Positions 1-44,537 of a stretch of DNA of 44,537 nucleotides are shown piece by piece. The stretch is from a virus. How positions within the stretch are numbered: position 1 is the first letter of the stretch; every line of letters starts with the position of its first letter. The position numbers were made by a program, and so were the translations under genes. The stretch is taken from positions 1 through 44,537 of the IMG/VR virus record IMGVR_UViG_3300021479_000032. One strand, 5' to 3'. Under the pieces are notes generated by a model. That model made no database searches. It worked only from the letters and a program-made list of their open reading frames with translations, and had not been told where the DNA came from.

Positions 1-492
1 CTGTTATCCGATAAGGGCTTCGGCACATTGATAGATTTGGTTTGTGAAATGGATATATCCGAAACCTATGCAAGCGGCGCAAATAAAGGGCAACCAAAAG
101 AAAGCAAGCGGCGCAAACGCATCCGGGCAATTATTAATTTCAAATCAGGGCGGCATGCTTTTTATCGTTCAAATGGTATTCAGATCGAATGCGAAAAACA
201 ACTTTGGGAAGAAAACTTTCCCGACTTGCCATTAGATGCTGCCTTTAACTGGTCGCCGAAAGAATGGGGTATTAATCCAGGATACAACCTGAAAGACTGG
301 GTTGGCGAAATTACACAACAGGAAATTGATGCTGTGTTATCGCTGGCTGAAATTCGTTTTGGCATGAAAGCAATTAATAAACAATATGTCGATATTTACG
401 GTACGCAATGGCGTGACCGGGATTTAACATGTGTGCATATACAGGGGGTTGAGGAATATTGTTTGAAGAACTTCAGTAACGTTCCAGTTTGA
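1..492 (+). CDS. Hypothetical early protein, 5' end cut by window edge
   Basis: The frame is open from the first base, so the gene is truncated at its start. The first in-window ATG is at 49 and a TTG lies at 28. If the window end is joined to its beginning, an ATG at 44529, directly after an in-frame TAA, gives the start MEQLLSDKGF and a complete 166-residue protein. That is the start I favour. The visible part has a basic stretch (KESKRRKR, soon after residue 25) and a Trp/Asp-rich C-terminal half. I recognise no family. It ends 38 bases before the Pol X-like gene and probably heads the same rightward early operon. Cytoplasmic, function unknown. Confidence 0.75.
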   Translation: MLSDKGFGTLIDLVCEMDISETYASGANKGQPKESKRRKRIRAIINFKSGRHAFYRSNGIQIECEKQLWEENFPDLPLDAAFNWSPKEWGINPGYNLKDWVGEITQQEIDAVLSLAEIRFGMKAINKQYVDIYGTQWRDRDLTCVHIQGVEEYCLKNFSNVPV

Positions 493-530
493 TTTAACCC
501 CCTTTGCTAAATTTTAAAAAAGGAAATAAA

Positions 531-1124
531 ATGAACCTATTACAAGCATCCGAAATAGCACAAGGCATTGTCAGCAAACTTTCGCCATTTTGCGAAAAGA
601 TAAACATAGCCGGATCAATTCGTCGCAAAAAGCCGGATGTAAGGGACATTGAAATAGTTTGCTTGCCGAAAACTCAAATTGTTAATAGTTCTGACTTATT
701 TGGAACGGCCCTGCAAAACAGTCAAATTGATGTTGACTTTATATTAAACGTTGGTATGCTTGGCAAAATTGAAAAGGGTTCGGCAAGTGGACGTTATTGC
801 AAAATTACTTTACCCCATGAAATCGCACTCGACTTATTCATTCCAGATGCGCCGGATTATTACAGGCAATTTGCCATACGAACCGGCTCGGCTGATTATT
901 CGTTTAAAGTAATTGCTCGGGGATGGCGTAAAATAGGTTGGGTTGGTTCTGATTTAGGGTTAAGACTTGAAAAGGATTGCGTTGAAACGAAAACTCCTGA
1001 CGGCAAATCGAAATGGACTTGTGTTCGTGATAAGAACAATAGGCCCCCTATTTGGCAAAGCGAACAGGAATTTTTTGAATGGATTAAAGTTCCTTTTATT
1101 TCACCTGAATTGAGAAATTTATGA
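531..1124 (+). CDS. Pol X / Pol beta-like nucleotidyltransferase
   Basis: A 197-residue protein with a nucleotidyltransferase signature: a GS motif followed by RRKKP and DIEIV (residues about 29-45), then a further Asp region (DVDFIL) and LDLFIP. In the family these acidic residues bind the catalytic metals that join a nucleotide to a DNA or RNA end. The order matches the palm of DNA polymerase beta/Pol X proteins, but the helix-hairpin-helix and lyase domains of full-length Pol X are missing. I chose ATG 531 because AAAAAGGAAA lies just upstream, whereas the longer frame starts with a TTG. The next gene overlaps by 4 bases (ATGA). It could serve in repair or end-processing of phage DNA. The fold call is fairly secure; the substrate is unknown. 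Confidence 0.72.
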   Translation: MNLLQASEIAQGIVSKLSPFCEKINIAGSIRRKKPDVRDIEIVCLPKTQIVNSSDLFGTALQNSQIDVDFILNVGMLGKIEKGSASGRYCKITLPHEIALDLFIPDAPDYYRQFAIRTGSADYSFKVIARGWRKIGWVGSDLGLRLEKDCVETKTPDGKSKWTCVRDKNNRPPIWQSEQEFFEWIKVPFISPELRNL

Positions 1125-1396
1125 AATTTATAACTGAGCAGCCCGAACGACAATCCCTTACCGATACCGAAAAGCTAATGTCAAACCGCCTGTCAACACA
1201 AGTAACATTTTTGCCGGGCAGCTATGATAAGCGTTTTTGTTCAGGATTGCCTTTAAATGGCAAATATACTGAACGGCAAATTGCCTATATTCATAAATGT
1301 TTTCATAAATACCGTAGACAGATTAAGGATTACGAAACCATAAAACAACGACTTGCTATGAATGAAAAGCTTATGCCTAATTTTAGAGGGGAATGA
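1121..1396 (+). CDS. Small hypothetical early protein
   Basis: A 91-residue protein translationally coupled at both ends: its ATG overlaps the upstream stop, and its stop overlaps the start of the MT-A70 gene. It carries a basic helical segment (KCFHKYRRQIKDYETIKQ, near residues 60-77) preceded by a TERQIAYIH stretch. Short phage proteins with a KYRRQI-type helix are common beside DNA metabolism genes, but I cannot name the family. No signal peptide or membrane segment is seen. Its place between a nucleotidyltransferase and a methyltransferase suggests a DNA-associated accessory role, which is inference only. Confidence 0.65.
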   Translation: MKFITEQPERQSLTDTEKLMSNRLSTQVTFLPGSYDKRFCSGLPLNGKYTERQIAYIHKCFHKYRRQIKDYETIKQRLAMNEKLMPNFRGE

Positions 1397-1962
1397 GCTA
1401 TAGTATTATTTACGCCGATCCGCCGTGGGCGTATAAAGTTTGGAGTAAAAAGGGAAACGGAAGATCCGCCGAGTCTCATTATTTAACGATGAAAGATGTG
1501 TCTATTATTGATATTTCCAAAATAGCAAATAAGAATTGCGTATTATTTATGTGGGCAACATTCCCATGTTTACAGGAGGCTATTGAATTAGGTAAGAAGT
1601 GGGGTTTTACCTATAAAACAGTTGCCTTTACCTGGGTGAAGAAAAATAAAAAAAATAAGGCTAATTTCTTTGGAATGGGGTATTACACTCGTGCAAATGC
1701 AGAAATATGCCTGTTATTTACAAAAGGCAAGCCATTAAAAAGAATGTCAAAATCGGTTGCTCAAATTATCGAACACCCCGTTTGTGCGCATTCAGCAAAG
1801 CCAGGTATCGCACGTAAAAGAATTGTTGAATTATTTGGAGATATACCACGCATAGAACTATTTGCACGTACTCGTAATGACTTATTTGGAAATTACGAAT
1901 ATGACGGTTGGGATATTTTTGGCAATGAAGCCGCGGGTAATAATGTAATTATTTTGCAATGA
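1393..1962 (+). CDS. MT-A70 family adenine-N6 DNA methyltransferase
   Basis: A 189-residue protein. The catalytic DPPW motif is at residues 9-12 directly after a short first strand (IIYA), the arrangement of MT-A70 adenine methyltransferases, which move a methyl group from S-adenosylmethionine to N6 of adenine. Further family features are LFMWAT (residues about 50-57), FTWVK, the NAEICLLFTKG strand and a C-terminal PRIELFAR segment with the WD(I/V)FGNE ending. Length is normal for phage members. The start ATG overlaps the previous stop and the stop overlaps the next ATG. No cognate restriction enzyme is nearby, so it is probably an orphan enzyme that protects phage DNA from host restriction. 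Target sequence unknown. Confidence 0.9.
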   Translation: MSYSIIYADPPWAYKVWSKKGNGRSAESHYLTMKDVSIIDISKIANKNCVLFMWATFPCLQEAIELGKKWGFTYKTVAFTWVKKNKKNKANFFGMGYYTRANAEICLLFTKGKPLKRMSKSVAQIIEHPVCAHSAKPGIARKRIVELFGDIPRIELFARTRNDLFGNYEYDGWDIFGNEAAGNNVIILQ

Positions 1963-2168
1963 CAGATAATTACCCCTACACCACATCCGGCCTCGAACTG
2001 CTGAAATACGCCGAATCGCTAAGCGAAGAATACAAAGAGGTTGCTTGCAAGGAGAGCGGCATTCATTACCAGCCAAAGATTTATACCTGTACGAAAAAGG
2101 ACTGTTATTTTTGCGGGTATAGAAAGCCGGTGGAAAGGGAAACGCCATTGACGCTCACTGGATATTAA
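1959..2168 (+). CDS. Small Cys-containing protein between the two methyltransferases
   Basis: A 69-residue protein with a Cys cluster C-x4-C-x2-C (CTKKDCYFC) near residues 49-57 and one more Cys at about 30, so a single small zinc site is possible. It begins in an ATGA overlap with the MT-A70 gene. Its last 22 bases overlap the inferred start of the cytosine methyltransferase in a different frame. I recognise no family. A -1 frameshift near its end would fuse it to the methyltransferase, but I see no convincing slippery heptamer. A separate small protein is the simpler reading. Confidence 0.6.
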   Translation: MTDNYPYTTSGLELLKYAESLSEEYKEVACKESGIHYQPKIYTCTKKDCYFCGYRKPVERETPLTLTGY

Positions 2169-3211
2169 AAGATAGTATATTCACTAAAGATAAAGGTACT
2201 ATTTTTAGCTGCTTTGCTTGTGGAGGTGGCTCTACGATGGGTTATAAGCTTGCTGGATTTGACGTTATTGGATGCAATGAGATCGACCCCAAAATGATGA
2301 AATGTTATATCGAAAATCACCATCCGAAATACTCGTTTTTAGAAGATATAAGAACTTTTAAGGCACGTAAAGATTTGCCGGAAGAATTATACCACCTGGA
2401 TATATTGGATGGATCTCCGCCATGCAGTTCGTTTTCAATAGCCGGTAATCGTGAAAAAGACTGGGGGAAAGAAAAGGTTTTTTCAGAAGGGCAAAAACTA
2501 CAGGTTTTAGATACTTTGTTTTTTGACTTTATAGATTTGGCGAAAGAACTACAGCCCAAAATTGTAATTGCCGAAAACGTACAAGGGTTATTGCAAGGAA
2601 ATGCCTTTGCCTATGTTCATAAAATTTACAGGCAATTTGAAGATGCAGGATATATTGTACAACACTTTTTATTGGATGCTTCAAAAATGGGTGTACCACA
2701 AAGGCGTAAACGCGTGTTCTTTATTTGCTTGCGGAAGGATTTATTGCCTAAATTGGCAACCTTTGATTTGTTTGGAAAAATACCTAAGTTGGATTTGATG
2801 TTTAGGGAAAAAATGATCCCAACATCTGAATTTAACGATTATTTAGGTATGCCAATTACAGAACATGCTTTAAAAGCATGGAATAGCAGAAAGCCGCATC
2901 ATACAAAAATTAGTCAATCCAAAAAAGATGCAGGAATGAAACAAAACGATTTTAACTGTAAATTCATTAAGTCAAAACAACCACATTCAACATTACTAGC
3001 AAATAGGTATCATTCTCATATTCATTATGATAAACCTATTTATATCAGTAGAAATGAATTTCTACTTGGTTCATCATTTCCCTTAGATTATAAAATGGTG
3101 AATTTGCCATTTTATTATGTTCCCGGCATGTCAGTACCCCCTGTCATGATTGCCCAAATAGCAACACGTATTTACGATCAATGGTTATGCTTGTTAAAAG
3201 ATGAAAAATAG
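2147..3211 (+). CDS. DNA cytosine-C5 methyltransferase, probable non-canonical start
   Basis: This enzyme would methylate C5 of cytosine in phage DNA. Motifs in order: SAM-binding motif I FSCFACGGGSTMG, the catalytic PPC in SPPCSSFS (Cys about 93), ENV (about 143-145), QRR in GVPQRRKR (about 185-187), a target-recognition region, motif IX (ISRNEFLLGSSFP) and motif X (GMSVPP in place of GNSVPP). The first in-frame ATG (2237) falls inside motif I, so translation must begin upstream. Between the in-frame TAG at 2120 and 2237 there is no ATG, GTG or TTG. I placed the start at ATT 2147, which follows GGAAAGGG and gives MDAHWILKD. A sequencing error or a frameshift from the preceding small gene are alternatives. 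Family assignment is firm; the start is not. Confidence 0.87.
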   Translation: MDAHWILKDSIFTKDKGTIFSCFACGGGSTMGYKLAGFDVIGCNEIDPKMMKCYIENHHPKYSFLEDIRTFKARKDLPEELYHLDILDGSPPCSSFSIAGNREKDWGKEKVFSEGQKLQVLDTLFFDFIDLAKELQPKIVIAENVQGLLQGNAFAYVHKIYRQFEDAGYIVQHFLLDASKMGVPQRRKRVFFICLRKDLLPKLATFDLFGKIPKLDLMFREKMIPTSEFNDYLGMPITEHALKAWNSRKPHHTKISQSKKDAGMKQNDFNCKFIKSKQPHSTLLANRYHSHIHYDKPIYISRNEFLLGSSFPLDYKMVNLPFYYVPGMSVPPVMIAQIATRIYDQWLCLLKDEK

Positions 3212-3299
3212 TTATGAACAGATGAGGGAAATTCGGTAAGTTTTATTATATTTAAAACCCGGTTCAGCGCACGCTTGCCAGCTCATTTTGAAGTGACTT

Positions 3300-3328
3300 T
3301 TTGTATTGGATAAAAAAAGTTACTTTTG
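3300..3328 (+). promoter_or_regulatory. Bacteroidota-type promoter upstream of replication operon
   Basis: A TTTG at 3300-3303 is followed after 17 bases by TACTTTTG at 3321-3328, which matches the TTTG / TAnnTTTG pattern of Bacteroidota housekeeping promoters. It lies in the 252-base gap after the C5 methyltransferase. Transcription would begin near 3334, only about 20 bases before a strong hairpin. Confidence 0.55.
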
Positions 3329-3354
3329 TGTTAGTTAAAAAGATTTTAACAAAT

Positions 3355-3404
3355 CCCGGCAGGTTTAAGGTTGCTCCAATCAACCACCTGTACCGGGCTT
3401 TTTT
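3355..3404 (+). terminator. Hairpin plus T-run in the leader of the primase operon
   Basis: CCCGGCAGGT (3355-3364) pairs with ACCTG-TA-CCGGG (3386-3397) and is followed by a T run to 3404. An inner GGTTG/CAACC pair extends the stem. The shape is that of a rho-independent terminator. It could end the methyltransferase operon, or act as an attenuator on transcripts from the promoter at 3300-3328, since the primase ATG is only 60 bases further on. Confidence 0.6.
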
Positions 3405-3463
3405 ATGCGAACTCGGCGGAATCAAACCGCTGTCGGCGGCAATTAAAACCCTACTATTCATAT

Positions 3464-4435
3464 ATGTCCCTATCCGATCTTAAATTCGTAAAACAGCAAG
3501 CCAATATAGTTGAGGTTATCGGCCATTTTGTTCCAATAAAAAAGAAGGGAGTTGAATATGTCGGCATGTCGCCATTTTCAAATGAACGCACACCTTCTTT
3601 TTATGTCAATCCAGTTAAGAACATATTTAAATGCTTTTCAAGCGGAGAAAGTGGGGATGTTATAGATTTTGTTGTGAAACATAAGAGTATATCACAGCGA
3701 GAGGCTATACAATGGATACGGGATTTTTACAACATGCCGCCGAAAGATAATGAATGGCGATTTATCCCGCCGCCGCCGCGTCCTATCTCGTATATTCCCT
3801 ATAGCACCTTTTCAAAAACAATAGATACCGGGCATAAAAATTATTTCCGCGATTGGTTGGGTCGCGTCCTTGACCCGGTTGCGGCCTGGGGTTTATTGCA
3901 AGCATACAAGGTTGGAACATCTAAGCATTGGCCCGGTGCCTGTATATTTTGGCAGGTTGATTTACAAGGCCGGATAAGATCGGGTAAGATTATGGTTTAT
4001 AATCCCGAAACGGGCAAGCGCATCCGCTCTCCCGAACCGTTAATTACATGGGTGCATAAGGCAGCTAAATTGCAAAATTTTAATCTTTCAATTTGCCTTT
4101 TTGGTGAACACCTGCTAAATACGTCCCCGCCAGCTAAAACGGTTTGTATTGTAGAGTCTGAAAAATCAGCAATCCTTGCAGCTGCTATTTATCCAAAATT
4201 TATTTGGCTTGCTTCGGGATCATTAACTAATTTATCTTTTGAGCGGTGTAAATGTCTTTCCGGACGAAATATTAGGCTTTATCCTGACGTTGGCGGTGAA
4301 ATTCAATGGGAAGAAAAAAGAAAGCAGTTAGCCGAACTCATACCTAATGCTTCTTGGGAGTTGCACCCATTAACCGGCAACACATTCCCAAAGGGATATG
4401 ATTTATGTGATTACATTTTAGATAATTGTTTATGA
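3464..4435 (+). CDS. DnaG-like primase with degenerate zinc domain and DUF6371/Toprim-like body
   Basis: A 323-residue protein. Residues 1-85 follow a CHC2 zinc-binding primase domain (VEYVGMSPFSNERTPSF, then NIFKCFSSGESGDVIDF), but three of the four usual zinc ligands are replaced (CPFH becomes SPFS, CFGCG becomes CFSSG). The C-terminal half matches the Bacteroidota DUF6371 type: GKIMVYNPETGKR, TWVHKAAKLQ, LFGEHLL, then a Toprim-like VESEKSA and LYPDVG with the expected acidic residues. I chose ATG 3464 because the longer frame runs back through the leader hairpin. The stop overlaps the helicase ATG by 4 bases. It probably makes primers for phage replication with the two helicases downstream. 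Confidence 0.8.
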   Translation: MSLSDLKFVKQQANIVEVIGHFVPIKKKGVEYVGMSPFSNERTPSFYVNPVKNIFKCFSSGESGDVIDFVVKHKSISQREAIQWIRDFYNMPPKDNEWRFIPPPPRPISYIPYSTFSKTIDTGHKNYFRDWLGRVLDPVAAWGLLQAYKVGTSKHWPGACIFWQVDLQGRIRSGKIMVYNPETGKRIRSPEPLITWVHKAAKLQNFNLSICLFGEHLLNTSPPAKTVCIVESEKSAILAAAIYPKFIWLASGSLTNLSFERCKCLSGRNIRLYPDVGGEIQWEEKRKQLAELIPNASWELHPLTGNTFPKGYDLCDYILDNCL

Positions 4436-5874
4436 CGGCACAAACACTGGGAATAACACCATATCCCGATCAAATTGAATTTACGAATAAGATAATATCT
4501 AAATTAGCGGACGGTTATATGAGGGTTTGCGCACAGTTGGCCACTGGAGGCGGCAAGACGGTAGTTTTTTCTTATCTAATTTCCCGTTACATCGCAAAGT
4601 CACCCTCCGCAAAAATATGCATACTTGTTCATCGCACCGAATTGGAGGCACAAACAAAGCGTATATTGCGTGAATTTGGGTTAAATGGCGTTCGCGTTGA
4701 AATGGTCGAAACTTTTAATAATCAATTAAAAAAACATGCCGAATCAATGAGGTATGATATGTTGATAGTAGACGAATGCCATATAGCTAATCACTTTAAA
4801 GTTATAACTCATTTTAAGGAATTACAACCCGAATGCCTGGTGCTGGGGTTTTCGGCCACGCCAATTGCCGCATCAAAGAAAACGCCGCTTAAATCGTTTT
4901 TTCAAACCATTGTAGTTGGAACTGAAATTAACAAGTTAATTTCTATGAAGCGGCTTTGCCCCGCTATACACTATTCGCCAACTACCGAACCTATCGGTAA
5001 AATCGGCATGTCTGGCGGCGATTATAATCTCGCTGCTATGGGGATTGAGTTTTCAAAGCCAAGATTGGTTGAGGCTATTGTCGATGCCTATAGCAAATAT
5101 GCGGCTGGTAAAAAATGCCTGATATTTAATACAACTATTGAGCATTCAAATTTGGTTAATGAGGCATTTAGAAACGCCGGGTATACGAATACACGCAGCA
5201 TTGACAGTAAATCGGTTACCGATGAAATACGCTCAGAAACATTTCGCTGGCTCCGTACTACGCCTGGTGCTATTCTATCTAACGTTGGAATAGCCACAAC
5301 AGGCTTTGACGACCCGTCAATTGAAGCGATTATTTTTAATCGTAAAACGAAGTCATTGCCGCTTTGGCTACAATGTTGTGGCCGGGGTGCGCGGGTAAGT
5401 CCTGATCCTAATATTGATAAGCCTTACTTTCTCATTATTGATTTAGGTGATAATATTGCCGGTGAGGGTTTTGGCCATTGGAATGAGCGTCACGATTGGG
5501 AACAATATTTCTTTCATCCAGATACAGCCCGCGAAGGGGTTGCGCCAATGAAAAAATGTCCTGAATGTGATGCGCGGATATATATGAGCTCAACTGAATG
5601 CCGTTGGTGCGGCCATTTAATGCCGCGAAAGACTGTTTATACTGATATGGTATTATCACTCTCTATTTTGCCCGAAAAAGGTATTAAGCGCAATAGCCAC
5701 GATGCGCTAATGAAGGCTATTGAATTTGCCGCTGAACAGGTTCGAAAACAACGGGTGACGTATAATGAAAAGCGGGAATTAATGTTTTATGCTTTTCAGG
5801 AACTTTATAAGCGTAGTAGTTTTGAGCCACGCGATCATATTATTTCTCACTTGGTGTCTGTTTATGGAAAATAA
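4432..5874 (+). CDS. SF2 DEAD/DEAH-box helicase
   Basis: A 480-residue superfamily 2 helicase. Walker A is ATGGGKT (37-43), motif II is DECH (114-117), motif III is SATP (141-144), and the second RecA domain has motif V (NVGIATTGFD) and motif VI (QCCGRGAR). A Q motif-like PYPDQ is near residue 10. After the core there is a Cys pair unit, CPEC followed by CRWCG, likely a small zinc knuckle for nucleic-acid contact. Restriction-enzyme R-subunit/UvrB-like helicases have this arrangement, but no nuclease domain is present. ATG 4432 overlaps the primase stop. It probably unwinds DNA at the fork or origin. Confidence 0.9.
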   Translation: MTAQTLGITPYPDQIEFTNKIISKLADGYMRVCAQLATGGGKTVVFSYLISRYIAKSPSAKICILVHRTELEAQTKRILREFGLNGVRVEMVETFNNQLKKHAESMRYDMLIVDECHIANHFKVITHFKELQPECLVLGFSATPIAASKKTPLKSFFQTIVVGTEINKLISMKRLCPAIHYSPTTEPIGKIGMSGGDYNLAAMGIEFSKPRLVEAIVDAYSKYAAGKKCLIFNTTIEHSNLVNEAFRNAGYTNTRSIDSKSVTDEIRSETFRWLRTTPGAILSNVGIATTGFDDPSIEAIIFNRKTKSLPLWLQCCGRGARVSPDPNIDKPYFLIIDLGDNIAGEGFGHWNERHDWEQYFFHPDTAREGVAPMKKCPECDARIYMSSTECRWCGHLMPRKTVYTDMVLSLSILPEKGIKRNSHDALMKAIEFAAEQVRKQRVTYNEKRELMFYAFQELYKRSSFEPRDHIISHLVSVYGK

Positions 5875-5933
5875 TTTTGTATATTTAAATGCAAAAAACA
5901 TATCAAATCTATGCCGTAGGACGCGTATATTTG
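5872..5933 (+). promoter_or_regulatory. Tandem TAnnTTTG promoter elements before the initiator gene
   Basis: Two exact matches to the Bacteroidota -7 element lie here: TAATTTTG (5872-5879, overlapping the helicase stop) and TATATTTG (5926-5933). Upstream TTTG boxes are not clear. Either would drive the SF3 helicase gene through the hairpin at 5959-5990. Confidence 0.45.
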
Positions 5934-5958
5934 ATGTGTTTAGGTTTATAATTAAATT

Positions 5959-5996
5959 GCCCGGTCGCCCGTCCTACTTTAGCGCCGGGCTTTTTT
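5959..5996 (+). terminator. CCCGG-type hairpin with T-run in the leader of the initiator gene
   Basis: GCCCGG (5959-5964) pairs with CCGGGC (5985-5990), with an added CGC/GCG, followed by six T residues (5991-5996). It sits 40 bases before the ATG of the SF3 helicase gene. CGTCCTAC in its loop (5970-5977) is fully complementary to GTAGGACG at 5916-5923 upstream, which permits a competing structure. It could be a plain terminator for the primase-helicase transcript or an attenuator. Confidence 0.6.
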
Positions 5997-6035
5997 ACCT
6001 CTAATAATTATGTGTGAACCTAATGTTATTGTTTT

Positions 6036-7496
6036 ATGAGTCAAAAGTTAACAATTGCTCATATTGCGGCCGAGCGTCAGTTTAAACATACAACTTTATA
6101 CAAGTCAAAAGCTAATGGCGGATTTGAATGGGATTTACCCAATCTTCATTTCTTTTATACAGAACGGGGATATTTTATTTATCGAACATCTATTGACCGA
6201 TTCGTTCCGATAAGAGTAATTGATAATATAGTTAAGATAGCGGGTAAAAAGGAGTTGGTCGATGAAATTCTTAATTTCCTTTTAAATATTGATGAATGCC
6301 CCCCACATATACACCAATTTGCATTAAAAGAAATATCAAAAGCTACTTCCGATGATTTTCTTATCACATTGCCTGAAAAACAGGTAGAATTTAGAAAGGA
6401 TCGGAAAGACGCTATACAACTTTATTTTCAAAATTGTATAGTAAAAATAACAGCAGACAAAGTCACCGAGCACCCATATACCGATCTCAATGGCTTTATT
6501 TGGGAAAGTCAGATATTGCCAAGAGAGTATAAAGCCCAGCAAATAAATCCATCCGCTAATTTTTCAACATTTATTTCCAATATAGCAAATAATGATCAAT
6601 CCAGGGTTAATGCGCTTTGTGCTGCTTTTGGTTTTTATCTTCATAATTATAAAGATGCTGATTATTGCCCGGCCGTCATTTTAAACGATGAAATTATATC
6701 GGATAACCCGGAGGGGGGCACCGGTAAGAGTTTGTTTTTTGAAGCCATATCATATTTTATAAAAACTGAAATTTTTGACGGTGAACTTTTTTCTTTTGAG
6801 AAGGGATTTTTATATCAACGAATTAAGCCCGATACCAGATTGGTTTTTTTCGATGATACTAAAAAAGGATTTAAATTTGAAAAACTTAAGAGCTTTCTAA
6901 CTGGAGGAGTAACAACTGAAAAAAAGGGAAAAGATGAAATTTACATTCCATTTATAGATTCCCCAAAAGTTGGAATAGCGACGAATTACGCCATTAATAA
7001 TTCTGGTAACTCATTAGAACGTCGAAGCCTCGAGCTTGAAATAAGTCAATATTATAATAAAAAACGTAAACCTAAACACGAATTCGGGCATATGATGTTT
7101 ACTGGCTGGGACCAGGCAGGGAAAGAGTGGATACAATTTGATAATTATGCTATTCGCTGTTGTCAGTTATTTCTTTCGCATGGTCTTATTGAGCAGGTTT
7201 TAATAAACTTACCAGAAAAAAAATTACACTCACAAACAAACTCTCAATTTCTTGAATTCATGGAGGATTTTAAATTTGAATATGAAATTTCAAAAAAAGG
7301 GATGCTGGATCAGTTTTTAGCTTATTGCCCAAAATATAAAAACGCAGATTGGTTGACAGTTAATTTTTTCACTAAGTGGGTAACGATTTATTGTGACTTT
7401 CATAAAATATCACTTGACACTACCGGCCGTGACAAATCAGGAAGCATCAGGGTATATAAGTTTGATAACTTCCCCATTACTGTCCCGGTTTTCTGA
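6036..7496 (+). CDS. SF3-type replication initiator/helicase (primase-helicase family)
   Basis: A 486-residue protein. Residues 220-340 form a superfamily 3-like ATPase: Walker A PEGGTGKS (225-232), Walker B VFFDD (270-274), then the sensor region KVGIATNYAINN and an arginine pair (ERRS) typical of hexameric SF3 helicases. The N-terminal 210 residues are not recognisable and may bind the origin. The C-terminus has an alpha-helical, possibly winged-helix, segment. Homologous phage and plasmid proteins (DUF5906/D5-like) load at an origin and act as the replicative helicase. The next 290 bases carry an iteron array whose first copy overlaps the stop codon, which supports an initiator role. Own leader and promoters lie upstream. 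Confidence 0.82.
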   Translation: MSQKLTIAHIAAERQFKHTTLYKSKANGGFEWDLPNLHFFYTERGYFIYRTSIDRFVPIRVIDNIVKIAGKKELVDEILNFLLNIDECPPHIHQFALKEISKATSDDFLITLPEKQVEFRKDRKDAIQLYFQNCIVKITADKVTEHPYTDLNGFIWESQILPREYKAQQINPSANFSTFISNIANNDQSRVNALCAAFGFYLHNYKDADYCPAVILNDEIISDNPEGGTGKSLFFEAISYFIKTEIFDGELFSFEKGFLYQRIKPDTRLVFFDDTKKGFKFEKLKSFLTGGVTTEKKGKDEIYIPFIDSPKVGIATNYAINNSGNSLERRSLELEISQYYNKKRKPKHEFGHMMFTGWDQAGKEWIQFDNYAIRCCQLFLSHGLIEQVLINLPEKKLHSQTNSQFLEFMEDFKFEYEISKKGMLDQFLAYCPKYKNADWLTVNFFTKWVTIYCDFHKISLDTTGRDKSGSIRVYKFDNFPITVPVF

Positions 7497-7782
7497 CAAA
7501 CTTATATCGATAAAATATTTGTCAGAAGGTTTGTCAGAAACTTTGTCAGAAGATTTTATGCATCAGAATGATTGAAACGCAATAAATTAACCTATCTGAC
7601 AAAATTGACAAAAATAAAGCACTATTATTTATATAATATACTTTTTTTGCGCGAATGATATAGAATATTTGTCAGAAATGTCAGAAACGCTATAACTAAC
7701 TGGATATTAACAACTTACTTCTGACAAACTTCTCTGACAAATTTGGAGTTACCTATAAAGTTTGTCAGAAAAAATGTCAGAA
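7491..7782 (+). repeat. Iteron cluster, probable replication origin
   Basis: The 10-base unit TTTGTCAGAA occurs exactly at 7518, 7530, 7542, 7668 and 7761, and exactly inverted (TTCTGACAAA) at 7491 and 7719. One-or-two-mismatch copies are at 7594 (inverted), 7677, 7732 (inverted) and 7773. The first three direct copies have a 12-base period. A very AT-rich stretch (about 7605-7660) lies between the outer groups. The array fills the only gap between the SF3 initiator gene and the VRR-NUC nuclease gene. This layout is that of iteron-type origins recognised by a neighbouring initiator. The short frame crossing it is not a gene. Confidence 0.8.
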
Positions 7783-7821
7783 AGAATGTTTAAACATATA
7801 TTAATTTAAGACATAAAAATT

Positions 7822-8250
7822 ATGCAACTCACTGATAATCAGCAAAAACAATACAATTACCTACTTAATCTACTACGCCGCATCCCTAAATCTGAAATTC
7901 AACTTCAATCCAAATGCGCCGAACTGCTCTATTTCTTTTATCCGAACGATTGGAAACGCCTGGTCACAGTTCATAACAACTCTTTACGCGCGAATACGCA
8001 GGGTTTCGGGATAGTTCCGGGCGCATCTGATATGTATTGGTTGGCAGCGGAGGGGAAGACGATTTATATTGAGTTTAAAGAACCAGGAGGTAATGGGGGG
8101 CAATCAGAAAAGCAAATCAAATGGGAGGCACTTTGTAAGCGATTGGGGCATACATACCATATTTGCTGGAATGAAGTTTCCTTTTGGAAAATAATTGGGT
8201 TTAAACAGCCGGATGAGGCGGATATATTGAATTTAAAGTTGTTTGCGTGA
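7822..8250 (+). CDS. VRR-NUC domain nuclease
   Basis: A 142-residue protein with the VRR-NUC nuclease core: GIVPGASDMYW (Asp of the PD-(D/E)xK fold, about residue 73), IYIEFKEPGG (E-x-K, about 87-89), then QSEKQIKWEALCKRLGHTY with the conserved Gln and the closing strand. Stand-alone phage members of this family are structure-selective nucleases that can act as Holliday-junction resolvases. The N-terminal 40 residues are helical and basic. It starts about 40 bases after the last iteron. Its likely role is resolving replication or recombination intermediates before packaging. No terminator is evident behind it. Confidence 0.85.
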   Translation: MQLTDNQQKQYNYLLNLLRRIPKSEIQLQSKCAELLYFFYPNDWKRLVTVHNNSLRANTQGFGIVPGASDMYWLAAEGKTIYIEFKEPGGNGGQSEKQIKWEALCKRLGHTYHICWNEVSFWKIIGFKQPDEADILNLKLFA

Positions 8251-8491
8251 TTGGTAGAGTTGGACACTTCTATTTTTAAGAAGTAAAATGTTTAAACAAG
8301 TATTTTAACTAATGCGTGTTGAATATATTTTATGCTATTTTGGACGGCAATAATCCCCTTTTTATTCCCATATGCAACATGTTTCAAAAAACATCTACTC
8401 ACTGGGGAATATTAGTATATTAGCGATTTTTAAGCCATTACAGACCAGTTTTTTCAAGCGACAAAGTAGTAGGTCTCAAAATTCAACGCAT

Positions 8492-8517
8492 AAAAAAACC
8501 CGGTTGTTGGCCGGGTT
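8492..8517 (-). terminator. Leftward terminator of the lipoprotein operon
   Basis: Read on the minus strand, AACCCGG and CCGGGTT form a 7-bp stem with a 7-base loop, followed by a run of seven T. It lies 26 bases downstream of the lipoprotein stop. The rest of 8251-8491 shows no convincing gene on either strand; this is the convergence point of the rightward replication module and the leftward operon. Confidence 0.8.
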
Positions 8518-8542
8518 AAGGGGTGTTAGGGGGTGGATGTGG

Positions 8543-8659
8543 TTACGACCTATGAACTCCTTTTGCCAAATATCCGTAAGCGGGGCAAAGTTTATTTGAG
8601 CAGGAAGTAATGACGGCAACCGCCAGTAGTAGAGCGAGGATAATGATTAGATTTTTCAT
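8543..8659 (-). CDS. Very small lipoprotein (38 residues)
   Basis: A 38-residue protein. It starts MKN, continues with a Leu/Ile/Ala-rich hydrophobic core of about 14 residues and has a lipobox ending TSC at Cys20, followed by SNKLCPAYGY. This is a signal-peptidase II lipoprotein, and a Cys-Pro-Ala-Tyr motif shortly after the lipid-bearing Cys is common in tiny Bacteroidota lipoproteins. It is the third gene of a leftward operon, 4 bases after the RHH-like gene, and a terminator follows. In other phages small lipoproteins (for example T5 Llp) block the receptor against superinfection, so the same is possible here. The gene is shorter than usual annotation cut-offs. Confidence 0.72.
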   Translation of the reverse strand: MKNLIIILALLLAVAVITSCSNKLCPAYGYLAKGVHRS

Positions 8660-8663
8660 GATT

Positions 8664-8846
8664 TTAATATTGGTTTTTAAACTGTGTGTCTGAAATATGA
8701 GTAATCGGCCGTTTTGACTGCTCGGTTAATATAAACTCTGCGTAAGGCTTGAAGGATTTAAAACCCATTTCTAAGCCTTGTTTGATAAGTGCCAGGACAA
8801 CTTCATCCGGAAGCTGTATTAGACGGTTGTTTGGGCGTTTGGCCAT
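8664..8846 (-). CDS. Small RHH-like protein
   Basis: A 60-residue protein starting MAKRPNNR; the frame is open back to an ATG at 8882 (72 residues), but the 8846 start sits 4 bases after the upstream stop, as expected in a tight operon. The sequence has one short strand (RLIQLPDE) and two amphipathic helices (VVLALIKQGLEM and FKPYAEFILTEQ). That is the size and layout of ribbon-helix-helix or antitoxin-like proteins, and LKxYIEFxL-type helices are common in small Bacteroidota proteins of this kind. It could regulate its own operon through the palindrome at 9482-9500. Function not proven. Confidence 0.6.
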   Translation of the reverse strand: MAKRPNNRLIQLPDEVVLALIKQGLEMGFKSFKPYAEFILTEQSKRPITHISDTQFKNQY

Positions 8847-8850
8847 TGGT

Positions 8851-9435
8851 TTATAAATAAAAGTCCGATGTTTTTGGCTCATCCCATCCGTAGTATTTTT
8901 TACCTGCCATTGTGGTAGCTTTAAAGTATTGATGATCTTCCAACCTTGTAAAGTTACGGGGCGTATTTAATTCACAACCTTCATAAACCCGCAATACCTT
9001 AAAGTTTACTTTTCTACCATAATTTCCGCTGTAATCGTGATCCCACTCGTAATAAAAACCCTTAACAATTGTTTCTTTTTTTACAGCGAGTTCTGTCTGT
9101 ATTTGTTCGGTGGTCGCACATTCATTAACGAACATAATGTCCATCCACTCTTTAGTTAGATAATCTACATCATCTTGGCAAAAAAAGAATGTTCTGCCCA
9201 TTATGCTTCCTGATTTACCCTTGTAAAATCCGGAGTGGTGCCATTCAGGCTCACGACCGCGCAATAGTTTAAATGCGCTTATTACTTCTTTGGCAGATGC
9301 TTTTAAGTTGCCTTTAAGTTTTAATGTTTTAGAAATTAATTTAGCCACTTCGCCAGCTGTGTACTTTGTTTGTGATGCGATGAAGTGCCTTTCAGAAACT
9401 ACTTTAGTTGAGAGGCCGATTTGATTTGCTAACAT
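8851..9435 (-). CDS. Hypothetical protein heading the leftward operon
   Basis: A 194-residue soluble protein and the first gene of the leftward operon, 80 bases downstream of a TACATTTG promoter. The N-terminal half is basic and helical (YTAGEVAKLISKTLKLKG, then a KEVISAFKLLRGREP segment) and may be a DNA-binding or SAM-like region. The C-terminal half is rich in aromatic and charged residues (FYYEWDHDYSGNYGRK, KYYGWDEPK). No catalytic motif, signal peptide or membrane span is seen. I do not recognise the family. Strand and operon context suggest an accessory or host-interaction role rather than a virion part. Confidence 0.7.
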   Translation of the reverse strand: MLANQIGLSTKVVSERHFIASQTKYTAGEVAKLISKTLKLKGNLKASAKEVISAFKLLRGREPEWHHSGFYKGKSGSIMGRTFFFCQDDVDYLTKEWMDIMFVNECATTEQIQTELAVKKETIVKGFYYEWDHDYSGNYGRKVNFKVLRVYEGCELNTPRNFTRLEDHQYFKATTMAGKKYYGWDEPKTSDFYL

Positions 9436-9477
9436 GTCTTTAATTTTAAATATTTAATAATCTATTGTTTAACAGCA

Positions 9478-9503
9478 CAAATGTATATAAAGTATATACA
9501 CAA
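9478..9503 (-). promoter_or_regulatory. Promoter with overlapping palindromic operator for the leftward operon
   Basis: On the minus strand TACATTTG (9485-9478) is a consensus -7 element, with TTG 15 bases upstream (9503-9501). A perfect inverted repeat, TGTATATA-aag-TATATACA at 9482-9500, covers the -7 box and the spacer, so a bound repressor would block transcription. A second motif, TTATCAT, is repeated directly just upstream. Candidate ligands are the small RHH-like protein of the operon or the Cro/CI-type regulator at 10433. Confidence 0.6.
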
Positions 9504-9950
9504 TTTATCATTATAACTATTTATCATAGATTAAGCATAGTAATTTGGGTTAGGTTATAACTATATGTTATACATTAGCGCCGGGCGTAAATAGGGTAGG
9601 GGAGGAGTTGTTACAACCAAGTTGCATCTGATTTTCAAGCACTTAAATCTCTTAGTTAACATAAGGTTTCTTATGGGACTGTATAGTAGGTTAAAACAGG
9701 TCGTCAGGGTGTTGTATTGATTTTAGTTTTATACGGGTGAAATTGCGTAGACCATTTGCCTATCATCTCATTTATAACACTGGCTTAATCGCGCTACCTG
9801 TTCACTTTTAGTTCATTTTCCGCGTGTTACCTTTCGCCTGGTTTATTCCAAAAAGATTTTAGAGGGTACCCCGGTCGAATAGGTATTAACCCATTGCAGG
9901 GGGTGCCGGTTCCTGCGCGATAGGGGGTAATCCCATAAACTTACACCCAT
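9504..9950. other. About 450 bases without a recognisable gene
   Basis: No frame on either strand has a credible start, composition or neighbour coupling. I see TTATCAT direct repeats near the left edge, and G-rich patches (GGGTAGGGGAGG, GCAGGGGGTGCCGG). A short GGTCGAATAGG recalls a tRNA T-arm, but no cloverleaf can be built around it. It could hold regulatory DNA, a non-coding RNA or decayed sequence. Confidence 0.4.
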
Positions 9951-9978
9951 AAAAAATCCCGCTACTTGTGATAGCAGG
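9951..9978 (-). terminator. Leftward terminator after the 114-residue gene
   Basis: On the minus strand CCTGCTA and TAGCGGG pair (one mismatch) around a 7-base loop and are followed by six T residues. It lies 26 bases past the stop of the leftward gene at 10005-10349 and is the main support that this gene is real. Confidence 0.6.
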
Positions 9979-10004
9979 TTGGGTAATATACGGTAAAGCC
10001 AATA

Positions 10005-10349
10005 TTACAACGCTCCGATTACGGTTGCGTAGCTCTCAATCAAATAAATAGTTGATTGCTGAACCTGTGCGCCCGTCCAATATTGAACATCCACGGCACA
10101 ACCAGCGGCGGTGTAACGACCTGGAGTGTACGGGTATGGCCCACCGATAATGTTTTGCGTCAATAGTGTATACACGGGTGATGGTGACTGCGGATATGGG
10201 TCTGCTTTTGTAATTGCCCCGCAAGGAGGGAATGGTGACTGGCTGCCCGGACGTAATCCGTCTACGGTTGCTGCCAGGTGTACTTGCTGTGCGCCTGCTA
10301 ATGCCATTTTAAGTGAGCCGGGGGTTTGATCGGCTAAGTAAAGGTACAT
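10005..10349 (-). CDS. Pro/Gly/Tyr-rich hypothetical protein
   Basis: A 114-residue protein starting MYLYLADQTPGSLKMA. The frame is open to 10520, but the upstream part crosses the promoter and start of the opposite-strand regulator and is AT-rich, so I use ATG 10349. The protein is rich in Pro, Gly and Tyr (DPYPQSPSPVY, IIGGPYPYTPGRYT) and ends in a strand-like STIYLIESYATVIGAL. No membrane span or catalytic motif is seen. A minus-strand terminator follows. It is isolated between a gene-free stretch and a divergent regulator, so it may be a late accessory gene. Family unknown; moderate confidence that it is coding. Confidence 0.5.
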   Translation of the reverse strand: MYLYLADQTPGSLKMALAGAQQVHLAATVDGLRPGSQSPFPPCGAITKADPYPQSPSPVYTLLTQNIIGGPYPYTPGRYTAAGCAVDVQYWTGAQVQQSTIYLIESYATVIGAL

Positions 10350-10399
10350 GACAGGGGAAGAAAAGTTCAGATATATTTTTCTATACGGATTATTATAGT

Positions 10400-10407
10400 T
10401 ATGTTTG
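10400..10407 (+). promoter_or_regulatory. TATGTTTG promoter element of the Cro/CI-type gene
   Basis: TATGTTTG matches TAnnTTTG and ends 25 bases before ATG 10433. Because transcription would begin near 10413, the in-frame ATG at 10409 cannot be the start, which fixes the gene start at 10433. Confidence 0.5.
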
Positions 10408-10432
10408 GATGCCGGTGCGTAATCGGCTATAT

Positions 10433-10630
10433 ATGAAAGAAAAGTTATCATTGGGTGACCAGTTAAAAAGGGCGCGTGAGGCGGCGGGAATGACACAAAT
10501 AGAGTTGTTTGAGAAGTCACGGGTGTCGCTGTTCACTATTTCGCAGTTAGAGAATAACCACACAAAGAATGTAAGCACACACACCTTGCGCGGGTTGCAG
10601 TATGCTTTGGGTATAGTATTTGAGATATGA
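10433..10630 (+). CDS. Cro/CI-type (XRE family) helix-turn-helix regulator
   Basis: A 65-residue single-domain DNA-binding protein. Residues about 8-60 follow the XRE pattern: LGDQLKRAREAAGMTQIELFEKSRVS, then the recognition helix TISQLENN, then THTLRGLQYALGI. It lacks the C-terminal oligomerisation or cleavage domain of full CI repressors, so it resembles Cro or small host-type regulators. Its stop overlaps the next ATG (ATGA). A divergent gene lies upstream, so it may control both directions and possibly the operator at 9482-9500. In the absence of an integrase, a role in lysogeny is uncertain. Confidence 0.85.
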   Translation: MKEKLSLGDQLKRAREAAGMTQIELFEKSRVSLFTISQLENNHTKNVSTHTLRGLQYALGIVFEI

Positions 10631-10815
10631 CCACAAAAGAAATAGCTGAACTACGACAATTGTGCAAGGACGAGGTTGACCACGACTTTGTGACGGCGTT
10701 AAAGAAAATATCAGCGACTGGCGGGCGGGAAATCGACCCGTATATGTATATGGCGGTAGCGCCGGAGTTTGAATTAGCGTGGCGTGAGTACATAAAGGAA
10801 GGGGTGGCACAATGA
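10627..10815 (+). CDS. Small hypothetical protein coupled to the regulator
   Basis: A 62-residue protein with an ATGA overlap to the regulator. It is mostly helical and acidic (TTKEIAELRQLCKDEVDHDF, then WREYIKEG) with no Cys pair or membrane segment. I recognise no family. The coupling suggests that it is made with the regulator and may modulate it, in the manner of small partner proteins in two-gene regulatory cassettes, but this is inference. Confidence 0.6.
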   Translation: MTTKEIAELRQLCKDEVDHDFVTALKKISATGGREIDPYMYMAVAPEFELAWREYIKEGVAQ

Positions 10816-10891
10816 AAAACCGCCGCCAATTTTGGCTATCCATACGACCGGTAGGGAAGTGTACATTGAACCGCAAATATAATTCGACACT

Positions 10892-10899
10892 TATATTTG
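10892..10899 (+). promoter_or_regulatory. TATATTTG promoter for the glycan-modification block
   Basis: An exact TAnnTTTG match 40 bases before the first glycosyltransferase ATG (10940), in a 124-base gap. It would drive the overlapping block that runs to 14749 and perhaps on to 16712. Confidence 0.45.
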
Positions 10900-10939
10900 G
10901 CTGGTCTGTTTGTTTGAGGGTGTTTGGGAGGGATGTGTT

Positions 10940-11677
10940 ATGAGCCTTATCATCCAGTGTATCTACGCCACAAAGGACAATAAAAAGCTTCCTATCGTAA
11001 AACAGTGTATTAAGTCGCTCATGGCGACGGTGGATTTGAATAAACACCGCTGGGTAATTGTGAATAACTCGTGTGACATGGAGACGCAGGGGTATTTAGA
11101 TGCGCTTTCACATCACATGAATATCACTATTCACCACTTGCCGGAAAACGTCGGTACGGCGCGGGGGATAAATATCGGGTTGCGGACAAGGCAGCCGGGC
11201 GAAATGTGCATCAAATGCGACGATGACCTGACATGGTCGGTATCCGGGTGGGTTGAACAACTCGAAAAGTATTGCAAGGGTAATATTGGTATTTTAGGAT
11301 TGAAGCGTGACGATATTTGGCAACGGACCGACCATGAGAATTTGAATTACCGGACTAAAATGGAAGGGAAGTTGGAGATATGTCCCGATATTATGGGAAC
11401 GTGCACGGCTTATAACCCGGCGATGCTGGATAAAGTAGGACTGCTTACGCAGCCGGGTTTGTACGGATTTGACGATACAATATTCTCTGTTCGTTCAATA
11501 GCGGCGGGTTTTCGGAATGCCTTTTTGCCGCACATAAAAATTACTAATCTTGATAAGGGTGGCACAGAATACACCGAGTGGAAGAAGTGGGAGGCCGGGC
11601 GACGATTGGTTGAGGCAGGGGAATATATGGAAATGATTAAAAACGGGATAATAAGTTATTTTTATGATGGAGATTAG
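10940..11677 (+). CDS. GT-A fold (family 2-like) glycosyltransferase
   Basis: A 245-residue protein. The N-terminus is a typical GT-A Rossmann-like start (LIIQCIYATKDNKKLP, then RWVIVNNSCD), followed by the family 2 motif LPENVGTARGIN and a DxD-type metal site in IKCDDDLTW near residue 95. These bind a nucleotide-sugar and a divalent metal. The C-terminal part (GFDDTIFSVRSIAAGF) matches the acceptor-side acidic motif. ATG 10940 is preferred over an upstream TTG that lies close behind the promoter. The stop overlaps the next gene by 14 bases. It probably adds a sugar to a virion or host-surface glycan. Confidence 0.85.
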   Translation: MSLIIQCIYATKDNKKLPIVKQCIKSLMATVDLNKHRWVIVNNSCDMETQGYLDALSHHMNITIHHLPENVGTARGINIGLRTRQPGEMCIKCDDDLTWSVSGWVEQLEKYCKGNIGILGLKRDDIWQRTDHENLNYRTKMEGKLEICPDIMGTCTAYNPAMLDKVGLLTQPGLYGFDDTIFSVRSIAAGFRNAFLPHIKITNLDKGGTEYTEWKKWEAGRRLVEAGEYMEMIKNGIISYFYDGD

Positions 11678-12326
11678 TAAAACGACAACTATATTAGCTT
11701 ATACAGCAGAACCCAAAAGGTATCTTATCGAAGGAGATTCGGGCGAATACGAATTTTTAACCGAAGCGGTCGAACTGAGTAAAGATGTGCCCGGTATGTG
11801 CATAGAAATTGGCTTGCGTCGTGGATTGGGAACTAAAACCATTATTGATGCAGTGCGCCAATATTGCCCTGCTAAAATAATTGTTGCAGTCGACCCATAC
11901 GGATCAATATTGTATAAACCCCGTGACCACATGCCTGAATGCCGATTAGATTATACCAACCAGATGAAAGCTGAAACACTGTCGGCGATATGGGCGTATG
12001 TGGCAGAAAACCCGGTCAGGTTTGATTATTATCCCATGACTGACGCGGAGTATTTTGAAAGGTTTTGGGATTGCGTGCCACTATACGATGTTTTTACAAG
12101 TGAAGGTAATAAATATTCAGTAGTTCACCTTGACGGCCCGCATGGTTTAACCGAAGTAAACCATGAAATTGATTGGTTTGCAGAAAGAATGTTGCCGGGC
12201 TCTATCCTGGTAATTGATGATATTACGCCGGATTTTATACCAATCGAAAAGGTAGAAGAACACATGGGCGATAGGTTTGAGTTAGTTAAGAAGGGGATTA
12301 AAAAGGGAATATGGAGAAGAAAGTAG
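11664..12326 (+). CDS. Class I SAM-dependent methyltransferase
   Basis: A 220-residue protein (start ATG 11664, or 11667 directly after). It has the SAM-binding glycine loop in MCIEIGLRRGLGTKT, an acidic strand end IVAVDPYGS, and the motif VVHLDGPHGLTEVNHEIDWF followed by PGSILVIDDI. That is the pattern of Methyltransf_24-type O-methyltransferases acting on sugars or small acceptors. It overlaps the glycosyltransferase before it and the tiny membrane protein after it. A sugar or glycolipid substrate is likely from context; no nucleic-acid methylase motif is present. Confidence 0.82.
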   Translation: MMEISKTTTILAYTAEPKRYLIEGDSGEYEFLTEAVELSKDVPGMCIEIGLRRGLGTKTIIDAVRQYCPAKIIVAVDPYGSILYKPRDHMPECRLDYTNQMKAETLSAIWAYVAENPVRFDYYPMTDAEYFERFWDCVPLYDVFTSEGNKYSVVHLDGPHGLTEVNHEIDWFAERMLPGSILVIDDITPDFIPIEKVEEHMGDRFELVKKGIKKGIWRRK

Positions 12327-12442
12327 AAAATAAGTCCGCATGGCATAAGTTTAATAGGTATCTTAATGACCATATTGGCGTTATAATGGTTTGGTATTTT
12401 TTGGTTCAGTTAATACACTTCATTTTAAAATGCTTAAAGTAA
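12311..12442 (+). CDS. Tiny membrane protein inside the glycan block
   Basis: A 43-residue frame overlapping both neighbours (16 bases upstream, 13 bases downstream). It has a charged N-terminus (MEKKVENKSAWHKF) and one hydrophobic helix (IGVIMVWYFLVQLIHFI). It fills the only gap in an otherwise overlapping run of genes, which argues for real coding. It could anchor the modification enzymes at the membrane. No family recognised. Confidence 0.45.
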   Translation: MEKKVENKSAWHKFNRYLNDHIGVIMVWYFLVQLIHFILKCLK

Positions 12443-13080
12443 TCACCGTAATTTCAAATACCGAAGAACCCGGATTTAAACTATTAGGCGAATCGTTAGT
12501 AAAACATGGTTGGGATACTACCGCATTAGCTGTTCAATGGCGTGGATTTGGAACAAAACTTATTGCAATTTACCGATACTTACAAGACAATTTAGAAATA
12601 GACCGTTTCATTTTTTGCGACGGACACGATGTTGTGGCGCTCGGCCCTCCAGTTGAATTTGAAAGAAATTTGGAACACCCTGATAAAATGTTAGTATCAG
12701 CAGAGCGCGGATGCTGGCCACCGACAATGCAACAATATGCAAGTTATTACGAACCATTAGAAGCACACGGATGGAACTATGTCAACAGTGGGCTGTATTA
12801 TACCCCTACAAGTATTTTTATGGCTATGATGGAGCGTAACATGCCAAAATATGAATCTGACGATCAGGAATGGCTGGCAATGAACTTTTTATTTAATGAC
12901 GAGGCTGAAATACGAATGGACAGGAACTGTAACGTTTTTCAATCATATAGTTTCGTTCAGGATGATGATTATATTTACCGGGAAGGAGTTTTGGTAAATG
13001 CAAAAACCTGTACAACACCATGCTTTGTGCATGGGAATGGTCGCACAAACATGGAAAAAGTTTATAATTTAATAAAATGA
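12430..13080 (+). CDS. Glycosyltransferase of the PLOD / procollagen glycosyltransferase-like type
   Basis: A 216-residue protein. Features of the PLOD-type glycosyltransferase domain are IDRFIFCDGHDVV (acidic metal-binding site), an SAERGCWPP segment, YVNSGLYYTPTSIF and the acidic SDDQEWLAMNFLF, then DRNCNVFQS. Such domains occur in eukaryotic collagen glycosyltransferases and in large viruses and phages, where they glycosylate proteins. The longer frame back to 12391 lies inside the tiny membrane gene, so I use ATG 12430. The stop overlaps the next gene by 4 bases. It is the best candidate here for modifying a virion protein. Confidence 0.8.
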   Translation: MLKVITVISNTEEPGFKLLGESLVKHGWDTTALAVQWRGFGTKLIAIYRYLQDNLEIDRFIFCDGHDVVALGPPVEFERNLEHPDKMLVSAERGCWPPTMQQYASYYEPLEAHGWNYVNSGLYYTPTSIFMAMMERNMPKYESDDQEWLAMNFLFNDEAEIRMDRNCNVFQSYSFVQDDDYIYREGVLVNAKTCTTPCFVHGNGRTNMEKVYNLIK

Positions 13081-13781
13081 CCTTAGAAACTTTAAAATCA
13101 GAGTGGCATGATACCGAGGAATATCATAAGCACATAAATGAGCTATTCGCTCAGTTGGTTGACGCCGACCCGGAATTAAAAGCACATCGGGATTTTGTGC
13201 AAAACAATGTATTCGGCTTTGGGGAGCGATCATTTTGGTGGTTGTGGAAGCTTATTTTTGAGGGACTGCCCGACAACGCCAGGATGCTTGAAATAGGGCT
13301 ATTTAAGGGTGCGACGGTATCTCTATGGAGATTGTTAAGCCCGACCGCAGATATCGCCGCCATAAGCCCCATGGATGGCGCCGGGCTTGAATGGAAAGAC
13401 GATGACTATCGGCAGCATGTAAAAACCATACACGAGCGCTTTAATCAATCTTATCCCAAAATTTTCGAGGGATTGTCTACCGACAGAGGTATAAAGGCGA
13501 TGTTTGGTATGGAATATCGCTACGGTTTGGATTTGCTATACATTGACGGCTCACATGAGTATGCTGATGTAAAGTTAGATTTTGGATGGTATGCACCGTA
13601 TGTAAAATCGGGTGGCTTTTTGGTTGTTGACGACTGCTGCTGTGACTTACATGAACCATTTGGTTACTTTCAAGGGATATCTGATGTTCAAAAAGCATTC
13701 GACGAATATATGTTAGAGCATAGTGACAAGTGGGAATTTGTATTTAATGTAGTTCACCTCCGGGTAATGAGAAAACTATGA
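13077..13781 (+). CDS. Class I SAM-dependent methyltransferase (second copy)
   Basis: A 234-residue protein with RMLEIGLFKGATVSLWRLL (SAM loop, about residues 68-86), then GLDLLYIDGSHEYADVKLDF and KSGGFLVVDDC. This is the same Methyltransf_24-like pattern as the gene at 11664, but the sequences are too different for a recent duplication. A Cys run (DDCCCD) follows the last acidic strand. In some phage and bacterial glycan clusters enzymes of this kind cap or decorate sugars. It overlaps both neighbours by 4 bases. Confidence 0.82.
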   Translation: MTLETLKSEWHDTEEYHKHINELFAQLVDADPELKAHRDFVQNNVFGFGERSFWWLWKLIFEGLPDNARMLEIGLFKGATVSLWRLLSPTADIAAISPMDGAGLEWKDDDYRQHVKTIHERFNQSYPKIFEGLSTDRGIKAMFGMEYRYGLDLLYIDGSHEYADVKLDFGWYAPYVKSGGFLVVDDCCCDLHEPFGYFQGISDVQKAFDEYMLEHSDKWEFVFNVVHLRVMRKL

Positions 13782-14749
13782 GCATAAAACGCATAATATA
13801 TTTCGATCATTGGCAAAGCGCAACAGAATACTACCGATTAATGCCACTGGACTATATCACAAACGAGTCGTTTACCATTACAAGGTCAACGGAACGGGAG
13901 ATACAGAGCCACCTGCTAAACCGATACGACGTAGTTATTATTTCCAGGCCCTCATCGGAAGCCCATTTGAACCTTATAAGGCTGGCTAAAGACTTGCATA
14001 TGAAGGTAATTGGCGATTATGATGATGATACCCTGCATGTGCCCGAAACCAACCCAATGTATGGCACTTATGAGAACGATAAGCGACACACATTGAAATG
14101 TTTAGCGTTATTGGATGAGATTTGGGTAGCTACAGAGGGTATAAAGCAGTCATTCCGATTATTCAATAAGAATATTCATGTGATACCAAATTCGCATAAT
14201 GACACGGTGTTCCCGGTGGAGCGCAAGATGCCATTCGGGGCAAAGAAGCGCATCATGTGGCGTGGCGGCGGAAGTCATATTGGAGATATTTATCAGCCCG
14301 GCACGGCAGAATGGATCGTGAAAACAATAAATAGCAATAAGAAGTGGGATTTTTACTGGCTTGGTCAGAAGTTTGAATGGATAGAGTACAGGGTTAAGCA
14401 GGGCAACTTCTTCCATAACCCAGGTGGCAGCACGGTACAGTTTTACAAAATGATACACGAAATGAACCCGCAGGTATTTTGGTATCCATTGACGGATAAT
14501 TTGTTCAACCGCAGCAAGAGTGCGTGTTCGTGGCTGGAGGCAACCTACTCGGGTGCGGCGTATTTCGGAAAGGTGGCGTTCCCGGAATTTCAAAAGCCGG
14601 GCATAAAACAATTGGCCGAACTGCCGTATATGCTTAAACACCCCTACGAATTGGAAAAAATGAACACTGAAAGTTGGGAATTTATTTCCGATGAATTACT
14701 TTTGAGTAAGATAAATTTATTAAGAGAACAAAGATTATTGGCTATATGA
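13778..14749 (+). CDS. GT-B fold glycosyltransferase (GT4-like)
   Basis: A 323-residue protein. It opens with a Rossmann-type strand (KRIIYFDHWQSATEYYR), continues with DVVIISRPSS, then VIGDYDDDTLHVPETNP, a motif often seen in phage and bacterial GT4-like enzymes, then EIWVATEGIKQSFR and HVIPNSHND. The C-terminal half contains WRGGGSHIGD and the family-typical acidic end (FNRSKSACSWLEATYSG). It would transfer a sugar from a nucleotide-sugar donor. Its stop overlaps the start of the GroES-like gene, linking the block to the virion operon. Confidence 0.78.
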   Translation: MSIKRIIYFDHWQSATEYYRLMPLDYITNESFTITRSTEREIQSHLLNRYDVVIISRPSSEAHLNLIRLAKDLHMKVIGDYDDDTLHVPETNPMYGTYENDKRHTLKCLALLDEIWVATEGIKQSFRLFNKNIHVIPNSHNDTVFPVERKMPFGAKKRIMWRGGGSHIGDIYQPGTAEWIVKTINSNKKWDFYWLGQKFEWIEYRVKQGNFFHNPGGSTVQFYKMIHEMNPQVFWYPLTDNLFNRSKSACSWLEATYSGAAYFGKVAFPEFQKPGIKQLAELPYMLKHPYELEKMNTESWEFISDELLLSKINLLREQRLLAI

Positions 14750-15684
14750 CACCATCCACCGGAAATATCCTTGTAAAATTCGACCATGACAGGTCATCAA
14801 CCCTTGTAAAACAAGACAACGGGCTATTTGTTCCCGAGCGTTACGTAATAGAGGAGGGCGACGAAGACGCAGATACCGCATGGGGTGTAACCACAGACCG
14901 TAAGATGATAAACCCACAGGTGATTGATATTCTTTCGGGAGAACATAAGAGCAAACGGGCATTTGTACATTATGGTGCTTTTGAGGTGTGTAAATGGGTT
15001 GATGAAGAATCGGCGGTAATACCCGAAAAAATGATACTATTCTTTGTTGACCCGATACAATGCGTTTCGGGGACATATTTAGGGGAAGAAGTATTTGGGG
15101 AACTGCCAAAAACGGCCAGCGGTATATATCTTACCCCGCAACTGGAAACAAAAGAGGGGGTGAAGGTGTGCATCACGCACGTGCCAGATAACGCACACCC
15201 AGTGGTACAGGTCGGTACGGTGGTTATAACGGTTGACGCGTTTCAATATGACCTGATATACGAAGGGAAGAAATATATTAAAGTAGACCAGCGCGAAATT
15301 GTGGGAGTTGAAACAAGCGATGGATATGTACCCGTTGGCAAAACTATTCTGGTCGAATACCTGCCGGATGCCGCATTGGCAGAACGGGTCGCCGAAAATG
15401 ATAAACGCCGGGCACAGCGCGATTATATTGATAAGCACTTTATTCATATATCGGAAGCCTACACCAAGGGGCTTGACCCGGCGTACCTTGATGTACCGGA
15501 GCCAAAAACAACGTATGCCAGGGTGCTGTCGGTTGGTGAGGATGTGCAGCAGGTGGAAACAGGAGATAAGGTGCTTGTTCAGCGTAATTACGGGTGTTTA
15601 TTGCCAAATAAGCAATGGATCATCAATGCAGATATAGCGTTGGCTGTAATTAAAGAGAATATTCTGATACCCGTTGGGGAGTAA
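14746..15684 (+). CDS. Protein with three tandem GroES-like folds
   Basis: A 312-residue protein. I read three co-chaperonin-like units: residues about 5-92 (GNILVKFDHD, GLFVPE, VIDILSG), 93-190 (KMILFFVDP, SGIYLTP, VVQVGTVVI, KYIKVDQREIVGV) and 196-303 (VGKTILVEYLPD, YARVLSVGEDV, VETGDKVLVQRNYG, WIINADIALAVI). Each follows the GroES order: entry strand, mobile loop, small acidic/Gly turn, VGD strand, final DI-x-AV. Known phage co-chaperonins (T4 gp31) are single units that form heptamers with GroEL and help fold the capsid protein. A covalent triple is unusual. Its place just before packaging and capsid genes fits capsid folding. The assignment rests on pattern, not on a search. Confidence 0.65.
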   Translation: MTPSTGNILVKFDHDRSSTLVKQDNGLFVPERYVIEEGDEDADTAWGVTTDRKMINPQVIDILSGEHKSKRAFVHYGAFEVCKWVDEESAVIPEKMILFFVDPIQCVSGTYLGEEVFGELPKTASGIYLTPQLETKEGVKVCITHVPDNAHPVVQVGTVVITVDAFQYDLIYEGKKYIKVDQREIVGVETSDGYVPVGKTILVEYLPDAALAERVAENDKRRAQRDYIDKHFIHISEAYTKGLDPAYLDVPEPKTTYARVLSVGEDVQQVETGDKVLVQRNYGCLLPNKQWIINADIALAVIKENILIPVGE

Positions 15685-15686
15685 CT

Positions 15687-16376
15687 ATGCGCCGCAAATT
15701 TGAAACATACCCAGAATTAATGGCAGAGTACAGGAGGCTCAAATGTGAACTCGGCGCGATAAAAAATAAAAACGAAAGGTTAAAAAAGAAATACGAAATA
15801 ATAGAACAAAAGGCGGAGTCATTTGACAACATTCATAACGAGTATGTTTTTATAGACAAAAAACCGGATTATTTTTTTTCTTTTTCCGGGCACGCGCTGT
15901 TCAGGCAGTTTTATCTTCGCAATGGACTGACTGCCGCCCAAGCTGAATTATTAATAATTATCAGCTATAAGGGGGTGTTTTTGAGAGGTGATTTTAGGTT
16001 TTATAATAGGGATTACTTTAAGCTATCTGTTATAAAATTAATAGAAACCCTAATTGAGCAGCGTTACGTTATGAATATCATGGTTCCGGGCAAAGCGCAC
16101 AAAAAAAGGAATGGGTATGTGCTGACGCAAAAAGGAAAAGACCTTGAGGCTGATTACGAACAGTACTATGATAAAAAAATGGATGAGTTAAGAAGTGGGC
16201 GCATCACACCCGCTAATTTTCAGGATGGGGCGTATTTCAGGAAGGTTTTTGTTAGCAGGTACGAAAGGCGCATAGAGCAGGGCGGCGGTATGCTTATAAG
16301 GGGCGGTATCATGACAGGATGGAAGGAGTCGCCACCGATTTGGAAGCATGCGGATGAAATGGATAAAGGAGAATAA
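15687..16376 (+). CDS. Coiled-coil plus winged-helix-like protein
   Basis: A 229-residue protein starting 2 bases after the GroES-like gene. Residues 10-50 form a charged coiled coil (ELGAIKNKNERLKKKYEIIEQ). Residues about 70-160 look like a MarR-type winged helix (LTAAQAELLIII, KLSVIKLIETLIEQRYV, then the wing KRNGYVLTQKGKDLEADYEQ). The C-terminal tail is basic and Gly-rich. It could be a late regulator or DNA-binding packaging factor; small terminase subunits often pair a DNA-binding domain with a coiled coil, and it lies two genes before the large terminase. Neither role is proven. Confidence 0.6.
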   Translation: MRRKFETYPELMAEYRRLKCELGAIKNKNERLKKKYEIIEQKAESFDNIHNEYVFIDKKPDYFFSFSGHALFRQFYLRNGLTAAQAELLIIISYKGVFLRGDFRFYNRDYFKLSVIKLIETLIEQRYVMNIMVPGKAHKKRNGYVLTQKGKDLEADYEQYYDKKMDELRSGRITPANFQDGAYFRKVFVSRYERRIEQGGGMLIRGGIMTGWKESPPIWKHADEMDKGE

Positions 16377-16379
16377 ATC

Positions 16380-16712
16380 ATGGAAAGACCAAATATTGAC
16401 GGCATAGACCCGGACATCCAATGCTATATTTACTACCTTGAATGTATTGTAAATGCACACCCAAAACTACAGCGGGAAATATCTAAAACATTAGATGTTA
16501 TTGCCGACGATTTGGCATTGCTGAACAGGGGAGAAAAGGACGGTTTTAAGATACTTACCGGGTTTAAGGACGATAAGTTGTTTGACCGTATTATGGTTGT
16601 GCTGAAAATGAAGAATGACTTAAAGGGCGCTGCATTATCACAAATCGAAACCGACACGCCAGTCAAAAGGAAAATAACCAAGATGCAGGACATTACGCTT
16701 AATGGCAAATAG
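16380..16712 (+). CDS. Small helical protein preceding the terminase
   Basis: A 110-residue, mainly alpha-helical protein with no Cys cluster or membrane span. Helical segments include QREISKTLDVIADDLALLN and LFDRIMVVLKMKNDLKGAAL, and the C-terminus is basic (PVKRKITKMQD). Phage small terminase subunits are short, helical and encoded just before the large subunit, so this or the preceding gene is a candidate. I cannot recognise a defined family. A promoter separates it from the terminase gene. Confidence 0.6.
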   Translation: MERPNIDGIDPDIQCYIYYLECIVNAHPKLQREISKTLDVIADDLALLNRGEKDGFKILTGFKDDKLFDRIMVVLKMKNDLKGAALSQIETDTPVKRKITKMQDITLNGK

Positions 16713-16762
16713 GAACCCGTAAACGCCTAAATCCCGTGCCTGATATATTATAAAAATAATAT

Positions 16763-16770
16763 TACATTTG
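16763..16770 (+). promoter_or_regulatory. TACATTTG promoter element, leaderless terminase transcript
   Basis: An exact TAnnTTTG match ends only 4 bases before ATG 16775. With the usual start site a few bases past the TTTG, the mRNA would begin at or next to the ATG, so the terminase message is probably leaderless. Confidence 0.5.
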
Positions 16771-16774
16771 TTAT

Positions 16775-18808
16775 ATGACCCGTGAGCTATGTAAACTTGC
16801 CATTGAACAATTTGAAAGGGTAAGAACCATTGGCGAGATACAGGTTTACCTTCCCGAACCACACAGGTGGAACACCATAGCCAACCACAACCTACCCGCT
16901 GAAAAGCAATTTTTTCCATATCCCGAAGTCCCAAAAGTAATTACCGAAGAATTTTTGCACCGTGAAGCCGAAAGGCTGAATGGGGGGTTTTGGTTTTTCA
17001 ATGGCGGCAGGCTGGAATACATTTCGGATACACATTATCTGCTACTTGCCTATTGGAAAGACAAGGGGAAGTCGATGTTGTTTATTGATGCACAGCGGGA
17101 TGTATTGCTACATTGGCAACAGGTAGAGAAGATGCCGAACATGGCAGGGGTAAACCTTGCTACTAACCGCCGGTTTGGTAAGACGACAGTTGGTAATTGT
17201 ATTCTTTATAAACGAACCACATCAGGACCGTTTAGACGCGGGGGTATGCAATCTAAAACAAACGAGGATGTAAAAACCATATTTAAAAAATTAATATCTT
17301 CATGGACGCAATTGCCCGACTTTTTAAAACCGGTAGATAGTGGTGAAAGCAGGCCGGCAACAATACTTGAATTTTCAGAACCAAGGAAGCGCGCATCAAA
17401 AGACACCGAAAAAATTTATGGCGAGGCACTTAACTCATCTATTGACCACCGATCGTCTGTTGAAGAAGCGTATGATGGTGAGGAGTTATACACAATGTAC
17501 GACGACGAAAACGGTAAAACCAAAGAGGTTAATACAGACACGAGATATTATATTTATCGCTTTTGCCTGCAAAAAGGCGCAAGTATAACAGGAAAAACTT
17601 TCCGCACCACCACCGTTGAAGACATGGAGAAAAAAGGCGGTGCTAACTTCAAGAAAACATGGGATGCCAGTAGAATATCAACTACCAATCCAAAAACCGG
17701 GCGGACCGAAAGTTATCTCACCAATCTTTTTATACCTGCTGATTATGGCTATTTAGGCGCTCATCCCGTAACGGGGGTAGAGTTTGTTGACAAACATGGT
17801 TATTCAAACCGGGAAGCCGCACGGGAATTCATATTGTCGCTATGGGAAAATTTAGAGGGTGACGACTTAAGCAAGGCGCAACAAAAGGATCCATTGTCCG
17901 AAAAGCACATGTGGCAGGCAAAAAACTTCGGCGGATGCTTCCGGAACGACCTGTTGCAAATACAGCTTGACTATCTTGAACGCACCAATAGCCGTGAAGA
18001 TGATAATGCCCCGCCAAACCTTGTGACCCGTGTGACATTTTACCGGGACGAATCCGGTGTGAAATTCCGGCATGATAAAGACGGTGATTGTCAAATGGTG
18101 TGGGATTTCAATAACCCGCCAGCGGAAAGCAATAAAAACGGCATAGGGCGGGGGGGGTTAAGGGCTCCAGGGAATACAGATGGGTTTGCTATTGGCGTTG
18201 ACCCTATTGGCGCTACCACAACAACGGGTAGTGAAAACTCACAGGCTGTTGCCTATGTGTATCGAAAGGGCGACTTGAATGACCCTGAAAATAGCGGGTT
18301 GGTTGTGTTAAGATATGCACCGGTGCGTAAATCAATAAAGCGCAAAAGAGATTTTCACATGTACATCATGATGCTTTGTGAGTATTATGGGTGTAAGGCA
18401 AACTACGAAAGCGATATTGACGATTACTACGAAACTTTTGAGCAGGAGGGATTTGTCAACTACGTGATGATGCGACCAAAAAACACGATCGACCCCAACC
18501 GGAAGCGAGCGGTTTATAAATACGGAACACCGTCAAAAGACCCGTATGCGCTTCACCGGCAACATGATATTGCCTATGATTATATCGTTATCCTGTATCA
18601 CAAAATATATTTTGTGGAGTTGGTTAGAAAGTTGATAAACTTCGACCCAGATAACCGGACGGAATTTGACGATTGTATAGCGTTCTTTATGGCGCTAATC
18701 GGGGGGACAGACAGAAAACAGGAAATAAAGCCAAAAACATCCGCTTTAGCCATCCTGCCCGTATTCAATAAAACCGGCGTGAGTTTGGCATTTAAAAATA
18801 CAGGGTAA
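16775..18808 (+). CDS. terL: Terminase large subunit
   Basis: A 677-residue packaging motor. The ATPase has a degenerate Walker A (ATNRRFGKTT, 129-138) and an acidic Walker B candidate in SSVEEAYDGEE (about 227-237). The nuclease half has the expected spaced acidic residues: FAIGVDPIG (Asp476), YESDIDD (about 544-550) and FDDCIAFFMAL (Asp632/633). It would cut concatemeric or circular phage DNA and pump it into the prohead through the portal. It is long for the family, like terminases of crAss-like phages. A promoter lies immediately upstream. The portal follows after 41 bases. Assignment is strong from motifs and from the order terminase-portal-scaffold-capsid. Confidence 0.88.
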   Translation: MTRELCKLAIEQFERVRTIGEIQVYLPEPHRWNTIANHNLPAEKQFFPYPEVPKVITEEFLHREAERLNGGFWFFNGGRLEYISDTHYLLLAYWKDKGKSMLFIDAQRDVLLHWQQVEKMPNMAGVNLATNRRFGKTTVGNCILYKRTTSGPFRRGGMQSKTNEDVKTIFKKLISSWTQLPDFLKPVDSGESRPATILEFSEPRKRASKDTEKIYGEALNSSIDHRSSVEEAYDGEELYTMYDDENGKTKEVNTDTRYYIYRFCLQKGASITGKTFRTTTVEDMEKKGGANFKKTWDASRISTTNPKTGRTESYLTNLFIPADYGYLGAHPVTGVEFVDKHGYSNREAAREFILSLWENLEGDDLSKAQQKDPLSEKHMWQAKNFGGCFRNDLLQIQLDYLERTNSREDDNAPPNLVTRVTFYRDESGVKFRHDKDGDCQMVWDFNNPPAESNKNGIGRGGLRAPGNTDGFAIGVDPIGATTTTGSENSQAVAYVYRKGDLNDPENSGLVVLRYAPVRKSIKRKRDFHMYIMMLCEYYGCKANYESDIDDYYETFEQEGFVNYVMMRPKNTIDPNRKRAVYKYGTPSKDPYALHRQHDIAYDYIVILYHKIYFVELVRKLINFDPDNRTEFDDCIAFFMALIGGTDRKQEIKPKTSALAILPVFNKTGVSLAFKNTG

Positions 18809-18825
18809 AAAACAAATAAATAATT

Positions 18826-18833
18826 TATATTTG
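18826..18833 (+). promoter_or_regulatory. TATATTTG promoter element before the portal gene
   Basis: An exact TAnnTTTG match within the 41-base gap between terminase and portal, 16 bases before ATG 18850. It would give the portal and following genes a separate late promoter. Confidence 0.45.
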
Positions 18834-18849
18834 GAAAACAATTTCATAT

Positions 18850-21300
18850 ATGTATCCCGACACCCCGCTTACCGAAAACCCATTATCACCCGATATTGAC
18901 AAAAATAGCTATGGTTTTGGACTAAAGGTATTGCGCCAGTGTTACGCACGGTGGAAAAGCGGGTATGGTGCTGAAACATACAGCGCCAGGTTGTTGCGGT
19001 ATGAAAAAAGCAGGCTGTACGCTATGGGTCAGCAACCCGAAGAACAATATAAGGATTTGATAAAGATTGACGGCGCTCCGGTTGTATTGAATATAGACTA
19101 TTCTCCGCTTGCTATTGCCACGCCGCTGCTGAATGCAAAAATGGACAGGTATTTGGAGCGCATTGAAAAAATAAAATGCCGTGCGTCGGGTCAACTGGCA
19201 TCCGATAAAAAGAAAAAAGAAAAGGACGAGGCGAAGTTTAAAATGAATTACCGACCGGCACTACAAAAACTACAAGAAGAATCCGGGCTTCACCTTGAAG
19301 AATTTTCAGACCACGACCCAAAGTCGCAACGCGAACTCGACGTAAAATTCAAGACAAAGACACTTCGGGAAGAGGCAATTATGCAGCGCATTCAAAATGC
19401 CATTTTTGAACAGAACGATTGGGATGATGTGATAAAAAAACGCCTGATATGGGATACTTTTTGTTGTGGGTATCCCGTTTGCCTGACAGAATTAAATGGT
19501 AATGGATGGATAAAAACACCCGTAGTTAAGCCGGAGGCGTTTATCACCTCTTATAGCGAACTGGACAATTTTGAAGATTGGCAATGGCAGGGGCAATCGC
19601 GAAATATCGCCATTTCAGAGGTACGATTACGTACGAGTGGGCGCAAAAAGCCCGATGGCTCGCCGGTTGTAACAGAAGAACAGTTATGGAACATATCTCA
19701 AAACTTCATAGGCAGCTACGGAAACCCGACCGATTTGACCTGTGACTGGAATTTTGATTTCAATACCTCACTTGCCCGGCCATACGATGCGGTAAGTGTA
19801 CCCATAGTCGACCTGTACTACAAAACGCTTTATAACCTAACATATAGGAAAGAAAAGGTTGGCTTTGGACGCGATAAGCTATACGAGGACAGGCTCGAAG
19901 CGCTTCCGCCGGAAAGACGGGAAGAATCGAAGCCATATTATGTTGCCTATCATGGTGTAGGTATTGTCGAGGGCGATGTTAATATTCTTTTGGAGTGGGG
20001 ATTGGCAAAAAACATGCTGAAAGAAAACAGTAATTTGGTTGAAGTTCGCAGCCCATACAGCATACACATGCACAATAACCACCATTGCAAGAATAAATCA
20101 TTAGTAGAAACCATGATACCAATGATTGATATGTTGCAAAACATTTGGTGCAAGTCGCAGGCCATACTTGCCATGATGGCGCCGGACGGGTTTTCTATTG
20201 ACACGTTGGGTATAGCTAACATTGACATGGGTCAAGGACTGGGGGTGTTGTCGCCTATGCAGTTATTGGGTATCTACTTGCAAACAGGTAACCAATATTA
20301 TCAGGGCAGGGATATAGAGGGCGACGACAGGCCGCAAGAGCCGCCTATAAAACCAAATACACACCCAGCCAGCCAAAAGTTAAAAGAACTGGAAGAACAA
20401 TTTTGGAGTACTTATAAAAAACTGCAAATCATTACCGGGGATAATAACCTTGCAAGCGGGAACATCACCAATCAGGCAACCGCCAATTCAACCCTTAACG
20501 ACGCAAGGGAGATAGCCGCAGAGCCGTCAAACTATGTTTACAAGTCTGTTTTGAATGTTAAAAAAAGCGTTGCCAAGAATGTTGAATTATTGATATTGGA
20601 TAAGATTTTTCTAAATGGCGACAAGGAAGATGATTACATCATAGAGTTTGGTAAGGACGATATTGAGTATATGCGCGGTATGGGTGAAGGTATAACAAGT
20701 ATTGTTTTTGATACCAAGATCGAGGTAGTGATGGATAAAACCGATAAGGAGAAGTGGGACAGGCGTATCGAGATAGCTTTGGAACAGGGACAAATCGGAT
20801 TAGAAGCGGTAGCCGAATTAGAATTGATAGACGAACCCACCTACCGCTCGTTCATGCTGGCGCAATATGCCAAACAAAAAGCAGCGGACGACCAGGCAAG
20901 GGCAGAGAAAAATACGCAAATGAACACCGAGCAGGCGAAGGCCGCCGCCGAAAGCAAGGCGAAAGGAGATATAGCATTGGAGCAGCAGTCGCATGCTAAT
21001 AAGCTCGACCAGATGTCGCAGGAGCAGCAAAATACGGTTGTAAAGCAGAATATGGAGTGGGCTGGTGTACTTAAGGAAAAAATGGTAACTGCTATTTTGG
21101 ATAAACCCGGCGCATCTATTGCTGATGTGCCACAATTTATTTGGGAAGGACTGGGCATTACCGACGAAGCGCAGAAGCAATATATATTACAGGCAATGCA
21201 ACAGCAGGCGCAAAGGATACAAGCGGCGCAGCAAGCACAACAAGGAGCGCCGCCTGACGGGCAACCGCCACAAGGGCAACAACAATCACAGGCGGCTTAG
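18850..21300 (+). CDS. Portal protein
   Basis: An 816-residue protein, large for a portal but similar in size to crAss-like ones. The N-terminus has the RLLRYEKSRLYAMG helix and a long charged clip-like region; the middle contains long helices around PMIDMLQNIWCKSQAI and a flexible NLASGNITNQATANSTLND segment. The last 180 residues are coiled-coil and Gln/Ala-rich (barrel), ending in a PPDGQPPQGQQQSQ tail. It would form the dodecameric ring through which DNA enters and leaves. Evidence is position directly after the terminase, size and composition; there is no catalytic motif to check. Confidence 0.8.
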   Translation: MYPDTPLTENPLSPDIDKNSYGFGLKVLRQCYARWKSGYGAETYSARLLRYEKSRLYAMGQQPEEQYKDLIKIDGAPVVLNIDYSPLAIATPLLNAKMDRYLERIEKIKCRASGQLASDKKKKEKDEAKFKMNYRPALQKLQEESGLHLEEFSDHDPKSQRELDVKFKTKTLREEAIMQRIQNAIFEQNDWDDVIKKRLIWDTFCCGYPVCLTELNGNGWIKTPVVKPEAFITSYSELDNFEDWQWQGQSRNIAISEVRLRTSGRKKPDGSPVVTEEQLWNISQNFIGSYGNPTDLTCDWNFDFNTSLARPYDAVSVPIVDLYYKTLYNLTYRKEKVGFGRDKLYEDRLEALPPERREESKPYYVAYHGVGIVEGDVNILLEWGLAKNMLKENSNLVEVRSPYSIHMHNNHHCKNKSLVETMIPMIDMLQNIWCKSQAILAMMAPDGFSIDTLGIANIDMGQGLGVLSPMQLLGIYLQTGNQYYQGRDIEGDDRPQEPPIKPNTHPASQKLKELEEQFWSTYKKLQIITGDNNLASGNITNQATANSTLNDAREIAAEPSNYVYKSVLNVKKSVAKNVELLILDKIFLNGDKEDDYIIEFGKDDIEYMRGMGEGITSIVFDTKIEVVMDKTDKEKWDRRIEIALEQGQIGLEAVAELELIDEPTYRSFMLAQYAKQKAADDQARAEKNTQMNTEQAKAAAESKAKGDIALEQQSHANKLDQMSQEQQNTVVKQNMEWAGVLKEKMVTAILDKPGASIADVPQFIWEGLGITDEAQKQYILQAMQQQAQRIQAAQQAQQGAPPDGQPPQGQQQSQAA

Positions 21301-21464
21301 CGGTGCATAACTTGCGTGAAGATAAAAAACCAACCGAATATTGCTAAAATTATAGCAAAGCCACGGAAGCCCCAATAGTAAGGAGCGGTGTTTGGATAAC
21401 TAAAGGCAGCAAGGGTGAATACAATTGTCGAAACAACTATCCAAATATCTACTAAATTGTTCAT
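21297..21464 (-). CDS. Small two-helix membrane protein on the opposite strand
   Basis: A 55-residue frame on the minus strand, ending tail-to-tail with the portal stop. Two hydrophobic helices are evident (IWIVVSTIVFTLAAF, then GFAIILAIFGWFFIF) joined by a short YPNTAPYYW loop, and the ends are MNN and QVMHR. The codon pattern is sensible and it fills a gap otherwise empty of genes. Size and topology would suit a small holin, a superinfection-exclusion protein or another moron. A weak TAAGTTTTG upstream is its best promoter candidate. No family recognised. Confidence 0.55.
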   Translation of the reverse strand: MNNLVDIWIVVSTIVFTLAAFSYPNTAPYYWGFRGFAIILAIFGWFFIFTQVMHR

Positions 21465-21520
21465 AAATGATATAACTAAAAGTGATGTTTTTTTGTTTTA
21501 CTCATAATGAATAGTAATAA

Positions 21521-21528
21521 TAAATTTG
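21521..21528 (+). promoter_or_regulatory. TAAATTTG promoter element before scaffold and capsid genes
   Basis: An exact TAnnTTTG match, with TTTTG 25 bases upstream (a longer spacer than ideal), 41 bases before ATG 21570. It would drive the scaffold and major capsid genes. Confidence 0.45.
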
Positions 21529-21569
21529 CAAATTCAAAACTTATAATATAATTTTATAAAAAATACTTA

Positions 21570-22811
21570 ATGGAATCGGAAGAAATAGATTTTGACAGCC
21601 CCGAATTTGCACAAGCAGTAGCAACCGCAAAGCCGGTTGAGCCAATGGCAGAAATTAAGTTTGACGAGATTGTTAATGTGGAAACACAGGATGACGAAGC
21701 GGAAACTACCACAACCGAAGCCACTGAGACCGCCGCGGTAACCGAATCAACAGCGACAACTGAAACTACTAAACACGCCGTTACCGCCGAACCCAACTAC
21801 GCCGAATACCTATCCACCAAATCGGGCGGACTGTTCAAAAGTGAAGAAGATTTTATCGCTGCGCTTGAAAAGGTCAAAAACTACGATAGTGTTGAACTAA
21901 GGGCAAAGGAACTCGAAACAAAGATACCGAAGTTCAAAGATGACGAGGCGAAGGCATGGTTTGACCTTGTGCAATCCGAAGATGGCACAAAAGCGTTAAA
22001 GGAATATATATCCGAAAAGGAAAAGGATTACAAAACGATGTCCGACGTGGATATTATGAAAAATGCTCTAAAGGCGGAAAACCCCGCCTGGGATAATAAG
22101 CGTATCGAACTCGAATTGCGTCATAAATACGGCACGAACCTTACAAAGATTGATACAGCCAACCTTGACCCGGAAGACGACAAGGAAGAACTAAAAGAGG
22201 CTAACGCCCATAATAACGAGGTTGAAAAAAACCTTGAGCTATTGCAGATGCACGCTTTCGATAAGCGCGTATCGTTACTCAACAAACAAAGCAAACTAAC
22301 ATTACCAGAAATACAAAAAGCAGAAACGGACACAAAAGAAACACAGGAAACCCCTGAACAAGCCGCAGAACGCATTGCCAAATGGCAGGAAAAGGTTGAG
22401 GACACCGTACCGAAGCTTTCAAATTTCAAGATAGACATAGACGACAAAGGAGTGGAGTATGTCTGGACTGACGACGAGAAAGCCGCATTGGTATCGGAAA
22501 TGAAAAACTTCAACATTTTCAAATGGATGCAATCAGAAGGCTGGACAAATGCCGATAATAGTTGGAACCCGGATAAAATCGCCGAAGGTGTGCGGTTTCT
22601 TCGTGATAAGAACAAAGTTATCGCATCAGTAGCCTCACAGGTTAAAACCGAAGCCATAAGAGCGACAATGGCAAAAATTAAGGGAATTGACCCGAACTAC
22701 CGTGAACCTGGCCCGGCAAAGGTGTATAACAGCCTTGAAGAAGCGGCGCAGGCGAAACTAAAAGAGTTAAGGGCTAAGGAGAACAATGTGGAACGTGAGG
22801 AAGCAGATTAA
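21570..22811 (+). CDS. Scaffolding-like acidic head protein
   Basis: A 413-residue acidic protein directly upstream of the capsid gene. Residues 40-75 are a Thr/Glu/Ala-rich low-complexity stretch, followed by charged coiled-coil segments (ELKEANAHNNEVEKNLELLQ, PEQAAERIAKWQEKVED) and a basic helical C-terminus (EEAAQAKLKELRAKENNVE). Phage scaffolds are typically acidic, helical, encoded just before the capsid protein and end in a basic capsid-binding helix, all of which fit. No protease motif is seen. It is probably internal to the prohead and lost on packaging. Confidence 0.75.
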   Translation: MESEEIDFDSPEFAQAVATAKPVEPMAEIKFDEIVNVETQDDEAETTTTEATETAAVTESTATTETTKHAVTAEPNYAEYLSTKSGGLFKSEEDFIAALEKVKNYDSVELRAKELETKIPKFKDDEAKAWFDLVQSEDGTKALKEYISEKEKDYKTMSDVDIMKNALKAENPAWDNKRIELELRHKYGTNLTKIDTANLDPEDDKEELKEANAHNNEVEKNLELLQMHAFDKRVSLLNKQSKLTLPEIQKAETDTKETQETPEQAAERIAKWQEKVEDTVPKLSNFKIDIDDKGVEYVWTDDEKAALVSEMKNFNIFKWMQSEGWTNADNSWNPDKIAEGVRFLRDKNKVIASVASQVKTEAIRATMAKIKGIDPNYREPGPAKVYNSLEEAAQAKLKELRAKENNVEREEAD

Positions 22812-22836
22812 ACCACTTATTTAAAAAATTAAAGTC

Positions 22837-24183
22837 ATGGCATCAACACTAGTTACCACTCCGAATGGATACTCAACCACGAACATAACACGTGGCAGTA
22901 CCCTTATCAGCGAGTTAAATATTATCAACGTGACCAACCACATGGAGTTCTTCCAGAATTTTGGTTGGAACCCTTACATGCTGCTTGTCCAATTGGGCGG
23001 CGGTAAACTAAGGATAAAGTCGAAAGAGTCGACCAATAAACAATTTTACCATTACGAGGACTTTGGCCGGGCAATGGGTTATGTAACCGCGTCGGCAAAC
23101 GCCGCATCGGGTGGCGTAAACCTACCGGTAACCGTGTCTATCACCACCGGTTCGTATTCGGCAAACGGAACGCGCATGTTGCCTGCCGTAGGCCTGATTA
23201 TGTATAACGCCCAAACAGGCGTTGAGAGTGTTGTAACAGCGGTAAGTACCGCGACACCATTTGCATTCACATTCACCATGGCGCCAACCGTTGCCGGAAC
23301 AGATGCGGTAGTGACAGCCGGACAGGAGTTGCAATCGCGCGGGTATAAGTACTTGGGCGAGGCATCAACTCCAACAACCCCGCAGGTGCGCAATATCGCC
23401 AAATATGTGAACTATTGCTCACAACACAGGATTGATGACATCATCACCGACCTTGCACTGATGGAGCAAACAGACCTTATCTTCAATGGCCAGAAGTATT
23501 ACCTTGCCATGATGAAAAGGAACGACCGCGACAGGTGGATACAAGAAGCGGAGATGTACCTGTTAGATTCAAACCTTGCCACCAATATCACAGCGGATAG
23601 CGGTACACTGGGATTGAAGCAATGGATACAGAATAACGGTATCAATATTCTTTACCCGTCGTTCAACGTGCAAAGCACCTTCGCCGACATTGAAAGGAAG
23701 CTATCTGCACAGGGTGCGCCGATGTCATGTGACTGGTTGCAGGACACCTACCAAAACATCGACTTCAACCTGTCATTGGGTAACGAGTTTATCAATGGGG
23801 CTATTAAATACGACATGTCCGACCTGCGCCGGGGCTTTAAGAAGTATACCCCGATGTTCCGCGAGTTCAGTATCACAAAGTACGTACCAATTTCTGACGA
23901 AACAATGTACGGGTCGGTGGCTGCCGGTAACCTGAACCAAAATTCAGGATATATCATCCCGACAGGAAAGCGCGATCTAAGCGGGGATATGTCGAAGAAC
24001 GACATGCCGCAGATGATCAAGCGTTACCAGTTGATCGAGGGACAAATGGTGTACGCGTGGGAGTTTGGTGCTTTATCTGCCAACGGAAAAACAGGCACAA
24101 TGCAGAAAAATACCGCTCAAATTGAATATCCGGGTTTAACCGTACAAGGTGCGAACCAATTTATTTATATCAAAAAGGGTTAA
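22837..24183 (+). CDS. Major capsid protein (HK97-fold expected)
   Basis: A 448-residue protein in the capsid position after the scaffold. The N-terminal portion (KLRIKSKESTNKQFYHYEDFG) looks like the E-loop/N-arm region. An inserted Ala/Thr/Val-rich stretch (about residues 85-160, ending in TVAGTDAVVTAGQEL) resembles an extra beta domain. The rest is mixed alpha/beta with RDRWIQEAEMYLLDS and a C-terminal YPGLTVQGANQFIYIKKG. Start and spacing are normal. Expression is probably high, since a strong perfect hairpin follows the stop. The fold is inferred from position and size. Confidence 0.82.
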   Translation: MASTLVTTPNGYSTTNITRGSTLISELNIINVTNHMEFFQNFGWNPYMLLVQLGGGKLRIKSKESTNKQFYHYEDFGRAMGYVTASANAASGGVNLPVTVSITTGSYSANGTRMLPAVGLIMYNAQTGVESVVTAVSTATPFAFTFTMAPTVAGTDAVVTAGQELQSRGYKYLGEASTPTTPQVRNIAKYVNYCSQHRIDDIITDLALMEQTDLIFNGQKYYLAMMKRNDRDRWIQEAEMYLLDSNLATNITADSGTLGLKQWIQNNGINILYPSFNVQSTFADIERKLSAQGAPMSCDWLQDTYQNIDFNLSLGNEFINGAIKYDMSDLRRGFKKYTPMFREFSITKYVPISDETMYGSVAAGNLNQNSGYIIPTGKRDLSGDMSKNDMPQMIKRYQLIEGQMVYAWEFGALSANGKTGTMQKNTAQIEYPGLTVQGANQFIYIKKG

Positions 24184-24192
24184 TAACCAAAT

Positions 24193-24218
24193 AGTCCCCG
24201 GCATTAATGCCGGGGACT
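24193..24218 (+). terminator. Perfect palindromic hairpin after the capsid gene
   Basis: AGTCCCCGGCATT and AATGCCGGGGACT form a perfect 26-base palindrome beginning 10 bases after the capsid stop. The flanking TTAATAGATTT is only partly T-rich, so it may terminate weakly or protect the 3' end of abundant capsid mRNA from exonucleases, lowering expression of the next gene (ATG 24229). Confidence 0.75.
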
Positions 24219-24228
24219 TAATAGATTT

Positions 24229-25338
24229 ATGCCAGCAACAAGGAACCAACCAACAGAAAAACAATTAGCCGCAAGAGCGGCTTTTGCCGCTGCCCGGAGA
24301 GGGGAAGCAGCCCCAATGCAGGCGACACATACCACCGCGCCCAATCAGGCAACAATCCAGACGCAAACACAGGTACAACCAACAATAAAAAACATGGCAC
24401 GAACAGAAGAAACAGTTGCAGAAATTAAACCATACCGCCCAAAGAAAGGCGAGTTAACCCTCGATGAAGATAAGTTGTACGAGTTTGAACTCTGCACTAA
24501 GCGGGAAGCTTCCCGGCCGCTGGATAAGGAAACGCTATTACCAATAGGTACTGGCTTCCAACCGTCGTTCAGTATTCCAAACCGCGGATCGGCGTTCAAT
24601 AAAAAAACGAACAAATTCGAGAATTGGAGGTATATTGAGGGGCAGCCATCGTGCTGGGTGAGTGAACAACCCGAACTGGATGAGTACGATCCAAAAGATA
24701 TTGAAAGGCTTTTAGGAGAACCCGAAAACGACCTGGAGTTTCGCGATGGGCGTATGCTTGTCAGCGCTGGCGAAGCGGGTAAATTGCGCATGCAGGCCAT
24801 GCAGTTGTCCGACTACTTTATAGACAACGAAAAGCCGCGTGTAAAAAGACCGTACATGTGGCAATTTAAGCTAAACAACCCCGATATGTTAATTGATGAG
24901 CAAAACAATATTGACGACCTGGCGTTCCGTACAATGACACAGGCGCGGAATTGTACCATTACCGAAATGCTGGCCGTATCAATGTTATTGGGTATCAATA
25001 TCGAAGATACCAGCCCGGCAGGTATAAACAGGATAAAAAACCAGTTCCTATACAAAGCCAAATATAACGGCACACCAAAAGGGAAAGAATCGCTGGAGCA
25101 GTTTATGGAAATCATCAACAACCCCGCCACAAAAATAAAATATGTATTTGCGCAGGCACTATTACAGGGGATACTTTCCATGGCGATACACCCCGGAAAA
25201 TTAAGTTGGGCGAAAATGGATACGCCGATATTTGATATGGCGGGAAGAATAGCGACAGCCGACGAACTAACCGCACGCGTTATTGATAAGGAGCAGGTGG
25301 TAATGGATTTATTGGCAGAATTGGAAACACAGATTTAA
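24229..25338 (+). CDS. Hypothetical head/virion protein after the capsid gene
   Basis: A 369-residue protein starting 11 bases after the capsid hairpin. The first 60 residues are Ala/Gln/Thr-rich and disordered-looking (IQTQTQVQPTIKN). The body is a soluble alpha/beta domain with WRYIEGQPSCWV, PYMWQFKLNNPDMLIDEQ and a helical C-terminal third (ESLEQFMEIINNPATK). It ends in an acidic helix. No enzyme motif is evident. Position suggests a head decoration, head-completion or internal protein. The leftward gene at 25280 overlaps its end by 59 bases on the opposite strand. Confidence 0.7.
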   Translation: MPATRNQPTEKQLAARAAFAAARRGEAAPMQATHTTAPNQATIQTQTQVQPTIKNMARTEETVAEIKPYRPKKGELTLDEDKLYEFELCTKREASRPLDKETLLPIGTGFQPSFSIPNRGSAFNKKTNKFENWRYIEGQPSCWVSEQPELDEYDPKDIERLLGEPENDLEFRDGRMLVSAGEAGKLRMQAMQLSDYFIDNEKPRVKRPYMWQFKLNNPDMLIDEQNNIDDLAFRTMTQARNCTITEMLAVSMLLGINIEDTSPAGINRIKNQFLYKAKYNGTPKGKESLEQFMEIINNPATKIKYVFAQALLQGILSMAIHPGKLSWAKMDTPIFDMAGRIATADELTARVIDKEQVVMDLLAELETQI

Positions 25339-25558
25339 CCCATTTGTTGATATATAAAGAAAGTTCATGTTTATTTAGGTTTAGGAGGGAAGGGCGGCTG
25401 ATTACCTCATACCATGTTGGTTCACCCTCAACGGTACCATATCCCCATCCGGGATAGTTCAAATCTTCTCCAAATAGGGCAATATATTTCCCATCGTATT
25501 CAATACGGAACTTACCAAGCCAGTTTTGTTCGCGTTTAATTCTTAATATCCTGCTCAT
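25280..25558 (-). CDS. Small hypothetical protein, second gene of a leftward cassette
   Basis: A 92-residue protein starting MSRILRIKREQNWLG; I rejected the longer start at 25615 because it overlaps the upstream gene and is AT-rich. It contains YDGKYIALFGEDLNYPGWGYG and a C-terminal Pro-rich tail (LPINPLPPAPYQ). A short beta-rich domain is likely. Its stop lies inside the end of the rightward structural gene. With the gene at 25593 it forms an independent cassette inside the head genes. No known family, no membrane segment. Confidence 0.55.
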   Translation of the reverse strand: MSRILRIKREQNWLGKFRIEYDGKYIALFGEDLNYPGWGYGTVEGEPTWYEVISRPSLLNLNKHELSLYINKWVKSVFPILPINPLPPAPYQ

Positions 25559-25592
25559 TTTTAAAAAAATTGGAATAAATAATTCATAGTTT

Positions 25593-25841
25593 TTATGATG
25601 CAAAATATAGTTCAACCTCGCCTTCCTTTTTAATGGCGTTAATTAATTTGTCGCAATTTTTTTGAATATTATTATCGGAAGTGGCAACTTTTACACCCTC
25701 TAAAAATGGGATTAACCTATGGTCAACCTTTTTTGATCCATACTTTTGACCATCAAAAAGACGCTCTGCAATGATGTAATCAAGCCACTCAATAGAGGCA
25801 TCTTGCGGATGAACAATGCGATAATATAGACTTGCGCTCAT
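25593..25841 (-). CDS. Small hypothetical protein, first gene of a leftward cassette
   Basis: An 82-residue protein starting MSASLYYRIVHP. The frame extends to 25883, but the extension is the stem of a leader hairpin, so I use ATG 25841, 10 bases after that stem. It is soluble and acidic with helical parts (ASIEWLDYIIAERLFDG, NNIQKNCDKLINAIKKEG). No catalytic motif. It has its own minus-strand promoter (25948-25976) and structured leader, as expected of a moron expressed separately from the virion genes. Function unknown. Confidence 0.6.
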   Translation of the reverse strand: MSASLYYRIVHPQDASIEWLDYIIAERLFDGQKYGSKKVDHRLIPFLEGVKVATSDNNIQKNCDKLINAIKKEGEVELYFAS

Positions 25842-25851
25842 AATAACAAAC

Positions 25852-25912
25852 CCCGGCAACCCAAATAGAGTGAGTTGCAACACAGACAGTATTATATGAA
25901 GGATTGCCGGGA
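25852..25912 (-). promoter_or_regulatory. Structured leader of the leftward cassette
   Basis: In the minus-strand transcript CCCGGCAATCC (25911-25901) pairs with GGGTTGCCGGG (25862-25852), 11 pairs including one G-T, just before the ATG. Within the loop TGTGTTGCAA (25884-25875) is a perfect complement of TTGCAACACA at the very start of the transcript (25945-25936). The two pairings cannot easily coexist, so this may be a switch or attenuator. Confidence 0.5.
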
Positions 25913-25947
25913 ATTTCTTTTGATGTCATATAATTTGTGTTGCAAAC

Positions 25948-25976
25948 CAAAGGTAGTAATTATTTGGTAATTCCAA
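25948..25976 (-). promoter_or_regulatory. Promoter of the leftward cassette
   Basis: On the minus strand TTGG (25976-25973) is followed after 17 bases by TACCTTTG (25955-25948), an exact TAnnTTTG match with the same spacing as the promoter at 3300-3328. It faces the rightward promoter at 25989-25996 back to back. Confidence 0.6.
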
Positions 25977-25988
25977 CGATTATTTTAA

Positions 25989-25996
25989 TATATTTG
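25989..25996 (+). promoter_or_regulatory. TATATTTG promoter element, leaderless ring-protein transcript
   Basis: An exact TAnnTTTG match ending 4 bases before ATG 26001, the same spacing as at the terminase gene. TTTGG lies 22 bases upstream. Transcription would begin at or next to the ATG. Confidence 0.5.
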
Positions 25997-26000
25997 TTTC

Positions 26001-27419
26001 ATGGCAACCCAATACACCATTGACGACGCAAAAAAGCTTTTTAACGACCGTGCCGGCACGAGGGGTATAAGCAGCAACGTTACGCCAGATAAATTTAACA
26101 GATGGTTCAATAGCGCCGAATTGAAGTTTTTCAACGAGCGATATTCTGAATATGCCAAAACCCAAATTATATCGGACAGCATCAGTAAATGGATGACAGA
26201 CCCATTATACCTGCCTGTCTCATCAACCGGGGTATTCCCGTTCTTTCCCGGCATGTCACTTCTTCATGTTGACAGCATGAGCGCCTATATGGTAACACCA
26301 GGCACAATGATAGCCACGTTAGTAACCACACCGGGAATTATATCATCATTGGGGTCAACGGGAGCAGGTTCGGGGTATACACCAGGTGTATACGTCAGGG
26401 CGCTTTCGGGCGGTAATGGCACGGGTGCATCCGCTACGATAACGGTCGGTGCGGGTGGTACGGTGACTGGTGCTGTTATTTTAGCGCCCGGAAGCGGATA
26501 TACTATTGGGGATACACTGACCGCCGGATTGCCGGGTGGCGGTTCGGGGTTCAATACACATGTAGTTACGGTAACATTTAATCCCGGCGTAAGTTATACA
26601 CCGGGCAGTTATTATTTGCCGCTAACCGGTGGCACGGGCACAGGCGCAACAGCTTTTATCGTTGTTAACGCAGCCGGCAATGTACAAACAGTATTGCCGT
26701 CACAACAGGGGAATGGGTATACCGTTGGAGACACATTATCCGCCACCATACCAAGCGGGTCGGGATTTGTCATAAATGTGGTTAGCCTGACCGGAGCTAC
26801 GGCAGATTGCCCAGTAACACGCGTGGAGAAGCGGTTAATATCGGCGAACCTGTCAAGCACCTACGACGCGCCAAGCCAGCAGTTCCCTATTTATACGCAG
26901 TTTTCAAATTCATTCCAATTTTATCCTAAGAGTATAGGATTTGCCAAGACGGTAATATTGCAACAGCCTAACTGGAGTTTTTGGGGGTACACCCTGAACG
27001 GTTATATTGGTACATTGACGGGGTTGGTCGGCGGTTCTGCATATACTAACGGCACATATACTAACGTGCCTTTAACAGGCGGCGTCGGAAACTCTGCATT
27101 AGCAACGATTGTGGTAGCAGGGGCGGTGGTAACAAGCGTAACTATAACCAACCCCGGCAAGGTATATTTAACAGGTGATGTGCTTTCGGCAGCAGCAGCT
27201 AATATAGGCGGTACAGGGTCTGGGTTTCAGATAACGGTATCCAGCTTGGTTGCCGGGTCGATAAGGCCGGTATATAGTTCGGCCTTAAGTGTGCAGCCAT
27301 TGTGGAACAATGACGACATATCGACTATTATTGACCTTGCGTTGCAGGATGCCTCTATCGCAAGCAGGGATAAAGAACTTGCTTCTTTTGCTAACCAAAC
27401 ATCTAAAGAATTGCAATAA
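26001..27419 (+). CDS. Head-tail ring/adaptor protein with three inserted Gly-Thr repeats
   Basis: A 472-residue protein. Residues 1-100 (TIDDAKKLFNDRAG, KFNRWFNSAELKFFNERY) and 420-472 are helical and look like a head-tail connector. Between them are three beta-rich repeats of about 65 residues at 124-190, 198-263 and 347-416. Each runs YT-x-G-x-Y, L-x-GG-x-G-x-G-x-x-A, a V-x-V strand, GYT-x-GD-x-L and GSGF-x-x-x-V. Such repeats occur in phage tail and fibre proteins and may decorate the neck or bind glycans. The gene follows a leaderless promoter and overlaps the next gene by one base. Ring role from position; repeats from direct reading. Confidence 0.68.
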   Translation: MATQYTIDDAKKLFNDRAGTRGISSNVTPDKFNRWFNSAELKFFNERYSEYAKTQIISDSISKWMTDPLYLPVSSTGVFPFFPGMSLLHVDSMSAYMVTPGTMIATLVTTPGIISSLGSTGAGSGYTPGVYVRALSGGNGTGASATITVGAGGTVTGAVILAPGSGYTIGDTLTAGLPGGGSGFNTHVVTVTFNPGVSYTPGSYYLPLTGGTGTGATAFIVVNAAGNVQTVLPSQQGNGYTVGDTLSATIPSGSGFVINVVSLTGATADCPVTRVEKRLISANLSSTYDAPSQQFPIYTQFSNSFQFYPKSIGFAKTVILQQPNWSFWGYTLNGYIGTLTGLVGGSAYTNGTYTNVPLTGGVGNSALATIVVAGAVVTSVTITNPGKVYLTGDVLSAAAANIGGTGSGFQITVSSLVAGSIRPVYSSALSVQPLWNNDDISTIIDLALQDASIASRDKELASFANQTSKELQ

Positions 27420-28060
27420 TGTCGCAAATGACCTACCAAGAGTTTTCAGAGCGTATCATCAACGCGCACTATAATAACTTCCCAAGCCCGGAAGCGACGA
27501 TAACGCCACGCTTTATTGCAGACAGGGCAGCCGCAAAAGTTGCAAAGGCGGCGGTTAAAAACGCCTATGGAAATTCAAACCTATCCGAAGCAACTTATTC
27601 AAACGACCAGTTTATAGCGGTTTTTAATGGTGTCGCGTTATTGACAGACCCGTCTACACAGAACAAATATGCCGTTATGCCAGCCACGCCGGCAGGATTG
27701 CCGCTTGGCAGGGAAATAGCACAAATATCATTTACAGGTTATCCTAACGTTTGGTGCGTGCCTATGAGCAATCGGTATCAGTTCATACAAACAGGGCTGC
27801 CGCCGATACCCGCATCTGATGGGGTACAGACATTTGTGGTTGAGAATGGCAATATTGTATTTCAAAACCTGCCGGGAATTGTTACCGGGCCGGTGAACAT
27901 GAAGCTTGTAGGCGCTGTAATGGCTGGCGATGCGATATTAACACAGTTCCTTAATGTACCAAAAGATGTGCAGGATGATATTTTTTTATCTATCTTAGGT
28001 GAACTGGCGAGTGAGTATAAAGTGCAACCGCAAGTAATTGAAACAGGAGAGCCGTCATGA
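27419..28060 (+). CDS. Head-tail connector/ring protein
   Basis: A 213-residue protein whose ATG shares a base with the previous stop. The N-terminus is helical (MTYQEFSERIINAHYNNF, AAAKVAKAAVKNAYG), the middle has beta strands (FIAVFNGVALLTDPST, YAVMPATPAGLPLG, VWCVPMSNRYQFIQTG), and the C-terminus is a helical ILGELASEYKVQ. No enzyme motif. Its place between two other putative ring proteins and its coupling (4-base overlap downstream) suggest a connector component, as in the ring-protein series of crAss-like virions. Homology not searched. Confidence 0.65.
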   Translation: MSQMTYQEFSERIINAHYNNFPSPEATITPRFIADRAAAKVAKAAVKNAYGNSNLSEATYSNDQFIAVFNGVALLTDPSTQNKYAVMPATPAGLPLGREIAQISFTGYPNVWCVPMSNRYQFIQTGLPPIPASDGVQTFVVENGNIVFQNLPGIVTGPVNMKLVGAVMAGDAILTQFLNVPKDVQDDIFLSILGELASEYKVQPQVIETGEPS

Positions 28061-28824
28061 GTAAAATATCCGTCAAACAATTATGTTTGGAATACCTCGG
28101 CTCAAAAGACGAGGGTAGCGACCGCTTTGTTCGCCTATACAACATCGCGCGCTTACAGGGTATGCGCAAATTTCAGATGGATGTTACAGGACAATTTCGC
28201 ACCCAATTACTTCCTATCGGCGTAAACCATACCGTACCGTTCCCCGACGACTACCTCGATTATTCAATGGTTGGCATAGTAAACGAGCATGGAGAGGGGG
28301 TGCCGCTAAAACACAACGAGGATATTATACCAATTAAACAGGCTTTTTTATCAACTCAAAACGCTTTGGTAGGCACACCAACACTTACGGGGTGTGCAAC
28401 CAATTCCCCCGGCACACCATTATTTTGGCTGAATTATCAATGGAATGGTGAATTTGTTCATCTTTATGGATTGGGCGGCGGTTCACCAAGAGTGGGAGAA
28501 TTTAGCGTGGATGATAATCAGAGGTGCTTTTTGATAAATCCCGATTTTCAATGGGGGTCTGTACTGGTGGAGTACTTAACCAATGGTTTCGACTGCGATT
28601 GCAACCAATATATGATACACACATTTGCTGCCGATGCTTTTATGGCGTGGCTGCGATGGAAAGATAACATTGATAAAAAAGGCGTTAGCCAGGTCACCAT
28701 ACGCGCGTTGAAATTGGAGTGGGCAAATGAGAAAAAAATGGCACGTGTCAGGTTGAATCCTGTGCGTATTCAAGAAATGGAGCGCGTTTTTAGGCACCAT
28801 ACTAAATTAGTGGCGAGGGCGTAA
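28057..28824 (+). CDS. Ring / tail-tube-like protein
   Basis: A 255-residue protein with an alpha-helical N-terminus (QLCLEYLGSKDEG, RLYNIARLQGMRKFQMDV), a central beta sandwich (HTVPFPDDYLDYSMVGIV, SVLVEYLTNGFD) and a helical C-terminus (MARVRLNPVRIQEMERVFRH). This alpha-beta-alpha layout is that of podoviral tail-tube/ring proteins connecting the portal to the tail. It ends 2 bases before the giant stump gene. No catalytic residues; probably a twelve-fold ring by analogy. Moderate confidence. Confidence 0.65.
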   Translation: MSKISVKQLCLEYLGSKDEGSDRFVRLYNIARLQGMRKFQMDVTGQFRTQLLPIGVNHTVPFPDDYLDYSMVGIVNEHGEGVPLKHNEDIIPIKQAFLSTQNALVGTPTLTGCATNSPGTPLFWLNYQWNGEFVHLYGLGGGSPRVGEFSVDDNQRCFLINPDFQWGSVLVEYLTNGFDCDCNQYMIHTFAADAFMAWLRWKDNIDKKGVSQVTIRALKLEWANEKKMARVRLNPVRIQEMERVFRHHTKLVARA

Positions 28825-28826
28825 AA

Positions 28827-31800
28827 ATGGCACAGGCGGACACCTACATGCGAACCGGGAATGCTGGCGGTATGGATACCGATAGTTCGATCGAGGATAT
28901 TGCCATTGAGGATGCGATCAATAGGGTCAATCTTCGGAATACGGGCTCACAAGGACAACAACTTGGCTATGATACCAATATCGAAAGCACCATCGCTTTA
29001 TCCGGTTCATTGCTACCCGGCATAAATGGCGTTATTGGGGGAGGTAAATTTGATGATACAGGGCAGATTGTAGCCTTCCGATACAATAGTGCCGGGAATT
29101 GCCAGATGATCCTTTACAGCTACGCTACGAATACATACAGCGTAATTTATACGGACGTGACAGATAGCGGCGGCGCAACGTTGCTTCCACTTAACCCACA
29201 AAACCAGGTAACAGCACTCCTTTTCAATAAAATATATCTTTTTTGGTGGGCGAAAGACCTCGAAGTAGGATATTGCAACCTGCAAACATTAGCGTCTGGC
29301 GGGTATGGAACGGTGCTGTCCGAAGATTTATCGTTATTGAAGACACAATGCCCGACACCTATCGCTGCCGTGCCGAATGCCACAACACCTGATGCTATTA
29401 CAAGCGGGTATGGAAGCGATGCGGGAAAGCCCGCTAATTTTCTTTATGGCAAGTTGCCGCAATTCATTGTTCAGGGTATAAACGCCGATTTTAACTACAC
29501 GGCATGGAACACCCGTAGCAAGCGGTTTACGCCATACCAACAGAACACGCCGATACTTGGTGCCGCCGTTGCGCAGAACAACTACATCGTCGTGGCGATA
29601 CCGCTTTGGTCAACAAGACTGGTGTCCATAAATGTAGGTGTACAGTTTGACGATAGCGGGGTGTTTTATAACTTCAAATCGGTTGATGTATCCTATATAA
29701 AGTCGCTTACACATACTGCCGTTGATGTATCTACAGAGGTGTACGAAGCCTACAATCCCGGAAACAATACTTACTATTTTACTTTTTACAACAACAGCGT
29801 AACCATACCCATAAACCCGAACGAAACAGACCTGCTATATGACAATATTTGGCCATCAAACTCAGGGGCGCAGTTCAACGGAAATTTACCCGCGCTTGGC
29901 GACTGGAAAACACTATACCCCCGGCCAAAAACAAGTGTAACATTAACGGCGGTAGGGTACAATCCGAATATCGCCATTCCGGCAGGTACATACACCAATC
30001 CGCTCATATCATTAGGGTATTTTGCAGGGGCGTCTGGAAGCGGCGCAGGTAACCACAGGCGGAATATGTTTATCTCATTAAGCGGCAGTCCGAACACGGG
30101 GGATGTGGTGAATGTGATACAGGCCGACATTAGAAACGCTACGAATACATTGGTAACACCATATCCCGTTCCGTCGTCACAGAATGGTAACTTGCTTGCG
30201 GTTGTGCAAAGTGTGGCTCAGATTCTCGGCGGCAGTTATGTGGCATATGGAACGGGATATAAAATAAGCTTTACCGGCATTCCTTATTTTGGTATAATAA
30301 ACTATAGCATACAGTTATTTTTTAACGGCGCGACCGTGGCAAATTCAATAGCTACCGTACTGGATAATACAGGTCAGCAGTTGGCGTTGTTTTATTATGA
30401 CGCCAAGCTTCGCCCTATGCCCGTATGCACCGACAATACTTATATTATAACCAAACCGTCATACGCACAACAAAACGGAAGCGCCACAGAGATCGCGTGG
30501 ACTATAAACACGGGGGCGGCACCTGCCGGGGCTGCATACTACCAGTGGGGAATAACCAAACCAACGGTAACAAAAGTACTGGACACGATTGCTACCGTTA
30601 TTAATTACAAGGGTAGCTGGAATGCAAGGACGAACAGCCCGACATTAGCTATCAACTCCGGCAATATTGGTGATACCTACCAAATAACAACGCCATTTTC
30701 CATAGCCGCGCAAACCAGTTCGACGCTGTATACGAATTTGGGGCATGGTGAAAATTACAATACGGGCGATTATATTACCAATGTAGGCGGCATATCGGGC
30801 GGTTCACAGGCCGGGCAGTATTACGCCGTGTTACCAGCTTCATTTGGCAACCTTGCCGCTACTGGAGGTGCCGGGCTGTTGGTCTTTAGTTTAAATTCAT
30901 TAGCACTGCTAAATTCGCAATTCTCAAACGAGAATGTAACGACAAATTTAGTATACGATTTCGCACAGGGCGACAGGTGCACGCTGCACTACTGGATTGA
31001 CAGTGGCGGTAATATCAACTATTTTAGCAATCCATGTATCGACCTTCCCATCATTGGGTATGATCCCGGAACTTATTTAGTCAAAGTTGAAAATTCAGCG
31101 GCGCTAACCTATTCGGGGGGGCACATCTTGTATAATGGACAGCAGATAGATGTACGGAACATATTTATCAGGCTTTACAGCCCCGCTCCCGCATCGGCAA
31201 CGGCAAGCGCGGCACTAAATGAAACAGAGTGGCTCGAGATAGGCGAGTGCTTCCCGGTAACAAACGGAAACCATAGCGTATTAAGCGGTGTAATTACAGA
31301 CGGAGGCGCGTATTACAAAACAAGACAATTCCCCGATGCGATACAGCCGTATACCAATCCGCCTGTAAATGTATTGGCGACCGATCTCAATTATTCCGAC
31401 TTTTACCCGTCGGCCTTTTACTCGTTTGGTCGTGTCCGCACCTATTACGATGTAAAAGAGCAGTCAGAGCAGCAGGCGTTAATCATCACCGGGCAGCCCT
31501 ATGTATTGGGCAGCAGGATAAACGGGTTGAACAGGTTTTACCCTGCGCATATCTACGGCAACAACAACGGGCAAACATCGTCGAGCAAGGGTAGTATACA
31601 AATAATGGAGCAGGTAGGTCAGGAACTCTATGTGTTACAGGAATTGGGCGTGTTCAGGATACCCGTAAACGAGGCGTACACCGTATTGAACGCAGAGTTA
31701 ACAGGTCAGTCTATCAGTTCCATTTTACTAAATAACGGGCGATATGATAATGAAAATGTAGGCATAGGCACGACAAAGGCGTTTTGCAGAAGATACAGTA

Positions 31801-32867
31801 CGATGTATTTTGTCGACCCGAATAAGTCATTGCCATACCGTATAGTAGCAGGACGAATTGAACCGATCAGCGGGAAGATGACGAAGTTTTTCCAAAACCT
31901 GATACAATTGGCTTATTCACAGGGCAAGCGATTAAATTTCTTCTACAATGATTATTACGAAGAGGCGGTATTTACTGTAGAAGCGGATGGCGGACAGCTA
32001 TTCTTTTTCCCTTTCTCACCGACTAATTGGAACCCACTGAATAGCTATGTGATAACAGGAACGCAGGTAACAGCGACACCAAACGGAGCGCATTGTACAG
32101 CGAGTTATAACAGCGCTACGGGGGTGGTTACCTACACCCCGGCAAGTAATTATGTAGGGGGGGATACCCCTACCTTTACCTTCAATCCGGGTGGTGGTGG
32201 TATAACCTTAAATAACTGCCTGACATGGCTGGCAGGAACAACTACAGTAAATGCGTTTGGGTTTACACCGTTAACCAACCAACCATTGAGCACGTTAGTA
32301 ACAAGTAATGCTATTACTGTAACAGGGCCAAATATACCTGTATCGATCAGCATCACGGGAGGGCAGTATTCTATCAATGGCGGCGCATATACCAGCGCAG
32401 CCGGAACCACCAACGCCAACGATGTGATTATCGTTCAACAGACCACAAGCGGGTCAAACAGCACAACGACCAATGCTGTGTTGACAGTAGGTTCGACAAG
32501 CGGAACATTTACCGCAACTACGCTGGCGGCAGCGGCTGGTAATTACAGTGTTTACAGCCAATACGGTGTAAATATTTCAGCGGTCGCCAACGGGACGTGC
32601 TCAGGCACACCAACATTTAGCGGCTTCCCATTAAGTAACGGGCAGATAGTTTACGCGGCCTATACGACCACCGGCGGCGCGGGACTTACGGTTTTGGTAA
32701 CAGGAACAGGAACGCCAGCTATACCGGGGCATACTTTCCTGGGCTTGGTAGTGGGGGGTGTGCAGATAAGCAGTGTAGCCTATACCGGGCCGGGGACATA
32801 CACGTTAACATTTACGGCAACGGCAAACAACCCAACAACAATTCAAATTATTAGCTTTACAGCATAG
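28827..32867 (+). CDS. Large tail stump / spike protein with beta-propeller and C-terminal Ig-like domains
   Basis: A 1346-residue tail protein. Residues 60-160 contain IGGGKFDDTGQIVAFRYNS, QMILYSYATNTYSVIY and NQVTALLFNKIYLFWWAKD, which match the start of propeller-type stump proteins of Bacteroidota podoviruses. A later stretch (LYVLQELGVFRIPVNEAYT, YSTMYFVDPNKSLPYRI) matches the closing part of that fold. The last 300 residues are Gly/Thr-rich Ig-like or fibre-type beta domains, including YSINGGAYTSAAGT, a sequence type common in adhesive surface proteins. It probably caps the tail and carries receptor-binding elements. The next gene supplies a further domain of the same kind of protein. 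From memory of the families, not a search. Confidence 0.7.
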   Translation: MAQADTYMRTGNAGGMDTDSSIEDIAIEDAINRVNLRNTGSQGQQLGYDTNIESTIALSGSLLPGINGVIGGGKFDDTGQIVAFRYNSAGNCQMILYSYATNTYSVIYTDVTDSGGATLLPLNPQNQVTALLFNKIYLFWWAKDLEVGYCNLQTLASGGYGTVLSEDLSLLKTQCPTPIAAVPNATTPDAITSGYGSDAGKPANFLYGKLPQFIVQGINADFNYTAWNTRSKRFTPYQQNTPILGAAVAQNNYIVVAIPLWSTRLVSINVGVQFDDSGVFYNFKSVDVSYIKSLTHTAVDVSTEVYEAYNPGNNTYYFTFYNNSVTIPINPNETDLLYDNIWPSNSGAQFNGNLPALGDWKTLYPRPKTSVTLTAVGYNPNIAIPAGTYTNPLISLGYFAGASGSGAGNHRRNMFISLSGSPNTGDVVNVIQADIRNATNTLVTPYPVPSSQNGNLLAVVQSVAQILGGSYVAYGTGYKISFTGIPYFGIINYSIQLFFNGATVANSIATVLDNTGQQLALFYYDAKLRPMPVCTDNTYIITKPSYAQQNGSATEIAWTINTGAAPAGAAYYQWGITKPTVTKVLDTIATVINYKGSWNARTNSPTLAINSGNIGDTYQITTPFSIAAQTSSTLYTNLGHGENYNTGDYITNVGGISGGSQAGQYYAVLPASFGNLAATGGAGLLVFSLNSLALLNSQFSNENVTTNLVYDFAQGDRCTLHYWIDSGGNINYFSNPCIDLPIIGYDPGTYLVKVENSAALTYSGGHILYNGQQIDVRNIFIRLYSPAPASATASAALNETEWLEIGECFPVTNGNHSVLSGVITDGGAYYKTRQFPDAIQPYTNPPVNVLATDLNYSDFYPSAFYSFGRVRTYYDVKEQSEQQALIITGQPYVLGSRINGLNRFYPAHIYGNNNGQTSSSKGSIQIMEQVGQELYVLQELGVFRIPVNEAYTVLNAELTGQSISSILLNNGRYDNENVGIGTTKAFCRRYSTMYFVDPNKSLPYRIVAGRIEPISGKMTKFFQNLIQLAYSQGKRLNFFYNDYYEEAVFTVEADGGQLFFFPFSPTNWNPLNSYVITGTQVTATPNGAHCTASYNSATGVVTYTPASNYVGGDTPTFTFNPGGGGITLNNCLTWLAGTTTVNAFGFTPLTNQPLSTLVTSNAITVTGPNIPVSISITGGQYSINGGAYTSAAGTTNANDVIIVQQTTSGSNSTTTNAVLTVGSTSGTFTATTLAAAAGNYSVYSQYGVNISAVANGTCSGTPTFSGFPLSNGQIVYAAYTTTGGAGLTVLVTGTGTPAIPGHTFLGLVVGGVQISSVAYTGPGTYTLTFTATANNPTTIQIISFTA

Positions 32868-32869
32868 CC

Positions 32870-33817
32870 ATGTCATTCAGCGCATTACAAAACGTACCCA
32901 TTAGCATAAACCTGTTACAGCAATGCAACACGACGGGGTGGTCGTTTGATACTGACGGCATATCAGCCGATCACGAGAGCTGCAACGCTGGTAATATACC
33001 ATTAACTAACTACCCGGTAACCGCTAACCAACCCTACCAAATCAGCTATATTGTAGTGTCCATATCAGGGGGCAATGTGCAACCGCAAACACCGGGTGGC
33101 AATGGTATTGCAAGGACTACACCGGGATTGTACGTTGAAACTATTACACCAACTTCAAATGGCTTTTTATCTTTTTACTCAAATGCAACCTGTAAGATTC
33201 AGGGTTTTAACATAAAACCTATATCATCAAATCCGGGAACAACAATCGTTTATTCCGCAACCAACAGCCACAAACGAGAGATGGCTATTTGGAGCGACAT
33301 GCGAACTTTTTATCCTGACTTTGGATGGTCATTGTATACCCGAACGATATTAGCTAATAATGGAGCTATGTGGGTTGCTGACAATGGACAATCGAACGGG
33401 ACGGCGAATAACTTCTTTGGCACACAATTCCAAAGTTCAATAAAACTTGTAGAAGCTAAAAACCCGACCATAGTAAAAGACTTCGAGGCATTAGCCTACC
33501 AGGCAAATCAATTGTTGGTAACCACTATCGACGGTATACAGACCAGTTTGGGTCAAATCAGTACATTGATAGATACTGATTTTATAAAAACCAACTTATC
33601 TTCGGGGGGCTTGTCGGTAACTGGTTACCAGAATGACGGTGTATACTCCGCTTCATTTTTAGGCGATGAGAATGACCAAAATATAGTTAACGGGTCTGGA
33701 ATGCGGGGCAGCTATATTATTATCGAATTAATTACCAATGATGGAAGTGCCCCTCTTACACTTTTTAGTGTATCGGTTAGATCAAAAGTTGTATCTTTAG
33801 GAAGCAGGCCATTATAA
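32870..33817 (+). CDS. Tail protein, stump C-terminal-like domain
   Basis: A 315-residue protein 2 bases after the giant stump gene. Residues about 125-250 (REMAIWSDMRTFYPDFGWSLY, AMWVADNGQSN, NNFFGTQFQSSIKLVEAKNP) resemble the C-terminal part of crAss-like stump proteins, in which a FYG/FFG motif precedes a strand and a NPT turn. The end (GMRGSYIIIELITND, SVSVRSKVVSLGS) also fits their closing beta sheet. The first 110 residues are a separate beta domain. So one tail function seems divided between this gene and the one before. Confidence 0.62.
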   Translation: MSFSALQNVPISINLLQQCNTTGWSFDTDGISADHESCNAGNIPLTNYPVTANQPYQISYIVVSISGGNVQPQTPGGNGIARTTPGLYVETITPTSNGFLSFYSNATCKIQGFNIKPISSNPGTTIVYSATNSHKREMAIWSDMRTFYPDFGWSLYTRTILANNGAMWVADNGQSNGTANNFFGTQFQSSIKLVEAKNPTIVKDFEALAYQANQLLVTTIDGIQTSLGQISTLIDTDFIKTNLSSGGLSVTGYQNDGVYSASFLGDENDQNIVNGSGMRGSYIIIELITNDGSAPLTLFSVSVRSKVVSLGSRPL

Positions 33818-33828
33818 AAAATACAATC

Positions 33829-34299
33829 ATGCCAGACCCAACAACACCACAGCCATTAACCCCCGGACAAAAAGAGCATTGGAACCGGTTTGTAGATTAT
33901 TTAGAACGCAATGGATACAAGGGTAACCCTAAGTTAGATAACAGAAACATGGCCTTTGGGCAAAACTTACTGGAGCGGTTTAATCAATCCGACCCGAAAA
34001 ATGCCATAAGCTATCAGGATATAGCGCGGGTACAGCACGAGTTCCAGCAAACAAGGGCGCAAACGATTGATGCTTACAGAAAGAACCCAAAGGCATTTGA
34101 GGGGGTGAAGAACGAGGATGAAATCATGGCTAACATATCCCCAGTTGACGGGTGGTTGGGCAGCAAGACGAGTTCTCACAAGTTTCCGGTGGCTATACTC
34201 GCAACGGATATACAGGGGAAAAGGGATACGACCAATTTCGGAACGGATATAAATGCCATGGAAAAGACAGCACAAAACTTTAAACCACAAGGGAAATGA
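33829..34299 (+). CDS. Small conserved virion-associated protein
   Basis: A 156-residue protein. It has a pattern I associate with a short protein found beside stump genes of crAss-like phages: TPGQKEHWNRFVDYLERNGYKGNP, a following LD, ISYQDIARVQHEFQQTR, and later DGWLGSKTSSHKFP. The helical N-terminus followed by a short Ser/Gly-rich C-terminal segment resembles small peptidoglycan-binding or cargo proteins, but the function is not settled. It overlaps the next gene by 4 bases. Confidence 0.6.
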   Translation: MPDPTTPQPLTPGQKEHWNRFVDYLERNGYKGNPKLDNRNMAFGQNLLERFNQSDPKNAISYQDIARVQHEFQQTRAQTIDAYRKNPKAFEGVKNEDEIMANISPVDGWLGSKTSSHKFPVAILATDIQGKRDTTNFGTDINAMEKTAQNFKPQGK

Positions 34300-34688
34300 T
34301 GCTAATACCGGTAACCCTTGACGAACTATATGCGTATATCAAAATAGCCTTTGATGGCGATAACGAACTGCCAACCTACCACATTTCAGAAAATAAATTT
34401 GCGTGGCATACCTATGATGAAATATGTAAAACGGCCAAGATTTTACCATTAACATACTATAAGGTTGGGGATTTTGGGTTTACCGTAACTTCGCCGGGGC
34501 TTCTTTACAGTTTCGGCATAAATATCAATCACAGGGATAAAGAAACATTGCAATTATGGTTTGCGGAATTGAAGGATATTTTAATTAACTTTGATTGCCC
34601 ACTACACGGTAAAAACAGCAGGGCAATCCTGCACCTTGTAAGGCAGGGTATGCGTATTAAGGAACACGTAACAGTATTAACGATTTAA
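34296..34688 (+). CDS. Hypothetical protein in the tail/cargo operon
   Basis: A 130-residue protein with two adjacent start codons (34296, 34299). The fold looks alpha/beta: TLDELYAYIKIAFDGDNELP, a central YYKVGDFGFTVTSPG strand pair and a C-terminal helix (RAILHLVRQGMRI). One Cys-Pro and one His-Gly lie near the end (DCPLHGKNSR). I recognise no family. It lies between two small virion genes, so a structural or assembly role is likely. Confidence 0.6.
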   Translation: MMLIPVTLDELYAYIKIAFDGDNELPTYHISENKFAWHTYDEICKTAKILPLTYYKVGDFGFTVTSPGLLYSFGININHRDKETLQLWFAELKDILINFDCPLHGKNSRAILHLVRQGMRIKEHVTVLTI

Positions 34689-34699
34689 ACTAAAGTCAA

Positions 34700-35392
34700 A
34701 TGCCATTAGGGGGCGCGGTTATAGCAGGAGCCGGATTGTTATATTCGGTTTATCAGGGTGAGCGTAATAATGCCAAGGCAAACGCTATTCAAAAAAACTT
34801 AAAAGACCCTGCATTTCAAATTCCGCCCGAATTTTACCAAAACCGTGAGATAGCCCGGCAAATGGCGCAACAGGGCATTCCGCAACAACAATACAATAAC
34901 GCCACGAATAATATCAACCAAAACCAGGCGGCGGCCATATCAGCAGCGCAAAACAGCAATAACCCGGGTGGTAACATAGCGGCTATCGCAAGGCAGGGCA
35001 ATCAGGCAAAGGCCACGCTTGATGCAGAAGATGCGCAGGCGAGGCAAGCCAACCAACGATACTTCATACAGCAAAATGCGCAAATTGGCAACCAGCAGTT
35101 GCAGAAACAGCAGAACGACGTTTACGACAAATTTACCAGGGACTTTAATCAGATGCAGGCGTATAAAGGGGCGGCACAGGATAACTTCAATGGCGCAGCG
35201 CAGGGAGCGCTTCAATTGGGGCAAACGTATATGACGGATAGAATGAACAACCCCGTCACCCCAAATGGTAGTTGGACACCCGGAACAATGGGTGCAAAAA
35301 AGAACGCTTATAATGTAGACGCTACGGGCATGGGGTTGCCGCCCGACGCACTAAATTATCCTATCGGACAATATCAAATACCCGCTGCGTAA
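34700..35392 (+). CDS. Gln/Asn/Ala-rich internal virion (cargo/ejection) protein
   Basis: A 230-residue protein. The N-terminus has one short hydrophobic segment (AVIAGAGLLYSVYQG), and the centre is very rich in Gln, Asn and Ala and predicted to be helical (QQYNNATNNINQNQAAA, QARQANQRYFIQQ). Podoviral internal proteins that travel with DNA into the cell often have a hydrophobic N-terminal patch plus long Q/A-rich helices, so this is a likely ejected protein that could help cross the envelope. Its stop overlaps the next start. Confidence 0.62.
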   Translation: MPLGGAVIAGAGLLYSVYQGERNNAKANAIQKNLKDPAFQIPPEFYQNREIARQMAQQGIPQQQYNNATNNINQNQAAAISAAQNSNNPGGNIAAIARQGNQAKATLDAEDAQARQANQRYFIQQNAQIGNQQLQKQQNDVYDKFTRDFNQMQAYKGAAQDNFNGAAQGALQLGQTYMTDRMNNPVTPNGSWTPGTMGAKKNAYNVDATGMGLPPDALNYPIGQYQIPAA

Positions 35393-36795
35393 TGGGAGTA
35401 GGTCATCTCAATATTGGTGAAGGAATTGGCGATGCCAAAGTGTTCAACCCCATGCCGGCCATACAGCAGTATGGGCAGATACTCGCTCAAAAACAAGCCA
35501 AGCACGAAGCGGAAGTAAGGGCGTTGGGCGATGAATTAGCAAAGGGATATGACCCGAACGGGTTGCGGAACGATGCTGACAAATTAGAGTATGCCAAGAG
35601 GTATAAGGGGATTAAGGAAGATGCTATTGCCGCAGAAAATGAAAAAGATGCAACCAAAAAGGCAATGGCGCTATCAGGTATCCGGCAACGGTTAACAGAT
35701 TTGTCAGCTTTTTCTACCGGCAGTAAAACACTTGACAAATTTGAGCGGGAGGCCGCTAAAGAACACGCCCTGCATCCTTATGTTTACGATGACAGCACTT
35801 CAAAGAAATTGTTAGACCAGCGCAACAGAACGTGGGATCATCCCGACAATGTAAAAGATTGGAGTGGTATAGAAAGAGGGGTAGACCCGGCCAAAGAGGA
35901 GGTGAAGTATGACAAGTGGCGGGACGAGGTTTTAAAGCATCACCCGGCCACCTATGGAACGGAAAAAATTTCATACGGCCAAAATGTATTTGGCAGGAAA
36001 ACAGCGACGGGAACACAGGAAAGGGTAATACCCTATCAGGACGCGCTTGAAATGCACCTGCATGCCGCAACCGCTGATATGGACTATCAAAAGCACCTGC
36101 AAAATAAATACCCCGAACTGCAAGACCCCAACCCGCAAAAACAACTGGCTATGCGGGTAGCACAGGATATGAAAGACCACGGCGATGGTGACGGCATACA
36201 CGACAGGCCAAAGGTTAAGAATTACGAAGATGTAGCACCGGATAAGTTCTATGAACATTATAATTATGAACTTAACCACCCGAAAGTATCGCCGACAACG
36301 GCGCAGAGTAATACGCCAACATATAGGCAGGATCTGGTCGGACGCATACTAAGTGGCTCGGCAGGCAGTGGCGAAGAACTAAAGGCTAAAATAGCTGCTG
36401 ACCCGGCCTATGATGGTGAATTGAAAATAGGTGGGGGAACCGGAAAGGCGGTAAAAGGGCATTTGTTATTCACCATACCGCCAAAGAGGGTTTGGAAGCA
36501 AAAAACAGCGACAGATGATGCGGGTTGGTATCAGACAGCACCACAAAGAGAAATTTGGATAGACCCGAGCGCACCCAATGCGAAAATAAAGCTGAATGAA
36601 ATGATAAATGAGTTAACAGGCGAGAAAGTAGATATTTCAGCGCTGCAAACACCTGGCGGTAAAAAACATATTGGCGTGGGGCAGCACATGCAAGGGGCAA
36701 AAACAACACCGGATGATTTTAATAAACAATGGTCAAAACTACCAAAGGGCGCTACTTTAGTTGGCCCGGATGGTGTGACATATACTAAGAAGTAA
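35392..36795 (+). CDS. Hypothetical internal virion/cargo protein
   Basis: A 467-residue protein. The first 120 residues are helical and charged (YGQILAQKQAKHEAEVRALGD). The middle is rich in His, Asp and Lys with no clear domain (HGDGDGIHDRPK). The C-terminal third has beta features (LKIGGGTGKAVKGHLLFTIP, GWYQTAPQREIWIDPS). It lies between a Q-rich ejection protein and the giant protein, sharing a base or overlapping with each, so all three are probably co-packaged. No enzyme motif recognised. Confidence 0.62.
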   Translation: MGVGHLNIGEGIGDAKVFNPMPAIQQYGQILAQKQAKHEAEVRALGDELAKGYDPNGLRNDADKLEYAKRYKGIKEDAIAAENEKDATKKAMALSGIRQRLTDLSAFSTGSKTLDKFEREAAKEHALHPYVYDDSTSKKLLDQRNRTWDHPDNVKDWSGIERGVDPAKEEVKYDKWRDEVLKHHPATYGTEKISYGQNVFGRKTATGTQERVIPYQDALEMHLHAATADMDYQKHLQNKYPELQDPNPQKQLAMRVAQDMKDHGDGDGIHDRPKVKNYEDVAPDKFYEHYNYELNHPKVSPTTAQSNTPTYRQDLVGRILSGSAGSGEELKAKIAADPAYDGELKIGGGTGKAVKGHLLFTIPPKRVWKQKTATDDAGWYQTAPQREIWIDPSAPNAKIKLNEMINELTGEKVDISALQTPGGKKHIGVGQHMQGAKTTPDDFNKQWSKLPKGATLVGPDGVTYTKK

Positions 36796-39700
36796 TGGGA
36801 TACCCTGACGTAAAATGGACACCACCACAAGATGCGGTTCCTGTTGAATCAAAAACAATATGGAAGCCGCCCACTGATGCTGTACCCGTAAAAAAAGACA
36901 GCGGGGCAGGCTCCCCGCACGATTTTACGCATGGTTACAAACCTACTGCCGAAGATTTAAAAGTAAAACAGGGCTGGACAGACTTGCAGGGTGGTTTGGA
37001 GAAGTCTGGCGGTGGCTTAGAGAGTTCCCTCGGTTTCCGAAAACCTGATATTAAGCCAATGAAGCAGGTTGATTATTCATCCTATATCCCGTCCAAACAT
37101 ACACAACAACAAGAGCAAGCCGTTACACAATACGACAGGAGCAAGCATAAACCAACTACGCTTTTAAACAAACAACAGGATGCTAATTTCAGGCAAAATC
37201 AAATTCCAGTAAAGGGGCACGGGCTGGAAAATGTGATTGGTGTTGAGCGACATAAAAACTCATGGGATAATGTTGACTTATTGCCAAATGTTGTTTTGGG
37301 GGGACTTGAAAAAGACGCAGCCCACGCAGCTAAGTTTTTAGGTGATAAGGTGTTTGGCGACCCACAGGGTCACTTAGCTAAAGATGCCATAAGCAATGCC
37401 GCCTTAAAACTTGAAGGGTGGGGACAGGACAAAGAAAATAAAGCGGATCAATTTTCACTACCCGACACGGGAGCTGGCGGTGTGGTAAAAACAGCCACTT
37501 CGTTTGTGCCCACTGTTATTGAACTGGCATTAACACCCGAACTGAATATTGCTAAGATTGGTAAATTAGGCGAAGTACTGACTAAGTACGGTGGCAAATA
37601 CGCCCCAAAGGTGGTAAATATGGCGGTTGGTAAATTTCCGGTGCTTATGGGGGTAAACGGACTTACAGGCGGCTATACCGCAGCCAAAGAAGCGGGAGCG
37701 ACCGACTATGATGCTACAAAAGCAGGCCTTGTAAATTCAGCCAAAGAATATGGTAAGGGATTACTGTTTGAGGGCGCTGGTGCGGCAGCGGGGAAGGTGT
37801 CAAAAATTGGCGCTAAATTTTTAGAGGATGCCGGGTGGATGAAGGGCGGAGAGATAGTAAAGGGCGCACAAAAAGCAATTTTACATGCCGCAGCACAAGC
37901 TACCGCATTTTCCGCTATTCCAATAATAACCAACGCGATGCAAGGCAAATCAACGTCGCTGGATGAAATACGAAACAACGCAATTCTTGGCGGCATAACC
38001 GGGCTGTTTCATGGCGATGGCAAAGATGACACCCCGTCTGATGGTGCAGCGAAGGAGATAATGCAGAGAAGTCCGCTCATTGACTTGCATAACTTCATGG
38101 CGGCGGATATGGATGGAATAAAGATGGCTCATGCGCTTAATGCCACACCAACCGACCTACACATGATAGCCGCCACACATGCTGAACGGGCATTTCAAGA
38201 AAGCAATCCCGAAGCAAAGGCAGAAGCAATTTCGCAATCATCAATAAACGGAAAATTAGCCTCGGTCAAGTCTGTGACACAGGCTATTTTAAAGGACAAG
38301 GATGCCGTTATTGCTTCACTACCAGACGATATTGACAAGCAACCCATTATCGACAAAATAAACGAAGTCCATAAAGCATTCGACCCTATTGAGCAGCAAA
38401 AAACAGTCTTAGCCGATAAGATACAAAAGCTACAGTCTGAACCAACTACAGGCGACATCGTTAAGGACAAGGAAAACAAGGTAGAGTTACAGGATTTAAA
38501 CAAGCAATTGGACGATATTGTAAAAAAGCAGTACGAGGATAAAAAGAATGAACAAATTCAGCCAAATAAGGAAGTACATGCTGAACAATCGGGAGATGGG
38601 ATAACCAGCCCGGAATCGACCATTAACCCAACTAATGAATCAACTGAAAATTCACAAATAAAAACCACAGAAAATGAAACCACCAAAAAAGGCGCCGAAG
38701 ATGAAGAAACCGGCGCCGCCGAAAAAGATGGCGAACAAGGGCTGGCCGCCAAAGAAGAAGTAGGTAAAGCGGGGGATGCGAAAGCGGAACCCGAAACTAC
38801 TATTGCCGACCAAATTAAAAAACATTTTGGTAATGTGAATGAATCTACAAAGCCGGAAGGGTCTAAGTTTGCCGGTAAAAAGGAATGGGATGCTACCGAT
38901 AAAAATGGGTATAAAATATCTGTTAAACCCAATCAAGACGGGTATGAGGTATTTTTAGGTAAGCCGGGAAAGGATGTGGGGAATGTGAATAGCTTTAATC
39001 AGATTGAGAGCTGGTTCCCCGAAAGCGAAAAAGAGTTAAGCAAAAGCATAGATGACGCGAAGTCACTGATTGATAAAATTGAACAAAAAGGCAGTTTGGG
39101 GCCAGGATTAGCCAAGCTACCCGTTGCCGAACACGCCGAATTAAACGGACTATTAAAGGAGGATGGTATTAACATAAGCCATTTAAAAGATGTCAACGAC
39201 ACACAACGAAACGAAAGCGGCGACCAAGATACGCAAGCTGCAACTAATGCGGAAACTGTACAACAACCCGAAAATGACGGCACTGGAAATGCTGGAAAAG
39301 ATAGACCGGGCGAAAGCCCTAAAGGAGGCGAAAGCACAAAAAGCAAAACAGGCTTTAAGAAACCGGATAGCGAGTCAACAGGGGGCAAAGAAGTAAAGAA
39401 AACTATCCTTACCAAACGCGCATACGAGGGTGAGGTGCAGCCCGAAGTAAAAAAATATCTGGAAGACAAGGGACTTAAACGAGCGTCCTTTAGTCAGGAG
39501 GAACGGTCAAAACAAGCTACCGACTTTATCAATAAATTCGGCGATGAACCCGCATACCATGCGGTAGATTCGGGCGATATTGATGGTGGCTTGGCTGCAT
39601 CCGTGTTGGCGCAATTGCAAATACGCAACAGTGAGGCTATAGAAGATTTACCGGAAGATAGCGAAAGGCGCGACGAACTTGCAAAAAAACACGCAGACCT

Positions 39701-41843
39701 GATCGCCCTAATGGAAAAGAGAGGGTATTTTAGCGGTGAGTTTATCGGACAACTTGCCCATGAATATCAAAATAAAGATTTGAACTTTGCTTCAATCAAA
39801 AGACAGGTCGAAAAACTAACAAAAAAAACACTAACCAAAGAACAGGAATCTAAAATAAAAGAAACAGTAGCCGAAAATGAAAGGTTAAAAACCGCCCTAA
39901 AAGATGCCGAAGCTAAATTGATAGAAGAAACCGACAAGGCATTCAGGGCAGGTGAAGAATCTGTTAAAAACGAGACAAAAGCACAAAAAGCTAAACGGAT
40001 AGCCGATAAAATACGCGCCGGCAAGATACATAGGCCAGGAATATTCAGCAATGCAACACCCGCATCGTTAGCATGGGATACGGCAGTAGAGGTTGTGGCA
40101 AAATCAGTAGAGGCTGGTGGTAAAATAGCGGATGCGATAGAATTGGGACTTGAACATATTCGCAGCACGAGTTGGTATAAAGGGCTGTCTGACAAAAAGA
40201 AAACAGAAGCCGAAACAACATTTAAGCGGTATCATAATGACAATTCAGGAAGCGCTGATTTATCAGACCTTCAATCCCGGTTTGCAGACAAAACAGATAA
40301 TAAATTCAACCCATCAGAAGCCCGTGATATTTGGGGTTACATGAAAGAAAATTACCTGAATAACGGCACCTCATATGCCGATGCACTCTCAAAAACATCA
40401 CAGGACTTAGGACTCTCGTGGAGGCAGGTCAGCGAGGCCGTTGTGACACCTAAACTAAAACGAATTTCGGATGAGATGTGGAAGCGAAACTCTGAACTTG
40501 CACGGAACAGGTCAGCGATAAAGAATTGGATTGGTCAGCAGGAGTCATCTGCACCTGTACGCGCGTGGAGAAAGATATCGGGCCTATTGCGGGGCATAGC
40601 TACATTCGGTCATGGTCACATATTTTTGGGAACACACGCTGGTATGACATTCTTTAATCCGTCTACATGGAGCAAGACTATACCGGCGTTCTTCCGTGGT
40701 TTTAAGTTAGCCTATGGCACAGAGGCTGCATACGAACGCAACATGCAGGAACTAAAGAATGAACCCAACTATCTTATCGCTCAACGTGCCGGGCTAAAGA
40801 ATGACCCCGACCGTATAAATGTAGAGGAGTTTCAAAAAAGTCAGCAGTATTTAGGCCGATTAGGACATGTAGGGGAGCGGGGTTTTAACACGATAAAGGT
40901 GCTTCGCCAGCATCTGTTTGACTATCACTTTAACAACCTGTCGGCAGCCGAGCGAGACGACCCGGAAGTGGCTAAAAGTATAGCTGATTTGGTAAATCTT
41001 GCAACGGGGGCGACAACTCTTAAGCTTCCGGCATGGGTTAATGAGGTGTCTTTTGCAGGTGGCATGGAAGCGGCAAGGTGGGAAAAGCTACTAAAAAGCC
41101 CTGCAAAATCAGCAGAAACCTTAGCTAAGGTGATACGCGGCAATCCGACTCCGGCAGAAAAAGTATTTGCCAAAGTATGGGCGCGTCGGGTAGGCGAACA
41201 AGTAGCTACCTATACTTCACTATTGGCAATAAACGCAGCTATTAATAATTATTTTTATCCTAATGATAAAAAAAGATTATTTGATCCATCTGACCCTAAT
41301 TGGTGGAAATTTAAGTTTGGTAAAACAACCATTGATCCTACGTCGGGAATGCGAAGTACGGCGTCTTTCCTGTATGAACTATCTACAATCCCATTTAAGA
41401 GTAAAGCTGAAAACTACGGAAAAAGCGGATTGGAGGCAGAAGCAAGCGCGGCAGAGGGGTATGGTCGGGGGAAACTTGCGCCTTTGTATGCCACTATATC
41501 CGACTTTGTGGACAACAAAGATTTTAACCGTAATGTTATGCCTAAATTCCCGGTAAAAGCACTTAACTTTAGGAATGATAGCCCAACTAAGGGGCATCAT
41601 AAATTAACGTGGATTGAATATGGTACACAAAAACTACCTTTGCCCGTAGCAGAAGGGTTGGGTGTGTTTTATCAATCAGCATTAGACCACGGAGCAAATA
41701 AGAAACACCTTAACTCAGTTATGGATGGTATTTTATCGGGTGTTATTTCAGGAACAACTGGCTTTAGAGTTGGCGAGTACAAAGAAACAAAAGGCAGAAT
41801 GAAAAAGACTACCTTAGACCCATCCATGCAGAAAAACAAATGA
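36795..41843 (+). CDS. Giant virion/ejection protein (polyvalent-protein-like), 1682 residues
   Basis: It opens with two short repeats of the form WxPPxDAVPV (residues about 7-32). Residues 230-420 hold Gly/Ala-rich, partly hydrophobic helices (VVLGGLEKDAAHAAKFLG, GLLFEGAGAAAGKV), likely membrane-interacting. Residues 590-690 are an acidic, Glu/Thr/Lys-rich linker. Residues about 890-1060 contain charged helices (FGDEPAYHAVDSGDIDGG, then a long coiled coil) resembling large polyvalent phage proteins. The C-terminal 400 residues (WRKISGLLRGIATFGHGHIF, TFFNPSTW) are a well-ordered helical domain. It is probably ejected with DNA. It lacks the DxDGD motif expected for a virion RNA polymerase, so I do not assign that activity. 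The stop overlaps the start of the peptide gene. Confidence 0.75.
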   Translation: MGYPDVKWTPPQDAVPVESKTIWKPPTDAVPVKKDSGAGSPHDFTHGYKPTAEDLKVKQGWTDLQGGLEKSGGGLESSLGFRKPDIKPMKQVDYSSYIPSKHTQQQEQAVTQYDRSKHKPTTLLNKQQDANFRQNQIPVKGHGLENVIGVERHKNSWDNVDLLPNVVLGGLEKDAAHAAKFLGDKVFGDPQGHLAKDAISNAALKLEGWGQDKENKADQFSLPDTGAGGVVKTATSFVPTVIELALTPELNIAKIGKLGEVLTKYGGKYAPKVVNMAVGKFPVLMGVNGLTGGYTAAKEAGATDYDATKAGLVNSAKEYGKGLLFEGAGAAAGKVSKIGAKFLEDAGWMKGGEIVKGAQKAILHAAAQATAFSAIPIITNAMQGKSTSLDEIRNNAILGGITGLFHGDGKDDTPSDGAAKEIMQRSPLIDLHNFMAADMDGIKMAHALNATPTDLHMIAATHAERAFQESNPEAKAEAISQSSINGKLASVKSVTQAILKDKDAVIASLPDDIDKQPIIDKINEVHKAFDPIEQQKTVLADKIQKLQSEPTTGDIVKDKENKVELQDLNKQLDDIVKKQYEDKKNEQIQPNKEVHAEQSGDGITSPESTINPTNESTENSQIKTTENETTKKGAEDEETGAAEKDGEQGLAAKEEVGKAGDAKAEPETTIADQIKKHFGNVNESTKPEGSKFAGKKEWDATDKNGYKISVKPNQDGYEVFLGKPGKDVGNVNSFNQIESWFPESEKELSKSIDDAKSLIDKIEQKGSLGPGLAKLPVAEHAELNGLLKEDGINISHLKDVNDTQRNESGDQDTQAATNAETVQQPENDGTGNAGKDRPGESPKGGESTKSKTGFKKPDSESTGGKEVKKTILTKRAYEGEVQPEVKKYLEDKGLKRASFSQEERSKQATDFINKFGDEPAYHAVDSGDIDGGLAASVLAQLQIRNSEAIEDLPEDSERRDELAKKHADLIALMEKRGYFSGEFIGQLAHEYQNKDLNFASIKRQVEKLTKKTLTKEQESKIKETVAENERLKTALKDAEAKLIEETDKAFRAGEESVKNETKAQKAKRIADKIRAGKIHRPGIFSNATPASLAWDTAVEVVAKSVEAGGKIADAIELGLEHIRSTSWYKGLSDKKKTEAETTFKRYHNDNSGSADLSDLQSRFADKTDNKFNPSEARDIWGYMKENYLNNGTSYADALSKTSQDLGLSWRQVSEAVVTPKLKRISDEMWKRNSELARNRSAIKNWIGQQESSAPVRAWRKISGLLRGIATFGHGHIFLGTHAGMTFFNPSTWSKTIPAFFRGFKLAYGTEAAYERNMQELKNEPNYLIAQRAGLKNDPDRINVEEFQKSQQYLGRLGHVGERGFNTIKVLRQHLFDYHFNNLSAAERDDPEVAKSIADLVNLATGATTLKLPAWVNEVSFAGGMEAARWEKLLKSPAKSAETLAKVIRGNPTPAEKVFAKVWARRVGEQVATYTSLLAINAAINNYFYPNDKKRLFDPSDPNWWKFKFGKTTIDPTSGMRSTASFLYELSTIPFKSKAENYGKSGLEAEASAAEGYGRGKLAPLYATISDFVDNKDFNRNVMPKFPVKALNFRNDSPTKGHHKLTWIEYGTQKLPLPVAEGLGVFYQSALDHGANKKHLNSVMDGILSGVISGTTGFRVGEYKETKGRMKKTTLDPSMQKNK

Positions 41844-42001
41844 AACTAACCATTGAAACCGCCGCCGAAGAATCGGTGAAACAATATCCCAGCGGCGAGG
41901 TGGTTGTTAAGGTTGTAAAAGAAGATTTTGAACAGTTGAAAAATATTATATTGGAGGCGATTGAAAATGGAAATAAAATTTGTACACAACCTACCGCTTG
42001 A
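41840..42001 (+). CDS. 53-residue peptide, possible substrate/precursor of the downstream enzymes
   Basis: A 53-residue frame starting at an ATG that overlaps the stop of the giant gene and ending inside the GNAT gene (35-base overlap). It is acidic and amphipathic (IETAAEESVKQYPSGEVV, EDFEQLKNIILEAIENG) with a distinct short tail KICTQPTA. Leader-helix plus small tail is the layout of ribosomal-peptide precursors, and the three genes after it encode the enzyme classes that process such peptides. It could equally be a small structural or regulatory protein. Coding is plausible from the coupling; the precursor role is a hypothesis. Confidence 0.5.
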   Translation: MKLTIETAAEESVKQYPSGEVVVKVVKEDFEQLKNIILEAIENGNKICTQPTA

Positions 42002-42464
42002 ACAATCATTGATTTTTGAAGAAATTTATGATGAAAACCTGCAAATGGACTTGGAAGAAAAACTGGAGCTTAAAGATGATGGGGCTGAATTTATTTTTAT
42101 GATAAACGGGGAAAGTGGCGAACTTATAGGCGAAACTTATTTTATCCCGTTGGATGTTTTTGAGGGTGAAGAACCTGATCCGCTACAACCCGATGAGGGT
42201 TTAACGTCTTATTTTGGTAAGGGGTTGATTTATTGTTATTCAACAACAATATTACCAAAACACCAACAGAAAGGTTTTGGTAAGTTATTAAAAGCATATT
42301 TATACGGGTATGTTTACGCCAAGGGGTATAAAGGCAGTATAGCACACGCTAAAGCGGGGGCGTCTATTAAATTAAATACGTATTTTGGGGCTGAAATAGT
42401 TGGTGAATTTGAGAACTGGTATCAAACCGGAATTACCCATTATCTTTATTTGAAGTGGTTTTAG
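41967..42464 (+). CDS. GNAT-family acyltransferase
   Basis: A 165-residue protein with the acetyl-CoA-binding motif A of GNAT enzymes, STTILPKHQQKGFGKLLKAYL (Q-x-x-G-x-G/A, residues 100-106). A following helix/strand (GSIAHAKAGASIKLNTYFGAEIVGEF) ends as in motif B. The acidic N-terminal half (residues 20-80) is longer than in minimal GNATs. ATG 41967 is preferred to the upstream TTG at 41961. It would transfer an acyl group to an amine, for example on a peptide or amino acid. It overlaps the C39-like gene by 10 bases. Confidence 0.82.
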   Translation: MEIKFVHNLPLEQSLIFEEIYDENLQMDLEEKLELKDDGAEFIFMINGESGELIGETYFIPLDVFEGEEPDPLQPDEGLTSYFGKGLIYCYSTTILPKHQQKGFGKLLKAYLYGYVYAKGYKGSIAHAKAGASIKLNTYFGAEIVGEFENWYQTGITHYLYLKWF

Positions 42465-42856
42465 AAAGGCAGAAAAAAGATTACGACTGTGGTGTATATG
42501 CTGTTAATTTTTTAATGGAATTGCATGGTATATATAATTTTGGGATTGATTTTTTAGAGCAAGAACTTAAAACTACCGCTGACAACGGAACAACACATGA
42601 GGATATTTCAAACTGGTTTAATAATGATGTTTTAAGCGGGTATGATAGTGATATTAATAAAATAAAGGTACCGGCATTGGTCAATTACCAATATGATGGT
42701 GAGGGTCATTATGGGGTTGTTTTATGTATAACAAAAAAGATGGTAACGATATATAATCCCGCTATTGGAGATATCGAAATAGTAGATAAGGGACAATTTA
42801 TTTTAAGTTGGTATAGTGAACGTTACGGGAATAAATGGTATTTGTCACTGAAATGA
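42455..42856 (+). CDS. C39-like papain-fold cysteine peptidase
   Basis: A 133-residue protein starting at GTG 42455 inside the GNAT gene end. The core matches C39 peptidases: QKKDYDCGVYAVNFLM with a catalytic Cys at residue 12 and oxyanion Gln at 6, HYGVVLCI with His85, and TIYNPAIGD with Asn101 in the usual Asp/Asn place. C39 domains cut leader peptides after a double Gly in bacteriocin export, but this protein has no transporter. It may process a peptide, act in the virion, or cut cell-wall peptides. Its stop overlaps the ATP-grasp start. Confidence 0.72.
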   Translation: MVLERQKKDYDCGVYAVNFLMELHGIYNFGIDFLEQELKTTADNGTTHEDISNWFNNDVLSGYDSDINKIKVPALVNYQYDGEGHYGVVLCITKKMVTIYNPAIGDIEIVDKGQFILSWYSERYGNKWYLSLK

Positions 42857-44118
42857 TGGAAGAAGTAAACCTTAAAGAGAAAACAATATGCGTGTATGAT
42901 GAGCGGCTTTGTGTTTCATTGGCACAGCGGCTTGCCCGTGATTACGGTCGTGTTTTATACTTTAGTGAGTGGGCTTGTGCGTTCCCGTATAAAAAAGACA
43001 GCCTTGTTGGCTACGGTATAGAGGGTATTGAACGTATAAAATACTTTTGGCCGTATCTCGATGAAATTGATGTTTTTTGTTTTCCATTTATTTACAGACC
43101 GGATTTACAGGAATATTTAAGAAGCATAGGCAAACAGGTGTGGGGGTCAGGATGGGGGCAAGAAATAGAACTTGACAGGGCTGATACGAATGGAGATTTA
43201 CCTAAATTTGGGCTTCCTCAACCATTCATAACTGTCGTAAATGGAGTTGACAATCTGCGTGAGCATCTTTCATCAGTAAAGAATAAATATATTAAGGTTA
43301 GCCAATGGCGCGGTGACAATGAAACATGGAAGCATGAAGATATAAAAACATCTACATCTAAATTAGACGAACTGTCAGTTGAACTTGGCCCAGAAAAGGA
43401 TGATTTTGAATTTATAATTGAGGATAAAATAGACGGGGAAGAGTGGGGCTATGACGGATTTTCCGTGAATGGTGAGTTTCCCAAAACTACACTTTTTGGT
43501 ATTGAAATTAAGGATTTAGGCTACTGTGCCCATGTTAAAAAACATAAGGATATATCTCCATTGATAACCGACTACCTTGATGCTATTGCTCCAACACTTA
43601 AAGCTAACGACTACGCTAATTTTTTTCATTCTGAAAACAGAATTACACCTAAAAAGGTATCTTTCCCTATTGATATAACATGCCGGATTGGTTTACCACC
43701 GGGGGAACTATATATGGAAATGTGTTCAAACCTACCAGAAATCATTTGGTATGGTAGTATCGGCAAGCTTAAAGAGCCTGAATTTGAAGCTAAATATGGG
43801 ATTCAAGTAAATATATATTCGAGCAGAAGTGATGATAAATGGAATGAGATACGCTTCCCAAAGGAGATTGACAGGTGGGTGAAATTGCGCTCGTGTATGA
43901 AAAAAAATGACACTTGGTATATTGTGCCTGGAATCGAGCAACTTTTTGAGATAGGTGCAGTTGTGGCTATCGGAAATACAATGGATGAATGTATTGAAAA
44001 AGTAAAAGAGTATGCCAAACAAATTAAAGGGCATTTGATTGATAAAAAAATAGGCTCAATTGAGGATATGAAGGGGTGTATAGAGAATGGTAAGAAAATT
44101 GGTATTAATTTCGATTAA
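42853..44118 (+). CDS. ATP-grasp ligase (PurD-like)
   Basis: A 421-residue protein (ATG 42853 in an ATGA overlap; an upstream ATG at 42835 is also in frame). Features of phage PurD-like ATP-grasp enzymes: GSGWGQEIELDR (about 98-109), YIKVSQWRGDNETW (ATP-binding Lys, 146-160), FIIEDKIDGEEWGYDGFSV (188-205), GIEIKDLGY (216-224), HSENRI and FPIDITCRIGLPPGE (259-285) with the metal-binding acidic residues. The C-terminus (AVVAIGNTMDECIEKVKEYAK) is the usual closing subdomain. It would activate a carboxylate with ATP and join it to an amine, for example in a peptide bond. The true substrate is unknown. A TATATTTA element follows the gene. Confidence 0.8.
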   Translation: MMEEVNLKEKTICVYDERLCVSLAQRLARDYGRVLYFSEWACAFPYKKDSLVGYGIEGIERIKYFWPYLDEIDVFCFPFIYRPDLQEYLRSIGKQVWGSGWGQEIELDRADTNGDLPKFGLPQPFITVVNGVDNLREHLSSVKNKYIKVSQWRGDNETWKHEDIKTSTSKLDELSVELGPEKDDFEFIIEDKIDGEEWGYDGFSVNGEFPKTTLFGIEIKDLGYCAHVKKHKDISPLITDYLDAIAPTLKANDYANFFHSENRITPKKVSFPIDITCRIGLPPGELYMEMCSNLPEIIWYGSIGKLKEPEFEAKYGIQVNIYSSRSDDKWNEIRFPKEIDRWVKLRSCMKKNDTWYIVPGIEQLFEIGAVVAIGNTMDECIEKVKEYAKQIKGHLIDKKIGSIEDMKGCIENGKKIGINFD

Positions 44119-44149
44119 TTATTTTATATATTTATAAAAAATTACAGCA

Positions 44150-44537
44150 ATGGAAATCCTGCTCAATAGCGCCAATGATATTTACACCGTAACACTTGAT
44201 GTTACAGGTAAAACCCTGACCATATCCGGGTGTAATAATTTCCCGCTTGACGTAAGTTCATTAAAGGAGATTTATAATACCACACATGCCGGAAATATCG
44301 GGCTGCCTGCCGCTAATCAGTTCGCATGGTTCAGGTCAAATGGACTGCCTATTTTTGTTTGGGGATTATCCTCTTTTCCGGCAGGTTCAGATAATGGTGA
44401 CACCCTGAATGTGATGCTTGATATACCCCGGACACAATCAATACTATCCCTACAGCAAAAACAGGCATCGGCATCGGCTGGAACTCCCGGAACGCTCATG
44501 ACCGCCGAAGTACCATCGGGTACTATAAATGGAACAA
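44150..44537 (+). CDS. Hypothetical protein, 3' end cut by window edge
   Basis: A frame of 129 complete codons running off the window end. ATG 44150 follows a 31-base AT-rich gap with a near-consensus TATATTTA. It is beta-rich with no obvious enzyme motif (EILLNSANDIYTVTLDVTG, GNIGLPAANQFAWFRSNG, LPIFVWGLSSFPAGSDNG). If the ends are joined, the frame closes after TVIR with a TAA at window bases 12-14, giving 133 residues, a normal size. It may be a small virion protein or part of the enzyme cassette. Confidence 0.65.
   Translation, partial: MEILLNSANDIYTVTLDVTGKTLTISGCNNFPLDVSSLKEIYNTTHAGNIGLPAANQFAWFRSNGLPIFVWGLSSFPAGSDNGDTLNVMLDIPRTQSILSLQQKQASASAGTPGTLMTAEVPSGTINGT

Follow-up and report, generated by a model that had tools for sequence, protein, structure and literature searches.

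A PurD-like ATP-grasp ligase from an apparently virus-only family lies within a phage virion module beside putative acyltransferase and peptidase genes

In the LysW/LysX/LysK amino-group carrier system, a zinc-ribbon carrier with a C-terminal Glu is aminoacylated by a LysX-type ligase. Clusters of ATP-grasp, GNAT and papain-like peptidase genes were predicted by Iyer et al. 2009 (as cited in PMC10318531), and DUF3335 relatives of C39 peptidases are found fused to GNATs (PMC10318531). Microviridin/graspetide clusters (MvdC, MvdD, MvdB; PMC13039773) combine ATP-grasp enzymes with a GNAT and sometimes a C39 peptidase, and LUZ24-like phages encode an ATP-grasp/amidoligase/amidotransferase cluster (PMC3890496). 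The locus examined here lies in a 44,537-nucleotide stretch of viral DNA, referred to as the window, and shares the ligase, GNAT and C39-type peptidase trio of the Iyer-type clusters; as those clusters are described in the citing paper, the phage locus differs in that the ligase was PurD-like, the proteins were separate, the genes lay in virion modules and the trio was present in a minority of lineages. As in the LUZ24-like cluster, a phage-encoded ATP-grasp has amide-chemistry neighbours, but that cluster is in an early region and contains other ligase families (a 291-aa ATP-grasp, Amidoligase_2 and COOH-NH2_lig). The phage loci resembled the LysW system in that a small acidic protein accompanied the ATP-grasp ligase, joined in two phages by a protein with M20/M28-like motifs. 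However, the phage acidic peptides were 21 to 42 aa long without a zinc ribbon and the ligase was PurD-like rather than RimK/LysX-like, and membership is not claimed.

The original prediction of four overlapping genes was confirmed, with all ORFs present on the + strand at positions 41840 to 44118 and each overlapping the next (Table 1). The ATG of the small-protein gene (pep53) overlapped the stop codon of the 1,682-aa gene, indicating translational coupling to the preceding virion gene. The last 12 codons of pep53 overlapped the GNAT start, and a GGAGG was located nine bases upstream of the GNAT ATG. The true start of the ATP-grasp gene is probably the ATG at 42853 or 42856, which matches relatives and would give a 4-nt ATGA overlap.

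Table 1. Features of the cassette and of its borders in the window
Feature	Position	Strand	Evidence or remark
53-aa small protein (pep53)	41840..42001	+	Homologues at same position in L040/L041/L043 and L042
GNAT-fold acyltransferase, 165 aa from ATG 41967	41967..42464	+	Weak Pfam Acetyltransf_1 match; L026 homologue
Stand-alone C39-like (papain-fold) cysteine peptidase, 133 aa, GTG start	42455..42856	+	PF03412
PurD-like ATP-grasp ligase	42835..44118	+	Family profile, AF2 model, Foldseek
1,682-aa virion protein, probably large internal/ejection type; left border of insertion site	36795..41843	+	Homologues in relatives
Virion-type gene, right border of insertion site, runs off record end	44150..44536	+	Homologues in relatives

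The cassette had been described as attached to the last virion gene; it was instead inserted behind the gene for a large protein of virion/ejection type, with the next virion-type gene on its other side. The 1,682-aa protein was 63% identical over 562 aa to proteins of L002 to L005, all of which were without the cassette, and homologues in the same size class were present in L010 and L011. A 32% identical homologue of the right-border gene directly followed the large-protein gene in L005 (gap of 46 bp), and in L012, L025 and L029 a homologue came after the ATP-grasp gene. The insertion site was empty in L002 to L005 and contained an HNH gene in L007 and another gene in L009. As judged from its position, the ATP-grasp gene would be expressed late, together with the virion genes; a search for promoter-type sites detected chance-level sites only.

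The window ATP-grasp protein had no Pfam match on its own, while a profile of its family matched PurD with an E value of 2.4e-10. A complete PurD-type fold was present in an AF2 model (pLDDT of 94.1; 33 only for single-sequence AlphaFold), and Foldseek searches with the model returned GAR synthetases as top matches (E to about 1e-19), closely followed by the L-amino acid ligases 3vot and BacD (3vmm). Homology to PurD (PDB 2yw2, 1vkz, 2qk4) extended over the full length of the three-part fold at about 12 to 16% identity. Residues K154, R159, E163 and E203 were invariant in the family, and D207, E224, K226, E267, D280 and R284 were nearly so. The modelled fold and the conserved ATP and metal residues (K154, E203, E267, D280 and R284) indicated membership of the ATP-grasp superfamily, and the initial assignment of a PurD-like enzyme with intact catalytic residues was upheld. 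Inteins typically sit at conserved catalytic centres, and the L026 ligase has one at its DxxxR motif in the active site, which was counted in favour of the preferred reading given below. In contrast to PurD, the RxGDPE signature and the GxGGRE phosphate loop were absent from all 37 rows of the family alignment, the E-x-N metal pair was replaced by D-x-[TC] and the genes had a virion-gene context. A GAR synthetase function was rejected because the PurD signature was lost in all members. LAL_C2 was the commonest weak Pfam match within the family, and the ligases of five lineages (L050, L051, L055, L065 and L068) had an extra N-terminal domain.

When the ATP-grasp sequence alone was used as a query, viral contigs, genome contigs and isolated phages gave no match, and plasmids none that was convincing. 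A manually designed nucleotide pattern covering the ATP-binding motif led to the family, which was found in 42 contigs; besides the window, these were 37 further viral contigs and four from metagenome bins. Neither Pfam nor PHROGs nor the 50,697 records of isolated phages contained this sizeable family, which is apparently restricted to viruses. In nearly every lineage, across unrelated tailed phages, the ligase gene was placed inside a virion-morphogenesis module, with different lineages using the portal, ejection, head or baseplate sub-module. Its neighbours included genes for a P22-type portal (PF16510, 2.5e-87), terminase, baseplate (phrog_6, 1.6e-56), major head protein and large virion proteins. 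Glycosyltransferase/methyltransferase genes flanked the ligase in L023 and L046; a specific link with these genes was discarded, as Methyltransf_24 was equally common in related ligase-free phages.

The window GNAT alone fell below the Pfam cut-off (Acetyltransf_1, 0.013). Its identity was backed by a 29% identical protein of L026 (7491-7994), which matched Acetyltransf_1 at 1.9e-9; the acetyl-CoA loop had the sequence QQKGFG. The C39-like peptidase matched PF03412 (E = 9.1e-10) and contained the oxyanion Gln (Q6), catalytic Cys (C12) and His (H85) of this family as well as N101, in agreement with the predicted Cys/His/Asn. A 33% identical protein was encoded in L026 (7978-8418), and Q6, D9-Y10-x-C12-G13 and G84-H85-Y86-G87 were invariant between the two; the third catalytic position varied, with N101 replaced by E in L026. 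The peptidase was a stand-alone protein without an ABC transporter fusion, and no double-glycine site was found in the adjacent peptides. A search for further C39 relatives yielded L026 only, and no GNAT or C39 genes were found elsewhere in the ATP-grasp phages.

The original prediction had named free occurrence of ATP-grasp homologues as an outcome that counts against a conserved four-gene system, and most homologues did occur without GNAT and C39 genes. The pair was next to the ligase in 2 of ~31 informative lineages, the window and L026, so that the recurrent physical linkage of ligase, GNAT and C39 seen in the predicted clusters was limited to these two phages. L026 was not the sister of the window phage in a tree. 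The trio is probably functionally linked in these two phages, because the pair recurs beside the ligase in L026 in a different gene order. Hence, of the proposed peptide-modification cassette, the trio reappeared in a distant phage but the four-gene unit was not conserved.

Conservation of pep53 (homologues of 55 aa, M[KR][LV]TIET...P[SN]GE) was limited to the two nearest lineages with the ATP-grasp gene, L040/L041/L043 and L042, both of which were without GNAT and C39. A dN of 0.20 and dS of 1.47 between the L040-type and L042 sequences indicated purifying selection, and alignment of the window pep53 with L042 scored 47, compared to a shuffle mean of 23, with 0 of 2,000 shuffles reaching 47. 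The small frame was thus conserved with the ATP-grasp gene, but the KICTQPTA tail highlighted earlier was not conserved, being simply the overlap with the GNAT start, and was dropped as a feature. These findings suggested that pep53 accompanies the ligase as a conserved partner in the window lineage rather than serving the four-gene set as its dedicated substrate.

Strongly acidic short ORFs (21 to 42 aa) were detected in other ATP-grasp loci, and all eight non-redundant examples were directly upstream of the ligase, within 140 nt (0.85% expected; P of about 1e-17, for a criterion chosen after looking at the data). A portal-like gene also preceded the acidic ORF in 5 of these 8 lineages. Two pairs had pN values of 0.12 to 0.15 versus pS values of 0.82 to 0.84, indicating purifying selection. 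The peptides ended in D/E in L014, L018, L022, L023, L031 and L049 and in FMK in others. The acidic ORF was found neither in the window nor in L026 and hence never in the same locus as GNAT/C39. Other putative hydrolases filled the slot adjoining the ligase in further lineages: in two phages a compact protein whose motifs resembled those of M20/M28 metallopeptidases, and an HExxE protein as another partner type. Their peptidase character is assigned on motifs, because PDB profiles of both families gave no match. There was apparent mutual exclusion among the partners (acidic ORF, C39 plus GNAT, M28-like and HExxE; P = 0.016).

We put at about even the prospect that the core of the locus is a late-expressed ligase of PurD ancestry, from a family confined to phages, which forms amide bonds on a peptide of the phage or on one of its virion proteins, with GNAT and C39 added here; in our reading, the whole set may be a new variant of the predicted ATP-grasp/GNAT/peptidase systems. 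The ligase would turn a carboxylate into an acyl phosphate, which would then be coupled to an amine of a peptide or virion protein made by the phage; in many phages, the likely acceptor would be the very acidic peptide whose gene immediately precedes that of the ligase. The window and L026 have the two extra enzymes instead of this peptide; there, acylation of an amine in the ligase product would fall to the GNAT, and trimming, release or transfer of the product to the peptidase. Counting against this reading, the acidic ORF is missing from the window and L026 and comes behind a portal-like gene in 5 of the 8 lineages that have it, and the trio is known from two phages. The earlier suggestion that a virion protein could be tagged stands as a possibility, given the ties of the family to virion gene modules. 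If amino acids or peptides are what the ligase attaches to a peptide or capsid component of the virus, the outcome would be covalent decoration of virus particles by ATP-grasp chemistry. A more specific scheme is offered tentatively, as a new phage system in which the virus-only ligase aminoacylates or peptide-extends a dedicated upstream 21- to 42-aa acidic carrier during virion assembly, and interchangeable C39 plus GNAT, M20/M28-like or HExxE partners replace or process the carrier elsewhere. If true, peptide-carrier chemistry would be tied to virus particle formation.

It is doubtful, but conceivable, that the ligase produces a small metabolite or dipeptide, as L-amino-acid ligases do, that aids the phage in the cell and is modified or salvaged by GNAT/C39, the virion site being a tolerated cargo site. 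The Foldseek rank of 3vot and BacD, the LAL_C2 matches and the empty or unrelated contents of the insertion site in relatives would fit such a role, which leaves unexplained the virion-module placement in nearly all lineages and the coupling to conserved acidic peptides. A set acting on proteins of the host, either once injected or at a late stage of infection (takeover or lysis timing), appeared unlikely: nothing pointed to a host target, takeover genes are not typically in late modules and the ligase is of the PurD type, not R2K, even though the cassette adjoins a large protein that is likely injected, GNATs (Rac-type) and ATP-grasps (R2K) of other phages have been proposed as host-protein modifiers (PMC7824862, PMC4431377) and five lineages have the extra N-terminal domain. 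The kinship with microviridin-type peptides drawn in the original prediction did not survive. A pathway in which the ligase cross-links an acidic precursor, the GNAT acetylates it and C39 cuts off the leader would employ the enzyme types of microviridin clusters (ATP-grasp plus GNAT, with C39 in classes II/III; PMC13039773), and a conserved 40-aa acidic peptide (VPTEGID..DDELWSDDETS) has Ser/Thr and Asp/Glu. However, there was a single PurD-like ligase rather than two of the RimK type and no adjacent transporter, and pep53, its relatives and the acidic peptides tested contained neither the PFFARFL leader motif nor a GG site for cleavage; most acidic peptides lacked Lys, several had few or no Ser/Thr acceptors and none co-occurred with GNAT/C39. 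Membership was ruled out on the ligase type and the missing leader motifs and transporter, making such a pathway very improbable. For the preferred reading of an amide ligase acting on a phage product, the acidic peptide may be the molecule modified and provides an immediate testable candidate substrate. Genes for such tiny acidic peptides escape normal gene calling.

The window is an entire IMG/VR record, a 44,537-b fragment of a podovirus-like phage, with a terminase resembling (25% identity) those of Flavobacterium and Cellulophaga phages. The overlap of the four cassette genes claimed in the original prediction was borne out, the genes being arranged head to tail. The GNAT gene is preceded by a Shine-Dalgarno sequence of its own, and its start lies 35 nt ahead of the end of the 53-aa ORF, so that the KICTQPTA tail, previously read as a peptide feature, merely reflects this overlap. 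The cassette is a cargo insertion, flanked on the left by a 1,682-aa virion-type gene and on the right by a second virion-type gene, 31 nt past the ATP-grasp gene. The C-terminal third of the 1,682-aa protein exhibited 63% identity to four viral contigs and a more distant relationship to five others, and the cassette was absent from all of these. One relative (L005) has an empty site, with the homologue of the window gene at 44150 only 46 bp after the large protein; in two others, the spot is occupied by an HNH gene on the opposite strand (L007) or by a different gene (L009). A sensitive ATP-grasp profile matched none of seven of these relatives' whole records and all four positive controls. 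Across the cassette, GC content dropped from about 45% to 36%.

Locations of the cassette and of other features in the window and in compared contigs (L handles)
Feature	Location	Description
Four ORFs overlapping head to tail	window 41840-44118	53-aa ORF, GNAT, C39-like peptidase, 427-aa ATP-grasp protein
HExxE family	L013:4923-5300, L046:6223-6615, L050, L051, L055, L056, L064, L065, L038	beside ATP-grasp gene
M20/M28-like protein	L044:3354-3935, L045:6236-6811	191-193 aa, beside ligase
Intein	L026:5142-7481	LAGLIDADG_3 domain (3.6e-6), in ATP-grasp protein
Zinc-ribbon-like ORF	L022:2080-2320, L031	CxxC...C...GC, end ...WNE; between acidic ORF and ligase
Glycosyltransferase/methyltransferase cluster	window 10910-16376	GT2, PLOD-type GT, two Methyltransf_24, phrog_7162 GT
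Tail-fibre-like protein	L010:11451-12989, L011	long collagen-like GxSG repeats

Single-sequence searches with the ATP-grasp protein produced no match in any collection searched. The family was opened with a DNA pattern for KxxxxRGDxETW, which detected 24 viral contigs, most encoding relatives with 28-45% identity; with a second pattern and alignment scans, the family grew to 42 contigs (window included), of which four came from metagenome bins. No match was detected in isolated phages at tblastn sensitivity with three different members, and neither Pfam nor PHROGs held a model. The conserved residues correspond to those of a functional ATP-grasp enzyme. An AlphaFold2 model built with 37 members (pLDDT 94.1) retrieved GAR synthetase (PurD) as the top Foldseek match, with L-amino acid ligases close behind, and the family profile matched PurD among PDB sequences at 2.4e-10. 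The PurD signature and GxGGRE loop were, however, absent from all aligned rows. Sequence and model thus indicate that the ligase derives from PurD and that its substrate has changed. In L026, a distant phage, an intein lies exactly after the metal-binding DxxxR motif (DPTIR) of the active site. Five ligases (L050, L051, L055, L065 and L068) carry a fused N-terminal domain of about 100 residues (GFxxx..FLxRxxA...GLHS); neither of the two searched against Pfam gave a match.

Nearly all informative loci are located within virion modules. At twelve, the ATP-grasp gene follows a roughly 770-aa protein, portal-like by position and without a library match; at L024, L036 and L056/L067, it adjoins a P22-type portal (PF16510 confirmed in L024). 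Elsewhere it follows large internal-protein-type genes (window, L040, L042, L045, L050, L055 and L068) or the major head protein (L034) or lies within a baseplate module (L052). These locations suggest late expression.

Fusions of GNAT and C39-type domains predicted to modify peptides reportedly have ATP-grasp neighbours. Of the four genes, the three enzyme genes recurred together in one other phage: in L026, the ligase gene is immediately followed by homologues of the window's GNAT (29%) and C39 (33%) proteins, but none was detected in the whole records of the other ATP-grasp phages tested, and L026 was the sole match in a C39 scan of IMG/VR. In a tree, L012 and L025, which lack GNAT and C39, formed the sister of the window (99% support) and L026 did not; hence the trio was either ancestral and then lost or assembled on two occasions. 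Both readings favour a functional link, although two cases are a small number. Other ligases adjoin a compact protein with HxD, LLDNxxG, EExG, D and WHxD motifs, as in M20/M28 dizinc peptidases, or an uncatalogued 120-150-aa phage family with invariant HExxE...D...H...E (nine sequences) that looks metal binding. Neither had a database match, so their putative peptidase nature rests on motifs.

Homologues of the 53-aa ORF were detected just ahead of the ATP-grasp region in L040/L041/L043 and L042 but not in cassette-less relatives. The small frame is therefore conserved as predicted, under purifying selection (L040 versus L042, dN 0.20 and dS 1.47), but travels with the ligase and not with GNAT/C39. 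In the same contigs, GNAT-C39 is replaced by a second ORF of 40-42 aa (...VPTEGID..DDELWSDDETS.EFMK), also under purifying selection (pN 0.15, pS 0.82). When all short ORFs (20-60 aa) at all loci were scanned for at least 33% Asp+Glu, 14 matches were obtained, all directly upstream of the ATP-grasp gene. With duplicates removed, 8/8 were upstream of the ligase, versus 0.85% of short ORFs in that interval (P about 1e-17, not a clean probability, as threshold and interval were chosen after the first cases, although the effect is very large). A PE[GE]W start recurs in several of these peptides. Acidic ORFs co-occurred with C39, M28-like or HExxE genes in 0/31 lineages (P = 0.016, exploratory). 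The zinc-ribbon-like ORF of two loci resembles Lar-type proteins. Downstream of the ligase in L063 and L059, a conserved 53-54-aa ORF begins within the last part of that gene, ending in L063 with SYQWWDWDCLQGRVPN.

The analysis establishes the genes and their linkage, the family with its fold and residues, and selection on the micro-ORFs. As regards chemistry, substrate and timing, we infer a late amide ligase that would target a virion protein or a peptide encoded by the phage. Where an acidic ORF is present, its peptide is the best substrate candidate, given where it lies, its coupling and its conservation; in the window, C39 would process and GNAT would acylate the ligase product. Rival explanations are a dipeptide or metabolite ligase, L-amino acid ligases being close structural matches, and a system modifying host proteins. 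A graspetide pathway is the least likely, even though microviridin clusters use an ATP-grasp with a GNAT (PMC13039773). GNAT and C39-type fusions have been predicted to modify peptides (Iyer et al. 2009, as cited in PMC10318531). Phage ATP-grasps otherwise belong to R2K or LUZ24-type families (PMC4431377, PMC7824862, PMC3890496), distinct from this PurD-like, virion-linked one. In the part of the literature searched, no match to such a family with acidic micro-ORFs was found, and an earlier description may exist.

Just upstream of the terminase, the window carries a cluster of glycosyltransferases and methyltransferases that is likely a glycan-decoration set; Methyltransf_24 is also present in relatives without the ATP-grasp gene. 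Two distant relatives of the window phage (L010 and L011) encode a collagen-like, tail-fibre-like protein.
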